Positions 1 to 64,000 of a stretch of 64,000 nt of DNA are shown piece by piece. Origin of the DNA: Rhodanobacter sp. ANJX3 (GTDB taxonomy: Bacteria > Pseudomonadota > Gammaproteobacteria > Xanthomonadales > Rhodanobacteraceae); NCBI RefSeq assembly GCF_014200755.1, contig NZ_JACHCM010000003.1, forward strand, positions 372,001-436,000, written 5' to 3'. The first letter of the stretch is position 1, and each line of letters opens with the position of its first letter. A program made the translations under genes and the position numbers. The notes under the pieces were generated by a model. That model made no database searches. It was not told the origin of the DNA and saw only the letters and a list, made by a program, of their open reading frames with translations.

Positions 1-210
1 GCCGTTGGCATGCGTCCAAGCGATCAGGGGGCGCCCATAACGACACATCACAATGGTCTACTCACACGAGGGCCGTTAAGGTAGACACATAGAGTCGGCT
101 TTCAGCACTTTACTGGCGCCGGTCAACGGCCTAAGCCCCGATCGCAACGCGTAGAAAATCTTCACTCATGGCAGGTGTCACAAGCCCGCCAACAACACTA
201 TCGAGATCCC

Positions 211-3200
211 ATGTCGATCCATGTTGCCCTGACCCATATCACGCATTACCGCTACGACAGGCTGGTGAAACTGGGGCCGCAGGTGGTTCGCCTGCGGCCT
301 GCACCGCACAGCCGCACGCCGATCCTCAGCTACTCGCTGAAGGTCGAGCCGGCCGGTCATTTCGTGAACTGGCAGCAGGACCCACAGGCCAACTGGCTGG
401 CGCGGCTGGTGTTCCCCGAGCCCACGCGCGAGCTGCGCATCGAGGTCGACCTGGTCGCCGAGCTGTCGGTGATCAACCCGTTCGACTTTTTTCTCGAGCC
501 GTACGCCGAAACCATTCCCTTCGCATACGACGCGGAACAGGGCGAGGAGCTGGCGCCGTATCTGAAAAAACTGCCGATGACGCCGCTGTTCGAGCGCTAC
601 CTGGCCAAAATCCCGCGCGAGCCGCTGCGCAGCGTGGACTTCCTGGTCATGATCAATCAGCTGGTGCAGGGCGACGTCAGCTACCTGATCCGCATGGAGC
701 CAGGCGTGCAGACGCCGGAAGAAACGCTGACCAACGGTTCGGGCTCGTGCCGCGATTCGGCGTGGCTGCTGGTGCAGCTGCTGCGCCATCTCGGGCTGGC
801 CGCGCGCTTCGTCTCCGGTTACCTGATCCAACTGGTGCCCGACGTCAAATCATTGGACGGCCCATCCGGCACCACGGTCGACTTCACCGACCTGCATGCC
901 TGGTGCGAGGTCTATCTGCCGGGCGCGGGCTGGATCGGTCTGGACCCGACTTCGGGCCTGTTCGCCGGCGAAGGACATATCCCGCTGGCCGCGACCCCGG
1001 AGCCCTCCTCGGCCGCGCCGATCAGCGGCGGTGTGGACGAAAGCGAGGTCGAGTTCGAACACATCATGCGGATCGAGCGCGTGTGGGAAGCGCCGCGCGT
1101 CACCAAGCCGTATACCGAAGACCAGTGGCAGACGATCGAGGCGCTCGGCCATCGCATCGACGAGGATATGCAAAAGCTCGACGTGCGCCTGACCATGGGC
1201 GGCGAGCCGACCTTCGTGGCGATGGACGACCCCGACGGCGCCGAGTGGAACATCGCCGCGCTGGGCCCGACCAAGCGCAAGCTGGCCGGCGAACTGTTCC
1301 ACAAGCTGCGAGCCAAGTATGCGCCCCACGGCCTCGTGCATTTCGGCCAGGGCAAGTGGTACCCGGGCGAACAGTTGCCGCGCTGGTCGCTCAACTGCTT
1401 CTGGCGCCGCGACGGCGAGCCGCTGTGGAGCGACCCGTCGCTGCACGCCGACGAGCGCAAGCCGGGCAGCGCCGATGCCGCACTGGCCGAACGCTTTCTG
1501 CACGGCGTGGCAAAAACGCTGGGCGTGCAGGCCGGTCACGTATTCCCCGCGTACGAAGATGCGTTCTATTACCTCTGGCGCGAGCGCCAGCTCCCGGTCA
1601 ACGTCGATCCGCACGATGCCAAGCTGGACGATGCGCTGGAGCGCAAGCGGCTGGCCAAAGTCTTCGGTCAGGGCCTGGATAAAGTCGTCGGCCACGTGCT
1701 GCCGGTGACGCGCAGCAGCGACGGCAGCTGGAAAAGCGGCTCGTGGTATCTGCGCAGCGAGCGCTGCTATCTGGTGCCGGGCGACTCCCCCTTGGGCTAT
1801 CGCCTGCCGCTGGATTCGCAGCCGTGGGTGCGCAAGATCGATTTCCCGTTTGTCATACCGCCCGACCCTTCGCGCCCGGTGCTGAAGCTGCCCAGCGCCG
1901 ACGCGCTGAAAAAACAGCTGCTGCCGATCGAGAGCGGCGTCGCATTGAGCGGGCATGTCACCACCACCGAGGATGTTCCGCCGGCAGCCGGCGAGTCGGC
2001 CGATAACATCGCCCGCCGCGCACTGTGCGCCGAGGCGCGCGACGGCATCCTGTATCTGTTCATGCCGCCGACCGACGAAGTGGACGATTACATCGCGCTG
2101 GTGGCCGCGATCGAAGCGACTGCATCCGCTTTGAAAACGCCGGTGATCCTGGAGGGCTACGAGCCGCCGCGCGACCCGCGCATCAACCAGTTCCGCGTCA
2201 CGCCGGACCCGGGCGTCATCGAGGTGAACATTCATCCAGCCACCGGCTGGGACGAGCTGGTCGAGCGCACCACGCACCTGTACGACACGGCGCGCGAAAC
2301 GCGATTGATCACCGAAAAGTTCATGCTCGACGGCCGCCACACCGGCACCGGCGGCGGTAACCACTTCACCCTTGGCGCGGCGCAGACGCTGGACTCGCCG
2401 TTCCTGCGCCGGCCCGATCTGCTGCGCAGCCTGATTTCGTACTGGAACAATCATCCGTCGCTGTCGTTCCTGTTTTCCGGCCTGTTCATCGGCCCGACCA
2501 GCCAGGCGCCGCGCATCGACGAAGCGCGCAACGACTCGATCTACGAGCTGGAAATCGCCTTCCGCCAGATGCCCTCGCCCGGCGGCGATATCGAACCAGA
2601 CTCTATCGAACCCTGGGTGGTCGATCGCCTGCTGCGCAATCTGCTGATCGACGTCACCGGCAATACGCACCGCGCCGAGTTCTGCATCGACAAGCTGTAC
2701 TCGCCCGACAACGCCACCGGCCGCCTCGGTCTGCTGGAGATGCGCGCCTTCGAAATGCCGCCGCACGCGCGCATGTCGCTGGTGCAGCAGCTGCTGATCC
2801 GCGCATTGATCGCGCGCTTCTGGAAGGAGCCTTACGCGCCGCCGCGACTGATGCGCTGGGGCACCGAACTGCACGATCGTTTCATGTTGCCGCATTTCGT
2901 CAGGCAGGACCTGGCCGATGTGCTCGAGGAAACCCGCAATGCCGGGTACCCGATCGAGTTGGACTGGTTCGCGCCGCATCTCGAATTCCGCTTTCCCAAG
3001 GTCGGCGATTTCGCCAGCCTCGGCGTGGACGTCGAACTGCGTCACGCGCTGGAACCGTGGCACGTGCTCGGCGAAGAAGGTTCGGCCGGCGGCAACGTGC
3101 GCTACGTCGACGCCTCGGTCGAACGCATGCAGGTCAAGGTGCGTGGCATGGCCGGCGATCGCTATGTGATTACCTGCAACGGCCGCGCCCTGCCGCTGAC

Positions 3201-3528
3201 GCCCACCGGCGACGTCGGTGAATTCGTCGCCGGCGTGCGCTACAAGGCATGGCAGCCGCCGACCAGCCTGCATCCCACCCTCCCCGCGGACGCCCCGCTG
3301 GTGTTCGACCTGGTCGACACCTGGATGGACCGCAGCATGGGTGGCTGCCAGTACCATGTCGCGCATCCGGGCGGCCGCAGCTACGACGATTTCCCGGTCA
3401 ACGCCTACGCCGCCGAAAGCCGCCGCCTCAGCCGCTTCTTCCGCCTCGGACACACCCCGGGCCGTATTGGCGCACAGCCCGCGGAGCGCAATCCGAATTT
3501 CCCGTTTACGCTAGACCTTCGACGTTAG
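211..3528 (+). CDS. Transglutaminase-like protein with C-terminal DUF2126 putative amidoligase domain
   Basis: A 1105-residue two-part protein. Residues 1-80 match the bacterial transglutaminase N-terminal domain (start [16 protein letters not shown]). The core has a papain-like triad: Cys180 in [10 protein letters not shown], His229 in DLHAWCEV and Asp245 in LDPTSG. From about residue 320 it is DUF2126, which Pfam describes as a putative amidoligase; [10 protein letters not shown] and [12 protein letters not shown] are conserved-looking blocks. In this family the first part probably cleaves or transfers amide bonds and the second may form them; substrate unknown. The ATG at 211 is preferred over an upstream in-frame GTG at 175 because homologues begin with this MSIHV-type sequence. 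First gene of a cluster reaching 9351. Family call secure, activity inferred. Confidence 0.93.
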
Positions 3529-3615
3529 AAATTCTTCGAACATAGCTTTGGGTCGATTGAGGCATCGACAGCTAAGAATGAGTTTAAGCTGCCAGTCTTC
3601 AAGACTCGAAGGCTT

Positions 3616-4389
3616 ATGCCTGCGTCCCTTATGCTTGATGCCATGACGCCCATCACGCTCGGACTGCTTTTTATTGCCGGCCTCTGGGCCGGAGCTCAGA
3701 ACGCACTCGCAGGTGGTGGGTCGTTCATCACGATTCCCGCGTTGATGCTTGCGGGGCTCGATGCACGGTCCGCGAATATCACCTCGTCGGTCGCGCTGTA
3801 TCCGGGACAGGTAGTCACCGGATTGGCTGGCCGGCGGCTTATCGAGGATGCCGAGACACTCTCGTTCAAGATGATGTGCGTGCTCGGTGCCAGCGGTGGC
3901 CTGATCGGCGCACTGCTCCTGCTGTGGACGCCGAGCGACCTGTTCAAATCCATGCTGCCGTGGCTGATCCTGTTCGCCACATGCTTGTTTGCGTGGTCCG
4001 CCTTCGGGCGCCGCAGGACGGAAAAGCGCAAGCCGATACCCACGGCCGCGGCCGTTTTCCTGCAGAGCGCAATATCGATATACGGCGGCTATTTCGGCGG
4101 CGGCATCGGCTTCATGACGGTAGCCTCGCTCGGGCTGATGGGCCTCTCGGCGCGGCCGGCATCGGCGACGAAAAACGCGCTCGCCGCGGTGATCAACACG
4201 ACTTCGTTGCTGGTCTTTTTGTTTTCCCCGTCGCTGATATGGATACCGGCCCTGCTGCTGGGCGCAGGCGCCATTCTGGGCGGCCTGGTGGGCGCGTGGG
4301 TGCTTCGACGAGTACCGGAAAAGCTGCTGCGCATTCTTATTGTGATCATCGGCATCGTGCTGACTGTTGGCTTGTTCATAACCCAGTAG
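3616..4389 (+). CDS. TauE/SafE (TSUP) family membrane permease
   Basis: A 257-residue integral membrane protein with about eight hydrophobic segments arranged as two similar halves, as in the TSUP family of sulfite, sulfonate or organic-anion exporters. The first half has AGAQNALAGGGSFITIPAL and the second GGYFGGGIGFMTVASLGL, the repeated glycine-rich signature of this family. The start at 3616 follows a GAAGG with a short spacer; ATGs at 3631 and 3643 are possible, and 3643 (MTPITLG) would be the compact family-like start. It lies 87 bases after the DUF2126 gene and before the ATP-grasp gene, same strand, so it may be co-transcribed. The transported compound cannot be read from sequence. Confidence 0.88.
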   Translation: MPASLMLDAMTPITLGLLFIAGLWAGAQNALAGGGSFITIPALMLAGLDARSANITSSVALYPGQVVTGLAGRRLIEDAETLSFKMMCVLGASGGLIGALLLLWTPSDLFKSMLPWLILFATCLFAWSAFGRRRTEKRKPIPTAAAVFLQSAISIYGGYFGGGIGFMTVASLGLMGLSARPASATKNALAAVINTTSLLVFLFSPSLIWIPALLLGAGAILGGLVGAWVLRRVPEKLLRILIVIIGIVLTVGLFITQ

Positions 4390-4564
4390 TGGGAGTCGAT
4401 GGCCCCAGGGAGCGAAAATCCGCGGCGATGACGGGAGTGCGATGTTGGGGTTCGCTGACTCTCATCCCAACCTGCGAGGATTGCACGGCGCTGATGGAAT
4501 CCGCGCTGCCACATCAGGTCGTGTTTCTTTAGACTGTCGGATATACGTTTCCTTCACGGCTCCG

Positions 4565-7054
4565 ATGAACACCGACGCTTACCAGCCGCATCGCGATCGC
4601 TATGACGAGATGCTCGACGCCAACGGCGCGGCGCGGCCGCACTGGCGGCCGATGCTGACGCACTTGCGCGAGACCTCGGCGGTGCAGATGCGCCAGCGGC
4701 AGGAGTTTGTGCGCAGCCAGGTGCTGGAAAACGGCGTGACGTACAACATGTACGCGTCGACTCAGGGCGCGGCGCGGCCGTGGGATCTGGATCCGCTGCC
4801 GCTGCTGCTGCCAGCCAGCGAATGGTCGGAGCTTGCCACCGCCGTGGCGCAGCGTGCGCGATTGTTGGATGCGGTGCTGGCTGACCTTTACGGCCCGCAA
4901 GCGCTGCTGGCCGAGGGGCTGATTCCGCCGGCGACGGTGTACGGGCATCCGGATTTTCTGTGGCCGTGCCGCGGGCTCCAGCCGCCGGGCGGGCGCTTTC
5001 TGCATCTGTACGCGGTGGACTTGGCGCGGTCGGCCGATGGCCAGTGGTGGGTGATCGGCGATCGGGCGCAGGCGCCGTCGGGCGCGGGCTACGCGCTGGA
5101 GAATCGGCTGATCGTGTCGCGCGCCTTTCCCGAACTCTTTCGTGACTTGAAAGTGCAGCACCTCGCCGAGTTTTTCCGCGCGCTGCGCCAGAACCTGACC
5201 CTGCACGCGCCGCACGACGCCGGCGAAACGCCGCTGACCGTGCTGCTGACGCCCGGCCCGTACAACGAAACCTATTTCGAGCACGCCTACCTCGCGCGTT
5301 ATCTCGGCTTTCCGCTGGTGGAAGGCCAGGATCTCACCGTACGCGGCGAGACGGTGTATCTGAAGACCCTGACCGGCCTGCAGCGCGTGCACGCGATTCT
5401 GCGCCGGCTCGACGACGACTACTGCGACCCGCTGGAGCTGCGCGGCGATTCCGCCCTGGGCGTTCCCGGTCTGCTGCAGGTGGCGCGCGCAGGACGCGTG
5501 CTGATCGCCAACGCGCCGGGCAGCGGCCTGGTCGAATCGGGCGCGATCGCCGCGTTTCTGCCGCGCGTGTGCGAACGCCTGCTCGGCGAATCGCTGGCGA
5601 TGCCGGCGGTGGCGAGCTGGTGGTGCGGCGAACCGGCCGCGCTGGAGTACGTGATCGCGCATCTGGACGAACTGGTGATCAAGCCGGCCTACCCGTCGAC
5701 CACGCACCGACCGATGCTCGGTCGCGATATGCGCGGCAAGGCGCGCGCCGCGCTGATTCTGCGCCTGCGCAAACAGCCGCGCGCCTGGGTGGCGCAGGAG
5801 ATGGTGCGGCTGTCGCAGGTACCAGTGATCTCGCAAGAGCATCACCTGGCGGCGCGGCCGGTCGGCCTGCGCGTTTACGCCACGGCGAATACCGACGGTG
5901 GCTATACGGTGATGCCCGGCGGTCTGGCGCGCGTGGCCGGCACGCCGGTGGCGCAGATGATCAGCATGCAGCGCGGCGGCGGCAGCAAGGACACCTGGGT
6001 ACTTTCCGACGTGCCGGTGAGCCGCTTCAGCCTGCTGGCCAACACCATCACCGCGAAAGAGCTGGTGCGCAGCCCGTCCAATCTTTCGTCGCGACTGGTG
6101 GAAAATCTGTTCTGGTTCGGCCGCTATACCAGCCGCTGCGACGACAGCGCGCGCCTGTTGCGCATCACGCTCACGCGCTATGCCGACACCAGCGCCATGC
6201 CGGCGCGCGAATCGGCGCTGGTGCTGTGCAAGGGACTGAATCTGTTTGCGCCGGTGGAGAAGGACGAGCCCGAGCCCAAACCCGACGACGCGATATGGAC
6301 GGCCATTTGCGATGCCAGGCGCGTAGAGAGCCTGACCGCCAACCTGCGTCACCTGGCCTGGACCGGCACCCAGATCCGCGAGCATCTGTCGCTGGACAAC
6401 TGGCTGATGCTCAACCAGCTGCCGCTTCCGCCGACGACGGATGCGCGCAAAAAAGCGGGACTCAGCGCTGCCCTGGAGTATCTGGACAACAGCCTGATTC
6501 TCGGCGTGGGCCTGTCGGGTTTCGCGATGGACGGCATGACGCGCGACAACGGCTGGCGCTTTCTGATGATAGGCCGTCATCTGGAGCGGCTGGCCTTTAT
6601 GGCATCGGCCAGCGCCTGTTTTCTGCATCACGGCGTCGATCAAGGCTGGCACAGCCTGGACTGGCTGCTCGAAGTGGCCGACAGCTCCATCACCTATCGC
6701 AGCCGCTATCGCGCGCAGCCCGAGCTGCTGCCGGTGCTCGACCTGGTGGTGTTCGACGATAGCAATCCGCACGGCGTGGTATTCCAGCTGCGCCAGCTGC
6801 TGATCCATCTGGGCGAACTATCCGCCGATCTCGGCGGCGATCACTACGCGCTGGCGGACGAGCTGCTGGCGGTGCTGCAGGAATACACCGGGTTCGAGCT
6901 GTCCACGCTGGAGCAACCGGATGAGTCGGTCTTGCTGGCCCTGGCGACACTGCTTGGCAACACCGCCCGCGCGGCGCGCGAGCTTTCCGACGTGCTTGCC
7001 GCCCGCCACTTCACCCATGTCGGCGAGCGCAGCCGGCAGACGCTGGCCGCCTGA
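4565..7054 (+). CDS. Circularly permuted ATP-grasp protein fused to alpha-E domain
   Basis: An 829-residue fusion. Residues 1 to about 500 correspond to the circularly permuted type 2 ATP-grasp family (COG2308), with blocks such as LLTPGPYNETYFEH, DLTVRGETVYLKTL and LDELVIKPAYPSTTHRP. From about residue 503 (SPSNLSSRLVENLFWFGRY) it is the all-helical alpha-E domain (COG2307), often a separate gene elsewhere. ATP-grasp ligases join a carboxylate to an amine through an acyl-phosphate, so a peptide or amide ligase is likely. The ATG at 4565 is chosen because the family sequence starts at MNTDAYQPHRDRYDEM; an upstream in-frame start at 4442 would add unrelated residues. A transglutaminase gene follows after 36 bases. 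Confidence 0.94.
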   Translation: MNTDAYQPHRDRYDEMLDANGAARPHWRPMLTHLRETSAVQMRQRQEFVRSQVLENGVTYNMYASTQGAARPWDLDPLPLLLPASEWSELATAVAQRARLLDAVLADLYGPQALLAEGLIPPATVYGHPDFLWPCRGLQPPGGRFLHLYAVDLARSADGQWWVIGDRAQAPSGAGYALENRLIVSRAFPELFRDLKVQHLAEFFRALRQNLTLHAPHDAGETPLTVLLTPGPYNETYFEHAYLARYLGFPLVEGQDLTVRGETVYLKTLTGLQRVHAILRRLDDDYCDPLELRGDSALGVPGLLQVARAGRVLIANAPGSGLVESGAIAAFLPRVCERLLGESLAMPAVASWWCGEPAALEYVIAHLDELVIKPAYPSTTHRPMLGRDMRGKARAALILRLRKQPRAWVAQEMVRLSQVPVISQEHHLAARPVGLRVYATANTDGGYTVMPGGLARVAGTPVAQMISMQRGGGSKDTWVLSDVPVSRFSLLANTITAKELVRSPSNLSSRLVENLFWFGRYTSRCDDSARLLRITLTRYADTSAMPARESALVLCKGLNLFAPVEKDEPEPKPDDAIWTAICDARRVESLTANLRHLAWTGTQIREHLSLDNWLMLNQLPLPPTTDARKKAGLSAALEYLDNSLILGVGLSGFAMDGMTRDNGWRFLMIGRHLERLAFMASASACFLHHGVDQGWHSLDWLLEVADSSITYRSRYRAQPELLPVLDLVVFDDSNPHGVVFQLRQLLIHLGELSADLGGDHYALADELLAVLQEYTGFELSTLEQPDESVLLALATLLGNTARAARELSDVLAARHFTHVGERSRQTLAA

Positions 7055-7090
7055 GGAAGTGGCACGGCGATAGCCTGCTATCGTTCGCAC

Positions 7091-8047
7091 ATGGCACGTT
7101 ACAGGGTTACCCACGACACGCATTACCGGTACGACGCGCCGGTGGCTTTGTCGCGTCAGCTGCTGCACCTGACGCCGCGCGAGCTGCCGCGCCAGCAGTG
7201 CCTGGATCATCGGCGCCAGATCATCCCCGAGCCGAGCTTTCAACGGGAACACGACGATGCTTTCGGCAATGCCTCGGCGATGCTCGCGTTCGAGGCACCG
7301 CACGACGAACTGTGGGTACGCACCGAAAGCGTCGTCGAGGTGTTTTCGCCCGACCCGACCAGCTTCGCCGATACGCCGGCGTGGGAAACCGTGCGCAACC
7401 GCCTGCAATACCACGCCGGCGACTCGCCCTCGCCGGTCACGCTGGCCGCGCTGCAATACCGCTTCGGCTCGCCGTACGGACGCATCAAACGCCGCTTCGC
7501 CAACTATGCGGCGGACTGCTTCCCACCCGGTCGATCGATGCTGGACAGCGTGCTCGCGTTGAACGCAAAGATCCATCGCGACTTCGCCTTCGACCCCGAA
7601 GCCACCACCGTCGCCACGCCCGTGGCCGATGTGCTGACGCGTCGGCGCGGCGTGTGCCAGGACTTCGCCCACGTGATGGTGTCGTGCCTGCGCTCGATCG
7701 GTCTGGCTGCGCGCTACGTCAGCGGCTACATCCTCACCACGCCGCCGCCCGGCCAGGAACGACTGATCGGCGCCGACGCTTCGCATGCCTGGGTGTCGGT
7801 GTGGTGCCCGGGCGAGGACGAAGACCGCTGGATCGACGCCGACCCCACCAACAACCTGCTGCCCGGCAGCCAGCACATAACGCTGGCCTGGGGCCGCGAC
7901 TTCGGCGATGTGTCGCCGCTGCGCGGCGTGATTCTCGGCGGCGGGGAGCAGGAATTGAAAGTGAGCGTCACCATGCTGCCGCTGGACGAGCTGCCGCTGA
8001 ATAACGCCACCAGCGATGCGCTGGCGCAGTGGCAAAAACAGTCCTGA
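7091..8047 (+). CDS. Transglutaminase family protein
   Basis: A 318-residue stand-alone transglutaminase-like protein. It has the bacterial transglutaminase N-terminal domain (MARYRVTHDTHYRYDAPV) followed by a cysteine-protease-fold core with Cys189 in RRGVCQDFAHV, His232 in ADASHAWVSV and Asp251 in DADPTNN. Proteins of this family may act as peptidases or transamidases. It starts 36 bases after the ATP-grasp/alpha-E gene and is probably in the same transcript. ATP-grasp, alpha-E and this type of transglutaminase are a recurrent trio in bacterial genomes. It differs from the first transglutaminase in the cluster by lacking DUF2126, so the two probably act at different steps. No signal peptide is evident, consistent with a cytoplasmic location. 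Confidence 0.93.
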   Translation: MARYRVTHDTHYRYDAPVALSRQLLHLTPRELPRQQCLDHRRQIIPEPSFQREHDDAFGNASAMLAFEAPHDELWVRTESVVEVFSPDPTSFADTPAWETVRNRLQYHAGDSPSPVTLAALQYRFGSPYGRIKRRFANYAADCFPPGRSMLDSVLALNAKIHRDFAFDPEATTVATPVADVLTRRRGVCQDFAHVMVSCLRSIGLAARYVSGYILTTPPPGQERLIGADASHAWVSVWCPGEDEDRWIDADPTNNLLPGSQHITLAWGRDFGDVSPLRGVILGGGEQELKVSVTMLPLDELPLNNATSDALAQWQKQS

Positions 8048-8070
8048 CTACATGGGCTTCACCGGCGCTT

Positions 8071-8113
8071 CGCCGTCATGCCGCACCTCTCGCGGTGGCG
8101 CGGCATGACGGCG
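8071..8113. other. Perfect 14-bp stem-loop between genes
   Basis: An inverted repeat with 14-bp arms (8071-8084 and 8100-8113, sequence CGCCGTCATGCCGC and its complement) and a 15-base loop lies 23 bases after the transglutaminase stop. No T-run follows on the plus strand, so it is not a classical intrinsic terminator. It may stabilise the upstream mRNA end or be a repeat-family hairpin. Confidence 0.4.
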
Positions 8114-8247
8114 CTGACCAAGCTCAAAAGTGTTAAACGGGTCGATCGATGCAGCCCGCGCCACGATTCACTTCCAGCATGCGCGCGCATCGACAGAATG
8201 ACGGTTCGAAGGTGCGCAAAGGCGCGGCCAGGGGGTTTGCGAAGGTC

Positions 8248-9351
8248 ATGAAAACGTTCCACTGCAATAGCTGCAACCAGCAGGTGTTTTTCGAAAACGT
8301 ATTGTGCGAGCGCTGCGGCCACATGCTGGGCTACGTCTACGATCTGGACGACGTGACCGCGTTCGAACCGGACGACAACGGCTTCTGGCGCAGCCTGGAC
8401 GCACGCAGCAACGGCCGCAGCTACAAGCAGTGCCAGAACTACATCGCCGAGCACGTGTGCAACCGGATGATTCCTACGGACGATCCCGAATCGCTGTGCA
8501 AATCGTGCCGGCTCACGCTCACCATTCCCACGCTGTCGTCCGACGAAAATCGCGAATATTGGTACAAGCTCGAGCGCGCCAAGCGCCGCCTGCTGTATAC
8601 GCTCACGCACCTCGACCTGCCGATCGAATCGCGCGAGGAGAATCCGGAAACCGGGCTCGCCTTCGAGTTTCTGGAAAACCAGCTGGGCGAGCCGCCGGTG
8701 CATACCGGCCACTCCGACGGATTGATCACGCTGAACATCGCCGAGGCGGACGACGGCTATCGCGAAAAAACCCGCACGCGCCTGCACGAACCCTATCGCA
8801 CCCTGCTCGGTCACTTTCGCCACGAGATCGGCCACTACTACTTCATGCGCCTGATGCAAGAAGGCCCGCTGATGGACGAGTGCCGTGCGATCTTCGGCGA
8901 CGAACGCGTGGACTACGGCGAAGAAATCAAGCGTCACTACCAGGAAGGGCCGCCGGCGAACTGGGAATCATCCTACATCAGCGCCTACGCCACCATGCAC
9001 CCGTTCGAGGATTGGGCGGAAACCTGGGCACATTACATGCACATGGTCGACACGCTGGAAACCGCCAGCGCCTGCGGCCTGATGCTGGCACCGTCCAACC
9101 CCAGCGAACCGTCGCTGCAGGTCGAGCCGGTGGACATAGTGACGCGCTCCTTCAGCGAAATGATCGAGCGCTGGTTCCCGCTGACCTACGTGCTGAACAG
9201 CCTCAACCGCAGCATGGGTACGCCCGACGGCTACCCATTCGCACTGGCGCCGCCGGTGATCGACAAGCTGCGCTTTATCCATAAAGTGATACGCACGCAG
9301 GGCAATGTGCCGGCATCGACGCCGAATAGCCCGGCATTGCAACGTACTTGA
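8248..9351 (+). CDS. Zinc-ribbon putative zinc-binding metallopeptidase
   Basis: A 367-residue protein with an N-terminal zinc ribbon (Cys6, Cys9, Cys20, Cys23 in HCNSC and LCERCGH), a further CKSC pair, and a zinc-metallopeptidase motif HEIGH at residues 192-196 within FRHEIGHYYF. EDWAETWAHYMHMVDT further on may supply another ligand. This matches the putative zinc-binding metallopeptidase family often seen beside ATP-grasp/alpha-E/transglutaminase genes. The start at 8248 (MKTFHCNSCNQQ) is chosen because the zinc ribbon begins there; an upstream in-frame ATG at 8149 adds a basic, low-information tail. It is the last gene of the cluster on the same strand, 200 bases after the transglutaminase. 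It probably cleaves the cluster's product or an acceptor peptide (inference). Confidence 0.88.
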   Translation: MKTFHCNSCNQQVFFENVLCERCGHMLGYVYDLDDVTAFEPDDNGFWRSLDARSNGRSYKQCQNYIAEHVCNRMIPTDDPESLCKSCRLTLTIPTLSSDENREYWYKLERAKRRLLYTLTHLDLPIESREENPETGLAFEFLENQLGEPPVHTGHSDGLITLNIAEADDGYREKTRTRLHEPYRTLLGHFRHEIGHYYFMRLMQEGPLMDECRAIFGDERVDYGEEIKRHYQEGPPANWESSYISAYATMHPFEDWAETWAHYMHMVDTLETASACGLMLAPSNPSEPSLQVEPVDIVTRSFSEMIERWFPLTYVLNSLNRSMGTPDGYPFALAPPVIDKLRFIHKVIRTQGNVPASTPNSPALQRT

Positions 9352-9433
9352 TGCGGCAACATCGCACGTCGGCATCCGATGGTTGACCACCGGACGCCGA
9401 TGCAGCCCCAGGCCGCACATCTCACCGCACGCA

Positions 9434-9447
9434 TGAATACGTATGCA
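9434..9447. promoter_or_regulatory. Candidate LacI-family operator upstream of GH31 gene
   Basis: TGAATACGTATGCA is a near-perfect palindrome with an 8-bp perfect core ATACGTAT centred on CG, as is usual for LacI-family operators. The same 17-base sequence (9433-9449) recurs at 12006-12022 before the next hydrolase gene. A LacI-family regulator gene lies in the same cluster at 15881-16939. The site is about 60 bases before the GH31 start. Confidence 0.65.
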
Positions 9448-9508
9448 GCGCCGCACTCCGGCTCGACGGCGGGCCTACCATGGCCGCTTCCAGCAAAAGG
9501 GACGGGCG

Positions 9509-11953
9509 ATGGTCGATCGGAAAAGTTACAGGCGCGTTTGGCTGCATCGTCAGGCAACCGCACCGATGCGCCGCCACCGCAACGCCGCGCTGGCATCGCT
9601 GCTGGCAATGGCCTTGCTGGCCGCCACGCAAGTGCGCGCTGGATCGTCCGACGCAGCGCCTGCGCTCTCGACACCCTGCAGTAACTGCCTGCGTATCCCG
9701 GTCGATCACGGGCAGCTGACCATCACGCTGGTCGAAGCAAATACCGTGCGCGTGCAGTTTCGCGCAGGACGGACCGCCGGAACCAGCGCGCCAGCAGGTG
9801 GGGTCGATTCGCTGATGCTGGATCCTGCCTGGCAACCTGCCGTGCTGCCGAATGTACGACAGCTGGAAACGGCCCCCACGCGGGAACTCGACGCGTCCGA
9901 CGTCCACGTGATCTGGGACAAGGCCCAGCGCGAGCTGCGCATCGAGGATGCCGCGCATCGTCTGCTGCTGCGCCAGCACGACCTCGCCTCGCTGGCGCAG
10001 GGCAAGCTGCAGCTCACCCACGATGCGGACGATGCGATGTACGGCATCGGCGGCTATAACGCGACTGAAAGTGCTTCGGCAGGACTCCTGCGGCAGGGAC
10101 ATCGGCTCGCCACCGCCGGCGCGCAGGGACACGCCGGCGCGCCCTTCGTCTGGAGCACGGCGGGTTACGGGCTGCTAGTGAATAGCCAGGGCGTCAGCTT
10201 CGTTCTCGCCGACGCGCATATGGACGTCCAGACGCCCGTCGGCAATATCGATTATTTCATCCTGCTGGGACGGCCGACCGAGATCTTCGGCACGATCGCA
10301 CGGCTCAGCGGCCATACGCCGCTGTTTCCGAAATGGGCGATGGGCTTTACCAACAGCCAGTGGAATATCGACCAGAAAGAGCTGCTGTCGATCGTCGACA
10401 CATATCGCGCCAAACACATCCCGATCGACAACTTCACCCTCGACTTCGACTGGAAAGCCTGGGGCGAAGACGACTACGGCGAATTCCGCTGGAACCCGGT
10501 GAAATTTCCCGACGGCCCCAGCGGCAAGCTGAAGTCGCTGCTCGATCAGCGCGGCATGCACCTCACCGGCATCATGAAGCCACGCGTGCATGTCGATACG
10601 GTCGAAGGGCGTTACGCCACCGCGCACGACCTGTGGCTGGCCGATACAGCGACCAGCGACGACTATTTCTCGCACAAGCCGGTGCGCGTCATCGACTTCG
10701 ACAAGGCTGCCGCACGCGCCTGGTTTTTCAACGACGCGCTGAAGCATTCCTTCGATACCGGCATCGTCGGCTGGTGGAACGACGAGGCCGACGACAGCGG
10801 CGGCGACAGCCAGTTTCTCAACATGCAGCGCGCCCTCTACGACGGCCAGCGCGCGTATTCGGACCAGCGCGTGTGGTCGGTCAACCGCAATTTCTGGCTG
10901 GGCTCGCAGCGCTACGCCTACGGCCTGTGGTCGGGCGATATCGCCACCGGCTTTGCCAGCATGGCCGGCCAGCGCGCGCGCATGCTCAGTGCGATCGACG
11001 TGGGCGCGATGCAGTGGGGCATGGACGGCGGCGGCTTCACCCACGGCCACCCGTCGAACGAAAACTATGCACGCTGGGTCGAGTTCGGCGCGTTCACGCC
11101 GATCTTCCGCGTGCACGGCGACTTCAACGAAAAGCGCCAGCCGTGGCTGTACGGCAGCGACGCCGAGGCGGCAGCCACCGATGCGATCCGCCTGCGCTAC
11201 GCGCTGATCCCGTACATCTACAGCTATGAATACGCGCGCCACATCGACGGCGTCGGCCTGGTGCGTCCGCTGGCCTTCGACTGGCCGCGCGACCCGCAGG
11301 TGCGCAACGACGTTGACGCCTGGCTGTTCGGCGACAGCCTGCTGGTGTCGCCCGTGGTGATCGAGGGGCAGACGTCCAAGGATATCTACTTGCCGGCCGG
11401 CACCTGGACCGACTGGTTTAGCGGCAAGGCCTACCGCGGCGGCCAGCGTGTGCGCATCGCGATCGACAGCGTGCGCTGGCACGACATCCCGCTGTTCATC
11501 CGCCAAGGCGCAATCATCCCGACGCAGCCGGTGATGGATTACGTCGGCCAGCGACCGCTCACCCAGCTTGATGTCGACATGTTTCCCGACGACCGGCGCA
11601 CCACGTTCGATTATTACGACGACGACGGCAGCACCTACGCCTACGAACACGGTGTGTCGTTCCGCCAGTCGCTGGCCCTGCAGCGACAAAACAACGCCGT
11701 GCACGTCGAGATCGGCGCTGTGGTCGGCAGCTGCACGCCGGCGCTGGCGTTCTATCTGCTGAAGATCCACCGCGGCTCAGCCAGCGCGGTGAACCGCGAA
11801 AGCGCCGCCCTGCCCTCGTTCGACAGTCTCGATGCGCTCGTCAAAGCAGGCGGCGAAGGATGGTCGAGCGGGCACGATCGCTATGGCGCGGTGACGTATG
11901 TGCGGGTGAAGGCGGCCGTGGCGCAGGACGTTGTGCTGTCGCTGGCGCGCTGA
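9509..11953 (+). CDS. Glycoside hydrolase family 31 enzyme (alpha-glucosidase-like), exported
   Basis: An 814-residue exported GH31 protein. A signal peptide ends near LAMALLAATQVRAG. The catalytic barrel has HIPIDNFTLDFDWKAWGEDD, a likely nucleophile Asp near residue 425 in GWWNDEADD and a likely acid/base Asp near residue 477 in LWSGDIATGF, followed by WGMDGGGF. A C-terminal beta domain follows (LPAGTWTDWFSGK). GH31 enzymes release terminal alpha-linked sugars, commonly glucose or xylose. The start at 9509 is chosen for the AAAGGGA ribosome site; an ATG at 9566 would give a more compact signal peptide. The neighbouring six-hairpin glycosidase, sugar symporter and LacI regulator suggest periplasmic oligosaccharide breakdown followed by uptake. 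Exact substrate unknown. Confidence 0.9.
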   Translation: MVDRKSYRRVWLHRQATAPMRRHRNAALASLLAMALLAATQVRAGSSDAAPALSTPCSNCLRIPVDHGQLTITLVEANTVRVQFRAGRTAGTSAPAGGVDSLMLDPAWQPAVLPNVRQLETAPTRELDASDVHVIWDKAQRELRIEDAAHRLLLRQHDLASLAQGKLQLTHDADDAMYGIGGYNATESASAGLLRQGHRLATAGAQGHAGAPFVWSTAGYGLLVNSQGVSFVLADAHMDVQTPVGNIDYFILLGRPTEIFGTIARLSGHTPLFPKWAMGFTNSQWNIDQKELLSIVDTYRAKHIPIDNFTLDFDWKAWGEDDYGEFRWNPVKFPDGPSGKLKSLLDQRGMHLTGIMKPRVHVDTVEGRYATAHDLWLADTATSDDYFSHKPVRVIDFDKAAARAWFFNDALKHSFDTGIVGWWNDEADDSGGDSQFLNMQRALYDGQRAYSDQRVWSVNRNFWLGSQRYAYGLWSGDIATGFASMAGQRARMLSAIDVGAMQWGMDGGGFTHGHPSNENYARWVEFGAFTPIFRVHGDFNEKRQPWLYGSDAEAAATDAIRLRYALIPYIYSYEYARHIDGVGLVRPLAFDWPRDPQVRNDVDAWLFGDSLLVSPVVIEGQTSKDIYLPAGTWTDWFSGKAYRGGQRVRIAIDSVRWHDIPLFIRQGAIIPTQPVMDYVGQRPLTQLDVDMFPDDRRTTFDYYDDDGSTYAYEHGVSFRQSLALQRQNNAVHVEIGAVVGSCTPALAFYLLKIHRGSASAVNRESAALPSFDSLDALVKAGGEGWSSGHDRYGAVTYVRVKAAVAQDVVLSLAR

Positions 11954-12006
11954 GGCGATGATTCAGTCAGCCCGCCCTGCAGCAGACGCTTCGACGCCGC
12001 TGTCGA

Positions 12007-12020
12007 TGAATACGTATGCA
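12007..12020. promoter_or_regulatory. Second copy of candidate LacI-family operator
   Basis: TGAATACGTATGCA is identical to the site at 9434-9447, with identical flanks over 17 bases. It lies between the GH31 stop and the six-hairpin glycosidase gene, so the downstream hydrolase and symporter probably have their own regulated promoter. Confidence 0.65.
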
Positions 12021-12156
12021 GCCGCTGGTTGCTGCATTGCGACGCTGATTACCATGGCGCCCTGCGTCCCGCCATCACGGCGAGGCACGGCACATCACGC
12101 GGCGGGGAGCCATCGATGACATCACGCACCAGCCACCGGCTGCACACCTTGGCAGC

Positions 12157-14361
12157 ATGCTGAGCCTGCTGCTCACGGCGGCGCTGGCAGCCGGTGCTGC
12201 CACCCCGACTCCGCAGTGGCAGGACGGCCTCGACTGGCACGGCGTGCATGTCGCGATGACACTCGGCGCGCAGGGCGGTTACACGCTGGCATGGCCATAC
12301 GGCCAGCGCGCGATCGCCGCGCAGGCGATGCGGGTCGACACGGCCAGCACGCTGTTCAACGGCCTTTTCGCGATGGCGCAGGACGATCTCGCCCAGGATT
12401 CGGTCAGCGCGATCCGCGACGACGCCTTCGATCACGGCCAGCCGATTCCCTGCCAGTGTTTCGAGACCGGGCTGAAGTGGCCCTACGTGTGGACGCGCGA
12501 TCTGTCGTACGCGGTCGATCTGGGCCTGTGGCGTTTCGATCCCGCGCGCTCGCGCAACGGCCTGCAGTTCAAGCTGTCCGAGGTGCGGTTGCCAGCAGGC
12601 GCGGCCGCCAGCCAAAGTATGGTGATGCAGGACACCGGCTCCGGCGGCAGCTGGCCGATCAGCACCGATCGCGTGGTGTGGTTTCTCGGCGCGCGCCATC
12701 TGCTGGATGAGCGGGCGTTTGCGGCGCAGGTGTACCCCGCGCTGCGCAACACGCTGGCGCAGAATCGCACCTATGCATTCGATGCGCGCTTCGGGCTGTA
12801 TCGCGGTGAAACCTCGTTCCTGGACTGGCGCGAGCAGAGTTATCCCGCGTGGACGCAGAACAACGTGGTCGCGATCGCTCAGTCGTTCGCGCTGTCGACC
12901 AACGTGCTGCATTACGGCGCCTTGCAGATGGCGGCCGCGCTGGCGTTATCGCATGGTGATCCCAGCGCTGCTGCGGATTATCGCGCGCAGGCGGCGGCGC
13001 TGAAATCGGCGATCAATGCGCGCTTCTGGCGCGACGATCGCCGTATGTACATGAGCTATATCGGCGGCGACGGCACGCCCTACGACAGCTACGATCTGCT
13101 CGGCATCGCGCTGGCCATCACCAGCGGCGTGGCCGAGGGCGATCGCGCGCGGCAGGCGCTGGCCAGCTATCCGACCTGGCCGGCCGGCAGCCCGGTGATC
13201 TGGCCCGAGCGTGTCGATCAGCCGATCTATCACAATCGCGCGATCTGGCCCTTCGTCAGCGCCTATGCGTTGCGCGCCGCGCGTCGCATCGACGATCCCG
13301 CGCGCATCGCGCACGAACTGCAGTCGATCATGCGCGGCGCGGCGCTGTACGGCTCCAATATGGAAAACTACGAGCTGCTGACCCAGGGCCAGCATCTCGA
13401 CGACGGCCCGCTCAGCGGGCCGGTCGTTAATTCGCCGCGTCAGCTGTGGTCGGTCGCGGCGTATCTGGCTGCCGTCACCGAAGGCGTGTTTGGGCTAAAC
13501 GACGATGGCCGCATCGAACCGAAGCTGCCGACTTCGCTGGTGCCGATGCTGTTCGGCGCACGACGCACCATCACGCTGATCTTGCCAAAGCAGACCGTCA
13601 CGCTGCAGCTGCCTTCCACGCTGGGCGACGGCAATCTGCTGGTTGCCGATCACGCCAGCACGTCGGGTACGACGACACTCGTCACGTTGAAAGCGATCCG
13701 CGTCACGGACGAGGCCTTGCGTACCGATGCGCCGCTGTACGCGCCGGTGGGGCCGGATGCACCGGTCGTGACGAGCGTGGCCGATGGTTGGCGCTTGCAG
13801 GTCGATGGCAAGGAGACGATCTATCTCAACGGCGGGCGGATGCAATCGATCGATGAAACAACGATCGTCGCGAAGCAACCCGGCCTGCAATGTTTCAGCG
13901 CCACGCGCGTCGATACACACGGCCTCGAATCCCTGCAAAGCCCGGCGACATGCGTTGGCGATACCGCAAAAATCGGCGGCGCATGGCCGCGCCAGTGGAC
14001 AGCCACCACGAGCGGCCACTATCGCGTGTGGCTGAGCTACGCCAACGATCACGGGCCGATAAACACAGGCATTACTGCGGCGGTAAAGATGCTGATCGTG
14101 CAGTGCGGCGACGAAGACGCCCAGCGCGTGCCGCTGGTGATGCCGCACAGCCTCGGCGAGCAGGCCTCCACCTATGGCGAGTTCACCGCCAAAGCCGGCA
14201 ATCATTGCAGCTTCAATCTCGACGACGGCTTCAACATGAGCTATCTCGCTCACTTCGCGCATTACACCGGCGGCGCCGGCGGTGATAGCGGGCCGTTGAA
14301 CGACGCCAATATCCACGAATTGCAGATCGCTCTGCTCGCACCCGGAAACATCCCACCATGA
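12157..14361 (+). CDS. Six-hairpin glycosidase-like secreted protein
   Basis: A 734-residue protein resembling the (alpha/alpha)6 six-hairpin glycosidase superfamily (GH15/37/63-like), with PYVWTRDLSYAVDLGLWRFD, ETSFLDWREQSYPAW and NYELLTQGQHLDDGPLSGP as characteristic blocks, and a C-terminal beta-rich region of about 200 residues. It probably attacks the same glucan or oligosaccharide as the GH31 neighbour; specificity cannot be assigned. The 12157 ATG gives a hydrophobic leader with no basic n-region and no good ribosome site. A better start (ATG 12116 after GGGGAG) lies in another frame and would supply the missing n-region if a one-base shift occurred near 12150. Its stop overlaps the symporter start by four bases. 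Confidence 0.82.
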   Translation: MLSLLLTAALAAGAATPTPQWQDGLDWHGVHVAMTLGAQGGYTLAWPYGQRAIAAQAMRVDTASTLFNGLFAMAQDDLAQDSVSAIRDDAFDHGQPIPCQCFETGLKWPYVWTRDLSYAVDLGLWRFDPARSRNGLQFKLSEVRLPAGAAASQSMVMQDTGSGGSWPISTDRVVWFLGARHLLDERAFAAQVYPALRNTLAQNRTYAFDARFGLYRGETSFLDWREQSYPAWTQNNVVAIAQSFALSTNVLHYGALQMAAALALSHGDPSAAADYRAQAAALKSAINARFWRDDRRMYMSYIGGDGTPYDSYDLLGIALAITSGVAEGDRARQALASYPTWPAGSPVIWPERVDQPIYHNRAIWPFVSAYALRAARRIDDPARIAHELQSIMRGAALYGSNMENYELLTQGQHLDDGPLSGPVVNSPRQLWSVAAYLAAVTEGVFGLNDDGRIEPKLPTSLVPMLFGARRTITLILPKQTVTLQLPSTLGDGNLLVADHASTSGTTTLVTLKAIRVTDEALRTDAPLYAPVGPDAPVVTSVADGWRLQVDGKETIYLNGGRMQSIDETTIVAKQPGLQCFSATRVDTHGLESLQSPATCVGDTAKIGGAWPRQWTATTSGHYRVWLSYANDHGPINTGITAAVKMLIVQCGDEDAQRVPLVMPHSLGEQASTYGEFTAKAGNHCSFNLDDGFNMSYLAHFAHYTGGAGGDSGPLNDANIHELQIALLAPGNIPP

Positions 14362-15833
14362 ATGCCAAACCCACGTTGTCGTTCTGGCAGATCTGGAACA
14401 TGTGCTTCGGCTTTCTCGGCATCCAGTTCGGCTTTGCGCTGCAGAACGCCAACGTCAGCCGCATCTTTCAGACGCTCGGCGCCAACGTCGACGATATTCC
14501 GGTGCTATGGATTGCCGCGCCGCTGACCGGCCTGATCGTGCAGCCGATCATCGGCTACTGCTCCGACCGCACCTGGAACCGCTTCGGTCGCCGCCGCCCG
14601 TATTTTTTTGCCGGCGCCGTGCTGGCCACGCTGGCCTTGCTGGCGATGCCCAACGCGCCCGTACTGTGGGTGGCTGCCGGCCTGCTGTGGATCATGGACG
14701 CCTCGTTCAATATCTCGATGGAGCCGTTCCGCGCCTTTGTCGGTGATCAGCTACCGCCCTCGCAGCGCGCACTGGGCTACTCGATGCAAAGCGTCTTCAT
14801 CGGCGTGGGCGCGGTGGTGGCCTCGTTCCTGCCGTACCTGCTGACGCGTTGGGGCGTGGCCAACACCGCGGCACCGGGCGAGCTGCCGCACACGGTGAAG
14901 TTCGCTTTCTATATCGGCGGCGCCGTGCTGCTGGGCGCCATGCTGTGGACGGTGCTGCGCACGCGCGAATACCCGCCCGAGCAGCTACAGTCCTTCGACG
15001 AACCGGCGCTGCCCAACGAACCGACGAATGCTTCCGGCGCCTGGAAGCCCGGCGCACTGTTTCTCGCGCTGGGCGCGCTGATGCTGTTCCTGATCAGCCA
15101 CTTTGCGCTGGCCAAGGAGCTCTATCTTCTGGCCGGCGGGCTAATCCTGTTCGGACTGCTGTTTGTCTGGCTGACGCTGACCCACAGCACGGGGCCGCTA
15201 CGTCAGATCATGGGCGATCTGCACGGTATGCCGCGGCCGATGCGCCGACTCAACTGGGTGCAGTTCTTCTCGTGGTTTGCGATGTTTGCGATGTGGATCA
15301 ACACCACCTCGGCCGTATCGCAAACGTTCTACGGCAGCAGCGACACCACCTCCGTGGCCTACAACGAAGGCGCTAACTGGGCCGGCGTGCTGATGGGCAC
15401 CTATAACGGCGTCGGTGTGCTGGCAGCCGTGCTCATTCCCCTGCTGGTGCGGATGCTCGGCATGCGCGTGAGCCACCTGATCAATCTTTGGCTGGGCGGT
15501 GCGGGGCTGATCTCGTTCGTATTCATTCGCGATCCGCACTGGCTGCTGGTCTCGATGGTCGGCGTCGGCTTTGCCTGGGCCTCGATTCTCTCGCTGCCTT
15601 ACGCACTTTTATCGGACAACCTGCCCGCCGCGAAAATGGGCGTCTATATGGGCATCTTCAATTTCTTTATCGTCATTCCACAGCTGCTCGCGGCCAGCGT
15701 GCTGGGGGTACTGCTGAAGCTGTTCTTTCACGGCCAGCCGATCTGGGCGCTGGCGCTGGGCGGCGCCAGCCTGATCGTCGCCGGCCTGTGCACGCTGCGC
15801 GTGCGCGAGCCATTCGCGGCGAAGCTCACCTGA
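14358..15833 (+). CDS. MFS sugar symporter, SLC45/GPH-like (maltose/sucrose-type)
   Basis: A 491-residue inner-membrane protein with about 12 hydrophobic segments. The loop between helices 2 and 3 reads GYCSDRTWNRFGRRRPYF, the signature of SLC45-like and GPH-type sugar:proton symporters; NISMEPFRAFVGDQLP and a late PQLLAASVLG are also typical. Caulobacter and xanthomonad maltose or sucrose loci carry similar transporters beside alpha-glucosidases and LacI regulators. The start overlaps the stop of the upstream glycosidase (ATGA at 14358), indicating translational coupling. It converges on the LacI gene with only 47 bases between stops. A disaccharide or short alpha-glucoside is the likely cargo (inference). 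No TonB-dependent receptor lies beside it in this window. Confidence 0.88.
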   Translation: MNAKPTLSFWQIWNMCFGFLGIQFGFALQNANVSRIFQTLGANVDDIPVLWIAAPLTGLIVQPIIGYCSDRTWNRFGRRRPYFFAGAVLATLALLAMPNAPVLWVAAGLLWIMDASFNISMEPFRAFVGDQLPPSQRALGYSMQSVFIGVGAVVASFLPYLLTRWGVANTAAPGELPHTVKFAFYIGGAVLLGAMLWTVLRTREYPPEQLQSFDEPALPNEPTNASGAWKPGALFLALGALMLFLISHFALAKELYLLAGGLILFGLLFVWLTLTHSTGPLRQIMGDLHGMPRPMRRLNWVQFFSWFAMFAMWINTTSAVSQTFYGSSDTTSVAYNEGANWAGVLMGTYNGVGVLAAVLIPLLVRMLGMRVSHLINLWLGGAGLISFVFIRDPHWLLVSMVGVGFAWASILSLPYALLSDNLPAAKMGVYMGIFNFFIVIPQLLAASVLGVLLKLFFHGQPIWALALGGASLIVAGLCTLRVREPFAAKLT

Positions 15834-15880
15834 CGGTGACCACGTAGCCGATGCGCGCATTGCCATCGGGCGCCAGCGGT

Positions 15881-16939
15881 TTAGCGCGCCGCGCGTCCTG
15901 TTTTTGGAGGCGCAGCGCTTTTCTGGCTGGAACGCCGCACCATTAGCTTGGCCGGTAGCACGACGCTCTCGGCGGGCTGCCCACGGATCAGGCTGAGCAG
16001 CCTATCGACCAGCACCTCGCCGGCGTGACGCGTGTCCTGCACCACGGTGGTCAACGGCGGGTTGACGTAGCTGGCCATGGCGATGTCGTCGAAGCCGACG
16101 ATGGCCACATCCTGCGGCACACGCAGGCCCTGATCGGACAGCGCGCGCATCGCGCCGATGGCGATCAGATCGCTGGCGGCAAATATGGCGTCGAACCGCT
16201 CCTTGCGCGCGAGCAGCGTCTGCATCGCCGCATAGCCGGAGTGTTCGGTGCTTTCCGCATCCACCTGCAGCTCTGCCCGCGCGGCGAGGCCGGCTTGCGC
16301 CAGCACCTCGGCGTAGCCACGATAGCGTTCGAAAAATTCCGGGTAGTGGCTGGAGGCTTCGCCGAGAAATGCGATGCGCTGGCAGCCCTGGTCGAGCAGA
16401 TGCTGCGTGGCCGCGGTGCCGCCTTCGAAATTGTCGCAGCCGATCGACAGGCCGGGCTGATCGGGCAGCACCGCGCCCCAGCGGACGAAGCAGGTGCCGT
16501 GCGCCACCAGCTTGTCGAGCTTGTCGCGATAGGCAATGTAATCGCCGTAGCCCAGCAGGATGATGCCGTCGGCCTTTTTGCTCTCGGCGAAATCGGCGTG
16601 CCAGTCGTGCGACAGCTGCTGAAACGAGATCAGCAGGTCGTATCCCTGCTTGGCGCAGGCTCGGGTGATCGAGCCAAGCAGCGACAGGAAAAACGGGTTG
16701 ATGTGCGACTCGTCGGTGGTCGGGTCTTCGAACAGCAGCAGTGCCAGCGTGCCCGAGTGCATGCGGCGCAGGTTGGAGGCGTTCTTGTCGACCTTGTAAT
16801 TGAGCTGCTCCACCGCCGCCTGAATTCGCCGACGCGTCTCCTCGTTCACCAGCGGGCTGCCGCGCAGCGCGCGCGACACCGTGGACTGGGAAACCCCGGC
16901 CAGATGCGCAATATCGAATGAGGTGGACTTGCCCTTCAT
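15881..16939 (-). CDS. LacI-family transcriptional regulator
   Basis: A 352-residue LacI/GalR-type repressor. Residues 9-25 form the helix-turn-helix and hinge start (DIAHLAGVSQSTVSRAL), followed by RRRIQAAVEQLNY. The rest is a periplasmic-binding-protein-like effector domain (GYDLLISFQQL, GCDNFEGGTAATQHLL, FDAIFAASDLIAIGAM, VAIVGFDDIAMA). It probably controls the hydrolase and symporter genes it faces, through the two identical palindromes at 9434 and 12007 (inference). No copy of that palindrome was seen before its own start, so autoregulation is not supported. The effector is presumably a sugar released by the GH enzymes. Confidence 0.93.
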   Translation of the reverse strand: MKGKSTSFDIAHLAGVSQSTVSRALRGSPLVNEETRRRIQAAVEQLNYKVDKNASNLRRMHSGTLALLLFEDPTTDESHINPFFLSLLGSITRACAKQGYDLLISFQQLSHDWHADFAESKKADGIILLGYGDYIAYRDKLDKLVAHGTCFVRWGAVLPDQPGLSIGCDNFEGGTAATQHLLDQGCQRIAFLGEASSHYPEFFERYRGYAEVLAQAGLAARAELQVDAESTEHSGYAAMQTLLARKERFDAIFAASDLIAIGAMRALSDQGLRVPQDVAIVGFDDIAMASYVNPPLTTVVQDTRHAGEVLVDRLLSLIRGQPAESVVLPAKLMVRRSSQKSAAPPKTGRAAR

Positions 16940-17122
16940 GCGTGCTGCCGACTAAACCTCTGTAGTGCGGCACGCTCGTGCCGAGGCACGCCAAGTCCTT
17001 GCGGCCATGCCCGCCAATTGTTGCGTGTAGGTCATCGGATCGCCCGCCGCAGCGCAGCACGAAACGGCAAAAGCGGGATATTCGGCGGAAGTACAAATTC
17101 GGCCACGCGATGATCGCGGCAG

Positions 17123-18937
17123 CTATTCCTGTGCGTTGATCACGGCAAGGAAATCCCGGCCGTAGCGCTTGAGCTTGGCTTCGCCGACGCCGCTTATGGT
17201 GGCCAGCTCCTCTTCGTTCGCCGGCAGCGCGCGCAGCATCGCCAGCAGCGTGGCGTCGTGGAACACCACGTACGGCGGCACGCCGTGCTGCTTGGCCAGC
17301 TGCGTACGCACGGCGCGCAGCGCGTCCCACATCGACTGCTCGTATGCCTCGATCCCGAGGCTGCCACCAGTGACGAGCTTGCTGTCGCGCCGACGGCTGC
17401 CGCCGCGCGGCGGCCGTACGTCCTCGCGCAATTTCACCGTCTGGCCGCCGCTGAGCACGGCGCGGCTGGCGGGCGTCAGACGCAGAGTGCCGTAGCCCTC
17501 GGCGTCCGCCTCGAGCAGGCCGGCCGCCAGCAGCTGGCGAAACACCGAGCGCCACTGCTTTTCGTCCATCGACGCACCGATGCCGAAGGTGCTGAGCTGA
17601 TGATGATTGGAGCTGAGCACCTTCGGCGTTTCCTCGCCGCGCAGAATGTCGATGACGTGGCCGGAGCCGAAACGCTGGCCGCTGCGATACACCGCCGACA
17701 GCGCCTTTTGCGCCGGCACCGTGGCGTCCCAGGTTTTCGGCGGCTCGATACAGTTGTCGCAATGCCCGCACGGGCCGGGATACACCTCGCCGAACGCGCC
17801 CAGCAGCAGTTGGCGGCGGCAACCGGTGGCTTCGGCATACGCCAGCAGCGATTCCAGTTTCTGCCGCTCCACCCGCTTGCGATCGTCCGCCGACTCGGAC
17901 TGCGCAATCATCTGGCTCATCGTTACCACGTCGGACAGGCCGTAGATCATCCACGCCTCCGCCGGCAGGCCGTCGCGGCCGGCGCGACCGGTCTCCTGGT
18001 AGTAGCCCTCCATGCTGCGCGGCAGATCCAGATGCGCGACAAAGCGCACGTCCGGCTTGTCGATGCCCATGCCAAAGGCGACCGTGGCCACCATCACCAC
18101 GCCGTCCTCGCGCAGAAAACGTTTCTGGTTCGCGCTGCGCTTTGCCGCATCGAGACCGGCGTGATACGGCAGCGCCTCCACGCCCGACTCGGCCAGCCAC
18201 TCGGCTGTTTCGTCCACCTTGCGCCGGCTGAGGCAATAGACGATGCCCGACTCGCCGCGATGGCCTTCCAGAAACTCCGCCAGCTGCCGCTTCGCGTTAT
18301 GCCGCAGGCCTACCCGATAGCCGATGTTCGGTCGGTCGAAGCTGGCCACGAACTGGCGCGCCTGCTGCAGCGACAACCGCTCGACGATTTCCTCGCGCGT
18401 GCGCGGGTCGGCCGTGGCCGTCAGCGCAATGCGCGGCACCTGCGCAAAGCGCTCGTGCAGCACCGCCAGCTCGCGATACTCCGGCCGAAAATCATGCCCC
18501 CACTGCGACACGCAGTGCGCCTCGTCGATCGCGAACAGCGCCACCTCGGTACGTTCCAGCAGGTTGAGAAAGCGCCCGGTGAGCAGTCGCTCCGGCGCCA
18601 CGTAAAGCAGATTCAGCTCACCCGCCAGCAGCTGTCGCTCGACCTCGCGCTGTTCCTCCGCGCCGATGCTGGAATTGAGATACGCCGCCGCCACGCCGGC
18701 CTCGCGCAGCGCGTCGACCTGATCCTGCATCAGCGCAATCAGCGGTGATACCACGATACCCGTGCCCTGCCGCGCCATCGCCGGGATCTGGTAGCACAGC
18801 GACTTGCCGCCGCCGGTCGGCATCAGCACCAGCGCATCGCCACCCTCGACCACATGGTCGACGATGGCCTGCTGCTGGCCGCGGAAATTCGGGTAACCGA
18901 AAACAGTTTGAAGAATGTCGAGAGCGTTGCTTGGCAT
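17123..18937 (-). CDS. recQ: ATP-dependent DNA helicase RecQ
   Basis: A 604-residue RecQ helicase. Motif 0/I region is [11 protein letters not shown] and [10 protein letters not shown] with Lys45 as the Walker A lysine. Motif II is DEAH in [20 protein letters not shown], and motif VI is [10 protein letters not shown]. The RecQ C-terminal zinc site is [10 protein letters not shown]...CGHCDNC, followed by the winged helix and a C-terminal HRDC domain ([20 protein letters not shown]). Length and full domain order match bacterial RecQ of about 600 residues. It unwinds DNA in RecF-pathway recombination and replication repair. Monocistronic by context: the LacI gene lies 183 bases downstream on the same strand, and a non-coding repeat element lies upstream. 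Confidence 0.97.
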
Positions 18938-19071
18938 TCGCTCATGCTAACAAATGGGGCATACCGGCTGGGCTGATAGACATGTGGGTAGGTGGCGCTG
19001 TTGTCTGCGGATTACCGCTGACAAGAGCCGGCCTCCAACCCACTGGCACGGCACCGACGCGTTGCGTCATC

Positions 19072-19400
19072 AGAGCCTGTTCACGATCTCCGTGTGCCCC
19101 GCGCCGGGAGCCGTTTGCGCGCAGGCTAAGGAAGAACGAGGGTACGCGGTGAGGCGCCATGGATGGCGCCGGCTTTGAGGAGCGAGGAGTGGACGTCCGT
19201 CCACGACGGAGTGATGACGCCGGGAGGCGCGCAAACGGCCCCGGCCCGCAGGGTTGTCATCGAGCGGCCGCCAGGCGGCAGCGCGCGATTTACACCTTTT
19301 CGGCGCTTGGCTTGCCAGCCAGGCAAGCCGGCGCCACGCGCCACCCTCTGACGGCCGCTCGATGACAACGCGAGGTACGGGGAGATCGTGAACAGGCTCT
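19072..19400. repeat. 329-bp non-coding inverted-repeat (MITE-like, cloverleaf-like) element
   Basis: Perfect 20-bp terminal inverted repeats (19072-19091 AGAGCCTGTTCACGATCTCC and its complement at 19381-19400) bound this stretch. Inside are two further perfect stems: 19110-19122 with 19227-19239 (13 bp) and 19253-19270 with 19352-19369 (18 bp). Smaller hairpins include GGCTTGCC/GGCAAGCC at 19309-19329 and GTGGAC/GTCCAC near 19190. No credible ORF is present. The nested layout would fold like a cloverleaf as single-stranded DNA or RNA. The right end overlaps the stop codon of the XRE gene. A lone terminal repeat occurs at 25443-25462. A non-autonomous mobile repeat is the likely nature. Confidence 0.75.
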
Positions 19401-19951
19401 TAGGTCGAAGCGGCTCGCGCGAAACGCAGCACCTTGGGCTTGGGCAGGCCTTCTTCAAGCAATTCATAAACGAGGGCGATCAGCTCGGCATGCTTTGCCG
19501 CGGACAATGCTTTTTCGCCGATCGCCTCGGCGCTCAACTCCAGCGCGGCCTTCATCACATCGTGTCTTACTGGCCGGGCGGAATCGTCCCAGGCCGTTCT
19601 CGCCGCCCTGTCGCGTACACGAGCGCCCTCCGGAGAGGTATGGCGCTCGTCCCGGCGATAATGCGCATCGGCATCGCCATGTGCCGATGCGGCCGATGGG
19701 TCGGTAGCGATCATGACACCGTCCGGCAGGCGCGGTTCTCCCTGGCCCATGAGCACCCATAGCGGGCTCCAGCCGCTGTTCGCCAGCTGGCGCAGCGCTT
19801 CGGCGCCGACCTCTACTTCGCCCCGCTCGTACCCACCGTAGGTATTTTTATGGACGCCGAGAGAAACGGCGAAATCGGCCTGGTTCGTCGAACCGCGAAT
19901 TTGTGCCAACCGCTTGCCGGTATCCAACCGAATTTTTGGCTTATCGCTCAT
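19400..19951 (-). CDS. XRE-family helix-turn-helix regulator (phage-repressor-like)
   Basis: A 183-residue protein with an N-terminal XRE/Cro-CI helix-turn-helix at residues about 12-60 (GKRLAQIRGSTNQADFAVSLGVHKNTYGGYERG cut into motif-like parts such as NQADFAVSLGVHKNT). SGWSPLWVLMGQGEP follows, a linker common in phage-type repressors of this size. The C-terminal helical part (KHAELIALVYELLEE) probably mediates dimerisation. There is no LexA-like Ser/Lys peptidase domain. Its TAA stop overlaps the right terminal repeat of the 329-bp element, so the insertion may have shaped its last codons. An AT-rich divergent region with phased repeats lies upstream. It could be a prophage remnant or a stand-alone regulator; its targets are unknown. 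Confidence 0.83.
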   Translation of the reverse strand: MSDKPKIRLDTGKRLAQIRGSTNQADFAVSLGVHKNTYGGYERGEVEVGAEALRQLANSGWSPLWVLMGQGEPRLPDGVMIATDPSAASAHGDADAHYRRDERHTSPEGARVRDRAARTAWDDSARPVRHDVMKAALELSAEAIGEKALSAAKHAELIALVYELLEEGLPKPKVLRFARAAST

Positions 19952-20734
19952 GAAATTCTCGCGTCGGCGATGAATTCGATAGCGAAGCAGCGACGTTATT
20001 CGGAAATAAATATTTGTTTTTCAAGAAATAAATGTATCCATGAGCGGCGCTGGCCTGCATCACAACCGACGACCGAATATCTGTTGCAATTGACCGAACA
20101 TTTGTGCCAATATCCATGCCGTGGAAGCCATACCTCAGGGAACCGAACACCATGACCACCACGGATGCCCGGGAAAACCTGCCGCGAACGACAGGCATAC
20201 GGCAGCGGTTGTGGCTGCTCTACGCCAAGCTCGCCGGTCGCGCAGCATCGGACGACCATGCGCAGCTACCGTTTGCCCACAGCCATTGCCGTCCGTTACA
20301 CCGGCCGACTTTCCGGCCAAAGCAACGCATGGCCGACACGCCACAGAACTCAGGCGATCGCAGCTACCGCTACAACGACGACGTCACCGACAACCGCACG
20401 CTCGGCGCAGAACCCCTACCCGAACTGTTTCCGTATTGTGCCAAAGGCTACCACTGCCGTGCGCCGTGGCAATCCACAAAATTCGCCAGCCTCGTTGGCA
20501 TGCGCCTCGTTAAAGGCCGAGCAGCCGGCTTGACCGCGTCGATATCCACGGACACACCGGCAGCGCGCGGCGCTTCATTGGCCGCATGAGGTTTCGCGCC
20601 ATCGCGTCATGACGACGAGACCCGCGGCGATGCCACGCATATCTCATGGCGCCAGCGCCCACCGACGCGTTTCCTGACGAGGCGGCAGCATCGAAGCACC
20701 CAGCTCGACATGAGCCTGACTTTGGAGAACAAGC
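19952..20734. other. AT-rich regulatory region and weakly coding stretch between XRE gene and hypothetical gene
   Basis: The first 160 bases are AT-rich relative to the rest of the window and hold two sets of direct repeats. GAAATAAAT occurs at 20003 and 20025 (22-bp period). GACCGAA-x-AT-x-TGT occurs at 20071 and 20092 (21-bp period). These look like tandem regulator sites next to the divergent XRE gene. Beyond 20152 an open frame of 145 codons exists, but its composition is unconvincing. Nothing else is recognisable up to the hypothetical gene at 20735. Confidence 0.5.
20152..20589 (+). CDS. Doubtful hypothetical protein divergent from XRE regulator
   Basis: A possible 145-residue product starting MTTTDARENLPRTTGIRQRL. 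It sits where a divergent Cro-like or target gene would be expected, just after the phased repeats. I recognise no domain, hydrophobic core or motif, and two other frames are open over most of the same stretch, which weakens the case. The ribosome site (AGGGAACC, about 11 bases upstream) is mediocre. It may be a decayed gene or non-coding. Confidence 0.22.
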   Translation: MTTTDARENLPRTTGIRQRLWLLYAKLAGRAASDDHAQLPFAHSHCRPLHRPTFRPKQRMADTPQNSGDRSYRYNDDVTDNRTLGAEPLPELFPYCAKGYHCRAPWQSTKFASLVGMRLVKGRAAGLTASISTDTPAARGASLAA

Positions 20735-21166
20735 ATGATGGAACGCAATGCCGGAGAGCCCACTTCCTGCAAGCTGCAGATTTACGTGTCGGGTGGCTGG
20801 CTGGACATGCTTTATTTCGAATCCGCCCAGCGCGAACGCGTCACTACCGCCGTGACGGCCATTTCCAGAGAAGCAAATAACTCGGTTATCTGGCGAGTGA
20901 TTCATGTCGGTGCCAATCCGCCCGACTGGCTAGCGACCGCAACGCCCTGGAAACCTATCACTGACCGGGAGCCCGCACCTCTGGAAGACGTACTGATCAG
21001 TGTATCGATGGAAAACGACGAGCCACCGACGGTTTTCATGGCCTATCGCAAAACGGTGGGAACGAAAACGTTCTACGTCAGCGGCACCAGCGACCACATC
21101 ATTCCAGGAGCCTACGCGTGGAAGCACGTCGATGAACCCTCTCCGGCGCCGAACAGCGTGGCGTAA
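20735..21166 (+). CDS. Hypothetical protein
   Basis: A 143-residue protein I do not recognise with certainty. The start at 20735 (an ATGATG pair) follows a good GGAG at a 7-base spacing. The sequence has an ordered, protein-like composition. A C-terminal half with PWKPITDREPAPLEDVLISV, VFMAYRK and TFYVSGTSDHII resembles small phage or accessory proteins that begin this segment with W-x-P-I and P-L-x-D-V-L-V, such as DUF551-like proteins; that similarity is tentative. No signal peptide or membrane segment is present. It lies between an XRE regulator region and an alkyltransferase-like gene, so it may belong to a small acquired segment. Confidence 0.62.
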   Translation: MMERNAGEPTSCKLQIYVSGGWLDMLYFESAQRERVTTAVTAISREANNSVIWRVIHVGANPPDWLATATPWKPITDREPAPLEDVLISVSMENDEPPTVFMAYRKTVGTKTFYVSGTSDHIIPGAYAWKHVDEPSPAPNSVA

Positions 21167-21240
21167 GCCTGCGATCATCGAGGTTGTTCGAGCCACGGTT
21201 GGGCCGTAGAGACGCGCGAACACCCTGTTGCCCGCCCGCC

Positions 21241-21597
21241 TCATTCGCCGCCCATACCCCACAACTCCCGATCCACATCCCCATCCAACCCGAACACGGC
21301 AAGCGCGACGCGCCCGTTGATCACCGCAACACCTTCCGATCGCAGCAGGCGACTCTGCTCGCGGAACCCGCGACTGCCCACCGGCATCGCGATATGCCCA
21401 CTGGCACGCAGTACGCGATACCAGGGCAGCACCATGCCGTCGGGGACTTCGCCCAGCAGTCGTCCGACCAGGCGTGCGCGACCGGGCAAGCCGGCGCGTG
21501 CCGCTATGGCGCCGTAGCTCGCCACACGACCGTACGGGATCGCGGCAATCGCCGCGTACACCCGGGCGTGCTTTTCATCGATGGCCGAATTCAGCAT
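21241..21597 (-). CDS. Alkyltransferase-like protein (MGMT family, Trp in place of Cys)
   Basis: A 118-residue protein with the fold of the O6-methylguanine-DNA methyltransferase C-terminal domain. IPYGRVASYGAIAARAG carries the helix-turn-helix and arginine-finger region. The active-site block reads LPWYRVLRASG, so the catalytic Cys of PCHRV is replaced by Trp. That substitution defines the alkyltransferase-like (ATL) proteins, which bind O6-alkylguanine without removing it and recruit nucleotide excision repair. Length matches ATLs of about 100-130 residues. The start ATG at 21597 is the first usable one. Monocistronic by context, divergent from the hypothetical gene at 21722. Confidence 0.9.
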   Translation of the reverse strand: MLNSAIDEKHARVYAAIAAIPYGRVASYGAIAARAGLPGRARLVGRLLGEVPDGMVLPWYRVLRASGHIAMPVGSRGFREQSRLLRSEGVAVINGRVALAVFGLDGDVDRELWGMGGE

Positions 21598-21721
21598 GAC
21601 TTACCCTCATCGAAGCGACGTCGCGCGACACGGTACGCCATGCGATGGCGGTCGCCAACGCCGCGTTAACGCATGGACGTGGCACAGTAGAGCGCCCGAC
21701 GTAAGCGAAGGTAGCTGCACC

Positions 21722-22126
21722 ATGCGCCACTTCGAAGCCGTGCGCTCACACATCGGCAGCCAGCACGCGCTGCGCCACAACGATCCGTACCTGATCAGCT
21801 TTGATCTGGAGCTGTCGAAGGATCGCCACCAGGGCATTTATCTCGCCGAACTGGAGGATGAAGCCGAGCGGCGCTATCTGCGTATCTCGACGCCGATCGG
21901 TCCACTCGCCGGCACCGATCCCAGCCGGTGCCTGCGCTTCAACTGGCAGCAGCGCACCGGCTTTCTGGCGGTAGCCGATCTTGACGGCGCGCCGTATTTG
22001 CACCTGTGCGAAAACCGGCCGTACGAATTTCTCGACAGCGACGAGCTGCAGCGGCTAATTGCCGAACTCGGCACCCTGGGCGACCAGCTGGAGCAAATCA
22101 TCAGCACGCCCGAAAACGCGCTCTAG
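21722..22126 (+). CDS. Hypothetical protein, 134 residues
   Basis: A 134-residue acidic protein starting MRHFEAVRSHIGSQHALRHN. The ATG at 21722 follows GAAGGTAG at a suitable distance and is preferred over an in-frame start at 21581, which would add a poorly coding tail and run over the divergent ATL gene's start. Predicted beta strands (DPYLISFDLEL, GIYLAELEDEAERRYLRIST, TGFLAVADLDGAPYLHLCENRPY) and a C-terminal helix (DELQRLIAELGTLGDQLEQII) give it a small single-domain, CesT-chaperone-like look, but I cannot assign a family. It ends 9 bases before the convergent Pit transporter stop. Confidence 0.72.
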   Translation: MRHFEAVRSHIGSQHALRHNDPYLISFDLELSKDRHQGIYLAELEDEAERRYLRISTPIGPLAGTDPSRCLRFNWQQRTGFLAVADLDGAPYLHLCENRPYEFLDSDELQRLIAELGTLGDQLEQIISTPENAL

Positions 22127-22134
22127 TTCCTTTA

Positions 22135-23253
22135 CTACCAGATCATCCTGACGGCTTTGACGAAGCCGTAGGCGAGCAGCGCCGTGACCGGCAGAGTCAG
22201 TATCCAGGCCCACACCATGCGCTCGACCACCGACCAGCGGATGGCGCTGAAGCGCTTGGCCGCGCCTACGCCCATGATCGATGCCGAGACGTTGTGCGTA
22301 GTCGATACCGGAATGCCGAACATCGAGGCAGTGAGGATCACCGCCGCCGAGCTGGTTTCCGCAGCAAACCCGTTGATCGGATGCAGCTTGACCATCTTGT
22401 GACCCAGCGTCTTGATGATGCGCCAGCCGCCGCCGGCCGTGCCCGCGGCCATGGTCAGCGCGCAGACGACCTTCACCCAGATCGGAATGGCGAAACCGCC
22501 GGCGGTGTTTTCGGCGATGCGCAAAAAGCCCAGCCACTGCGGCAGCTGATCGAACTGATGCGCGGCCGTGCCACCGGCCAGTGCTAGCGCGATGATGCCC
22601 ATGCTTTTCTGCGCATCGTTCATGCCGTGCGCCACGCCCATCGCCGTGGCCGATACGATCTGCGCCTTGCCGAAAAAGCTATTGACGAAGGGCGTGCGGC
22701 CGAAGCGCTGCAGCCAGTTATGCCGATTGGCGAACCACGCCAGCAGCGCGTACAGCGCACCCATCAGGGCGAAGGCCACGATAAAGCCGGCCAGCGGCGA
22801 CAGCACCATCGGAATGATCACCTTGGGGATCACGCCGTGGCCGGTAATCAGATTGCCCTGCGCCCAGATCACCGAGCCGATGTCGTTGTCCGATGCGGCC
22901 AGCGCCGCACCGACCAGGGCGCCGACCAGCGCGTGGCTGGAACTGGAAGGCAGGCCGAGCCACCAGGTGATCAGGTTCCACACGATGGCCGAGAACAGCG
23001 CACAGATCACCAGCTGCGGACCGACATCGACCACGCCGGCGTTGATCAGGCCCGAGGCGATGGTGGCGGCCACGGCGGTGCCGAGCATCGCGCCGAGCAG
23101 GTTGGTCACCGCGGCCAGCAGCACCGCCTGGCCGGGCGACAGCACCTTGGTGGCGACGACAGTAGCGATGGAGTTGGCGGTGTCGTGAAAACCGTTGATG
23201 TAGGTAAAGGCCAGGGCGATCAGCACCTCAGCCACGACCAGGCCGAGACTCAT
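22135..23253 (-). CDS. pit: Inorganic phosphate transporter, PiT family
   Basis: A 372-residue membrane protein of the PHO4/PiT family. The duplicated signature is present in both halves: FTYINGFHDTANSIATVVAT near the N-terminus and GVAHGMNDAQKSMGIIAL in the second half. Around ten hydrophobic segments are evident. PiT proteins import phosphate as a metal-phosphate complex with protons. The start at 23253 (MSLGLVVAEV) follows a perfect GGAG at 7 bases; an upstream in-frame ATG at 23277 would add a charged tail. The DUF47/PhoU-like gene lies just upstream on the same strand, a standard two-gene operon arrangement for Pit and its regulator. Confidence 0.96.
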   Translation of the reverse strand: MSLGLVVAEVLIALAFTYINGFHDTANSIATVVATKVLSPGQAVLLAAVTNLLGAMLGTAVAATIASGLINAGVVDVGPQLVICALFSAIVWNLITWWLGLPSSSSHALVGALVGAALAASDNDIGSVIWAQGNLITGHGVIPKVIIPMVLSPLAGFIVAFALMGALYALLAWFANRHNWLQRFGRTPFVNSFFGKAQIVSATAMGVAHGMNDAQKSMGIIALALAGGTAAHQFDQLPQWLGFLRIAENTAGGFAIPIWVKVVCALTMAAGTAGGGWRIIKTLGHKMVKLHPINGFAAETSSAAVILTASMFGIPVSTTHNVSASIMGVGAAKRFSAIRWSVVERMVWAWILTLPVTALLAYGFVKAVRMIW

Positions 23254-23346
23254 GCCCGATCTCCGGCGGTCGCGCACTGGTCATCGAATGCCGAGGCCAT
23301 GCCCGGACTGCACGCGCTAAGAAAACTGAGGATCACCGCGGCGCCC

Positions 23347-23976
23347 TCAGGAGTTCTTGAGCACGATCGAGTAGACGATATTGCCGACGTCGCGGCATTT
23401 GTCGATCGCCTTTTCGATCAGCTCGAACAAATCCTTGGCCAGCATGGCACGCATCGCGTCACCGCCTTCGACGTAAAGCGTGCGATAGGGATCGAGCAGC
23501 ATGCGATCGCCCTCGGACTCCAAGGCCTGCAGGCGGTCCTGCAGCTTCTTCACCGGATCGATGCGCAGGCCGCGACGCAGCTCGCCGATCATCTCCTCGA
23601 CTACCTCGGTGGAGCGCTCGAGGATCAGCGCGCGCTGGGCGAAGTTCACCCCGACCAGGCGATCGGACACGATCTCGTAGCGCTCGGCGAACTTCTCGAT
23701 GCTCTTGGGAATCTTGTACAGCGCCGAGTTGAGCGCGGCGATGTCCTCGCGGTCGAGCGCGGTGACGAAGGTGTTGACCAGACCCTCGCTGATCTGTCCG
23801 GCCAGCGCCTTTTCGCGGGCGCGGGTGGCGGTAAAGGCCGCCATGACCGAGCCCCGGCCCGGCTTGCTGAGCAGCTCGTGCAGGGCCTTGGCGCTTTCGC
23901 AGACGGTGGCCGCGCTCTGTTCGAGCAGGCCATAAAACTTGTCGCCTTTACCGAAAATCGTCTGCAGTGAAAACAT
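23347..23976 (-). CDS. DUF47 / PhoU-like phosphate transport accessory protein
   Basis: A 209-residue all-helical protein of the DUF47 family, related to PhoU. It starts MFSLQTIFGKGDKFYGLLEQ, the usual beginning of DUF47 proteins, and has DREDIAALNSALYKIPKSIEK and ELIEKAIDKCRDVGNIVYSIV, typical helical heptad blocks. These proteins are usually encoded just before a Pit transporter and modulate phosphate uptake. Here it is 93 bases upstream of pit on the same strand, so the two are very likely co-transcribed. Confidence 0.94.
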   Translation of the reverse strand: MFSLQTIFGKGDKFYGLLEQSAATVCESAKALHELLSKPGRGSVMAAFTATRAREKALAGQISEGLVNTFVTALDREDIAALNSALYKIPKSIEKFAERYEIVSDRLVGVNFAQRALILERSTEVVEEMIGELRRGLRIDPVKKLQDRLQALESEGDRMLLDPYRTLYVEGGDAMRAMLAKDLFELIEKAIDKCRDVGNIVYSIVLKNS

Positions 23977-24110
23977 GCGGGCCGTGCCTGAGGGAGCGAG
24001 ATGACGACAATGTTACAGGACGTCCGCCGCGCGCCGCACCCGCGCGCACGTGAACTGGAGCCCGCCAGCCCTTACACTGGGGCCATCTCCCGGCCGGTAA
24101 CCTCTACGCG

Positions 24111-25436
24111 ATGCTGATTGAAATTGCGCTCGTCCTCGTGCTGGCGCTGTGCAACGGATTTTTCGCGTTGTCGGAAATGGCGCTGGTGGCCTCGCGCAAG
24201 AGCCGCCTGAAGCAGATGGCCAAAACCAGTCGCCGTGCCGCCATGGCACTGCGCCATGCCGAGGCGCCCGAGCACTTTCTCTCCACGGTGCAGGTCGGCA
24301 TCACCCTGGTGATGCTGATCACCGGCTCGGTTGCCGGCGATGCCCTGGGCAGCCAGATCGGTGAGATTCTGCACAACGAGGGCCACTCCGCATGGCTGGC
24401 ACCATATGCGCGCGTGCTGGGCATCGTGCTGGGCTTTGTGCTGATTTCGTTTATCCAGATCGTGATCGGCGAACTGGTACCCAAGCGTCTGGCGCTGTCG
24501 TCGCCGGAGAAGTTCTCCGGCTATATGGCGTTTCCCATGCTGGTGCTGTCGCGCATTACCGCACCGTTCGTGTGGCTGTTGAACGTGTCGAGCAACGCGC
24601 TGCTGCGGCTGATGCGGATCAATCAGCACGGTCGCGGCGTGGTATCGGAAGAAGAAATCCGCATGCTGGTAGCGGAAAGCGCCGAACAGGGCGTGCTCGA
24701 TCCAGATGAACACAATATGGTCAACCGGGTGTTGCGCCTGGGCGACCGTACGGTCGATAGCGTGATGACGCCGCGCATGCGCATCGCCTGGCTGGACATC
24801 GCCGCGCCACGCGAAGAGAACGTCGAGGTGCTGCGCCAGACGCCGTACTCGCGCTACCCGGTCTATCGCGGCGACGAAAGCGACGTGGTCGGCGTGGTCG
24901 AGGTCAAGCGCCTGCTGCACAGCTTTGCCGACGGCCAGCTGGAGCTGTTCCAGCATTTGTCCAAGCCGCTGTTCGTGCCGGCCACGGCGCGCGCGCTGGA
25001 TCTGCTGGAGGAATTCCGCGACGCGGAAACGCCACTGGCCCTGGTGGTGGACGAGTACGGCGATATCGAAGGCGTGGTGACGGTCAACGACCTGCTGGCC
25101 GCCGTGGTCGGCGTCAGCCAGATCGCCCACGGCGACAGCACCGAAACCGGCCCGATCGTGCAGCGCGCCGACGGCAGCTGGCTGATCGACGGCAGCCTGT
25201 CGACCGACGACCTGCGCGAGCTGCTGCGTCTGGATCACCTGCCGGGCGAGGACGAGCACGACTTTCGTACCATTGCCGGCATGGTGATGACCGCGCTGGG
25301 CCGCATTCCGCAGACCGGCGAAGTCTTCGAGTGGCGCGGTATCCGCTTCGAAGTGGTGGACCTCGACGGCGCGCGTATCGACAAGCTGCTGGTGACGCGC
25401 GTATCCGAATACGAAGCGGATGAAAAAACCGGCTGA
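24111..25436 (+). CDS. Hemolysin/CNNM family protein (DUF21-CBS-CorC domain)
   Basis: A 441-residue membrane protein. Residues 1 to about 190 form a DUF21/CNNM transmembrane domain (ALCNGFFALSEMALVASRKSRLK). Two CBS domains follow at about 210-330 (VMTPRMRIAWLD, PVYRGDESDVVGVVEVK, LVVDEYGDIEGVVTVNDLL). A C-terminal CorC/HlyC transporter-associated domain covers about 345-430. Despite the hemolysin label, the family is thought to export magnesium or resist Mg/Co stress. It stands alone on the plus strand, divergent from the DUF47-pit operon. Substrate not determinable here. Confidence 0.94.
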   Translation: MLIEIALVLVLALCNGFFALSEMALVASRKSRLKQMAKTSRRAAMALRHAEAPEHFLSTVQVGITLVMLITGSVAGDALGSQIGEILHNEGHSAWLAPYARVLGIVLGFVLISFIQIVIGELVPKRLALSSPEKFSGYMAFPMLVLSRITAPFVWLLNVSSNALLRLMRINQHGRGVVSEEEIRMLVAESAEQGVLDPDEHNMVNRVLRLGDRTVDSVMTPRMRIAWLDIAAPREENVEVLRQTPYSRYPVYRGDESDVVGVVEVKRLLHSFADGQLELFQHLSKPLFVPATARALDLLEEFRDAETPLALVVDEYGDIEGVVTVNDLLAAVVGVSQIAHGDSTETGPIVQRADGSWLIDGSLSTDDLRELLRLDHLPGEDEHDFRTIAGMVMTALGRIPQTGEVFEWRGIRFEVVDLDGARIDKLLVTRVSEYEADEKTG

Positions 25437-25442
25437 CGCCTC

Positions 25443-25462
25443 AGAGCCTGTTTACGATCTCA
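25443..25462 (+). repeat. Solo terminal repeat related to the 329-bp element
   Basis: AGAGCCTGTTTACGATCTCA matches the 20-base terminal repeat at 19072-19091 in 18 of 20 positions. It begins 6 bases after the stop of the CNNM-family gene. No matching right end is visible before the trmJ stop at 25541, so this is a truncated or solo copy. Confidence 0.6.
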
Positions 25463-25540
25463 GCGTCGATCTATTCCCGTCCGGACACCGATTTGGACGT
25501 CCATTGCAATCGAAACCTTCAGGCGCTGCTGCACGGCGCT

Positions 25541-26317
25541 CTAGGCGTCGCCATCATCCGCTGACTTGATGCCGGCAAGCCGCGCCATGCGCTGGGTATC
25601 GGCCAGGATGCCATGCAGCAGGCGCAGCTCGCGTTCGTCCAGCTGGATGCGCTGATAGATCTTGCGCAGACGCAGCATCACCGTAGTGGGCGCACGGCCT
25701 TTGTGGAAATCGATATCTTCCAGCGTCTGCAGCAGATGGGTATAGAACTGCTCCATCTGTGCCGCGTCGGCCGGCGGTTCGTCCTGCACCGGCTCGAACG
25801 TCGGCACGTCGCCCAGCATGGCCACGCGCACTTCGTACGCCATCACCTGCACCGCCTGCGACAGGTTGAGCGAGCTGAAGTCGTCGACGCTGGGGATGCG
25901 CACCATCGCATGGCAGCGCGCCAGCTCGTCGTTCTCCAGGCCGGTGCGCTCGTTGCCGAAAACCAGGGCTACGTCCTCACCCCGAGCAGCCGCAGCCAGA
26001 GCCTGGGCGGCGGCCTCGCGCGGCGAGATTTCCGGCAGGTTGATGCCGCGCCGGCGAGCCGACAAGCCGAGCACCAGCCGACTACCGGCAAGACTTTCCA
26101 CCAGCCCATCGTGGACGCCAGCGTTGCCGAGCACGTCGTCCGCACCCGCGGCCAGCGCGTTGGCTTCGGCGTCGGGAAAGCGCGCCGGCCGCACCAGCTC
26201 CAGCCGGGTAAAGCCCATGGTGCGGATAGCCCGCGCCGCGCTGCCGATATTGCCCGGGTGTGAGGTGCGCACCAGCACATAGCGGATGCGGGCGGCGAGG
26301 TCGATGGATGCGGACAT
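25541..26317 (-). CDS. trmJ: tRNA (cytidine/uridine-2'-O-)-methyltransferase TrmJ
   Basis: A 258-residue SpoU-family (SPOUT) RNA 2'-O-methyltransferase. Motif 1 is LVRTSHPGNIGSAARAIRTM, motif 2 is ALVFGNERTGLENDEL, and motif 3 is IPSVDDFSSLNLSQAVQVMAYE; together they form the trefoil-knot SAM site. The C-terminal helical extension (LRKIYQRIQLDERELRLLHG) is typical of TrmJ, which methylates position 32 of tRNAs. The start at 26317 (MSASIDLAARIRYV) is chosen because the SPOUT domain begins right after it. It is divergent from suhB, the same arrangement seen in many gammaproteobacteria. Confidence 0.95.
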   Translation of the reverse strand: MSASIDLAARIRYVLVRTSHPGNIGSAARAIRTMGFTRLELVRPARFPDAEANALAAGADDVLGNAGVHDGLVESLAGSRLVLGLSARRRGINLPEISPREAAAQALAAAARGEDVALVFGNERTGLENDELARCHAMVRIPSVDDFSSLNLSQAVQVMAYEVRVAMLGDVPTFEPVQDEPPADAAQMEQFYTHLLQTLEDIDFHKGRAPTTVMLRLRKIYQRIQLDERELRLLHGILADTQRMARLAGIKSADDGDA

Positions 26318-26462
26318 GGCGCGGTGCCGAATGTGGATCAGCGAGCAAGGATAACGGATGCGACGCCCGCCGAAGCCGAAGCCATCGCCCAAAAAGGCCC
26401 GAACCGCCCGCCTCTGCTAGACTTGCGCGTCGCGATTCCGCTCTTTTGCAAAGTCCAAGGCC

Positions 26463-27266
26463 ATGCCAAGACCCCACGTCACGATCGCGGCGCGCGCCGC
26501 GCGTTCTGCAGGCAATATCATCCTGCGCTATATGAACCGCATCGACGGCCTCAATATCGTCGAGAAGCAGCAGCTGGATTTCGTTTCCGAAGTCGACAAG
26601 CTGGCCGAAGCGGAAATCATCAAGGAGCTGCGCCGCGCCTACCCGGATCATTCGATCCTGGCCGAGGAGAGCGGCGCCACCGGCAAGGGCCCGCTGCAGT
26701 GGGTGATCGACCCGCTCGACGGCACCCATAACTACCTGCGCGGCATCCCGCACTTCAGCGTCTCCATCGCGCTGCTGGAACGAGGCGTGCCGATTCACGC
26801 GGTGGTATTCGATCCGCTGCGCGACGAGCTGTACACCGCCAGCAAGGGCGACGGCGCCTACCTCAACGACCGCCGCATGCGCGTATCCAAGCGCGAGAGC
26901 CTGGGCGGCGCGATGATCGGCACAGGCTTTCCGTTCCGTCAGCGCGAGCATCTGACTGCACAGATGGACATCACCCGCGCGATGCTCGGCCAGGCCGAGG
27001 ACATCCGCCGCTCCGGCTCGGCCGCGCTCGATCTGGCCTATGTGGCTGCAGGCCGCTACGACGGCTATTTCGAGATCGGCCTGAAGCCGTGGGATCTGGC
27101 CGCCGGCGTGCTGCTGGTGCATGAGGCGGGCGGTCGCTACTGCGACTTCGCCGGCCGCGACGGCATTCCTGCCAGCGGCAATATCGTGGCGGGCAACCTC
27201 AACGTGGCCAAGGCCATGGTCGACGCCATCGGCCAGCAGGCGACGCCTGCGCTGCTGAAGGCCTGA
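26463..27266 (+). CDS. suhB: Inositol-1-monophosphatase SuhB
   Basis: A 267-residue inositol monophosphatase family protein. The metal-binding motifs are all present: EVDKLAEAEI, ILAEESG, and WVIDPLDGTHNYLRGIPHF (DPLDGT), with a late WDLAAGVLLVHEAGG supplying another metal ligand. It hydrolyses inositol-1-phosphate and, in E. coli, SuhB also acts as an rRNA antitermination factor. Full length for the family (E. coli 267 residues). Divergent from trmJ with 145 bases between starts. Confidence 0.96.
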   Translation: MPRPHVTIAARAARSAGNIILRYMNRIDGLNIVEKQQLDFVSEVDKLAEAEIIKELRRAYPDHSILAEESGATGKGPLQWVIDPLDGTHNYLRGIPHFSVSIALLERGVPIHAVVFDPLRDELYTASKGDGAYLNDRRMRVSKRESLGGAMIGTGFPFRQREHLTAQMDITRAMLGQAEDIRRSGSAALDLAYVAAGRYDGYFEIGLKPWDLAAGVLLVHEAGGRYCDFAGRDGIPASGNIVAGNLNVAKAMVDAIGQQATPALLKA

Positions 27267-27365
27267 GGATTCCCGTCTAGCCGGCTATCTTCAGCGGCAA
27301 ACGCGAATCGGCGAACACTGTCGCAGCCACCCGATGCCCGAGCGCGGGTGGTGCGAATTCAGGCA

Positions 27366-28109
27366 TCAATGCGTGGAATTGGCCGGTGCCGGCGCGGCTG
27401 CGGGCACGGTTTCATTCGCAGCGGGAACGGCGGGCGTTTCCGGCGGCGGCGGTAGCGCGATCTCGGTGCTGTTCTGCTGGGCCTCCAGAGCGCGTATCTG
27501 CTGCTTCACCGCATCGAGCTGGCTGCTGGTATTGCGCAAGTCATTGCTCAACGAGACTGCCTGCTGCTGGGCCTGCTGCTGCTGCGCCGCGACCTGCTGC
27601 GATTGCTGCTGCTGGTGCGCGGCATCCTGTTGAAGGTTCTGCAGGCGCTGCTGGTTCAACGTCACCATCTGCTCGGCGTACTTGTTGCCCGCCTGCAGCC
27701 GCAAGGCATCGATATCCACCTCGGCCAGCTTTTCGGTCTGCGCGGCGAAGGCGCGATAGACATCGTCGGCGTTCTTCATCGAGTCGGTGCGGATCACGCG
27801 CCAGAACACCTTGTCGTGGAACAACGCCACGAAATAGGTGAGTTTTTCCGGCTGAAACAGCTCGCTGGCACCGTACTTACCATTGTAGGTGGTACGGATT
27901 TCCGTCAGCTGGTGCGTATCGACCAGATGCTGCAGGTACGCCACCGAGCTGCCGGACGTATCGGCAACGTCAGCGTTCGCCGATGGGGCCGGGGCCGTTA
28001 CGGGCACTGCCGGTGGTGCGGTGGCCGCCACGGAGAATACCGAAAAGCTGGCCAAAGCCAGGGCGATCGTCCCGTTCCGGACGCGTCGTGTGCCCGCGCT
28101 GCTGTTCAT
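27366..28109 (-). CDS. DUF2968 domain-containing exported protein
   Basis: A 247-residue protein with a signal peptide (GTIALALASFSVFSVAATA), then a DUF2968-like core: LVDTHQLTEIRTTYNGKYGA, FQPEKLTYFVALFHDKVFW and a long glutamine-rich coiled coil (QDAAHQQQQSQQVAAQQQQA) near residues 150-185. A proline/alanine-rich tail follows. The start at 28109 gives the signal peptide and follows GGGGA; a longer in-frame extension to 28850 overlaps tadG in another frame and is spurious. It lies 161 bases downstream of tadG on the same strand. DUF2968 proteins are uncharacterised; a cell-envelope or pilus-related role is only suggested by position. Confidence 0.85.
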   Translation of the reverse strand: MNSSAGTRRVRNGTIALALASFSVFSVAATAPPAVPVTAPAPSANADVADTSGSSVAYLQHLVDTHQLTEIRTTYNGKYGASELFQPEKLTYFVALFHDKVFWRVIRTDSMKNADDVYRAFAAQTEKLAEVDIDALRLQAGNKYAEQMVTLNQQRLQNLQQDAAHQQQQSQQVAAQQQQAQQQAVSLSNDLRNTSSQLDAVKQQIRALEAQQNSTEIALPPPPETPAVPAANETVPAAAPAPANSTH

Positions 28110-28270
28110 TGCGTTCGTCCCCTGCGTTCCCGGCGATTGTACGTTGGATGGTCGGCCAATAACGGCATCGAACGATGCGCCGGCCCTTTTCTTATTCGCC
28201 GAGTCTAAAGGCGCTGCACCGAGGGTCAAGTGGTTGTCGATCCACCGCAGCGCGCCACCTCGAATGCCGC

Positions 28271-30058
28271 TCAATACACCAGCTGGGCACTGGTATCGCA
28301 GTTGACCGAGCGCAGGTTGACCTGGGCCGTGCCGATATTGATGCCCAAAGTCTGCAGCAGCGGGCCGACCAGTGCGCTGTCCAGCGCTGAAAACACCGGT
28401 ACCAGAGCGGCCGATAGCGTAGCCAACAGCGGAGCCAAGGGTAGCGAGACCGAAGCACCCGCTAAAGTGAGCGTGGTTTTCAACGAGGTCGAACCCAGCA
28501 GGCTGCCAATCAGAGTGCCAAGAACCGCGGACGATGTGCCCGCCGTCTGCGTCATGTTGGGCTGTTGGGCAATGGGAACCGTCGGGTCGACGCTGAAGGT
28601 CAGAGGCGTGGCTGGATTGGTGGCGATCTGCACATTGGCCGATGCGGACAACTGGGCAATTTCGATGCCCAAGGCGAAAACGTTGACCAGGGGCGCCACG
28701 GTCCCGGCTGAAATAAGCGATGACCAGGACTCGCGGATGTTGTTGATGGCGCCAGCCGGTAACGTACCGAGAAACGCGTTCAATACGCCGGGCGCCGTGG
28801 TGATGGTCACGCTGTCCGAGTTCTGGCCGCCGCTGCCCGGCACATTGCATTCGAGCGCGGTTATCGTGCCGTCGGTGGGTGCCACCTCGAGATAAAGCGG
28901 AATACCCACCAGTGCCTGACCGGTGATCGGCGTACTCAGCGCAGAGATGTTCAAGGCCAGTCGAATTTGCGCGGTGTGTGCCACGGTGCCAACGCCACCT
29001 ACGCCGATCTGCGGCGGCTCGATAACGCTCATGGCCAGACTGACCGTTGCTACGCCCGGCACATTGACGCTCGTCGCAGGAAGCGCAACGGCGTTGGCGC
29101 TGTCGGCCGCCAGCAGAACGGCATTGAGTATGTCCAGCGCGTTGACGTTGGTATTCAACGCAACGTTGGGATCCTGGGTCGTCGCGTCGACGTTGAGGAT
29201 ATCGCCCAGGTTGATCGGAATATTGCCGAGCCGGGCTTCGATGAGGGCCACCTGCTGATTGACGAAGCCGATGTCGATGCCCGAACCACTGGCGCTCTGG
29301 TTGAGCGCATTCACGTAAGCCGTCAGAAAATCAGTGAGGCTGATCTGGCTCGTAAGAACGCCATTGACGGTGCCCACATCGACCGGCAGAGTCTTGACCA
29401 GATCAAGCAACGAAATATTGGCGTTGGCAATACCGTTGTAGCTCAGCAACTGCAGCCCCAGCGAGGAGCCAAGAGCCTGGTTGAGCAGTTGGCCCAACGG
29501 GCTGCTCGGATCGACGGTGAGCAAGCTGGACCCAACAGAAAACGATGCGATCGGCGGACCGCGGCTGATCGCAATAGCGGTGGCGCCGATGCTGTTGAAG
29601 TTGGCGAAGCCGAAAAACGGGATCAGCGGCAGGCTGGCCTGCACGCGCACCGCATTCAGCGGCAGCGTGGGCGTGACGCCGACAAAGTGCTGATCGCCCG
29701 GCTGGGTGCTGTCCCAATGGCCACAGTCGATCGTCAGCGTGCCGGTAAAACCGTTGTCGACCGTCGCATTGCCCAACGCCGCCGTGTTGCCGGTGTTGTC
29801 GGTCGAGCACGTCGCCAGCTGCTGGGCACCGGCCAGTGCGGCCAGATCGACCACCTTCTGCGTGTCGCGCTTGGCCCAGTACAGGTAACCGATTTCGACC
29901 AGTCCGAGCATGGCGACCAGACCTGCCAGCATCAGCATCATGGTGACCGCCATCGAGCCGCGCTGGCGCGCGCGGCCGCTGCGCGCAAAGACCAGCGTCG
30001 TGACCGCGCCGTCAGCAGAACGCTGCATTGCTCTCGTGCTCGGCGTGAGGGCGCTCAT
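28271..30058 (-). CDS. tadG: Flp/Tad pilus assembly protein TadG-like
   Basis: A 595-residue protein with an N-terminal TadE/TadG-type segment: basic leader (RSGRARQRGS), then one membrane helix (MMLMLAGLVAMLGLVEIGYLYW) and RDTQKVVDLAALAGAQQL, the usual TadG-like motif. The rest is a long, extracytoplasmic, small-residue-rich region (NANISLLDLVKTLPVDVGTV and similar) without a recognisable von Willebrand A domain. TadG proteins are minor pilin-like envelope components needed for Flp pilus assembly. It is 9 bases after the DUF3613 gene and ends the contiguous part of the tad locus. Confidence 0.86.
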   Translation of the reverse strand: MSALTPSTRAMQRSADGAVTTLVFARSGRARQRGSMAVTMMLMLAGLVAMLGLVEIGYLYWAKRDTQKVVDLAALAGAQQLATCSTDNTGNTAALGNATVDNGFTGTLTIDCGHWDSTQPGDQHFVGVTPTLPLNAVRVQASLPLIPFFGFANFNSIGATAIAISRGPPIASFSVGSSLLTVDPSSPLGQLLNQALGSSLGLQLLSYNGIANANISLLDLVKTLPVDVGTVNGVLTSQISLTDFLTAYVNALNQSASGSGIDIGFVNQQVALIEARLGNIPINLGDILNVDATTQDPNVALNTNVNALDILNAVLLAADSANAVALPATSVNVPGVATVSLAMSVIEPPQIGVGGVGTVAHTAQIRLALNISALSTPITGQALVGIPLYLEVAPTDGTITALECNVPGSGGQNSDSVTITTAPGVLNAFLGTLPAGAINNIRESWSSLISAGTVAPLVNVFALGIEIAQLSASANVQIATNPATPLTFSVDPTVPIAQQPNMTQTAGTSSAVLGTLIGSLLGSTSLKTTLTLAGASVSLPLAPLLATLSAALVPVFSALDSALVGPLLQTLGINIGTAQVNLRSVNCDTSAQLVY

Positions 30059-30067
30059 GATGATCCG

Positions 30068-30517
30068 TCACTGACCACCGGCATTGCCGTTGCTGTCTTT
30101 GCTCACCGCCGTTTTATAGAACTCTGGGATGTCGTGGCTGAAGCTTTTCAGATAGCGGTCGTAGCTGGCGCTGGCCTCCGCACCGAGCATCGGCAGGTGT
30201 TTGCCGGCCTGCGCGCCGTCGACCTGCATCTGCAGCAGACTGCGCGTGGTTTCGCCAATGACCGTGACAGGCGGCGGCGACTCGACGGCTCGGGGCGCTA
30301 TACCGCCTGAGCCGTACCCCCTTGGCGCGGGCGCAGCGCTCATGGCGACCGTCGATGGTGATGCCGAAGTAGGACTGCCCGATGCCGGCGCTACGGTACT
30401 GCCCTGCCCCATCATTTGCCCGGTCACCGGCGTTTGCTGGGCCATGGCCGCGGCCGGCAGAAAAAGCATGAGTGACCGCATGACCAAAGCGCGTGCGGGT
30501 ATCGAGGGAGTCTTCAT
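30068..30517 (-). CDS. DUF3613 domain-containing exported protein in tad locus
   Basis: A 149-residue protein with a signal peptide (MRSLMLFLPAAAMAQQ), a low-complexity Ser/Ala/Pro linker and a C-terminal DUF3613-like block with GETTRSLLQMQVDGAQAG and SASYDRYLKSFSHDIPEFY. This small domain recurs in tad loci of beta- and gammaproteobacteria; its function is unknown. Its ATG overlaps the stop of the TPR lipoprotein gene (ATGA), so it is translationally coupled, and tadG follows after 9 bases. A periplasmic location is expected. Confidence 0.85.
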   Translation of the reverse strand: MKTPSIPARALVMRSLMLFLPAAAMAQQTPVTGQMMGQGSTVAPASGSPTSASPSTVAMSAAPAPRGYGSGGIAPRAVESPPPVTVIGETTRSLLQMQVDGAQAGKHLPMLGAEASASYDRYLKSFSHDIPEFYKTAVSKDSNGNAGGQ

Positions 30518-31404
30518 GGATGCGCCTCGCTGCTCGTGGACGATGCGCCGAACCGTTCCAGCATCGACGGCGGTACGCCATCGCTCGGTTCGGCGGACGG
30601 CTGGCTTGCCGAAGGGTCGGTGCTCGAAGCAGCGGCGGTCGTCGGCCGATGGATCGACAACGACGCAACGACCCTCGGATGCGCCGGTGGCTTCGGCTGC
30701 AGCTGCGCCGCCAGCGTGCGCACCTGCTGGCGCGCGGCCTCCGGCAGATTGGCCTGCTGCATCGTCGCGTCGGCCTGGGCGTCATCGTTGTCGAGCAGCA
30801 TCCACAGCACCAGATTGGACACCGCCTTGACGTTGCTTGGTGCCAGTTCGGCCGCCTTGGCCAGCGGCTCGTGCGCGCTGGTCACCTGGCCGGCGCGCAG
30901 GCGCTGGTAGCCCAGGTCGCCCAGATAATCCACGTTGACCGGATCCCGTTGCACGGCCTGGGACAGCGCTTCTTCGGCAGCGGCATTCTGCTGCTGCTCC
31001 GCCGCGATGATACCCAGGCCATGCCACGCAGCCGCAGCCTGATCGGTATGCACCAACGCCTGGTAGAGCGCTTTCGCCGCGTCCGCCTGTCCGGTTTTGC
31101 GCAAGGCGTCGGCCTGCAGGCGGCGCAACTCCGGCGAGTCGCCGTAGCGCTGACGATACGCATCGATATTCGCCAGCGATGCGTAATACGCGCCCTGCTG
31201 CTGCATCTGCCGGATCAGATCCAGATACATCGGCTTGCTGTTCCTGTCGCTCGGCGCCGCCGGCTCGGACGCCAGTTCGGGCTGAACGTGATTGAGGTAG
31301 CCCCCGTGACTGGCGCAGGCCCCGAGCAGCAGCGACGCTGCCAGCACGGCCATCGAATAGGCCTGTCGCGCAGGCCAGGCATGTCGCGATGGCGATAAGG
31401 TCAT
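30514..31404 (-). CDS. tadD: TPR lipoprotein, TadD-like pilus assembly protein
   Basis: A 296-residue lipoprotein. The lipobox is LLLGAC near residue 28, followed by about five tetratricopeptide-like repeats (DALRKTGQADAAKALYQALV, WHGLGIIAAEQQQNAAAEEA, GDLGYQRLRAGQVTSAHEPL) and a Ser/Pro-rich C-terminal tail. TadD proteins are TPR outer-membrane lipoproteins thought to help secretin assembly. The start at 31404 is chosen because it gives the lipoprotein signal; a longer frame to 32169 overlaps tadC and is spurious. It starts 3 bases after the tadC stop and its own stop overlaps the next gene by four bases. Confidence 0.9.
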   Translation of the reverse strand: MTLSPSRHAWPARQAYSMAVLAASLLLGACASHGGYLNHVQPELASEPAAPSDRNSKPMYLDLIRQMQQQGAYYASLANIDAYRQRYGDSPELRRLQADALRKTGQADAAKALYQALVHTDQAAAAWHGLGIIAAEQQQNAAAEEALSQAVQRDPVNVDYLGDLGYQRLRAGQVTSAHEPLAKAAELAPSNVKAVSNLVLWMLLDNDDAQADATMQQANLPEAARQQVRTLAAQLQPKPPAHPRVVASLSIHRPTTAAASSTDPSASQPSAEPSDGVPPSMLERFGASSTSSEAHP

Positions 31405-31406
31405 GG

Positions 31407-32363
31407 TCAATGTCCTCTCAGCTTGGTCATGGTGCCGATCAGCGAAACGATGGCCGGCCCGGCAAGCACCGCCATCAGCGCCGGCAGCAGGGCCAGCATC
31501 ATGACCAAGGTCATTTTTACCGAGAGCTTTCCGGTCTTTTCTTTCATGTTCAGCTTGCGCTGCTCGCGCAGCCGCTCCGCAAATTCGCGCAGCGGCTCCT
31601 GCACCGCGCCGCCGTGCTGATGCACCTGCAGAATCATTTGCACCAGGCTTTTCAGATCCGCGTTGTCGAACGATTCGGCCAGACGGCGTAGCGACTGCTC
31701 GCGCGGCCGGCCGTGCGCGTAGGACATATTGGCCTCGCGAATCTCCCGACCGAGTACCGGAATCACCACCCGAAAACGCTCGGCAATCGTCTGCAGGCTC
31801 TGATCCATGCTGAAACCGATGCCCTGCAGCAAGCGCAGCAGATCGATCAGCAGTGGCAGCTCGTTGTCGACACGCTTGCGCAGACGCGCCGCCCAGGAAC
31901 TCAAAAAGAGCTTCGGCAGCAGCAAACCCGCCGCCAGGCCGGCCAGCAGCTCGACAAACCCGCGCGCGCCGGAAGGGTGCAGCAAAACCAGCACGATGAC
32001 CGGAAACAGCAGCGCCATCACCAGGCGCAGACCCAGAAAAAGCGCGCGGCCCGATGTGGTGTTGTGATTGGTCTGGTCCAGTAACAGCAGATCTTCCTTG
32101 GCCAGCAGCGCCTTGCCGAGGTGACCGTCCTCGACGTGCGTGCCGATCGACTCCAGCCAACGCCGGCACCTGCGCCAGAACGTAACCAACGCGCCCGCCT
32201 CCTCGTCGGCTTGCGCACCTCGACGAAGCACGCGCGCCAGCGCTTCGTTGATCACCTGCTCATGCTGATCGCTTTGCCGCACGCGGTTCAGCAGGCCCCA
32301 GGCCACGAGGGCCAGCGCCAAGGCCAGCACGAAAACCGCCGATGCGAGCAGGAATTCAGCCAT
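31407..32363 (-). CDS. tadC: Type II secretion F-domain protein TadC
   Basis: A 318-residue inner-membrane protein with a T2SSF (GspF/TadC) domain: LPLLIDLLRLLQGIGFSMDQ, VIPVLGREIREANMSYAHG, and flanking hydrophobic segments at the N-terminus (FLLASAVFVLALALALVAW) and C-terminus. TadB and TadC form the platform beneath the Flp pilus and couple to the ATPase. The start at 32363 (MAEFLLASAV) is preferred to an in-frame ATG at 32393, which would overlap tadB's stop. It is preceded by GGGAG about 11 bases upstream. Within the tad operon, between tadB and tadD. Confidence 0.94.
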   Translation of the reverse strand: MAEFLLASAVFVLALALALVAWGLLNRVRQSDQHEQVINEALARVLRRGAQADEEAGALVTFWRRCRRWLESIGTHVEDGHLGKALLAKEDLLLLDQTNHNTTSGRALFLGLRLVMALLFPVIVLVLLHPSGARGFVELLAGLAAGLLLPKLFLSSWAARLRKRVDNELPLLIDLLRLLQGIGFSMDQSLQTIAERFRVVIPVLGREIREANMSYAHGRPREQSLRRLAESFDNADLKSLVQMILQVHQHGGAVQEPLREFAERLREQRKLNMKEKTGKLSVKMTLVMMLALLPALMAVLAGPAIVSLIGTMTKLRGH

Positions 32364-32399
32364 CGCGAGACACACTCCCATGCGCCAAGGCAAAGACCA

Positions 32400-33326
32400 T
32401 CACAGCGACTTCGCCAGCCGGTAAAGCAGAAAGCCGCCGAACAATTCCATGACCAGGGCGATCAGCAGAATTTTGCGACCTAGCGACTCGGTAAACATCG
32501 GATGGAAAAAAGCCGGATTCAGCAGCGATAGGATGATCGCGACCGCCACCGGCAGAAGACCCAGCACCCAGGCCGACATGCGCGTCTCGGCGGTAATCGC
32601 CCTCAGCTCGTGCTGGGCCTGATCCAGATCGCGCATGAAGTCGCTCATGCGCTGCACGATATGATCGGCCCGCCCACCGATACGCACCGCCGTACCCAGC
32701 ACGACTTGCAGCAGTTGCAGGGCCTCCAGCCGATAAGGCTGCGATGCCAGCTGCAGCGCCTGATCGAGATCCATGCCGCTGCGCACGGAAACCATGGTGC
32801 GATCGAGCACGCTGCGAAGCGGCAAGGGCACCGTACTCGACGCCGTCTGGAAGGCCATCGGCAAACTGTTGCCGATCGTGGCCAGGCGTACGACGCCGTC
32901 GAGAAAATCGGGCAGTTGGTGAATCATCTGCCGGCGCTGTTTTTCGATACGCCCACGCAGCCACAGCCATACAAGCAGTGAGTACGCCACCAGCAGTACA
33001 GGCATCGCCCACAGCGTACCGATGCGCCAGGCGCCGAGCCACGCCAGCCCCAGACCCAGCATCGCCAGTTGAACCGGCAGACGCCAACCGGTCGGCAGAC
33101 CCGCGCGCAAAAAGAGGCTGTCGGTCGGCAGCGCCTGCGACCGCATCGGCTTGCCCGCGGCGACAGCGGGCAGCGGCGGCGCAACATGCGCCCGGCTGGC
33201 GAGGCTGCGCTCGATGAACTCCGCGCTTCGACGCCGCTGCTGTCGCGCAGTGCTGCCCCACCACAGTTCGACGGCGCCAGCCATGAGCAGCGAGACCATG
33301 CTGAGCAGCGCCAGCGTGAGGATCAT
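32400..33326 (-). CDS. tadB: Type II secretion F-domain protein TadB
   Basis: A 308-residue inner-membrane protein. An N-terminal helix ([20 protein letters not shown]) and a central hydrophobic pair precede the T2SSF domain (MIHQLPDFLDGVVRLATIGN, SVRSGMDLDQALQLASQ, TAVRIGGRADHIVQRMSDF), with C-terminal membrane segments. It pairs with TadC as the pilus platform. Its ATG overlaps the stop of the ATPase gene by four bases (ATGA), which fixes the start at 33326; the longer open frame to 33629 reads into tadA out of phase. Confidence 0.95.
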   Translation of the reverse strand: MILTLALLSMVSLLMAGAVELWWGSTARQQRRRSAEFIERSLASRAHVAPPLPAVAAGKPMRSQALPTDSLFLRAGLPTGWRLPVQLAMLGLGLAWLGAWRIGTLWAMPVLLVAYSLLVWLWLRGRIEKQRRQMIHQLPDFLDGVVRLATIGNSLPMAFQTASSTVPLPLRSVLDRTMVSVRSGMDLDQALQLASQPYRLEALQLLQVVLGTAVRIGGRADHIVQRMSDFMRDLDQAQHELRAITAETRMSAWVLGLLPVAVAIILSLLNPAFFHPMFTESLGRKILLIALVMELFGGFLLYRLAKSL

Positions 33327-34618
33327 CCATGCACCTCCATCGCGGTGCGCTGGAGAAACTCCCGAAACGGGTGCAATTTGTACGTGTGCGGATGAAAGCC
33401 CAGAGCGGGCCAGCGGTTCCGCTCGCTGCCGTTGGTGTCGACAAACATCTCGTGGTGAAACATCTCCTGCGTGGTGATGATCCTGTCGGTCAGGCCAATC
33501 ACCTCCGTTACCGACGAGATCACGCGATGGCCGTTGCTCAGACGCGCTATCTGGATGACAAAGTCGATCGCGCTGGCGATCTGCCGACGCAGGCTGTCTT
33601 CGCTGCCCTGAAAGCCGGCGAATCCGCATAGCATTTCCAATCGGCTCAGCGCATCGCGCGCCGAATTGGCATGGATGGTGGACATCGAACCGTCGTGACC
33701 GGTGTTCATGGCCTGCAGCATTTCCAGCACTTCGGCGCCGCGTACCTCGCCGACCACGATGCGATCGGGCCGCATGCGCAGACTGTTGCGCAGCAGATCG
33801 CGGGTGGTCACCGCGCCGCTGCCGTCAAAGCCGCCGATCCGGCTTTCCAGCCGCACCACGTGCGGGTGGTTGAGCGACAGCTCGGCGGTGTCCTCGATGG
33901 TGACCACGCGTTCGTTCAACGGGATATAGCTCGCTAGCGCGTTGAGCAGCGAGGTCTTGCCCGAGCTGGTGCCGCCGGAAATCAGAATATTGCAGCGGCT
34001 TTCCACCGCCGCCTGCAGCAGCGCACGCAGGTTGTGGTCGAACGCGCCGCGCGCCATCAGGTCGTCGGGCGTGAACGGATCCTGGCGAAACTTGCGGATC
34101 GAGACGCTCGGCCCGCTCACCGCCAGCGGCTCGATGATCGCATTGAGGCGGCCGCCGTTGGCCATGCGCGCATCGACCATGGGGTTGGCTTCATCCAGCC
34201 GCCGCCCCAGCGGCGCGAGGATGCGGCGAACGATGCGCAATACGTGGCGGTTGTCGCTGAAACGCACCGGCTCGCGCTTGAGCACGCCGTGGCGCGAGAC
34301 GTACACGTCCTGATAGCCGTTGACCAGAATGTCCTCGACCTCGGGATCGGACAGCAGATCGTCAAGCGGGCCGTATCCGGTCAACTCCTTGAGCAGCGCC
34401 GAGGCCACCTTCTGCACTTCGCTTTCGTTGATCGGGATGCGCCATTCCTGCACGAAAGCGTTGGTTTCGATGCCGACGTATTTGCTCGCCGTAGCCTGCG
34501 ACCAAGTCGCAATGTCGAGGCGCTGATCCTCGATGCGGTTCAGCAGGAATTCGTGCGCGGCCGATACCGTGTCGTGAAACTGCTGGGTGTGTTCGAAAGG
34601 GATCAGATCGATATCCAT
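33323..34618 (-). CDS. tadA: Flp/Tad pilus assembly ATPase TadA/CpaF
   Basis: A 431-residue secretion ATPase of the GspE/VirB11 superfamily (CpaF/TadA group). The Walker A motif is GGTSSGKTS with Lys at about residue 221. The Asp box ([11 protein letters not shown]), Walker B region ([20 protein letters not shown]) and His box ([15 protein letters not shown]) follow. The N-terminal domain has [20 protein letters not shown], a CpaF hallmark. It powers Flp pilus extension and retraction. It lies between the CpaE-like gene and tadB, overlapping tadB by four bases. Confidence 0.97.
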
Positions 34619-34619
34619 C

Positions 34620-35894
34620 TCACCGGCCCTTCCTGTCGATCAGCTTTTTCCACCAGGCACGTTCGTTCGTCGACGCATCGGCTACCTGCAGCCGCCCGAG
34701 CAGGCCCTTCAAGGCCCGCACATACAAGTCGCGTGGCGAGGTCTGATGCAGTAGCTGGCCCTGATTGGCGCTGCCGCGCAGCGCGCGCGAACGCTCCGGC
34801 AACAGCGCCAGCAGCGGCAGGTTGAAACGGCTGGCGATCTGCGCGGCGGTGACGCCGTCATTCGGGTCGTGCCGGTTGACGACCAGGGACAGCCGTGCAT
34901 CGCGCATGGCGCGAGCGTCGAGCTGCCGCAGGATGGCATCCAACGACATCATGGCGCCAATGCTCTGGTCGACGACCAGCCATATTTCATCGGCTTCGCG
35001 CAGCAGGGGCAGCGGCACTTCCGAAACGGGCAGGCCGCCAACATCGGTCAACAGCAGATCGAAATGCAGGCGCAGACGATCGAGCAGCACCGGCAGCTCG
35101 GCCGTGTCGGCCGGTTTCTCCAGCGTACCGGCCGTCTGCGACAGCACCGACAGCCGGCCGTCATGCGTGCTGAAAGCCGTACTGATCAACGTGGCGTCGA
35201 TACGACGGGCGCTCTTCAGCGCATTTTCGTAGTGGAATTCGTTGGGCAGGCTGAGATAGAGCGCCGCGTCACCCGCCGGACGGCCGAGATCCAGCAACAG
35301 CACCTGCACGCCCGCGGCATCGGATGGCGCACCTTTCGCCGGTGATTTTTCCGAACTCGCCAGCGAACCCAGGTGTGCGGCCAGCGTGCTGGTACCCATG
35401 CCCGCACGCACGCCGAGCAGCAGCACAAGCCGTCCGCGCGAACGCGGCACCGGCGCGGGCGTCGCGGCGGGGCTTCGCACTTCGCAGTTCATTCTCGCCA
35501 GCAGTTCGCTAATGTCTTCGTCCTTGGCATCGATGTCGAGAAATTCATTCACGCCGGCGCGCATCGCCGCCAGCACCACGCCGGCCTTGTCGTTGCCCAG
35601 CGAACCGACCGCCAGCAGCGAAACGCCCGGTGTGCCGTCGATCAGCCGGCGTGCGAGCATGGACGAGTGCTCGGCCTGCATCAGCGAGTAATCCAGCAGC
35701 ACCAGCGGCGAGCCGGGCAGATGCACCGGCTCGCCGGTGCCGCCGATATCGCGCGTGTCGACCCAGTGCACGTTCGCCATGTGTCGCAGCCGCGTCGCCA
35801 CATGCTTGGCGCGCTTTTCGTCGGAGGAGTAGAACGGAAGATCCACGCCGAGCTCCGGCCTGTTGATCGAATAAAGCATCGGGCGTGTCTGCAT
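34620..35894 (-). CDS. cpaE: CpaE/TadZ-like pilus localisation protein with degenerate Walker A
   Basis: A 424-residue protein with an N-terminal receiver-like region (about 1-150; LLAVGSLGNDKAGVVLAAMR) and a C-terminal ParA/MinD-type ATPase-like domain (LVLLLGVRAGMGTSTLAAH, LLLDLGRPAGDAAL, EIWLVVDQSIG). The deviant Walker A reads GVRAGMGTSTLA: the signature lysines of KGGxGKS/T are absent, as in atypical TadZ proteins. CpaE/TadZ localises the pilus machine to the pole. The ATG at 35894 follows AGGAG with a good spacer and is chosen over an in-frame ATG at 35972 lying within the secretin gene. Confidence 0.9.
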   Translation of the reverse strand: MQTRPMLYSINRPELGVDLPFYSSDEKRAKHVATRLRHMANVHWVDTRDIGGTGEPVHLPGSPLVLLDYSLMQAEHSSMLARRLIDGTPGVSLLAVGSLGNDKAGVVLAAMRAGVNEFLDIDAKDEDISELLARMNCEVRSPAATPAPVPRSRGRLVLLLGVRAGMGTSTLAAHLGSLASSEKSPAKGAPSDAAGVQVLLLDLGRPAGDAALYLSLPNEFHYENALKSARRIDATLISTAFSTHDGRLSVLSQTAGTLEKPADTAELPVLLDRLRLHFDLLLTDVGGLPVSEVPLPLLREADEIWLVVDQSIGAMMSLDAILRQLDARAMRDARLSLVVNRHDPNDGVTAAQIASRFNLPLLALLPERSRALRGSANQGQLLHQTSPRDLYVRALKGLLGRLQVADASTNERAWWKKLIDRKGR

Positions 35895-35911
35895 GATCGT
35901 TACTCCTGCCT

Positions 35912-37255
35912 TCAGCGCGAAAACCCGGGCAACTGGTCCGAGCCGGCAGGATTGAGCAGGAACGATCCCCACACCGGCAGATTCGGATTCGCTTCGCGCT
36001 GCCCCGGCAACGGCAGCGTGGTGCCGCGGGCAAACGGTTTGATCAGATGCGGCGTCACGATGATCACCAGCTCCTTGTCCTGGCGGCTGTAGCTGAGATC
36101 GCGAAAAAAGACGCCGATGACCGGAAGGTCGCCGAGCAGCGGAATCTTGTTGACCGTGCTCATCACCGACTGGCTGACCAGTCCACCGATGACGAAGGTT
36201 TCGCCGTCCCCGAGCTCCACCGTGGTGTCCTCGCGGCGCGTAGTGAGCGCTGGCACCGAGATGTTGTTGAGGATCACCGCATTGGAATAGTCCAGGTCAC
36301 TCGCCTCCGGCGCCACCTTCAACGCGATGCGGTCGGCCGACAGCACGGTCGGCGTAACGGTCAAACCGATGCCGAACGACTTGTAGACGATCGTGGTAGT
36401 GCCCAGGCCCTGCGGCTCCGGAATCGGCAGCTCGCCGCCGGCCAGAAAGCTGGCGCTCTGGCCGGACAACGCCACCAGACTCGGCTCGGCCAGCACGCGC
36501 GCCAGTCCGTCACTCTTGAGCAGGTTGAGGCTTGCCTTCCATTTGCCGGTGGTGGAACCGGCCACCAGATTGAACGCCGACGTGAGCGCGCTGCCGCCGG
36601 TACCGGACGTATTGGCTGTCGCAGTGGGGCTGGTCACGCCGTAGCTGAAACCGCCGTTCGTGTTGGTGAAGCTCAGGCCGAGCTGGTTCAGCGCCGTGCG
36701 GTCGAACTCGACCACTTTGACGTCGACCTGCACCACGCCGCCGGTAGCGACGGTGGAAGCATCGACAATACGGCCCTTGCTGCCCACGGCCGCCGATGCC
36801 GCTTCGCGCGTCTGCTCGTGATCGAGCAGCGTAGGCGAGCTGCCCTGCACCAGCGCGCTATCGTCCTGCACGGATAAATCCACGCCGCCGTCTTCGGTAT
36901 GCGCCTGCAGCGCGCTGCGCACGTTGACCACCAGCCGCTCGGGCGACGCCGCGCCGCGGTGCCACAGCAGCAGGGTCGTCTGCCCCGGCTTCTTGCCGAC
37001 CAGCAGCGCCTCGGGCCGGCCCTTGAGCATCACCACATCGGCCACCGCCGGATCGGCGATGGCAATCCGCTCGAGATCCTTGGCCAGCCGCAGCGGACGC
37101 TGCTCGTGCGCCTGCAGATCGAGCGTCTCGGCAGATACCGTCATGACTACCGCGGGCACCGCCATCATCGCCAAGGCGAAGCAGCCGATGGCTCGCTGAC
37201 GATGGGCCGGCGCAGTGTGCACAATCGAGGTCATGGAGAGGATCCATCGCATCAT
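35912..37255 (-). CDS. cpaC: Outer-membrane secretin CpaC/RcpA
   Basis: A 447-residue secretin of the CpaC/RcpA type. A signal peptide (CFALAMMAVPAVVMTVSAE) is followed by an N-terminal secretin-associated domain (RPLRLAKDLERIAIADPAVA, TTLLLWHRG) and the T2SS/T3SS secretin domain with VLAEPSLVALSGQSASFLAG, GIGLTVTPTVLS and PLLGDLPVIGVFF. It forms the outer-membrane pore for the Flp pilus. Its start overlaps the cpaB stop (ATGA at 37255-37252); an ATG at 37234 would shorten the n-region. The cpaE gene begins 17 bases downstream. Confidence 0.95.
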   Translation of the reverse strand: MMRWILSMTSIVHTAPAHRQRAIGCFALAMMAVPAVVMTVSAETLDLQAHEQRPLRLAKDLERIAIADPAVADVVMLKGRPEALLVGKKPGQTTLLLWHRGAASPERLVVNVRSALQAHTEDGGVDLSVQDDSALVQGSSPTLLDHEQTREAASAAVGSKGRIVDASTVATGGVVQVDVKVVEFDRTALNQLGLSFTNTNGGFSYGVTSPTATANTSGTGGSALTSAFNLVAGSTTGKWKASLNLLKSDGLARVLAEPSLVALSGQSASFLAGGELPIPEPQGLGTTTIVYKSFGIGLTVTPTVLSADRIALKVAPEASDLDYSNAVILNNISVPALTTRREDTTVELGDGETFVIGGLVSQSVMSTVNKIPLLGDLPVIGVFFRDLSYSRQDKELVIIVTPHLIKPFARGTTLPLPGQREANPNLPVWGSFLLNPAGSDQLPGFSR

Positions 37256-38316
37256 GGGTTGTTCCGGGCCGGGCGGGCGCTGTCGTCTGAGGCACCACGA
37301 ATGATCTGGATGCTTGGAGAAGAGCTCGAACGCACGGCGCGAACGAAACTTCTCGCCGCCGGATCGTGGCCAGCCAGACCCGAGCCGTCGATGCCGGCAT
37401 AGGCCTGATTTTCCGGCTGCCGCAGCTGCTGCCTTTGCTCTGCGGTGAGATCGCTGCGCGCGGCCAGCACCGGGCGCGGTTGCGGGAACAGCGCATCGTC
37501 CGGCTGGCCTTCATCGGTGGGCTGGCGCACGCCCAGCGACAGCTTGCCGTTCTGCACGCCCAGCAGCAGCTGGCTCGCCTCGCCCACCGGTACCGCGAGC
37601 ACGGCGGTATGCGGCACGTCTTTCGGCGAGCTCTGGTTCGGTGCCGTGGTGGCGACCGGCCGGGCGTCGCCATCACCGGACGGTCTGGGCTTGCCATCAC
37701 CGGCTATCGGCGCTGCCTGCGTTTTTGCCGGTGACGACGGCAGATCGTCGCTGCCGTAGGCCAGCACACGCAGTCGGGAAAGCAGCAGACGCGTTTGCGA
37801 TGTATCCGGTACAACCTCGTGCGCGGCGGGCTGATAACTCGTCGCCGGCGGCGCCTTCAGGCTGACGAAAACGTCAACGTAGTCGCCCGGCACGATGCGG
37901 TTGCCGGCACCGGCCTGCTCATCGACCGGCACCGCCACGGCGCGTTCGCCCGGCTTCAATGCCATCGACAACCCGCGAGCCAGCACCTTGGAGGTCACCG
38001 CCGTGCCTGCCGGAATATCGATCAAAGGCACGCCACCCACCACCGCATCCACGTCACCGTAACCGTCGGCAGGGCGCTGCGCCCAGTTAATCAGCTTCAA
38101 GGAGGACACGGTAAGCGGCGTACCCGCGGGCAGCGCTGTTGCCGCAACGACCACCGGCACTGTCGCTGGCTCGGGCGCAAAGCCGAGCCCGTGCGTAGCC
38201 GACGCATCGGCGGCGACCGGTGTGGCCGCGCGCCGACCGATGCTGAAGGCCAGAACAGCCAGAACGACCGCTACCGCCACCAGTAACAAAGCCGCTATGC
38301 GGGTGAATTTCGGCAT
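37252..38316 (-). CDS. cpaB: Flp pilus assembly protein CpaB/RcpC
   Basis: A 354-residue protein. An N-terminal membrane segment (IAALLLVAVAVVLAVLAFSI) is followed by an SAF-type domain (ALPAGTPLTVSSLKLINWAQ, PLIDIPAGTAVTSKVLA) and the RcpC/CpaB domain (GERAVAVPVDEQAGAGNRIV, GDYVDVFVSLKAP). The C-terminal third is low-complexity. CpaB is a periplasmic component of the secretin complex. Longer than the usual 250-300 residues because of a Pro/Ala/Ser-rich insert near residue 200-225. Overlaps cpaC by four bases. Confidence 0.93.
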   Translation of the reverse strand: MPKFTRIAALLLVAVAVVLAVLAFSIGRRAATPVAADASATHGLGFAPEPATVPVVVAATALPAGTPLTVSSLKLINWAQRPADGYGDVDAVVGGVPLIDIPAGTAVTSKVLARGLSMALKPGERAVAVPVDEQAGAGNRIVPGDYVDVFVSLKAPPATSYQPAAHEVVPDTSQTRLLLSRLRVLAYGSDDLPSSPAKTQAAPIAGDGKPRPSGDGDARPVATTAPNQSSPKDVPHTAVLAVPVGEASQLLLGVQNGKLSLGVRQPTDEGQPDDALFPQPRPVLAARSDLTAEQRQQLRQPENQAYAGIDGSGLAGHDPAARSFVRAVRSSSSPSIQIIRGASDDSARPARNNP

Positions 38317-38351
38317 CGACTAATCTCCGGATCGCCAGGCGATCCTTAGGT

Positions 38352-38888
38352 TCACGTGTTGTCGAGCTGGACGATGGCGGAGCTGCTGATGGAATCCAGC
38401 AGCCAGTTGTAAGCGATTTGCGTGCCTGGAATAAAAGGATGTGCTTGGTAGTTGAAAGTGGTCACGACCTGCACACAGCTCAGGCTGGTGTTGGAGGGGC
38501 ACGCGATGGTCGACACCACGATCGGCCCATCGGTACAGTCGGGGGTGTCGCCGGAAAAATTCAGCAACCACTGCATGGACTGCTCGGCGACCGCGCAAGC
38601 CGCGGCCTGCCGAGCCGCATTGTTCACGCCATACTGCAGCGCAGCGCGCGCGCCGTTATCGGCGGCCAGCGTCAGAGACTGCTTGGCCGCGAAAATCAGC
38701 ACGCCGGAAATCGTCAGCAGCAGCAGCGGCAGCAGCCCGAAAATAAAGACCAGCGCGTATTCGATAGCGACCACGCCCCGCTGCCGGGAGCGCAGCGCCA
38801 TTGCTTGCCCGCGACCTGTCGCGCCGGCGCGGCCGCACAATCCTGAGACAGCAAAACCCGAGCGAGTCGCGATATTCATCGGCTTCAC
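38352..38888 (-). CDS. tadE: TadE-family pilus assembly protein
   Basis: A 178-residue pseudopilin-like protein with the TadE signature: RQRGVVAIEYALVFIFGLLP, a Gly-x5-Glu prepilin-like start followed by a single membrane helix. Two cysteine-containing stretches lie in the exported part. TadE and TadG are minor pilin-like proteins processed by the TadV peptidase. The frame starts with GTG at 38888, overlapping the prepilin peptidase stop (GTGA); an ATG at 38879 is the alternative. It sits between the prepilin peptidase and cpaB genes. Confidence 0.9.
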   Translation of the reverse strand: MKPMNIATRSGFAVSGLCGRAGATGRGQAMALRSRQRGVVAIEYALVFIFGLLPLLLLTISGVLIFAAKQSLTLAADNGARAALQYGVNNAARQAAACAVAEQSMQWLLNFSGDTPDCTDGPIVVSTIACPSNTSLSCVQVVTTFNYQAHPFIPGTQIAYNWLLDSISSSAIVQLDNT

Positions 38889-39418
38889 CAGTGCGTTAAA
38901 TCCGTAAATTTCATTGTCAGCAGCGCGCCGACGGCCATGTACGCGGCATAGGGCAGGCCTTTACGTCCGGCTCTGGCCGCGAGCACACGCTGCCAGAGAT
39001 GCGACTGCCCCACCTGCGCCTGCACGGCAGTCAGCCCGGGTCCGGCGTGTCGCATCACGAGGCGGGACAGCAAGATCGCGACCGCATGTATGCCCCCCAG
39101 CACGCTGGCGATGATCCATATCGGCAGTAATGCCTTGCCACCCAGCAGAAACCCCACCGTGGCAAAAAACTTCACGTCACCTGCCCCCATCCAGCGCATG
39201 ACGTAAAAGGGCAGTAACGCCAGCAAACCAATCAGCAACCCGACCCCTGCCGTCCATGGCGGAGCGCCGTTTTCATTCAGCCATGACCAGATCATCCAAC
39301 CCGCGCCGATAATCAATGCCGCAAGCAACCATGTATTACGCACCCGGTGTTCAATAACATCGCTGACAATGGTTAAAAGACAGAGCAAAATAGCCATGGC
39401 CTGCGGGGGTGAAGTCAT
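38885..39418 (-). CDS. tadV: Prepilin peptidase TadV/CpaA (A24 family)
   Basis: A 177-residue membrane aspartyl protease of family A24. Catalytic Asp20 lies in TIVSDVIEHRVRN and Asp81 in MGAGDVKFF, the conserved GxGD motif. About five hydrophobic helices are evident. It lacks the N-methyltransferase domain of longer PilD enzymes, as expected for TadV/CpaA. It processes the Flp pilin and the TadE-like pseudopilins. It lies 113 bases downstream of flp and overlaps tadE by four bases. Confidence 0.95.
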   Translation of the reverse strand: MTSPPQAMAILLCLLTIVSDVIEHRVRNTWLLAALIIGAGWMIWSWLNENGAPPWTAGVGLLIGLLALLPFYVMRWMGAGDVKFFATVGFLLGGKALLPIWIIASVLGGIHAVAILLSRLVMRHAGPGLTAVQAQVGQSHLWQRVLAARAGRKGLPYAAYMAVGALLTMKFTDLTHW

Positions 39419-39531
39419 GCATTACGTCCCTATGACTTGCTATTAGTTAGATAGGCTAATCACAATGAAGTATCTTCTTGGCAACTAGTCGTCATGAAGA
39501 AACGGGAACCGCGAAGATATTCTTCACCAGT

Positions 39532-39711
39532 TCAGCCGCTAGCATTCGCCACCGCATTTGACATGGTCGTAAATAGCGTTGCGTATAAATCCTTAAGCTT
39601 CGGCAGAAAGGTAACACCCAATGCCGTCGCCACCAACGCAGCCAGAATGCCGTATTCCAGCGCCGTAATGCCGTCTTCTTCGCGAAGAAACTTGCTGATT
39701 GATGCATTCAT
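39532..39711 (-). CDS. flp: Flp family type IVb pilin
   Basis: A 59-residue Flp pilin: MNASISKFLREEDG leader, then ITALEYGILAALVATALGV. The predicted cleavage is after Gly14, giving Glu5 and Tyr6 in the mature protein, the GxxxxEY motif of Flp pilins. The start at 39711 follows a perfect GGAGGT ribosome site; an ATG at 39777 is spurious. It is the structural subunit of the tight-adherence pilus and the first gene of the minus-strand tad locus. A sigma-54-type promoter candidate lies about 230 bases upstream. Confidence 0.96.
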   Translation of the reverse strand: MNASISKFLREEDGITALEYGILAALVATALGVTFLPKLKDLYATLFTTMSNAVANASG

Positions 39712-39723
39712 TTCAATACCTCC

Positions 39724-39738
39724 GGAGCTACGTGCTCC
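39724..39738 (-). promoter_or_regulatory. flp: Small stem-loop just upstream of flp ribosome site
   Basis: On the minus strand GGAGC-ACGTA-GCTCC forms a 5-bp stem immediately before the GGAGGT ribosome site of flp. It could compete with or present the ribosome site; the stem is short and the role is speculative. Confidence 0.3.
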
Positions 39739-39935
39739 TCGTACGACCATGACAATGAACGGATAAAGCTTCTTCACCGTTCGACAGACCTGCGGCGATT
39801 GCTGCAGGACGACCCACCCCGTATTTACATCCTCAAGCCGATTATTAGCTGATAACCGAGTCGTCGGATTAATGCTTTAATAAAAACTTTGTCCAATTGA
39901 ATATTGATTCGATGTATCCAGCGTCGTGTAATTTG

Positions 39936-39953
39936 ATGCATTAGCCGTGCCTG
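39936..39953 (-). promoter_or_regulatory. flp: Candidate sigma-54 (-24/-12) promoter upstream of flp
   Basis: Minus-strand sequence AGGCACGGCTAATGCAT has GG at 39951-39950 and GC at 39939-39938, separated by exactly 10 bases. It matches the consensus TGGCACG-N4-TTGCA at the key positions, with one T-to-A change in the -12 element. Transcription would start near 39926, giving a leader of about 215 bases before flp. rpoN itself is encoded at 51514-52992. Confidence 0.5.
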
Positions 39954-40298
39954 AAATAAGTTACCTGTGGGAAAAGACGATTATTTTGTGATTTTCCTCA
40001 GGTTTTTCTGCTTCACGACCCCTCGACATTCACTTTCTGCCCATTTTCTGAATGGCGATGCACAAAAACGGCACGGCTTAAAACGATTTCTACCTGCCCT
40101 TTTTTGGCAGTTCTGGCCGCACAGGACGCGGGGAAATCACGGCCGCACTTTGGGGGTTTGCCCGGCATGCAGATAATCGGCCGCCAGATACGCTCTGCAC
40201 GTACCGCGACCCGAAAGGGATGCCACCGGCTTGGCGCCAGCTCGATGGAGATAGACGTCCAATCGGACCGGCGATCGCTTTAGGCATCGTTGCAGCCG

Positions 40299-40322
40299 AA
40301 AAAAGGCGCCATCGAGGCGCCT
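40299..40322 (-). terminator. hda: Intrinsic terminator of hda
   Basis: On the minus strand AGGCGCC-TCGAT-GGCGCCT forms a perfect 7-bp GC-rich stem followed by a run of Ts (the A-run at 40299-40304 on the plus strand). It lies about 50 bases after the hda stop. Confidence 0.88.
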
Positions 40323-40370
40323 GGGGAATCGGGTTTGTGCGGTGCTCAGCTGGGCATAGAAACCAGCCGC

Positions 40371-41078
40371 TCAGGTCGGCGGATCATCGGCCTGACGCAG
40401 AAAGTCCCGCAGAAACGGCACCGTAATTCGCCGCTGCGCCGCCAGCGATGCCTGATCGAGCCGATCCAGCAGCTCAAGCAATGCGCCCAAGTCGCGCGCA
40501 TAACGGGAAAATAGCCAGTCCAGCACGCTGTCATCGAGCTGGATGCCCCGCGACGTGGCCTGCGCCTTCAGCACCGCGCGCCGTTCGTCGTCATCCAGCG
40601 GTTTGAGCGCGAACTGTGTGCAGGCGCCCAGGCGCGAGCGCAGATCGGGCAGGGTCAGCTCCAGCTGCGATGGCGTGGCGTCGGCAGCGAACAGCAGCGC
40701 GCTGCCATCGGCCTTGGCGCGGTTGTAGAGATCGAACAACGCATGCTCGGCGTCGCGGTCACCGGCAATCGCGCCCAGATCGTCCAGCGCCAGCAGCTCG
40801 CTGCCGACGACACCGCGCAGCGCGGTCGCCTTGTCGCCGAGCGTCGACAGCGGTAGATACTGCACTACCCGCCCTGCCGCGTGCGCCGCCTGACACGCCG
40901 CCACCAGCAGATGGCTACGTCCGCTGCCCGGGGCACCGTGCAGATAAATCCACGGTGCATCCGTCTCGCCTGCCAGCGCCTGCACGGCAGCGACGGCGGC
41001 GGCATTGGCGCCTGCATGGAAATGCTCGAAACGCTGGCGACGCGGCCAGCGCAGCGCGAGCGGCAACTGCGTAGTCAT
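40371..41078 (-). CDS. hda: DnaA regulatory inactivator Hda
   Basis: A 235-residue AAA+ protein homologous to the DnaA ATPase domain. It starts MTTQLPLALRWPRRQRFEHF, with a clamp-binding-like QLPLAL near the N-terminus as in Hda. The nucleotide loop reads GAPGSGRSHLL, with Arg where most AAA+ proteins have Lys, which is usual in Hda. LLALDDLGAI is the Walker B region and LRSRLGACTQFAL the sensor region. Hda with the DNA clamp stimulates DnaA-ATP hydrolysis after initiation. It overlaps the AI-2E-family gene upstream by four bases. Confidence 0.93.
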   Translation of the reverse strand: MTTQLPLALRWPRRQRFEHFHAGANAAAVAAVQALAGETDAPWIYLHGAPGSGRSHLLVAACQAAHAAGRVVQYLPLSTLGDKATALRGVVGSELLALDDLGAIAGDRDAEHALFDLYNRAKADGSALLFAADATPSQLELTLPDLRSRLGACTQFALKPLDDDERRAVLKAQATSRGIQLDDSVLDWLFSRYARDLGALLELLDRLDQASLAAQRRITVPFLRDFLRQADDPPT

Positions 41079-42271
41079 GGTTGGCCTGGACGAACCTGAC
41101 CGGCTTTCAGCGGCACCGTCGTTTCATTTTCCACCGTGCTGCCATCGGCGTTATGCACGACGATTTCCACTTCCGCGATCACCGGGTCTTCTTCGCCTTC
41201 CTCGGTGTACAGCTCACTCTGGCGATAGCGCTCCACCAGATAGCGCAGCAGCACCATGATCACCGACGCAGCGGGCAAGGCCAGCAACACGCCGAGGAAT
41301 CCGAACAGCTCGCCGCCGGCCAGCACGGCGAAGATCACGGCCACCGGATGCAGGCCGATCTTGTCGCCGACCAGCTTCGGCACCAGCACATAGCCTTCCA
41401 GCAGTTGGCCCACCACGAACACGCCGCACACGATCAGCAGATGCGTCAAGTCGCCGTATTGCACCAGCACGGCAATCACCGCGCCGCCGAAGCCGACGAT
41501 GAAACCGAGGTAAGGCACAAAGCTCAGCAGACCGGCCACGATGCCGATCAATAAGCCCACCGAAATGCCGACCAGCGACAGCGCGCCGCCATAGAAAATA
41601 CCCAATGCCAGCATCACCAGCAGCTGACCACGGACAAAGGCACCCAGCACCTTGTCCGACTCGCGCGCCAGATAGGCAACAGTCGGTTCGATCGAGCGCG
41701 GCAGCATGCGGTCGATGGCGCCAACCAAGCGATCCCAGTCGCGCAGCAGATAAAACGCCACGACCGGAATCAGCACCAGGTTGGTCAGCCACAGCACGAT
41801 ACCCAGGCCCGAGCGTGAAACTTTGCCCAGCACTTCGGTCGCGATGCTGCCGATCGAACCGATGTGCGCCTTGATGTCGGCCATCAGCTGATCGCTCTGG
41901 AACATCTTCGGATCAAGATGCAGCTTGGTCTGCACCCAGGGCCACGCGGTGTTCTGCGCCCAATCGACGTAGTGCGGCCAGTTGGAGATGAGGTTTTCGA
42001 TCTGCCGCGATATCAACGGAATCAGCAGCAACAGCACCGCTACAAACACAATGACCAGCACGAGGAAAACGATGCTCGCCGCCAGTGCCCGGCTCAGACC
42101 CAGCCGCTCCAGCCGATCGGCGAGCGGATCGCCCAGATACGCCAGCATGCCGGCCACGGCAAAAGGCATCAGCACGGGCGACAACAGCCAGAGCAGATAA
42201 ACGATGACGGTCGCTATGGCAAGCATCTGCCAGCGGCGGGAAATAGCGTCGTGCGTCGCAGGTAAGTTCAT
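41075..42271 (-). CDS. AI-2E family transporter (PerM-like)
   Basis: A 398-residue membrane protein of the AI-2E/UPF0118 (PerM/TqsA) family with about eight hydrophobic segments. Hallmarks are MPFAVAGMLAYLGDPLADRL near the N-terminus and VPYLGFIVGFGGAVIAVL and VPKLVGDKIGLHPVAVIFAV in the second half. Members include exporters and proton or cation antiporters; the substrate is unknown. The start at 42271 follows AGGGG. It overlaps hda by four bases, and the order DUF2066 gene, this gene, hda next to purM is common in gammaproteobacteria. Confidence 0.93.
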   Translation of the reverse strand: MNLPATHDAISRRWQMLAIATVIVYLLWLLSPVLMPFAVAGMLAYLGDPLADRLERLGLSRALAASIVFLVLVIVFVAVLLLLIPLISRQIENLISNWPHYVDWAQNTAWPWVQTKLHLDPKMFQSDQLMADIKAHIGSIGSIATEVLGKVSRSGLGIVLWLTNLVLIPVVAFYLLRDWDRLVGAIDRMLPRSIEPTVAYLARESDKVLGAFVRGQLLVMLALGIFYGGALSLVGISVGLLIGIVAGLLSFVPYLGFIVGFGGAVIAVLVQYGDLTHLLIVCGVFVVGQLLEGYVLVPKLVGDKIGLHPVAVIFAVLAGGELFGFLGVLLALPAASVIMVLLRYLVERYRQSELYTEEGEEDPVIAEVEIVVHNADGSTVENETTVPLKAGQVRPGQP

Positions 42272-42413
42272 GGAAAGCCCCTGAAACCGGATCGAAGGAT
42301 ACTGATGGGTAGGTATGGACGGGTTGGGAAACAGAAACGTCGGTCTACCGCAAAAATCGTCCGCGTCGAAAGGGTCGCGACGGCAGCCCTTCAGCCGCGA
42401 CCGAGCAACGCGT

Positions 42414-43397
42414 TCAGTGCAGCCAGCTCAACGTGGCATCAGCACCATCGTGCGCGCTCTTCGACAACAGCAGGCGACCGCCGGCGGCGAGATTGGCGGC
42501 CAGCGCACTCAGCGGCACTGACGCCTTGACATCGAGCAGCACGCCATCGTTCTGTGCGCCGATCGTATTGACGCTGCTGACCGACGGATCGGCACGCAGC
42601 GTGGACAGCAAGCTGGCGTAATCCATCGCCGATTTCAGGCCATCGACCCAGACCTTGCCCTCGCTGATGCCGGAGCCGATCACGTTGAGCTGCTTGCCGA
42701 GGCGATCGACCATGCCATTGCCGGCGTCGCTCAGCACCGCATCCTCGGTCGCGCCCTTGTTGCTCCAGGTCTGCGGCTGGCCGCCGGAAATCAGCGTCCA
42801 CGAGGCACCGCCGTTGCGCAGCTTGCCCACCAGTACCAGGCCGGTGTGGTACTGCTGATTGATCGCCGCCAGCGTGGCCGCATCGCCCGCCGCTGCCTTG
42901 TCGGCGTCCGGGGGAGTGGTGGCGTCGGGATAGGTCACGTTGGTGCCGCGCGCGCTGGCCGAGGAAGCCAGGCTGCCCAGGGACGATGAATCGAACAGTT
43001 TGCCGTCCGCGCCCTCGACCAGCAGCAGCACCGGCGGCTTGACGCCCGCGCTGGGCACGCCAAGCGTCGCTATCAGCCGGCGAATCGTGCCCGGCTCAAA
43101 ATCCACCTGCAGGCTGATGCCGGTAGCGGAGCGCTGATACTGATACTTGCGCACCAGCGACGCCGCGTTCTTGGTGGCATCGGCATAACCGGGGTTGCTG
43201 CGCAGATCCTGGCCACCGGCGACCCGTGCGAGCACTTGCCCCAGCGCCGTGGTGAAGGCGATATCGCGCTGGGCGTCGCTGATGTCGTTGACCGGCACAA
43301 TGACCGAGTACGGCGAACCCTGCGCCTGCGAGCGCAGCGGCGACAGCACGGCGAGACCGAACAGCAGGGTGACGAGGAGCAGGCGTGACAGGCGCAT
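42414..43397 (-). CDS. DUF2066 domain-containing exported protein
   Basis: A 327-residue protein with a signal peptide ([20 protein letters not shown]) and a DUF2066-type body: [34 protein letters not shown], and [20 protein letters not shown]. Function is unknown. The start at 43397 gives a compact signal peptide; an upstream ATG at 43445 is less likely. It is divergent from purM, with 154 bases between starts, and upstream of the AI-2E-family and hda genes, a conserved neighbourhood that supports the call. Confidence 0.88.
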
Positions 43398-43551
43398 GGG
43401 CTTGGATATCTTCGAACGGGGAAATCCCTGGGGAAGTCTGCCCAATCGCGCCGCCAGCGTCTATCGGCAGCTTGCCCGGTCGCACTGTGTCGCCCGGTGC
43501 CGTCCTCACATAATGCTAAACTGCGCGGCTCAATCCACGCCGGTTTCTGCC

Positions 43552-44580
43552 ATGTCTGACGCCCTCACCTACCGCGCCGCCGGCGTGGATATCGACGCCG
43601 GCAATGCCGTGGTCGAACGCATCAAGCCCCTGGTCAAGCGCACTTTCCGCCCGGAAGTGATGGGCGGGCTTGGCGGTTTCGGCGGACTTTTCGACCTTTC
43701 GGGCAAGTATAAAGAACCGGTATTGGTCTCCGGCACCGATGGCGTGGGTACCAAGCTGAAGCTGGCGCAGATTCTCGGCCGCCACGACACCATCGGCATC
43801 GACCTGGTCGGCATGTGCGTCAACGATGTGCTGGTGCAGGGCGCCGAGCCGCTGTTCTTCCTCGACTATTTCGCCACCGGCAAGCTCGATGTGGAAACCA
43901 CCGTGGCCGTGGTCGGCGGTATCGCCAGGGGCTGCGAGTTGGCCGGCTGCGCACTGATCGGCGGCGAAACCGCCGAAATGCCCGACATGTATCCACCGGG
44001 CGAATACGATCTGGCCGGCTTCACCGTGGGTGCGGTCGAGAAATCGCAGATGCTCGGCGGCGAGACGATCGTCGCCGGTGACGTGATTCTCGGCGTGGCC
44101 TCCAGCGGCCCGCACTCGAACGGCTACTCGCTGATCCGCAAGATTCTCGACCGCGCCGGCAGCCCGCTCGACCTCGACGTCGGCGAGACCACGCTGGCCG
44201 ATGCGCTGATGGCGCCGACCACTATCTATGTGAAGCCGATTCTGGATCTGCTCAAGCAAGGCACGGTTCACGGCATGGCCCACATCACCGGCGGCGGGCT
44301 GAAGGAGAACATCATCCGCGTGGTGCCCGAAGGTCTGGGCATTGCACTGGACGCCAGCACCATCGTGCTGCCGCCGGTATTCGACTGGCTGATGCACGAA
44401 GGCAACGTGGCGCGCGAGGAGATGTGGCGCACGTTCAACTGCGGCATCGGTTTCACTGTGATCCTGCCCCGCGACGCGGCAACCGCCGCTAGGGCGCTGC
44501 TGCAGAAGCACGGCCTGGCCAGCTCGATCATCGGCGAAGTCGAGCCGGCTCGCGGCGACGAGCGCGTGCGCATCGGCTGA
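43552..44580 (+). CDS. purM: Phosphoribosylformylglycinamidine cyclo-ligase PurM
   Basis: A 342-residue AIR synthetase. It begins [18 protein letters not shown], the usual PurM start, and has [33 protein letters not shown] and [20 protein letters not shown] for ATP and substrate binding, with [16 protein letters not shown] further on. It converts FGAM to AIR using ATP in purine synthesis. The ATG at 43552 is selected over a longer frame because of homologue length (E. coli 345). purN follows after 11 bases, forming the standard purMN operon. Confidence 0.98.
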
Positions 44581-44591
44581 GCGCGCGGTCG

Positions 44592-45269
44592 ATGTCTACG
44601 CGAAAACAGCACTTGCGCGTCGCCGTGCTCGCCTCCGGCCGCGGCAGCAATTTTGCGGCGCTGCTGCTGGCGCGCGAGTGCGGCGACGTGCCGATCGAGT
44701 TCGTGCTGGTCGCCAGCGACAAGGCGAACGCCGGCGCGCTGGCGGTTGCCGAATCGGCCGGCGTTCCGACGCTGGTACTCGATCCACGTGATTATCCCGA
44801 CCGCCGCGCCTTCGATCTGGCGCTGTTTGGCCGCCTGGCCCAAAGCGGCGCCGAGCTGCTGGTGATGGCCGGCTTTATGCGGATCATCGATGGCGAAGCG
44901 CTGACGCCGTGGATCGGCCGGATGATCAATATCCATCCCTCGCTGCTGCCCAAATACCGCGGCCTGCATACGCACCGTCGCGCGCTCGAAGCCGGCGACC
45001 GCGAACACGGCGCCAGCGTGCATTACGTCACCGCCGAGCTGGACGGCGGCCCGGTGATTGCGCAGGTGCGCATGGCCATCGAACCCGAGGACGACGAACA
45101 GCGGCTGGCGCAGCGCCTGCTGCCGCTGGAGCATCGGCTGCTTGTCGCAGTGGTTGCCGATATCGCCGCTGGCAAGCTCGCGATCGAGCACGACACCGTG
45201 CAATTCGACGGGCGGGCGCTTGCGCAGCCGCTGCAGTGGATCGACGACGGCCTGGTCATCGCCGACTGA
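44592..45269 (+). CDS. purN: Phosphoribosylglycinamide formyltransferase PurN
   Basis: A 225-residue GAR transformylase. LASGRGSNFAALL binds the phosphate, MAGFMRIIDG and NIHPSLLPKYRGLHTH carry the catalytic Asn-His pair, and HYVTAELDGGPVIAQ completes the folate site region. It transfers the formyl group from 10-formyltetrahydrofolate to GAR. Slightly longer than the usual 210 residues at the C-terminus. It begins 11 bases after purM. Confidence 0.97.
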   Translation: MSTRKQHLRVAVLASGRGSNFAALLLARECGDVPIEFVLVASDKANAGALAVAESAGVPTLVLDPRDYPDRRAFDLALFGRLAQSGAELLVMAGFMRIIDGEALTPWIGRMINIHPSLLPKYRGLHTHRRALEAGDREHGASVHYVTAELDGGPVIAQVRMAIEPEDDEQRLAQRLLPLEHRLLVAVVADIAAGKLAIEHDTVQFDGRALAQPLQWIDDGLVIAD

Positions 45270-45310
45270 TCTGCACGGCACGTTCAGGATGTCTGCGCAA
45301 AACTTGCGGC

Positions 45311-46024
45311 ATGAAAACTTTCTCCCGCCTCCCCGCTCTTGCTGCCGGTCTCGCGCTGGCCCTCGCCACCGGTAACGCGCTGGCCGCTTCGCCGCAGCCG
45401 TTTACCGCGCATTATCAGGTGCTCAGCGATGGTCAGCCGGTCGGCGACGCCACCGTCAAACTCAGCACCGCCGGCAACGGCGAGTATTCCTACAGCAACT
45501 CCAGCAAGGGCACCGGCGGCATGGCCGCTATGATCGGCGCCAGTTCGGAGGAAACCACGCGTTTTCGCTGGCAGAACGACGTACCTGCCACGCTCAGCTA
45601 CGACTACAAGCTGCAAAGCTCGTTCAAAAGCAAGCAGCGCCACATGAGCGTGGACCCGGCATCGGGCAAGGTCACCGTCGACGAGGGCAAGGGTGCGGGC
45701 AGCTACGCCGCCGTTCCCGGCATGGCCGATCGCAACAGCCTGCCGTTGGCGATCGGGCTGGCGCTGGCCAGCGGCAAGCGGACGGTAACCGTACCGGTCG
45801 GCGTGCGCCAGGGCGTCGAGCAGCAGCAGTACAAGGTTACCGGCACCGAATCGGTGCAGGTGCCGGCCGGCACGTTCAAGGCGGAAAAAGTCGCGCGCAG
45901 CGACGACGGCAGCAAGCGTTTCGACGCCTGGTATGTGCCGCAGAAATATCCTGTGCCGGTAAAGATCACGCAGGCGGACGGCGGCGATCTCACCTTGCAG
46001 TTGGTCAGCTTCAGCCGTCCATAA
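45311..46024 (+). CDS. DUF3108 domain-containing exported protein
   Basis: A 237-residue protein with a signal peptide (LPALAAGLALALATGNALA) followed by a beta-rich DUF3108 domain (FTAHYQVLSDGQPVGDATVK, YDYKLQSSFKSKQRHMSVD, VQVPAGTFKAEKV, FDAWYVPQKYPVPVKI). DUF3108 proteins are periplasmic or outer-membrane proteins of unknown function and are often found after purN in Lysobacterales and betaproteobacteria. The start at 45311 gives the signal peptide; a longer open frame is spurious. It is 41 bases after purN and ends before a strong bidirectional terminator. Confidence 0.92.
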   Translation: MKTFSRLPALAAGLALALATGNALAASPQPFTAHYQVLSDGQPVGDATVKLSTAGNGEYSYSNSSKGTGGMAAMIGASSEETTRFRWQNDVPATLSYDYKLQSSFKSKQRHMSVDPASGKVTVDEGKGAGSYAAVPGMADRNSLPLAIGLALASGKRTVTVPVGVRQGVEQQQYKVTGTESVQVPAGTFKAEKVARSDDGSKRFDAWYVPQKYPVPVKITQADGGDLTLQLVSFSRP

Positions 46025-46040
46025 AACCGAGAGTGATCGC

Positions 46041-46078
46041 CCCATAGAAAAGGCCGCATCAGCGGCCTTTTCTATGGG
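46041..46078. terminator. Bidirectional intrinsic terminator between DUF3108 gene and murA
   Basis: A perfect 17-bp stem (46041-46057 with 46062-46078, core AAAAGGCCGC and GCGGCCTTTT) with a 4-base ATCA loop. A-rich and T-rich arms give a U-tract in either direction, serving the convergent DUF3108 and murA genes. Confidence 0.95.
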
Positions 46079-46094
46079 AGTTGCAGGCAGCTGA

Positions 46095-47679
<1,585 letters not shown>

Positions 47680-47741
47680 GAAAGGGGATTTCCTCGGGAA
47701 TGAAAGCTGACTGGGCGTCAGCCGATAGGCCGGTTTGGCGA

Positions 47742-47756
47742 CGTTGGAATCCAACG
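47742..47756. promoter_or_regulatory. 15-bp palindrome in the ibaG-kdsD divergent region
   Basis: CGTTGGA-A-TCCAACG is a perfect inverted repeat with 7-bp arms and a one-base centre. It lies in the 240-base region between the divergent ibaG and kdsD starts, a reasonable place for an operator. No regulator can be named. Confidence 0.3.
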
Positions 47757-47919
47757 CGTCGGCTTATGACGTTAAAATACGAATGTGCCATGGTAATGGA
47801 AATACGCTGGCGCAGAAATGGCAGCCACATTGCCCGCGTCTTGGCTGCCGCTGTTCGGTGTCATCATGGCGCCGGGTTGAAACCGCCGGTTGCCGATACT
47901 TTCCCACGCTAGAGACTTC

Positions 47920-48930
47920 ATGAACGCTCGCATCGCTCCGCCTGCTACCGTCGCCCTGGATCCGGACCTCATCGTTCGCAGCGCGCGCTCGGTCATCGGG
48001 CTGGAGGCCTCGGCGATCGAGGCGCTGCGGCCACGGATCGGGCCGGCGTTTGTCGAGGCCTGCCGCATCATCCTGGCCTGCAAGGGCCGCGTCGTGGTCA
48101 GCGGCATGGGCAAGTCGGGCCACGTCGCGCGCAAGATCGCCGCCACGCTGGCATCCACCGGCACACCGGCGTTCTTTGTGCATCCGGGCGAGGCCAGCCA
48201 CGGCGATCTGGGCATGATCCTGCCCGAAGACGTGGTGCTGGCGCTGTCGTATTCGGGCGAAACCGACGAGCTGCTGTTCATCCTGCCGATGATCAAGCGC
48301 CAGGGGATTCCGCTGATCGTCATCACCGGCAAGTCCCAATCGTCGCTGGCGACCGAGGCCGACGTGGTTCTGGACGGCAGCATTACCAGCGAAGCCTGCC
48401 CACTGGGCCTGGCGCCGACCACCAGTACGACCGTAGCCCTGGTGCTGGGCGACGCGCTGGCGATCGCCCTGCTGGAAGCCCGCGGCTTCACTTCGGACGA
48501 TTTTGCCCGCTCGCATCCGGCCGGCAGCCTGGGCCGGCGGCTGTTGCTGCATATCAGCGACGTGATGCACAGCGGTACCGATGTGCCGCGCGTATCGCCC
48601 GAGGCCAGCATCACCACCGCACTGGTCGAGATGACCCGCAAGCATCTGGGCATGACCGCCGTCGTGGACGCCGACCAGCGGCTGCTCGGTGTATTCACCG
48701 ACGGCGACCTGCGTCGCGCGCTGGACGATGTCGGCGTGGACCTGCGCGGCGCCAAGGTCGGCGAGCTGATGACGCGTGAGCCTAAAACCATCGGTGCCGG
48801 CAAGCTCGCCGCCGAAGCGGCGCAGTTGATGGAAAAGCTCAAGATCAACGCCCTGCTGGTCGTCGATGATGAACAGCACGTGGTCGGCGCACTGAATATT
48901 CATGATCTGCTCCGGGCTCGCGTGGTCTGA
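47920..48930 (+). CDS. kdsD: D-arabinose-5-phosphate isomerase KdsD
   Basis: A 336-residue SIS-domain isomerase with two C-terminal CBS domains. The SIS part has GRVVVSGMGKSGHVARKIA, FFVHPGEASHGDLGMI and LALSYSGETDELL; the CBS part has ISDVMHSGTDVPRV and LGVFTDGDLRRAL. It converts ribulose-5-phosphate to arabinose-5-phosphate for Kdo synthesis. The ATG at 47920 is preferred over an in-frame start at 47890. It heads the kdsD-kdsC-lptC-lptA-lptB-rpoN cluster. Confidence 0.96.
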   Translation: MNARIAPPATVALDPDLIVRSARSVIGLEASAIEALRPRIGPAFVEACRIILACKGRVVVSGMGKSGHVARKIAATLASTGTPAFFVHPGEASHGDLGMILPEDVVLALSYSGETDELLFILPMIKRQGIPLIVITGKSQSSLATEADVVLDGSITSEACPLGLAPTTSTTVALVLGDALAIALLEARGFTSDDFARSHPAGSLGRRLLLHISDVMHSGTDVPRVSPEASITTALVEMTRKHLGMTAVVDADQRLLGVFTDGDLRRALDDVGVDLRGAKVGELMTREPKTIGAGKLAAEAAQLMEKLKINALLVVDDEQHVVGALNIHDLLRARVV

Positions 48931-48998
48931 TTTGACTTGGCAAATCAGAAAAATCAAACACGCCGCTCTTGACTTGGCTCTCCTCAGAACATCATCCC

Positions 48999-49544
48999 GT
49001 GCCCATTAATTACCTTGCCGACGTCCCTTCCGACATTCTCGCCCGTGCGGCCGCTATCCGCGTCGCCGTGTTCGACGTGGACGGTACGCTGACCGACGGT
49101 CGGCTCTGGTATGGCGAAGACGGCCGCGAAACCAAGGTGTTTCATGTGCACGACGGCCTGGGCCTGAAGCGGCTGAAGCAGAACGGCGTGGTGGTGGCCA
49201 TCATCAGCGCGCGAATCAGCCATCCGGTGGCGCTGCGCGCCGAGGAACTCGGTATCGAACACATCTACCAGGCACAGGACGACAAGGCGGCGTGCCTGCT
49301 CGAACTGTTGGACGCACTCCATCTCACGACCGAACAGGCTGCCTTCATCGGCGACGATCTGCCCGACCTGCCGCCGATGAAACTCGCCGGGCTCTCGGTG
49401 GCTGTCGCCAATGCCCATCCGGTGGTTGCCGAACAGGCGCACTGGCAAACCCGCAAGGGCGGCGGCCTTGGCGCCGCCCGCGAGGTCTGCGATCTCATCC
49501 TGCACGCCCAGGGCAAAGACGCGGCTGCGGTGCCGCCCCAGTGA
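48999..49544 (+). CDS. kdsC: 3-deoxy-D-manno-octulosonate-8-phosphate phosphatase KdsC
   Basis: A 181-residue HAD phosphatase. The nucleophile motif is AVFDVDGTLTDGRLWY; later blocks are VAIISARIS and AAFIGDDLPDLPPMKLAGL, the HAD motifs II and IV. It removes phosphate from Kdo-8-phosphate. The GTG at 48999 gives family length and a PINYLADVPSD start; a TTG at 48969 would be longer. The stop overlaps lptC's GTG (GTGA). Confidence 0.95.
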   Translation: MPINYLADVPSDILARAAAIRVAVFDVDGTLTDGRLWYGEDGRETKVFHVHDGLGLKRLKQNGVVVAIISARISHPVALRAEELGIEHIYQAQDDKAACLLELLDALHLTTEQAAFIGDDLPDLPPMKLAGLSVAVANAHPVVAEQAHWQTRKGGGLGAAREVCDLILHAQGKDAAAVPPQ

Positions 49545-50221
49545 GCCTGCGCCGTTATCTTCGCGACCGCGGACTGCTGGCGGCGACGCTGGCCATCGCG
49601 CTGCTGGCCGGCATGGGTCAATTATTGCTTTGGTGGATCGGGCCATCGGTCGCGCCGAATGATTTTGTCGGACCGCCGCGTTCCGGCTACACCCTGATCA
49701 ACAGCCACGTCACCGAATACGACGTGCTGGGCAAGCAGAGCATGCGGCTGCAGTCGCCGCATATCGAACGGCGCGAGGGCGATGAATCGCTCTATCTCAA
49801 TACGCCCACCTTCCAGCTTCCGCCCAAGATTCCCGGCCTGCCCGACTGGGACGGCAACTCGCTGTACGGCTGGGTCAACAAGGAAGGCACCCTGCTAAAA
49901 CTGCAGGGACCGGTCTACCTGCATCGCCCGGCCTACATCGATACCAAGGGCGTCGCCCAGGCCGAAACGATCATGCACACGTCCGAAGTGACGGCGTGGC
50001 CGAAAGAACAGCGCATGGAAACCGCCGAATCGGCGAATATCGTGCAAGGCCAACGTACAATGCGTGGGATCGGCATGCGTGCCAGTCTCAACGACAACCA
50101 TCTGGAGCTGCTCGATGCTTCCCACATCACTTTCCCGCCGCGCACACCCAAACCGTCCTCTGCTCGGCCTGCTGCTGCTAAGCCTGCTCGCGCTGCAGCC
50201 AGCGATGGCACGACAGGATGA
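49541..50221 (+). CDS. lptC: LPS export ABC transporter periplasmic protein LptC
   Basis: A 226-residue bitopic protein: one N-terminal membrane helix (LLAATLAIALLAGMGQLLLW) and a periplasmic LptC jelly-roll (GYTLINSHVTEYDVLGKQSM, GWVNKEGTLLKLQGPVYLHR, MHTSEVTAWPKEQRMETAES). It hands LPS from LptB2FG to LptA. The GTG at 49541 overlaps kdsC's stop, which fixes the start. A Pro/Ala-rich tail of about 30 residues, absent in E. coli LptC, overlaps the start of lptA in a different frame. Confidence 0.95.
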   Translation: MSLRRYLRDRGLLAATLAIALLAGMGQLLLWWIGPSVAPNDFVGPPRSGYTLINSHVTEYDVLGKQSMRLQSPHIERREGDESLYLNTPTFQLPPKIPGLPDWDGNSLYGWVNKEGTLLKLQGPVYLHRPAYIDTKGVAQAETIMHTSEVTAWPKEQRMETAESANIVQGQRTMRGIGMRASLNDNHLELLDASHITFPPRTPKPSSARPAAAKPARAAASDGTTG

Positions 50222-50690
50222 CCGGCAGAAGCCGATGAACCTGGATGCCAAGTCCATCGATGGCTACAACCTGCCCAATACCGTCACCACGCTGACCGGC
50301 AATGTCACGGCGACGCAGGGTACGCTGAAGATGACGGGCGACAAGGCGCTGGTGAGTATCGACGCCAATACGCAAATCAGCCACATCCATGTCACGGCTG
50401 CGCCGGGCAAGCTCGCGCACATCGAGCAGATCGACGATGCCGGCAATCTGATGACCGGCGACGCCGACACGCTGGACTACGACAATATCAACGGCATCGC
50501 CGTACTGACCGGCCATGCGGTCGTGCACCAGCAGGGCCGCGGCGAGTCGCACGGCGACAAGTTGACCTACAACACGCAGACGCAGCAGATGACCGGCACC
50601 AGCGGTAGCGACGGCCAGGTCCATATGGTCATCCTGCCCAAACCGCAGCCTGCCGCTGCGCCCGCGCCCGCCTCATCGAAGCAGCCATAA
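50115..50690 (+). CDS. lptA: LPS transport periplasmic protein LptA
   Basis: A 191-residue LptA/OstA-type protein. A signal peptide ends near LLALQPAMARQ; the beta-jellyroll has PMNLDAKSIDGYNLPNTVTT, LTGNVTATQGTLKMTGDKAL and GHAVVHQQGRGESHGDKLTY. LptA bridges LPS across the periplasm. The ATG at 50115 follows GGAG and gives the signal peptide, so the first 107 bases overlap the end of lptC. A Pro/Ala-rich tail ends the protein. lptB follows after 3 bases. Confidence 0.95.
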   Translation: MLPTSLSRRAHPNRPLLGLLLLSLLALQPAMARQDDRQKPMNLDAKSIDGYNLPNTVTTLTGNVTATQGTLKMTGDKALVSIDANTQISHIHVTAAPGKLAHIEQIDDAGNLMTGDADTLDYDNINGIAVLTGHAVVHQQGRGESHGDKLTYNTQTQQMTGTSGSDGQVHMVILPKPQPAAAPAPASSKQP

Positions 50691-50693
50691 CCG

Positions 50694-51413
<720 letters not shown>

Positions 51414-51513
51414 GACGCTGGTCAAGGCTGGCACCTTTGCCCTCCACACATGCCTATGGCCGCATCGGCAGCCAAGCGTTAGGATGTTGGTCAGTTCCTT
51501 CGAACAGGCTGGC

Positions 51514-52992
51514 ATGAAACCTGCTCTCCAGTTTCGTCTTCATCAGCAGCTGACCCTGACGCCGCAACTGCAGCAGGCGATCCGTCTGTTGCAACTCTCG
51601 CAGCTGGAGCTGGAGGCGGAACTGCGTCAGATCGCCGAGAGCAACCCGCTGCTCGAGTTCGCCGAAGAAAGCGAGGATGTCGAGCCGGCCGACGGCGCGG
51701 ATGACGATACCGACTACGTCAATCCGGAGCGCCCCAGCGCTGCCGCGGGCACCGAAAACGACAACAGCAACGACGACACCGGCGAATGGGCCGAAGGCGG
51801 CGGTGCGGCCGAATCGCCGATCGATTTTTCCAGCAGCAGCCTGGGCAGCAAGACCAGCAACACGGCATCGCGCGGCGACGAGGATTTCGAACCGCAGAAC
51901 GCCGCGCCCGACACGCTGCAGCAGCACCTGCTGTGGCAGCTCAACATGGCCTCGTTCAATCCACGCCAGCACGCCATCGCCGCCGTGCTCATCGACGCGA
52001 TAAATGCCGATGGCTACCTCGACGAGAGTCTGGAAACCCTGCTGACGGCGCTGCCGGAAGGCATCCGCGCCAGCATTGAGGAAATAGACGCCGTGCGCCG
52101 GCGCCTGCAGGGCTTCGACCCGGCCGGCGTGGGCAGCCTGGATCTGCGCGACTGCCTGCGCGTGCAGCTGGAGCAGTTCGCCGCCGACACGCCGCATCGC
52201 GATCTGGCGCTGCGTATCGTCGACACCGAGCTGGAGCTGCTGGCGCGCAACGACAGGGTGCGCCTGGCACGTCGTCTGCACGTCACCGAAGACGACGTGG
52301 TCTCGGCCGCCCTGCTCATCCGCAGTCTCGACCCACGCCCCGGCGCAGCCTTCGACGCCACGCCGGTGGAATACGTGGCGCCCGACGTCTATGCCCTGCG
52401 CGACGGCACTCGCTGGCGGGTCAGCCTCAACGCCGACTGCCAGCCCAAATTGGGGCTCAACCAGCATTATTGCGGCCTGATCGCCCGCGCCCGCGGCGAA
52501 GACGCCAGCTGGATGCGTGGCCAGCTGCAGGAGGCGCGCTGGCTGATCAAGAGCCTGGAATCGCGTGCCGAAACGCTGCTCAAGGTCGCCGAGGTCATCG
52601 TGCGCCGGCAGAGCGCCTTTCTCGACTACGGTCCGGAAGCGATGCATCCGCTGGTGCTGCGCGAAGTGGCCGAAGAAGTCGGCATGCACGAGTCGACCAT
52701 CTCCCGTGTGACCACGCGCAAATATTTGCACACGCCGCGTGGTACGTTCGAACTGAAGTATTTTTTCTCCAGCGGCGTCTCCACCGAAGACGGCGGCAGC
52801 GCATCGGCCACCGCAATCCAGGCGATGCTGCGCAAGCTGATCGGCGCCGAAGACGCGCGCAAGCCCCTATCCGACCAAGCCATCGCCGAGGAACTTCATC
52901 GCAAAGGCATCCAGGTTGCCCGCCGCACCGTCGCCAAATACCGCGAAGGCCTGCGCATCCCCAGCTCCAGCGAACGTCAGCGCGCCAACTGA
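51514..52992 (+). CDS. rpoN: RNA polymerase sigma-54 factor RpoN
   Basis: A 492-residue sigma-54. Region I starts MKPALQFRLHQQLTLTPQLQ with the Gln/Leu-rich activator-contact segment. An acidic region II (EESEDVEPADGADDDT) follows, then the core-binding and helix-turn-helix regions (VAEEVGMHESTISRVTTRKY). The C-terminal RpoN box is ARRTVAKYRE. It drives -24/-12 promoters with AAA+ activators. The ATG at 51514 matches family starts; an in-frame ATG at 51484 is possible. It follows lptB by 100 bases and precedes hpf. Confidence 0.98.
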   Translation: MKPALQFRLHQQLTLTPQLQQAIRLLQLSQLELEAELRQIAESNPLLEFAEESEDVEPADGADDDTDYVNPERPSAAAGTENDNSNDDTGEWAEGGGAAESPIDFSSSSLGSKTSNTASRGDEDFEPQNAAPDTLQQHLLWQLNMASFNPRQHAIAAVLIDAINADGYLDESLETLLTALPEGIRASIEEIDAVRRRLQGFDPAGVGSLDLRDCLRVQLEQFAADTPHRDLALRIVDTELELLARNDRVRLARRLHVTEDDVVSAALLIRSLDPRPGAAFDATPVEYVAPDVYALRDGTRWRVSLNADCQPKLGLNQHYCGLIARARGEDASWMRGQLQEARWLIKSLESRAETLLKVAEVIVRRQSAFLDYGPEAMHPLVLREVAEEVGMHESTISRVTTRKYLHTPRGTFELKYFFSSGVSTEDGGSASATAIQAMLRKLIGAEDARKPLSDQAIAEELHRKGIQVARRTVAKYREGLRIPSSSERQRAN

Positions 52993-53141
52993 CAGATCGC
53001 GGAATCCTGGAGGGAACTTGTCCCTGCCCAAAGCGTCCACATACCTGTAGAGAGTGATAAACGACGCGTCGCCTGCCGCATGACAGAGGCCCGTCGCACC
53101 CGCCGCGAAATGCGGCAAATGCACCAACAGAGGAGGCGCCC

Positions 53142-53465
53142 ATGCAATTCCAACTCAGCGGTCAGCATATTGAAGTCACTCAGGCCTTACGGGACCACGT
53201 CACTGCCAAGCTCGACAAACTCACACGACTGGACAACCGGCTGATCAGCCTCTCCGTCGTCATCTCCGTCGACAAGCTGCAGCAGTTTGTTGAAGGTACC
53301 CTGGCCACCACCGGCGCGACCCTGCACGCCGAAGCCGCTGAAACCGACATGTACGTTTCCATCGATGTGATGTTCGACAAGCTGCTCTGCCAGCTGCGCA
53401 AGCATCGCGAAAAAGTCTGCGACAAGCATCAGCGCGAGGCGCGCGAAGTCCGCCTGGCGGTGTAA
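53142..53465 (+). CDS. hpf: Ribosome hibernation promoting factor HPF (short form)
   Basis: A 107-residue sigma-54 modulation protein/HPF family member (FQLSGQHIEVTQALRDHVTA, MYVSIDVMFDKLLCQLRKHR). The length indicates short HPF, which dimerises ribosomes together with RMF in gammaproteobacteria. A strong AGGAGG ribosome site sits 7 bases before the ATG at 53142. It lies 149 bases downstream of rpoN, the usual neighbourhood. Confidence 0.95.
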   Translation: MQFQLSGQHIEVTQALRDHVTAKLDKLTRLDNRLISLSVVISVDKLQQFVEGTLATTGATLHAEAAETDMYVSIDVMFDKLLCQLRKHREKVCDKHQREAREVRLAV

Positions 53466-53642
53466 ACCCCACGCTACGGCCCGCCCCGCCATCGATCCGC
53501 GATCGGTGGCACGGCGGGTCGATTCGTCTGCAAGGCTTGGGCTGAAAGGCCGCAGCCTGAGCGCCGCCACGTCCAAACTGGCACAATGGTCATGCTGCCG
53601 CGCCGGCCCACCGGGCTGTTATCGCGGCGCGAAGGACTGGCC

Positions 53643-54593
53643 TTGGATCGAATCAGCGCGCGACAACTTTACGATGGCGTTCACGAACGCATGGGCCTGC
53701 GCTGGATTTCCGGCATGCGGGGAGAGGCGCGTGCGCTGGACCCCGGTGCTACGCAGTCACGCCGGCCATCGCTGATCGGCTATCTCAATGTCATCTACCC
53801 GAACAAGATCCAGATCGTCGGCACCGAAGAACTGAATTTTCTCGACGGACTGGATTCGCGCCAGCGCTGGGAAGTGATCCACAAGGTTGCCGCCTACCAG
53901 CCGGTCGCGCTCATCGTGAGCAAGGATCAGGCGATTCCGTCGGACCTGCGCGAAGTCGCCGAGGAAACCAATACCCCGCTGTGGATCAGCCCCAAGCGTG
54001 GGCACGAGCTGCTCACCTATCTGCAATATCACCTGGCGCGCCTACTGGCCGCCAAGACCACCCTGCACGGTGTGTTTCTGGAAGTGTTTTCCATCGGCGT
54101 GCTGATCACCGGCGAAGCCGGCTCGGGCAAGAGCGAGCTGGCGCTGGAGCTGATCAGCCGCGGCCATCGCCTGGTCGCCGATGACGCCACCGAGTTCACC
54201 CTTATCGCGCCGGACGTGATCGACGGCACCTGCCCCGAACTATTGCAGGATCTGCTCGAAGTGCGCGGCCTGGGCGTGCTCAACATCCGCGAGATGTTCG
54301 GCCACATGTCGGTCAAGCCGTCCAAGTACCTGCGCCTGGTGATCCACCTCAAGCCATTGCGCGACGGTGAGGATACCGACGCGCTGACCCGGCTCACCGG
54401 CGACATCGGCCATCGCGAGATCTTCGACGTGGCCGTACCGATGATCACCATCCCGGTGGCGCCGGGACGCAACCTCGCCGTGCTGGTGGAGGCCGCTGTG
54501 CGCAGCCACGCGCTGAAGAGCAAGGGCATCGACCCGGCGCAGACCTTTATCGATCGCCAGGCGCATCAACTGAACCGGCTACCGCCGTGGTGA
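53643..54593 (+). CDS. hprK: HPr kinase/phosphorylase HprK
   Basis: A 316-residue HPr(Ser) kinase/phosphorylase. Walker A is [16 protein letters not shown] with Lys163, the following HPrK signature is [17 protein letters not shown], and [13 protein letters not shown] lies near the C-terminus. It phosphorylates or dephosphorylates HPr at Ser46. A TTG at 53643 is preferred: AAGGA lies 6 bases before it and the N-terminus ([18 protein letters not shown]) then matches Xanthomonas-type HprK length. An ATG at 53586 is the longer alternative but has no ribosome site. ptsN, often found before hprK, is absent here. Confidence 0.95.
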
Positions 54594-54597
54594 TGGC

Positions 54598-55518
54598 ATG
54601 ACTGACGACGGCAAACCACTGATCACACCGCTGGTCGACGCGCGCGAGATTCATCTCATCGTGCTGACCGGTCTGTCCGGCGGCGGCAAGACGGTGGCGC
54701 TGCGCGCGCTGGAAGATCTCGAATTCTATTGCGTCGACAATCTGCCGTCGGCACTGCTGCCGCAGCTGGTCAACGCGGTGATCGGCGGTCATGACGACCC
54801 GGGCAGCGGCGGCATGCATCGGCGCATTGCCGTGGGCGTCGATGTCCGCAACCGCGGCACCGACTTCGCGCATATGCCGCAGGTGCTTTCCGATCTGGCC
54901 GCGGCCGGCGTCCAGGTGCAGTTGGTCTTTCTCGACTGCCGCGACGAAGTGCTGATCAAACGCTATTCGGAAAGCCGTCGGCGCCATCCACTCGCGATGC
55001 GCGGCGTGTCGCTGGCCGACGCCATTGCCGAGGAGCGTCGCCTGCTGCGGCCGCTGATGGCGATCGCCGAAAAGGTGATCGACTCCAGCGAGCTCAACGT
55101 GCATCAGCTGCGTCGGCTTATCGCCACCGGCTACGCCCGGGCCACCGAAGGGCTGACACTGATGTTCCAGTCGTTCGCGTTCCGCCGCGGGCTGCCGCTG
55201 GATTCGGACTTCGTGTTCGACGCGCGCTGTCTGCCCAATCCGCACTGGCAGCCGCATCTGCGCCCGCTGTCCGGCAAGGACGCACCGGTACGCGACTTTC
55301 TCGACGTCGAGCCGCTGGTCGGCGAATACTTTGCCGACACCGCACGCTGGCTGGACGCGTGGGTGCCGCGCTTTGAACAGGACGATCGCAGCTATATGAC
55401 CATCGCTGTCGGCTGCACCGGCGGTCGCCATCGTTCGGTCTATCTGGTCGAAAAACTTGCCGCCCATTTTCGCGCCCAACGCGAGGGCGTACTCACCTTC
55501 CATCGCGAACTCGAGTGA
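54598..55518 (+). CDS. rapZ: RNase adapter/nucleotide-binding protein RapZ
   Basis: A 306-residue RapZ (YvcJ family) protein. The Walker A motif is LTGLSGGGKTVALRALED with Lys31; CVDNLPSALLPQL and VFLDCRDEVLIKRYSESRRR follow. The C-terminal domain ends with VGCTGGRHRSVYLVEKLA, a phosphate-binding loop characteristic of RapZ. In E. coli it targets GlmZ RNA for RNase E cleavage to control GlmS. The start ATG at 54598 lies 4 bases after the hprK stop, so the two are coupled. Confidence 0.96.
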   Translation: MTDDGKPLITPLVDAREIHLIVLTGLSGGGKTVALRALEDLEFYCVDNLPSALLPQLVNAVIGGHDDPGSGGMHRRIAVGVDVRNRGTDFAHMPQVLSDLAAAGVQVQLVFLDCRDEVLIKRYSESRRRHPLAMRGVSLADAIAEERRLLRPLMAIAEKVIDSSELNVHQLRRLIATGYARATEGLTLMFQSFAFRRGLPLDSDFVFDARCLPNPHWQPHLRPLSGKDAPVRDFLDVEPLVGEYFADTARWLDAWVPRFEQDDRSYMTIAVGCTGGRHRSVYLVEKLAAHFRAQREGVLTFHRELE

Positions 55519-55555
55519 CCACCATGCCTCGTCATATCACTACAGGGTCACCGGC

Positions 55556-55948
55556 ATGAACGTCAGCGTGCTTTTGATGACACACGAAGCGGTCGGCAAT
55601 GCGCTGATCGCCGCCGCGCATCACGTCATGCCCAAACTGCCGCTGCAAGTTGCTGCGGTGGAGGTTCCGCCGCAGGCCGACCCGGACGTGATGCGAACAC
55701 TCACCGCACGCCACGCGCGCGAACTCGATCACGGCGACGGTGTCCTAGTGCTGGCCGATCTGTATGGCGCTACGCCATGCAACATCGGTCTCTCGCTCGG
55801 CGCACTCGGCGTGCACCTGCGCTGCGTGTCCGGACTCAACCTGCCGATGCTGTTGCGTGTCCTCAATTACGCCGACAAACCGCTGGACGAACTGGCCGAG
55901 ATCGCGGCCAGCGGCGGACGCGGCGGAATCTTTATCGACCATGCCTGA
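55556..55948 (+). CDS. PTS EIIA component, mannose/fructose (man) type
   Basis: A 130-residue EIIA(man)-type domain. The phosphorylated histidine is His10 in LLMTHEAVGNALI; LVLADLYGATPCNIGL is the conserved second block. It starts MNVSVLLMTHEAVG at 55556, after AGGG; a longer frame from 55457 overlaps rapZ and is spurious. No EIIB or EIIC gene is nearby, so it probably has a regulatory role, receiving phosphate from HPr. HPr follows after 8 bases. Confidence 0.93.
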   Translation: MNVSVLLMTHEAVGNALIAAAHHVMPKLPLQVAAVEVPPQADPDVMRTLTARHARELDHGDGVLVLADLYGATPCNIGLSLGALGVHLRCVSGLNLPMLLRVLNYADKPLDELAEIAASGGRGGIFIDHA

Positions 55949-55956
55949 TTTTATTT

Positions 55957-56226
55957 ATGCTTGAACAAGAAATCGTGGTTTCCAACAAGCTTGGCCTGCA
56001 TGCGCGCGCATCGGCCAAGCTGGTGCAGCTTGTTCAGGGGTTCAAGGCGACCGTGTGGCTGGTCAGCCGCGGTCGCGAAGTCAATGCCCAGAGCATCATG
56101 GGCGTGATGATGCTGGCCGCCGGCATCGGCACGCCGCTGATCATTCGCGCCGACGGCGCGGACGAGCAGGCCGCCGTCACCGCCGTGGCGGATCTGTTTG
56201 CGCGCAAGTTCGACGAAGGAGCATGA
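55957..56226 (+). CDS. ptsH: PTS phosphocarrier protein HPr
   Basis: An 89-residue HPr. His15 lies in SNKLGLHARASAKLV, the EI-dependent phosphorylation site, and Ser46 lies in NAQSIMGVMMLAAG, the HprK target. Both sites being intact fits with hprK two genes upstream. The ATG at 55957 is chosen by family length; a longer in-frame ORF overlaps the EIIA gene. It is 8 bases after the EIIA gene and 246 bases before ptsI. Confidence 0.96.
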   Translation: MLEQEIVVSNKLGLHARASAKLVQLVQGFKATVWLVSRGREVNAQSIMGVMMLAAGIGTPLIIRADGADEQAAVTAVADLFARKFDEGA

Positions 56227-56232
56227 GGTGAA

Positions 56233-56453
56233 GCAGGGAACGGGAAACCACCCGAGGTGGCCCAGCAGGGAACAGGGAATGGGAAACGGCACGCATAAGG
56301 CGTGTTTGAGACCCTGCGCTTTTTTTCTTACCTATCCGAAGCTGCCCCGCTCCTCCTTTATGCTTAACGTTCCCCATTCCCCGTTACTCGCGGCTTCGCC
56401 ACTCGCCCTTCGGGCCGCCTTTGGCGTTCGCGCTGCGCGCGTCCCTGTTCCCC
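56233..56453. repeat. GGGAA-type low-complexity inverted repeats between ptsH and ptsI
   Basis: GCAGGGAACGGGAAAC (56233) and GCAGGGAACAGGGAATGGGAAAC-like sequence (56265-56287) form direct repeats. Their approximate complements, CGTTCCCCATTCCCCGTTAC (56368-56387) and CCCTGTTCCCC (56443-56453), lie on the far side. They could pair to form a long imperfect hairpin. Such GGGAA/TTCCC tracts look like a dispersed intergenic repeat. Confidence 0.5.
56290..56326 (+). terminator. Weak terminator-like hairpin after ptsH
   Basis: CACGC-ATAAG-GCGTG (56290-56304) is a short stem followed, after about 15 bases, by a run of seven Ts (56320-56326). The stem is only 5 bp and the T-run is offset, so at most partial termination before ptsI is expected. 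Confidence 0.3.
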
Positions 56454-56472
56454 GCGCGGCGAGTGCCGCGCC

Positions 56473-58236
56473 ATGAGGCACGTCCTCAGCGGCACCATCG
56501 CGGCGCACGGCATGGCGCTGGGTCGCGCGCGTCTGGTGCAGCCGAGCCGCTACAGCGTCGACACCCGACCGCTGGCCGAGGACGAAGTCGAGGAACAGAT
56601 CGAACTGCTGCACCGCGCGCTCGATACCGCGCGGCAGGAACTGCGCGAACTGCGCGGCAAGCTGCACGGCGCACTGGCACGCGAGGTCAACGAGTTCATC
56701 GACGCGCACAGCCTGCTGCTGGACGATGCCGAACTGCTGCGCGGTCTGGACGACATGGTGCGCATCGGCCACTACCGTCCTGGCGCCGCGCTGAAAAAAC
56801 AGCGCGATCGTTTGTCCGCCGTGTTCGAGGCGATGGACGATCCCTACCTGCGCAGCCGCAAGGAAGACATCGAGCAGGTCATCAACCGGGTGATCTCCGC
56901 GCTGCAGCGCCAGACCAGCCCCGAAGAACGCAAACTTGCTGCACGCGTCGGCGAAATCCTTATTGCCGACAGCATCGCGCCGGGCGACATGGCGCAGCTG
57001 GCCGGCAACGGTCTGCTCGGCGTGGTCGGCAGTTCCGGCAGCCCGTATTCGCACAGCGCGATTCTCGCCCGCAGCCTCGGCCTGCCGATGCTGGTGGGCA
57101 CGCGCGACGCGCTGTCGACCATTCACGACGACGACCTGATCCTGCTCGACGCCGAGCGCGGCGAGGCGATCGTTCATCCTACCGCGCAGGACTTGTCGCG
57201 CTACCGCGCCTGGCAGCGCGAAGCGGCGATCGAGGGCCGACGCCTGGCCATGCTGGCCAATGCGCCCACGCGCACCCGCGACGGCATCGAGATCTGCCTG
57301 CTCGCCAACGCCGAAAGCGTCAGCGACGTGGCCGCCGCCCGCTCGCGCGGCGCCGACGGCGTAGGCCTTTACCGCACCGAATTCCTGTTCCTGCGCCACA
57401 AGGGTTTGCCGTCGGAAGACGAGCAGTTCATCGCCTATCGCGATCTGGTGATGGGCATGGGCGGTCTCCCCGTCACCATCCGCACGCTCGACCTCGGCGC
57501 CGACAAGGCCGATGCCGCGGGGCTAGTCGTGCGCGGCGAGGAAAACCCCGCGCTCGGCGTGCGCGGTGTGCGTCTGTCGCTGCGCTACCCGGCCGTGTTC
57601 ACCACGCAGATCCGCGCGATCCTGCGCGCCGCCTGCTACGGCCCGGTGCGCGTGCTGGTGCCGATGGTTACCCAGCCCGACGAGCTGATCGCCGTGCGCA
57701 CCCTGTTCCGGCTGGCTCGACAGGAGTTGAAACGCGAAAACGTCGACCTGCCGGAAAAGCTACCGCTGGGCGCGATGATCGAAGTGCCGGCCGCGGCGAT
57801 CAACGTGCGTGCACTGCTGGAATACTCGGATTTTCTGGCCATCGGCACCAACGACCTGGCCCAGTACGTGCTCGCCGCCGATCGCGGCAACGACGCGCTG
57901 GAAAACATCTACAACCCGCTGCAGCCCGCGCTGCTGCGGCTGCTGTCGCACGTCATCAGCTCAGGTCGCCGCGCCAAAAAACCGGTCAGCCTGTGCGGGG
58001 AGATCGCGGGCGACGTGAACTTCACTGCGCTGCTGCTGGTGCTGGGCCTGTGCGAATTCAGCATGCACCCCACACAGATTTTGCACGTGCGCGACCGCCT
58101 GGCCACGCTCGACCATGCCCATCTGCGCCGTCAGGCTTCGCGCCTGCTGCGCGCGCATACGCACGAACAGGCCGAGGCGCTGATGAATGAAATTCTCGGT
58201 GAATGCCTGGCCCCGGCAGATCGCGCGCTGAGCTGA
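56473..58236 (+). CDS. ptsI: PTS phosphotransferase enzyme I
   Basis: A 587-residue EI. The N-terminal HPr-binding domain starts MRHVLSGTIAAHGMALGRAR; the phospho-histidine is His194 in GSPYSHSAILARSLGLPMLV. The C-terminal PEP-binding barrel has DGVGLYRTEFLFL, RTLDLGADKADAAG, GAMIEVPAAAINVRALLEYS and FLAIGTNDLAQYVLAADRGN, with CGEIAGD (the catalytic Cys in SLCGEIA). It transfers phosphate from PEP to HPr. It is separated from ptsH by 246 bases of repeat-containing DNA, so it may have its own promoter. No complete sugar permease is linked. Confidence 0.97.
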   Translation: MRHVLSGTIAAHGMALGRARLVQPSRYSVDTRPLAEDEVEEQIELLHRALDTARQELRELRGKLHGALAREVNEFIDAHSLLLDDAELLRGLDDMVRIGHYRPGAALKKQRDRLSAVFEAMDDPYLRSRKEDIEQVINRVISALQRQTSPEERKLAARVGEILIADSIAPGDMAQLAGNGLLGVVGSSGSPYSHSAILARSLGLPMLVGTRDALSTIHDDDLILLDAERGEAIVHPTAQDLSRYRAWQREAAIEGRRLAMLANAPTRTRDGIEICLLANAESVSDVAAARSRGADGVGLYRTEFLFLRHKGLPSEDEQFIAYRDLVMGMGGLPVTIRTLDLGADKADAAGLVVRGEENPALGVRGVRLSLRYPAVFTTQIRAILRAACYGPVRVLVPMVTQPDELIAVRTLFRLARQELKRENVDLPEKLPLGAMIEVPAAAINVRALLEYSDFLAIGTNDLAQYVLAADRGNDALENIYNPLQPALLRLLSHVISSGRRAKKPVSLCGEIAGDVNFTALLLVLGLCEFSMHPTQILHVRDRLATLDHAHLRRQASRLLRAHTHEQAEALMNEILGECLAPADRALS

Positions 58237-58329
58237 GCGCCGACCGCAGAGCGATCAAAGCACGTACGCGTGCGGCTTCCCGATCACGATTTCCTTGTCT
58301 GCCCGTCACTTGCATAATCGACGCCGGAC

Positions 58330-58347
58330 GGTACTAATATTAGTACC
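58330..58347 (+). promoter_or_regulatory. lexA: Perfect 18-bp palindrome abutting lexA start: candidate LexA operator
   Basis: GGTACTAATATTAGTACC is a perfect inverted repeat with GTAC half-sites, ending directly before the lexA ATG at 58348. Binding would block initiation, giving autoregulation of the whole lexA-imuA-imuB-dnaE2 cassette. It differs from the E. coli CTG-N10-CAG box; GTAC-containing half-sites have been described for LexA2-type repressors of other gammaproteobacteria (from memory). Confidence 0.7.
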
Positions 58348-58956
58348 ATGTCACTCTCGCCTACCCAGCAAACCTTGCTCGATTACCTGCGCGAACACAT
58401 CAATGCGCAGGGCTACCCTCCTTCGCAAATGGAAATTGCCGCGGCGCTGGGCTTTCGGCAGAACCGCTCGGCGCGACTGCATCTGGAAGCACTGGCCAAG
58501 GCCGGACATATCGAATGGTTGGGCGGTCAGGCGCGCGGCATCCGGCTGATCAACCGTCAGACGCCGGCCAAAATAATGCAGGTGCCCCTGCTCGGCCGAG
58601 TGGCGGCGGGCAAACCGATCGCCTCGGATGCCGAGGTGCGTCGCCAGGTTTCGCTGGATGCCGCGCTGTTTCAACTTCGGCCCGATTACCTGCTGGAAGT
58701 GCTCGGCGAATCGATGCTGCTCGATGGCATTTTGCCGCATGACCTGATCGGCGTGCACCGCACGCCAGAAGCGCGCAGCGGCCAGACCGTGGTGGCACGG
58801 CTCGATGGCGAGTTCACCGTCAAGCGACTGGAGCGCAAGGGATTGCGCATCCGCCTGCTGCCGCGCAATCCCGCGTTCGCCCCGATCGAGGTCGATCCGC
58901 GCAGCAACGACTTCGCCATCGAAGGCCTGTTCGCCGGCCTGATCAGGCCTGGCTGA
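58348..58956 (+). CDS. lexA: Transcriptional repressor LexA (imuAB-dnaE2-linked)
   Basis: A 202-residue LexA. The N-terminal winged helix is LSPTQQTLLDYLREHINAQG with QNRSARLHLEALAKAGHI. The self-cleavage site is Ala87-Gly88 in GRVAAGKPI; Ser122 in LGESMLLDG and Lys159 in TVKRLE are the catalytic pair. It represses SOS genes and self-cleaves on RecA filaments. Its recognition helix (PSQMEIAAALGFRQNRSA) probably reads the palindrome just upstream. imuA starts at its final base region (stop 58954-58956, imuA ATG at 58956). Likely the second LexA (LexA2) of the organism. Confidence 0.95.
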   Translation: MSLSPTQQTLLDYLREHINAQGYPPSQMEIAAALGFRQNRSARLHLEALAKAGHIEWLGGQARGIRLINRQTPAKIMQVPLLGRVAAGKPIASDAEVRRQVSLDAALFQLRPDYLLEVLGESMLLDGILPHDLIGVHRTPEARSGQTVVARLDGEFTVKRLERKGLRIRLLPRNPAFAPIEVDPRSNDFAIEGLFAGLIRPG

Positions 58957-59591
58957 TGGCCAGCGTCGTTGCCCTCGACAGCCTGCTCGATTCGCGCCGG
59001 GTCTGGCGCGGCCAGCCACAGGCGCGCCCGACATCGAGGCAGCCGACCGGCTTTGCCGCGCTCGACGCCCAGCTGCCCAGCGGCGGCTGGCCGGAATCGG
59101 CGCTCAGTGAATTGCTGCTGCCGATGGACGGCATCGGCGAGCTGCGCCTGCTGTGGCCCACGCTGGCGCGGCTATCGCAAGCCGGCGACGCCTCATCCGA
59201 TGAAAAAATCGTGCTGATCGCCCCGCCCTACCTGCCGTTTGCCAGCGCCTGGGCAAATGCCGGCGTCCGCCTGGAGAGGCTGCAGATCGTGCTGGCCCAG
59301 CCGCGCGACGTACTGTGGGCGACCGAGCAATGCCTGCGCTCGGCGGCGTGTGCGGCCGTGCTGTGCTGGCCGCTGCAGGCCGACGATCGCGCGCTGCGTC
59401 GGCTGCAGGTGGCCGCAGAAACCGGGCAGTGTCTTGGCTTTGCCTTGCGCGATGCCAAAGCTGCGGCCAACCCGTCACCGGCGGCCCTGCGCATCGTCAT
59501 CGATACCGCACCGGCGCAGCTGCGCGTCATCAAATGCCGCGGCGGCAATCCGCCGACGCAGCCGCTGCCGCTTTCCGCACTCGCACATTGA
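58956..59591 (+). CDS. imuA: Translesion mutagenesis protein ImuA
   Basis: A 211-residue RecA/SulA-like protein. It has LDAQLPSGGWPESALSELLL and IVLIAPPYLPFASAWANAGV, corresponding to the ImuA fold related to the RecA core without an intact Walker A. It acts with ImuB and DnaE2 in damage-induced mutagenesis. Start at 58956 overlaps the last base of the lexA stop. imuB begins 10 bases after its stop. Moderate sequence conservation is normal for ImuA, but position and motifs make the call firm. Confidence 0.92.
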   Translation: MASVVALDSLLDSRRVWRGQPQARPTSRQPTGFAALDAQLPSGGWPESALSELLLPMDGIGELRLLWPTLARLSQAGDASSDEKIVLIAPPYLPFASAWANAGVRLERLQIVLAQPRDVLWATEQCLRSAACAAVLCWPLQADDRALRRLQVAAETGQCLGFALRDAKAAANPSPAALRIVIDTAPAQLRVIKCRGGNPPTQPLPLSALAH

Positions 59592-59601
59592 GGCCGACGC
59601 C

Positions 59602-61008
59602 ATGCTGTGGGCCTGCATTTTGCTGCCGCAACTGGCGCTCGACGGCGTCCTTCGCCGACACGCCGCACCCGACCTGCCGCTGGCGCTGATCAGCGGCCCC
59701 TCGCAGCGGCGCGTGCTGCAGGCCGTCAACGAGGCCGCCGAAGCCGAAGGGCTGCAGGCCGGCCAGCCGCTGACCACGGCACAGACGCTTTGCCATCACT
59801 TTGCCAAGGTCGACTACGACAGCGCCGCGATCGAGCGCACGCACGATTTCCTCGCTGCCTGGGCGTACCGCTACGGTTCGCTGGTCAGCCGCAGCCTGCC
59901 CTCGACGCTGCTGCTGGAAGTCGAGGCCAGCTTCAAACTGTTCGGCCCTTGGCCACGGCTGGAAGCGCGCCTGCGCCACGACCTTTCCGAGCTGGGCTTC
60001 CGCCACCGCATCGTACTGGCGCCTAATCCCTGGGCCGCGCGCGCGCTGGTGAACCGGCACGATGGCCTGGCCATCAGCCAGGAAGCCCCGCTGCAGAAGG
60101 CGCTGGGCCAGCTACCGATCGATGCCAGTGGCCTGCCGCTCGATGTCTGCGAAAGCCTGGGCCGGATGGGCCTGCGCAGGCTGCAACAGGTATTTGCCCT
60201 GCCGCGCGCGTCGCTGGGCAAGCGCGTCGGTGCGCCGGCGCTGCAGCAGCTCGATCGCCTCACCGGCGCACTGGCCACGCCGCTGCCGTATTTCCAGCCT
60301 GCCGATATGTTCGAGGCGCGCATCGAGTTCAACTACGACGTTACGTCCAGCCAGGCGCTGCTGTTTCCGCTGCGTCGGCTGATCGACGATATGGCCGTCT
60401 ATCTGGCCGGTCGCGACGGCGGCGTGCAGCAGTTCCTGCTGCGACTGGAGCACGATCGAGGTCCGGTCACCGACGTGCGCATCGGCCTGCTGGCGGCCGA
60501 ACGCGATCCGGCGATGCTGTTCGAATTCGCACGCGGACGGCTGGAACCGCTGACGCTGAGCGCATCGGTCGGCGCGATGCAACTGATCGCGACCGAACTG
60601 CCGCCTTTTGTGCCGGCCGCACGCGATCTGTTCGATGCACGACCACAGCAGGCCATGCCCTGGCAACAGCTGCGCGAACGGCTGCGCGCGCGGCTCGGCG
60701 ATGACGCCGTGCATGGGCTGGCCGTGCGCGCCGATCACCGGCCCGAACGGTCGTGGCAAATAGACGTCCAAACCAAATCACTGCCGACGTCCCTTCCGCG
60801 ACCGGGCTGGCTGCTTAAACAGCCCGTACCGCTACGCGATCATCGCCTGCGCGTTCTGGCCGGTCCCGAACGCATCGAGAGCGGCTGGTGGGAGGCCGAC
60901 GTGCGCCGCGATTACTACGTGGTGGAAACCAGCATGGGCCAACGCGCGTGGGCCTACAGGCCGGCCGGCGAGCTGGGCGAATTCATGCTGCACGGCTGGT
61001 TTGCGTGA
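59602..61008 (+). CDS. imuB: Y-family DNA polymerase-like protein ImuB
   Basis: A 468-residue Y-family polymerase homologue. The usual first catalytic motif (an Asp-x-Asp pair near the N-terminus) is replaced: it begins [40 protein letters not shown] occupies the place of the second motif, so it is probably catalytically dead, as in known ImuB. It bridges ImuA, DnaE2 and the clamp. The C-terminal region ends GRLEPL...[11 protein letters not shown], typical of ImuB. The start at 59602 follows imuA by 10 bases, and its stop overlaps dnaE2's GTG (GTGA). Confidence 0.94.
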
Positions 61009-64000
61009 GCTTGCCGCTGCCCGACTATGCCGAGCTGCACTGCCTGTCGGCTTTCAGCTTCCAGCGCGGCGCGTCGGTGGCGATCGAACTGTTCGAACGT
61101 GCCAAGGCACTGGGCTATCACGCACTGGCGATCACCGACGACGGATCGCTGGCCGGCATCGTGCGCGCGCTGCAGGCCTCGCGCAAGACGGACATGAAAC
61201 TGATCGTCGGCAGCGAAGTGCAGCTGGACGATGGCCCCAAGCTGGTGCTGCTGGTGGCATCGCAGGCCGGCTACACGCGACTTTGCCAGCTGCTCACTTT
61301 GGCGCGTCGGCGCGCGCCGAAAGGCCACTATCAGCTGCGCCGCGAGGATGTGACGGATACCGATGGCCTGCTGGCCTTGTGGCTTCCTCCCGAGGAAAGA
61401 GATGCCGCGCGCGACGACGCTCACGGTGCATGGATCGCCTCGCGCTTCCCCGATCGCGGCTGGCTCGCCATCGAACTGCATCGTGGCGCCGACGATGCAA
61501 CCAGGCTCGCCCGGCTGCAGGCACTCGGCGAACGCCTGCAGCTGCCGCTGGTCGCCAGTGGCGATGTGCACATGCACGTGCGCTCGCGCCGCGCACTGCA
61601 GGACACGCTCACCGCGATCCGTTACAAGACCACCGTGGCTGAGGCAGGACACCGCCTGTTCGCCAACGGTGAACGCCATCTGCGCACGCGCAAGGCTCTG
61701 GCCGCGATCTATCCACCGCAGCTGCTGGCGCAAAGCGTGGCGGTTGCCGATCGCTGCCAGTTCCGGCTGGAGGATCTGAAATACGCCTATCCCCGCGAGC
61801 TGGTGCCCGAGGGCCACGACCCGAATAGCTGGCTGCGCCATCTCACGACAGCAGGCGAACGCTGGCGCTGGCCGAAGGGCACGCCCGACAAGGCGCGCCA
61901 ACAGATCGAGCACGAGCTGGCGCTGATCACGGAAAAGAAATACGCCTCGTACTTTCTGACCGTGCACGACATCGTGAACTTTGCACACAGGGAAAAAATC
62001 CTCTGCCAAGGCCGCGGGTCGGCGGCCAACTCGGTCGTCTGCTATGTGCTCGGCATCACCGCGATCGATCCCACGCAGATGGAGATGCTGTTCGAGCGCT
62101 TCATCTCCAGCGAGCGCGACGAGCCGCCGGATATCGACGTGGATTTCGAACATGAGCGGCGCGAGGAAGTGCTGCAATACGTGTTCAACCGCTACGGCCG
62201 CGATCGTGCTGCGCTCACGGCGGTCGCCACGCAGTACCGCGGCCGCGGCGCCGTGCGCGATGTGGCGCGGGCGCTGGGTTTGTCATCCGATCTGGCCGGC
62301 GAACTGGCCGCCACCATGGACCGCTGGAGCGAAGAAGCGCCGATCCCGGCGTATCTGCGCGAGTGCGGCTTCGATCCGGATTCGCCGCTGCTGCGTCAGG
62401 TGATCGCGCTGACCACCGAGCTGATCGGTTTTCCGCATTATCTGTCGCAGCATCCAGGCGGCTTCGTGATTTCCGAGCATCCGCTGTCGACCCTGGTGCC
62501 GGTGGAGAACGCGGCGATGGAAAACCGCACGGTCATCCAGTGGGACAAGGACGACCTGGACGTGATGCGCATGCTCAAGGTCGACTGCCTCGCGCTCGGC
62601 ATGCTCACCGCGGTGCGCAAGACACTGGCGCTTTTGCGCGAACACGGCCGCGGCGACCACACGATGGAAAGCATCCCGCCGGACGACTCGGATACCTACG
62701 CCATGATCAGTCGCGCCGATACGGTCGGCGTGTTCCAGATCGAATCGCGCGCACAGATGGCTATGCTGCCGCGGCTGAAACCAGCCAACTATTACGACCT
62801 GGTGATCGAAGTGGCGATTGTGCGCCCCGGCCCGATCCAGGGCGACATGGTGCATCCCTACCTGCGCCGACGTAACGGACAGGAGCCGGTGGTCTACCCC
62901 TCGAAAAAATTGGAGACGGTGCTGAAGCGCACGCTGGGCGTACCGCTGTTTCAAGAGCAGGTGATGCAGATCGCCATCGCCGCGGCCGATTACTCGCCCG
63001 GCGAAGCCGATCAGCTGCGACGCTCGATGGCGGCGTGGAAGCGCCACGGCGGACTGGAGTCGCATCGCGAAAAGCTGCTCGCCGGCATGCTGAAAAATGG
63101 CTACACCGCCGACTTCGCCGAGCGCCTGTTCGAACAGATCAAGGGCTTCGGCAGCTACGGCTTTCCCGAATCGCACGCCGCCAGCTTTGCACTGATCGTC
63201 TATGTCAGCAGCTGGCTGAAATGCCACGAGCCGGCCGCCTTCGCCTGCGCGCTGATCAACTCCGCGCCGATGGGTTTCTATTCGCCGGACCAGCTGCTGC
63301 AGGATGCTAAACGTCACGGCATCCGCGTGCTGCCGGTGGACGTACGCCACAGCCACTGGGACTGCACGCTGCAGAATCACGTCGACCGCCACATGCAACC
63401 GGCGATCCGCATGGGCCTGCGCCTGATCAATGGTCTGCATCCGGCGACGGCCGAAAAAATCGCGCTCCAACGCGAACAGCGGCCCTTCGTCGATGTCGCC
63501 GATCTTTGCGCACGCACGCAGATCGATCGACGCCAGCAGTCGCTGCTGGCCGATGCCGGCGCCTTGCGCGGACTGGCCGGCCATCGCCACCGCGCGCGCT
63601 GGGCCATCGCCGCAGTGGAGTCGTCGCTGCCGCTGTTCGCCCATCTGCCGGCTCAAGCCGAGCCCGAGTCCGTCGTACTGCCTGTGCCCACCGCCTGCGA
63701 GGACATGCGCGCCGACTACCTGCTCACCGGCACCACGCTAGGCCAGCACCCGCTGGCCTTTTTGCGGCCCGAATTGCAACGGCGGCGCTATCGCGATTCA
63801 TCGGAACTGGGCACGATACCCAACGGCAGGCACATCCGCGTGGCCGGCATGGTGACCCTGCGGCAGCGGCCGCAGACAGCCAGCGGCGTGATTTTTCTCA
63901 CCCTGGAAGACGAATACGGCCTCACCAATGTCGTGGTGTGGACCAGCGTCTCCGAACGCCAGCGCCGCGTGCTGCTGCAATCGAACCTGCTGGCCGTGCA
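61005..64000 (+). CDS. dnaE2: Error-prone DNA polymerase DnaE2 (truncated by window end)
   Basis: About 998 codons of a C-family polymerase are visible; the frame is open to the window edge. A GTG at 61005 overlaps imuB's stop. The PHP domain opens with [20 protein letters not shown], the polymerase core includes [19 protein letters not shown], and the catalytic acids are in [38 protein letters not shown] and an OB-fold start ([19 protein letters not shown]) follow. DnaE2 performs error-prone synthesis after DNA damage with ImuA and ImuB. The usual length is about 1050-1080 residues, so less than 100 residues are missing. Confidence 0.97.

Follow-up and report, generated by a model that had tools for sequence, protein, structure and literature searches.

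An amidoligase/alpha-E/transglutaminase gene cluster with an adjoining zinc metallopeptidase gene in Rhodanobacter sp. ANJX3

Genes and domains at the locus

Examination of a 64,000-nucleotide stretch of the genome of Rhodanobacter sp. ANJX3 (here called the window) revealed five genes in tandem on the forward strand between positions 211 and 9351 (Table 1). This row of genes had been proposed from the sequence alone, and Pfam matched every domain named in that original prediction. The DUF2126 part of gene 1, which also carries the transglutaminase (TG) domains Bact_transglu_N and Transglut_core, was matched over its full length (1327.6 bits, profile positions 1 to 826 of 826), and gene 3 matched CP_ATPgrasp_2 with 518.9 bits and Alpha-E with 198.7 bits. 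A start of gene 3 at position 4565 is more likely than the listed start at 4442. The full-length family scores, together with a gene order conserved in 74/80 loci, rule out that the cluster arose by chance. The window matched no PADLOC defense-system profile at E ≤ 0.01, and its sole NCBIfam match was a subthreshold hit to the permease.

Table 1. Features of the cluster in the window
Feature	Position	Strand	Description	Evidence
Gene 1	211..3528	+	TG domain (aa 1-275) fused to DUF2126 (aa 276-1104)	Pfam
Gene 2	3616..4389	+	TauE/SafE permease, separates gene 1 from gene 3	Pfam (TauE, 130.5 bits)
Gene 3	4565..7054	+	ATP-grasp in circularly permuted form (about 4799-5938), followed by a fused alpha-E helical domain (about 6083-7012)	Pfam
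Gene 4	7091..8047	+	Second TG (Bact_transglu_N and Transglut_core)	Pfam
17-nt inverted repeat	8071..8113	+	Between genes 4 and 5; 94% complementary, 9-nt loop, no T-run	
Gene 5	8248..9351	+	Zinc metallopeptidase (Zn_ribbon_DZR_6 and Peptidase_Mx); HEIGH at 8821-8835, E258	Pfam (Peptidase_Mx, 358.5 bits)

Both predicted TGs have intact catalytic triads, C180/H229/D245 in gene 1 (130/130 sequences) and C189/H232/D251 in gene 4 (90/90 sequences; both alignments include redundant loci and the window's own copies), but the first is fused to DUF2126 and is not a separate gene. The permease could be assigned more exactly to the TauE/SafE family. The predicted HEIGH zinc peptidase belongs to Peptidase_Mx (PF15887), whose zinc ribbon and HExxH metallopeptidase features are both present in gene 5, and HEIGH and E258 are retained in 27/27 sequences. 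The inverted repeat, which is not among the terminator-like elements listed for the window, may mark an end or separation of transcription between genes 4 and 5.

A conserved three-gene core and its partners

Genes 1, 3, and 4 follow the order TG-DUF2126, ATP-grasp-alpha-E, TG, which 74 of the 80 homologous loci share and which was also found on an Acidobacteriota plasmid and on an Enterobacter plasmid. The window follows its relatives in having the separate TG downstream, though the permease intervenes between genes 1 and 3. At L017 and L073, which both have room downstream, and in a genome of the same family (L142), TG-DUF2126 is not immediately followed by genes 3 and 4. In a phmmer search, the permease was found in none of the 80 loci, and export via this protein was therefore rejected as a feature of the system. 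A unit of all five genes is thus not supported: neighbor conservation holds for the three core genes, fails for the permease, and is facultative for the peptidase. The block is missing from this site in all three congeners compared; its edge stretches of 600 and 500 bases, compared for marks of a mobile element, share no direct repeats of at least 9 nt and only 9-nt inverted matches.

Among 199 genomes of the phylum, DUF2126 is present in 60 and alpha-E in 115, with both in 60 and DUF2126 without alpha-E in none (Fisher P = 6e-19, kinship ignored). All 60 DUF2126 genomes also have a match of the stand-alone alpha-E class, as judged by score and frame length, with genome G163 the least clear. 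In Rhodanobacter sp. ANJX3, a stand-alone ATP-grasp/alpha-E/TG set lies on another contig (C2:443047). Outside the core, the larger neighbor clusters represent Pseudomonas synteny, and the other annotated ones comprise genes for a second alpha-E, a sensor kinase, a diguanylate cyclase, a chemoreceptor, an oxidoreductase, a radical SAM protein, and a regulator. Of the 10 annotated representatives, three had no Pfam match and none was a transporter or amine-metabolism gene.

Of the 34 genomes with a peptidase gene, 11 carry it no more than 10 kb from the system (about 0.5 expected); they cover eight families and several orientations. No copy was found within this distance in the other 23. The linkage also occurs in Bacteroidota, and 33 of the 34 genomes have alpha-E; in one relative (G004), DUF2126 and the peptidase share a contig, separated by about 2.6 Mb. 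The peptidase is hence a facultative partner that has repeatedly re-associated with the system, and the open-licence literature searched contained nothing on Peptidase_Mx together with alpha-E or amidoligase. Anbu, a relative of the proteasome beta subunit, is present in 75/199 genomes, 74 of them with alpha-E, and adjoins the system in several loci; in Rhodanobacter sp. ANJX3 it had no match at E ≤ 1e-10. The alpha-E genomes divide into 25 with peptidase and Anbu, 8 with the peptidase only, 49 with Anbu only, and 33 with neither (P = 0.13). Peptidase_Mx as a substitute for Anbu was rejected, since this is no negative association and both genes are adjacent in L154 and L155.

The original prediction saw no substrate peptide gene in the cluster, and this was confirmed. 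No conserved substrate or precursor gene was recognized among the 15 largest clusters of small ORFs from around the core of 51 chosen loci (L081 and L143 being the same stretch of one genome). Those of the 15 that are common to at least four loci read as pieces of stand-alone alpha-E, antisense shadows, and ends of histidine-kinase and Anbu genes. The 19 small ORFs of the window gave no match (blastp, E ≤ 1e-3).

Candidate ligases, known systems, and nitrogen control

The original prediction counted two ligases in the cluster. Both families are present, but in gene 3 the metal-binding E-x-N and the glycine-rich loop of the ATP-grasp are gone. Judged by these motifs, this domain is probably a pseudoenzyme, which makes an active second ligase within the cluster doubtful. 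In the fused ATP-grasps, the N of E-x-N is substituted in 42/42 and the E in 41/42 sequences, and the loop glycines are mostly lost; the motifs are intact in 20/20 stand-alone ATP-grasps, and the one at C2:443047 has E-D-N and GGYG. DUF2126 and this intact stand-alone ATP-grasp are thus the likely candidate ligases. DUF2126 is a predicted glutamine-synthetase/glutamate-cysteine-ligase-like carboxylate-amine ligase. For its AlphaFold model (pLDDT 76), 49 of the best 50 Foldseek matches in the PDB fell to glutamine synthetase, GmaS, YbdK, or relatives of glutamate-cysteine ligase, all weak (best E 5e-3, nothing at E ≤ 0.001, TM ≤0.36 of target length, alignment in sequence order only). No sequence relatives of DUF2126 were found in the PDB. 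The alpha-E model (pLDDT 91) gave no convincing match to solved structures (best E 0.11), and a profile search likewise gave none. The term DUF2126 does not occur in the open-licence literature searched, where the only activity or product found for any member of the system was the release of phosphate from ATP by a Yersinia stand-alone ATP-grasp (PMC6376114).

The association of ATP-grasp, alpha-E, TG, and DUF2126 named in the original prediction proved correct, and the cluster does not represent a new kind: it belongs with the amidoligase/alpha-E/TG system reportedly predicted from genomes by Iyer, Abhiman, Burroughs, and Aravind in 2009. The window shares with it all core domains, the TG N-terminal to DUF2126, the ATP-grasp-alpha-E fusion, and the TG, and differs by the same-strand Peptidase_Mx directly downstream, the TauE/SafE permease that separates gene 1 from gene 3, and the lack of a sigma-54 site. 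The ATP-grasp fused to alpha-E is reported to be inactive in the Pfam text for PF04174, to which the motif loss seen here corresponds at the sequence level. Rv2566-Rv2569c and Rv2409c-Rv2411c of Mycobacterium tuberculosis are presumably similar gene sets; the one paper found on them in the open-licence literature searched does not concern function.

The Anbu operon (Pseudomonas putida PP_2685-2688, where gene identities other than proteasome-like and TG are putative, and Yersinia bercovieri) has the alpha-E, ATP-grasp, and TG families in common with the window, and induction by nitrogen limitation is seen in relatives. The window differs by DUF2126 and the fused, probably inactive ATP-grasp, and its genome has no Anbu match; the operon's active stand-alone ATP-grasp, alpha-E, and TG have their counterpart at C2, outside the window. 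In Burkholderia cenocepacia, I35_5080-5083 (PMC5491218) form a row similar to that of the window, with genes for ATP-grasp, alpha-E, TG, and a large protein with a TG domain that is probably TG-DUF2126. They depend on NtrC; no sigma-54 site was found in the window. The Rlo operon of Pseudomonas aeruginosa shares the logic of ATP-grasp, TG, and peptidase; the available text describes a RimK-compared ATP-grasp, an inactive membrane TG, and a retropepsin-like protease and does not mention alpha-E (PMC12239564), whereas the TG triads of the window are intact and its peptidase is of the HExxH zinc type.

A sigma-54-type site (TGG-N8-TTGC, 30 to 120 bp upstream) precedes the system in 60 of 128 regions compared with 1.9 expected and with 1 and 2 for control spacings; 42 of the 60 regions belong to one upstream cluster. 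No such site was found upstream of the window copy, though the genome has sigma-54. The B. cenocepacia system is controlled by NtrC together with urease and nitrate genes (PMC5491218), and the P. putida operon is induced by nitrogen limitation (PMC7801951). Induction of PP_2686-2688 was kept in an rpoN mutant (14- to 20-fold, versus 11- to 15-fold in the wild type), which argues against sigma-54 for that operon; urea transporter genes behave likewise in this data set (PMC7801951). The P. putida operon is of the Anbu type, and DUF2126 is not among the genes named. In marine metagenomes, the system is associated with urea domains (PMC3597751). The main texts of studies on the Mycobacterium smegmatis GlnR regulon and on Pseudomonas stutzeri NtrC do not contain the system's terms and give no support for nitrogen control, and the sole TG named in a Caulobacter NtrC preprint, hvyA, is a different one.

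Possible functions of the system

Domains, kept or lost motifs, gene order, co-occurrence, and promoter pattern were observed directly. On this basis, the cluster most likely carries out a cycle in the cytosol in which amide bonds are made and edited, a reading that we hold with about even confidence and for which we infer every chemical step and substrate. DUF2126 would activate a carboxylate with ATP and join it to an amine. The ATP-grasp of gene 3, its Mg-ATP binding probably impaired, could serve with alpha-E as a scaffold or substrate holder beside the intact stand-alone set of the other contig. The two papain-like TGs may transfer or hydrolyze amides, and Peptidase_Mx may trim or recycle the product. 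In relatives, the system would respond to nitrogen limitation, probably via NtrC/sigma-54, the site for which is missing in this genome.

A small-molecule pathway, in which a nitrogen-rich amide such as a gamma-glutamyl or polyamine conjugate is made or broken under nitrogen limitation for storage or scavenging, would need no peptide gene. The weak glutamine-synthetase/GmaS/YbdK-like fold matches, the sigma-54-type promoters of relatives, NtrC control alongside urease and nitrate genes (PMC5491218), nitrogen-limitation induction (PMC7801951), and the link to urea domains (PMC3597751) point this way. Structure 3n6x, the relative of the stand-alone ATP-grasp that has been solved, was deposited as a putative glutathionylspermidine synthase, but this is a label and not an assayed activity. 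As a peptidase and two TGs exceed the needs of such a pathway and the 10 annotated neighbor representatives include no transporter or amine-metabolism gene, we consider it rather unlikely. Less probable still is protein tagging or turnover, likened to a small ubiquitin or pupylation cycle, in which proteins receive a peptide or amino acid from the ligases and the TGs and Peptidase_Mx (Anbu elsewhere) remove this tag or degrade the tagged protein. A proposal of this kind is repeated in PMC6376114 and PMC5666114, and the co-occurrence of Anbu with alpha-E (74 of 75 genomes) and its position beside the system are consistent with it. However, this Rhodanobacter genome has no Anbu match, Peptidase_Mx is not a statistical substitute (P = 0.13), the scan of 51 loci revealed no tag gene, and peptidase activity of YbAnbu was not detected according to the available text of PMC6376114.

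The adjacency of ligase, TG, peptidase, and permease would also suit a RiPP-like pathway in which the five genes modify, trim, and export a ribosomal peptide. This is very improbable, given that, among the 15 largest small-ORF clusters, those present at four or more of the 51 loci resemble neighbor-gene pieces or antisense shadows, that all 80 loci lack the permease, and that the constant core order across phyla appears to differ from usual product clusters. It is plausible, though less likely than not, that permease and peptidase are chance neighbors brought in with the inserted block and that genes 1, 3, and 4 with the other-contig set form the functional unit. The permease-free loci, the repeat separating genes 4 and 5, the distance between DUF2126 and peptidase in G004, and the absence of the block from the congeners agree with this. 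Since the peptidase is linked to the system in 11/34 genomes of eight families with differing orientations, also in Bacteroidota, and 33/34 peptidase genomes have alpha-E, chance suits the permease but hardly the peptidase.

The cluster belongs to a widespread family, with DUF2126 in 60/199 and alpha-E in 115/199 sampled genomes of the phylum. The question of its function is now narrower: it is clearer which ligase is likely alive, DUF2126 accompanies the stand-alone set, a sigma-54-type promoter precedes the system in many relatives, and Peptidase_Mx is a recurrent partner. As a speculation to which we give little weight, the active stand-alone ATP-grasp/alpha-E set and the DUF2126 ligase could be two tiers coupled by the conserved pseudo-ATP-grasp-alpha-E adaptor, yielding an intracellular amide tag or polymer that is controlled by nitrogen status and removed by Peptidase_Mx (Anbu in other genomes). 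If true, this would be a reversible cycle of tagging or storage that has not been described before.

Composition and genomic setting of the cluster

Pfam matches bore out the gene list of the original prediction, except that the first transglutaminase (TG) and DUF2126 are encoded by one gene, not two. From reading its translation, gene 3 probably starts at 4565 and not at 4442. Since a signal-peptide-like N-terminal stretch was seen by eye in none of genes 1, 3, 4, and 5, we infer that their products are cytosolic.

In all three congeners, the GH13b and GH31 matches of an alpha-glucan locus are adjacent; in the Rhodanobacter sp. ANJX3 genome, they are separated by about 13.4 kb that holds the five-gene cluster together with genes for a TonB receptor and an Na/H antiporter. 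No repeats were found at the edges of this block, no transposase was detected by Pfam among its seven genes, and its base composition is not outstanding (the off-frame third-position value of gene 3 being left out). The arrangement fits acquisition or relocation of the block as one. Downstream of the GH31 gene lies an ORF of 734 residues to which no Pfam family was assigned at E <= 1e-10.

Features of the cluster and of related loci (window positions unless a contig or locus is named)
Feature	Position	Strand	Content	Basis
Interrupting block in alpha-glucan locus	L004:8041-12211 + window 1-9480 (contig C3: about 368041-381480)		~13.4 kb
Five-gene cluster	211-9351	+	genes 1 to 5
Gene 1		+	TG + full-length DUF2126, single 1105-residue protein	Pfam
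Gene 2		+	TauE/SafE permease	Pfam
Gene 3		+	CP_ATPgrasp + Alpha-E	Pfam
Gene 4		+	TG	Pfam
Gene 5		+	zinc ribbon + Peptidase_Mx	Pfam
ORF downstream of GH31 gene	12157-14361
Sigma-54 gene (rpoN)	51274-52992		ORF; DNA-binding domain at 52510-52983
Second set, own genome (contig C2)	L003:7407-10819		intact stand-alone ATP-grasp, alpha-E, TG
Rudaea cellulosilytica locus	L081:19527-23006		Anbu, alpha-E, ATP-grasp

Conservation and linkage of the gene families

A scan with gene 1 gave 592 confirmed matches, and in 74 of the best 80 loci genes 1, 3, and 4 follow each other in this order on a single strand. Among the six exceptions, the sequence stops within 1.5 kb of gene 1 in three (L013, L055, and L075), gene 3 lies ~3 kb further on in L072, after which the sequence stops, genes 3 and 4 are about 5.4 kb away in L073, and no counterpart of gene 3 or 4 was found in the 10 kb covered of L017. 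The cluster almost certainly belongs to the known amidoligase/alpha-E/TG system attributed to Iyer et al. 2009. It has an unusual permease insertion and a downstream peptidase. Among the same best 80 of 592 matches, the permease occurs in no locus and the peptidase in three, all from Marinobacter.

The Marinobacter order is peptidase, ATP-grasp, alpha-E, TG-DUF2126, ATP-grasp-alpha-E, TG. The same six families are found on a Caballeronia plasmid, with the peptidase in opposite orientation; in Hymenobacter (Bacteroidota), the peptidase is divergent from ATP-grasp, alpha-E, and TG, and Granulicella (Acidobacteriota) harbors the three-gene core. The system is absent from two other inspected plasmid regions with the peptidase. 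An IncFII plasmid of Enterobacter roggenkampii (L163, NZ_CP116251.1) carries the full set of ATP-grasp, alpha-E, TG-DUF2126, ATP-grasp-alpha-E, and TG near an arsenate reductase gene.

Across a single set of 199 genomes from the phylum, 60 contained DUF2126, 34 Peptidase_Mx, 115 alpha-E, and 75 Anbu, a proteasome-beta relative. Alpha-E accompanies DUF2126 in 60/60 genomes, the peptidase in 33/34, and Anbu in 74/75. DUF2126 accompanies the peptidase in 24 of 34 genomes, counting two (G231 and G241) with only broken or partial peptidase matches; within alpha-E genomes this association has a p value of 0.007 (Fisher test, as for all co-occurrence statistics, with relatedness of genomes not corrected). 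Furthermore, at least 11 of the 34 genomes (G000, G086, G108, G153, G160, G195, G201, G208, G212, G222, and G246), representing eight families, have the peptidase no more than 10 kb away from DUF2126, alpha-E, or Anbu, against ~0.5 expected from random placement. The system is rare in the source's own family, with DUF2126 in 3/59 genomes (and 0/3 congeners) and the peptidase in 5/59, two being weak partial matches.

Anbu had no match in the whole ANJX3 genome. In Rudaea cellulosilytica, of the same family, no more than 10 kb separates the TG-DUF2126 core from Anbu, alpha-E, and ATP-grasp; locus L143 (G008), with an identical Anbu, covers the same region of that genome. Anbu adjoins TG-DUF2126 at L103, L111, and L112 (family f30 genomes G134, G094, and G122); the alpha-E matches of these three genomes are only of the stand-alone class, none of the fused class.

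Upstream sites and nitrogen limitation

The sigma-54-type motif TGG-N8-TTGC was found 30 to 120 bp before the estimated TG-DUF2126 start in 60 of 128 upstream regions, duplicates from the same genomes included, against 1.9 expected from background; control spacings of 7 and 9 gave 1 and 2 regions. After grouping by similarity, 15/59 groups have the site, one of them comprising 42 regions. Such sites are few upstream of stand-alone ATP-grasps (5/24), and none precedes gene 1 of the window (best score, p = 0.63), which also contains rpoN.

In published work, Burkholderia cenocepacia I35_5080-5083 is NtrC dependent (PMC5491218), and Pseudomonas putida PP_2686-2688 are upregulated under nitrogen limitation, 11- to 15-fold (wild type) and 17- to 37-fold (relA/spoT mutant; PMC7801951). 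Together, these data support induction of the relatives by nitrogen limitation. The 14- to 20-fold upregulation of PP_2686-2688 in an rpoN mutant, however, does not fit sigma-54 control; the urt urea-transport genes, assigned by the authors to NtrB/NtrC too, behaved alike in the rpoN data, and PP_2685 rose only 1.1-, 4.8-, and 1.5-fold (wild type, relA/spoT, and rpoN; PMC7801951).

State of the ligases and proposed mechanism

Sequences spanning the ATP-grasp domain numbered 96 (fused) and 36 (stand-alone); 80% clustering reduced them to 42 and 20. With classes assigned according to alpha-E fusion or score, and the low-scoring fused protein of L151 placed in the fused class by hand, E-x-N (the metal motif of ATP-grasps), R, K, and GGYG are kept in 20/20 stand-alone sequences. 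In the fused class, the N of E-x-N is R or H in 42/42, the E is kept in 1/42, the loop glycines in 2, 7, and 4, and the tyrosine in none; K is kept in 29/42 and R409 in all. Gene 3 itself has GDR and TTHR at the motif positions and scores 294.5 bits against 3n6x. These substitutions suggest that its ATP-grasp is probably dead. The Pfam text of PF04174 reportedly describes inactive ATP-grasp forms fused to alpha-E, so the loss supports an existing claim rather than being a new finding. The stand-alone ATP-grasp of the second set closely resembles 3n6x (674.1 bits), a protein with the same motifs, and this set is likely the active partner of the window cluster.

A DUF2126 model (residues 276-1105, built from 41 sequences; pLDDT 76, pTM 0.82) found nothing in the PDB at E <= 0.001 using Foldseek. 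Of the top 50 rows, 49 were glutamine synthetase, GmaS, YbdK, or glutamate-cysteine-ligase relatives, members of one superfamily, all weak (best E = 5e-3), which is support, not proof, for a GS-like ligase. Alpha-E gave a confident helical model, for which no solved look-alike structure was found.

The observations are limited to anatomy, the state of the motifs, linkage, and the pattern of promoters. In the proposed mechanism, DUF2126 and the stand-alone ATP-grasp would act as ligases, the fused ATP-grasp-alpha-E protein as adaptor, the TGs as transfer or hydrolysis enzymes, and Peptidase_Mx as trimmer. As a whole, we consider this scheme evenly poised between right and wrong, a judgment unaffected by the rpoN-mutant result because that bears on regulation, not chemistry. 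As comparative findings, the recurrent peptidase linkage and the sigma-54-type pattern may be new relative to open-licence texts.
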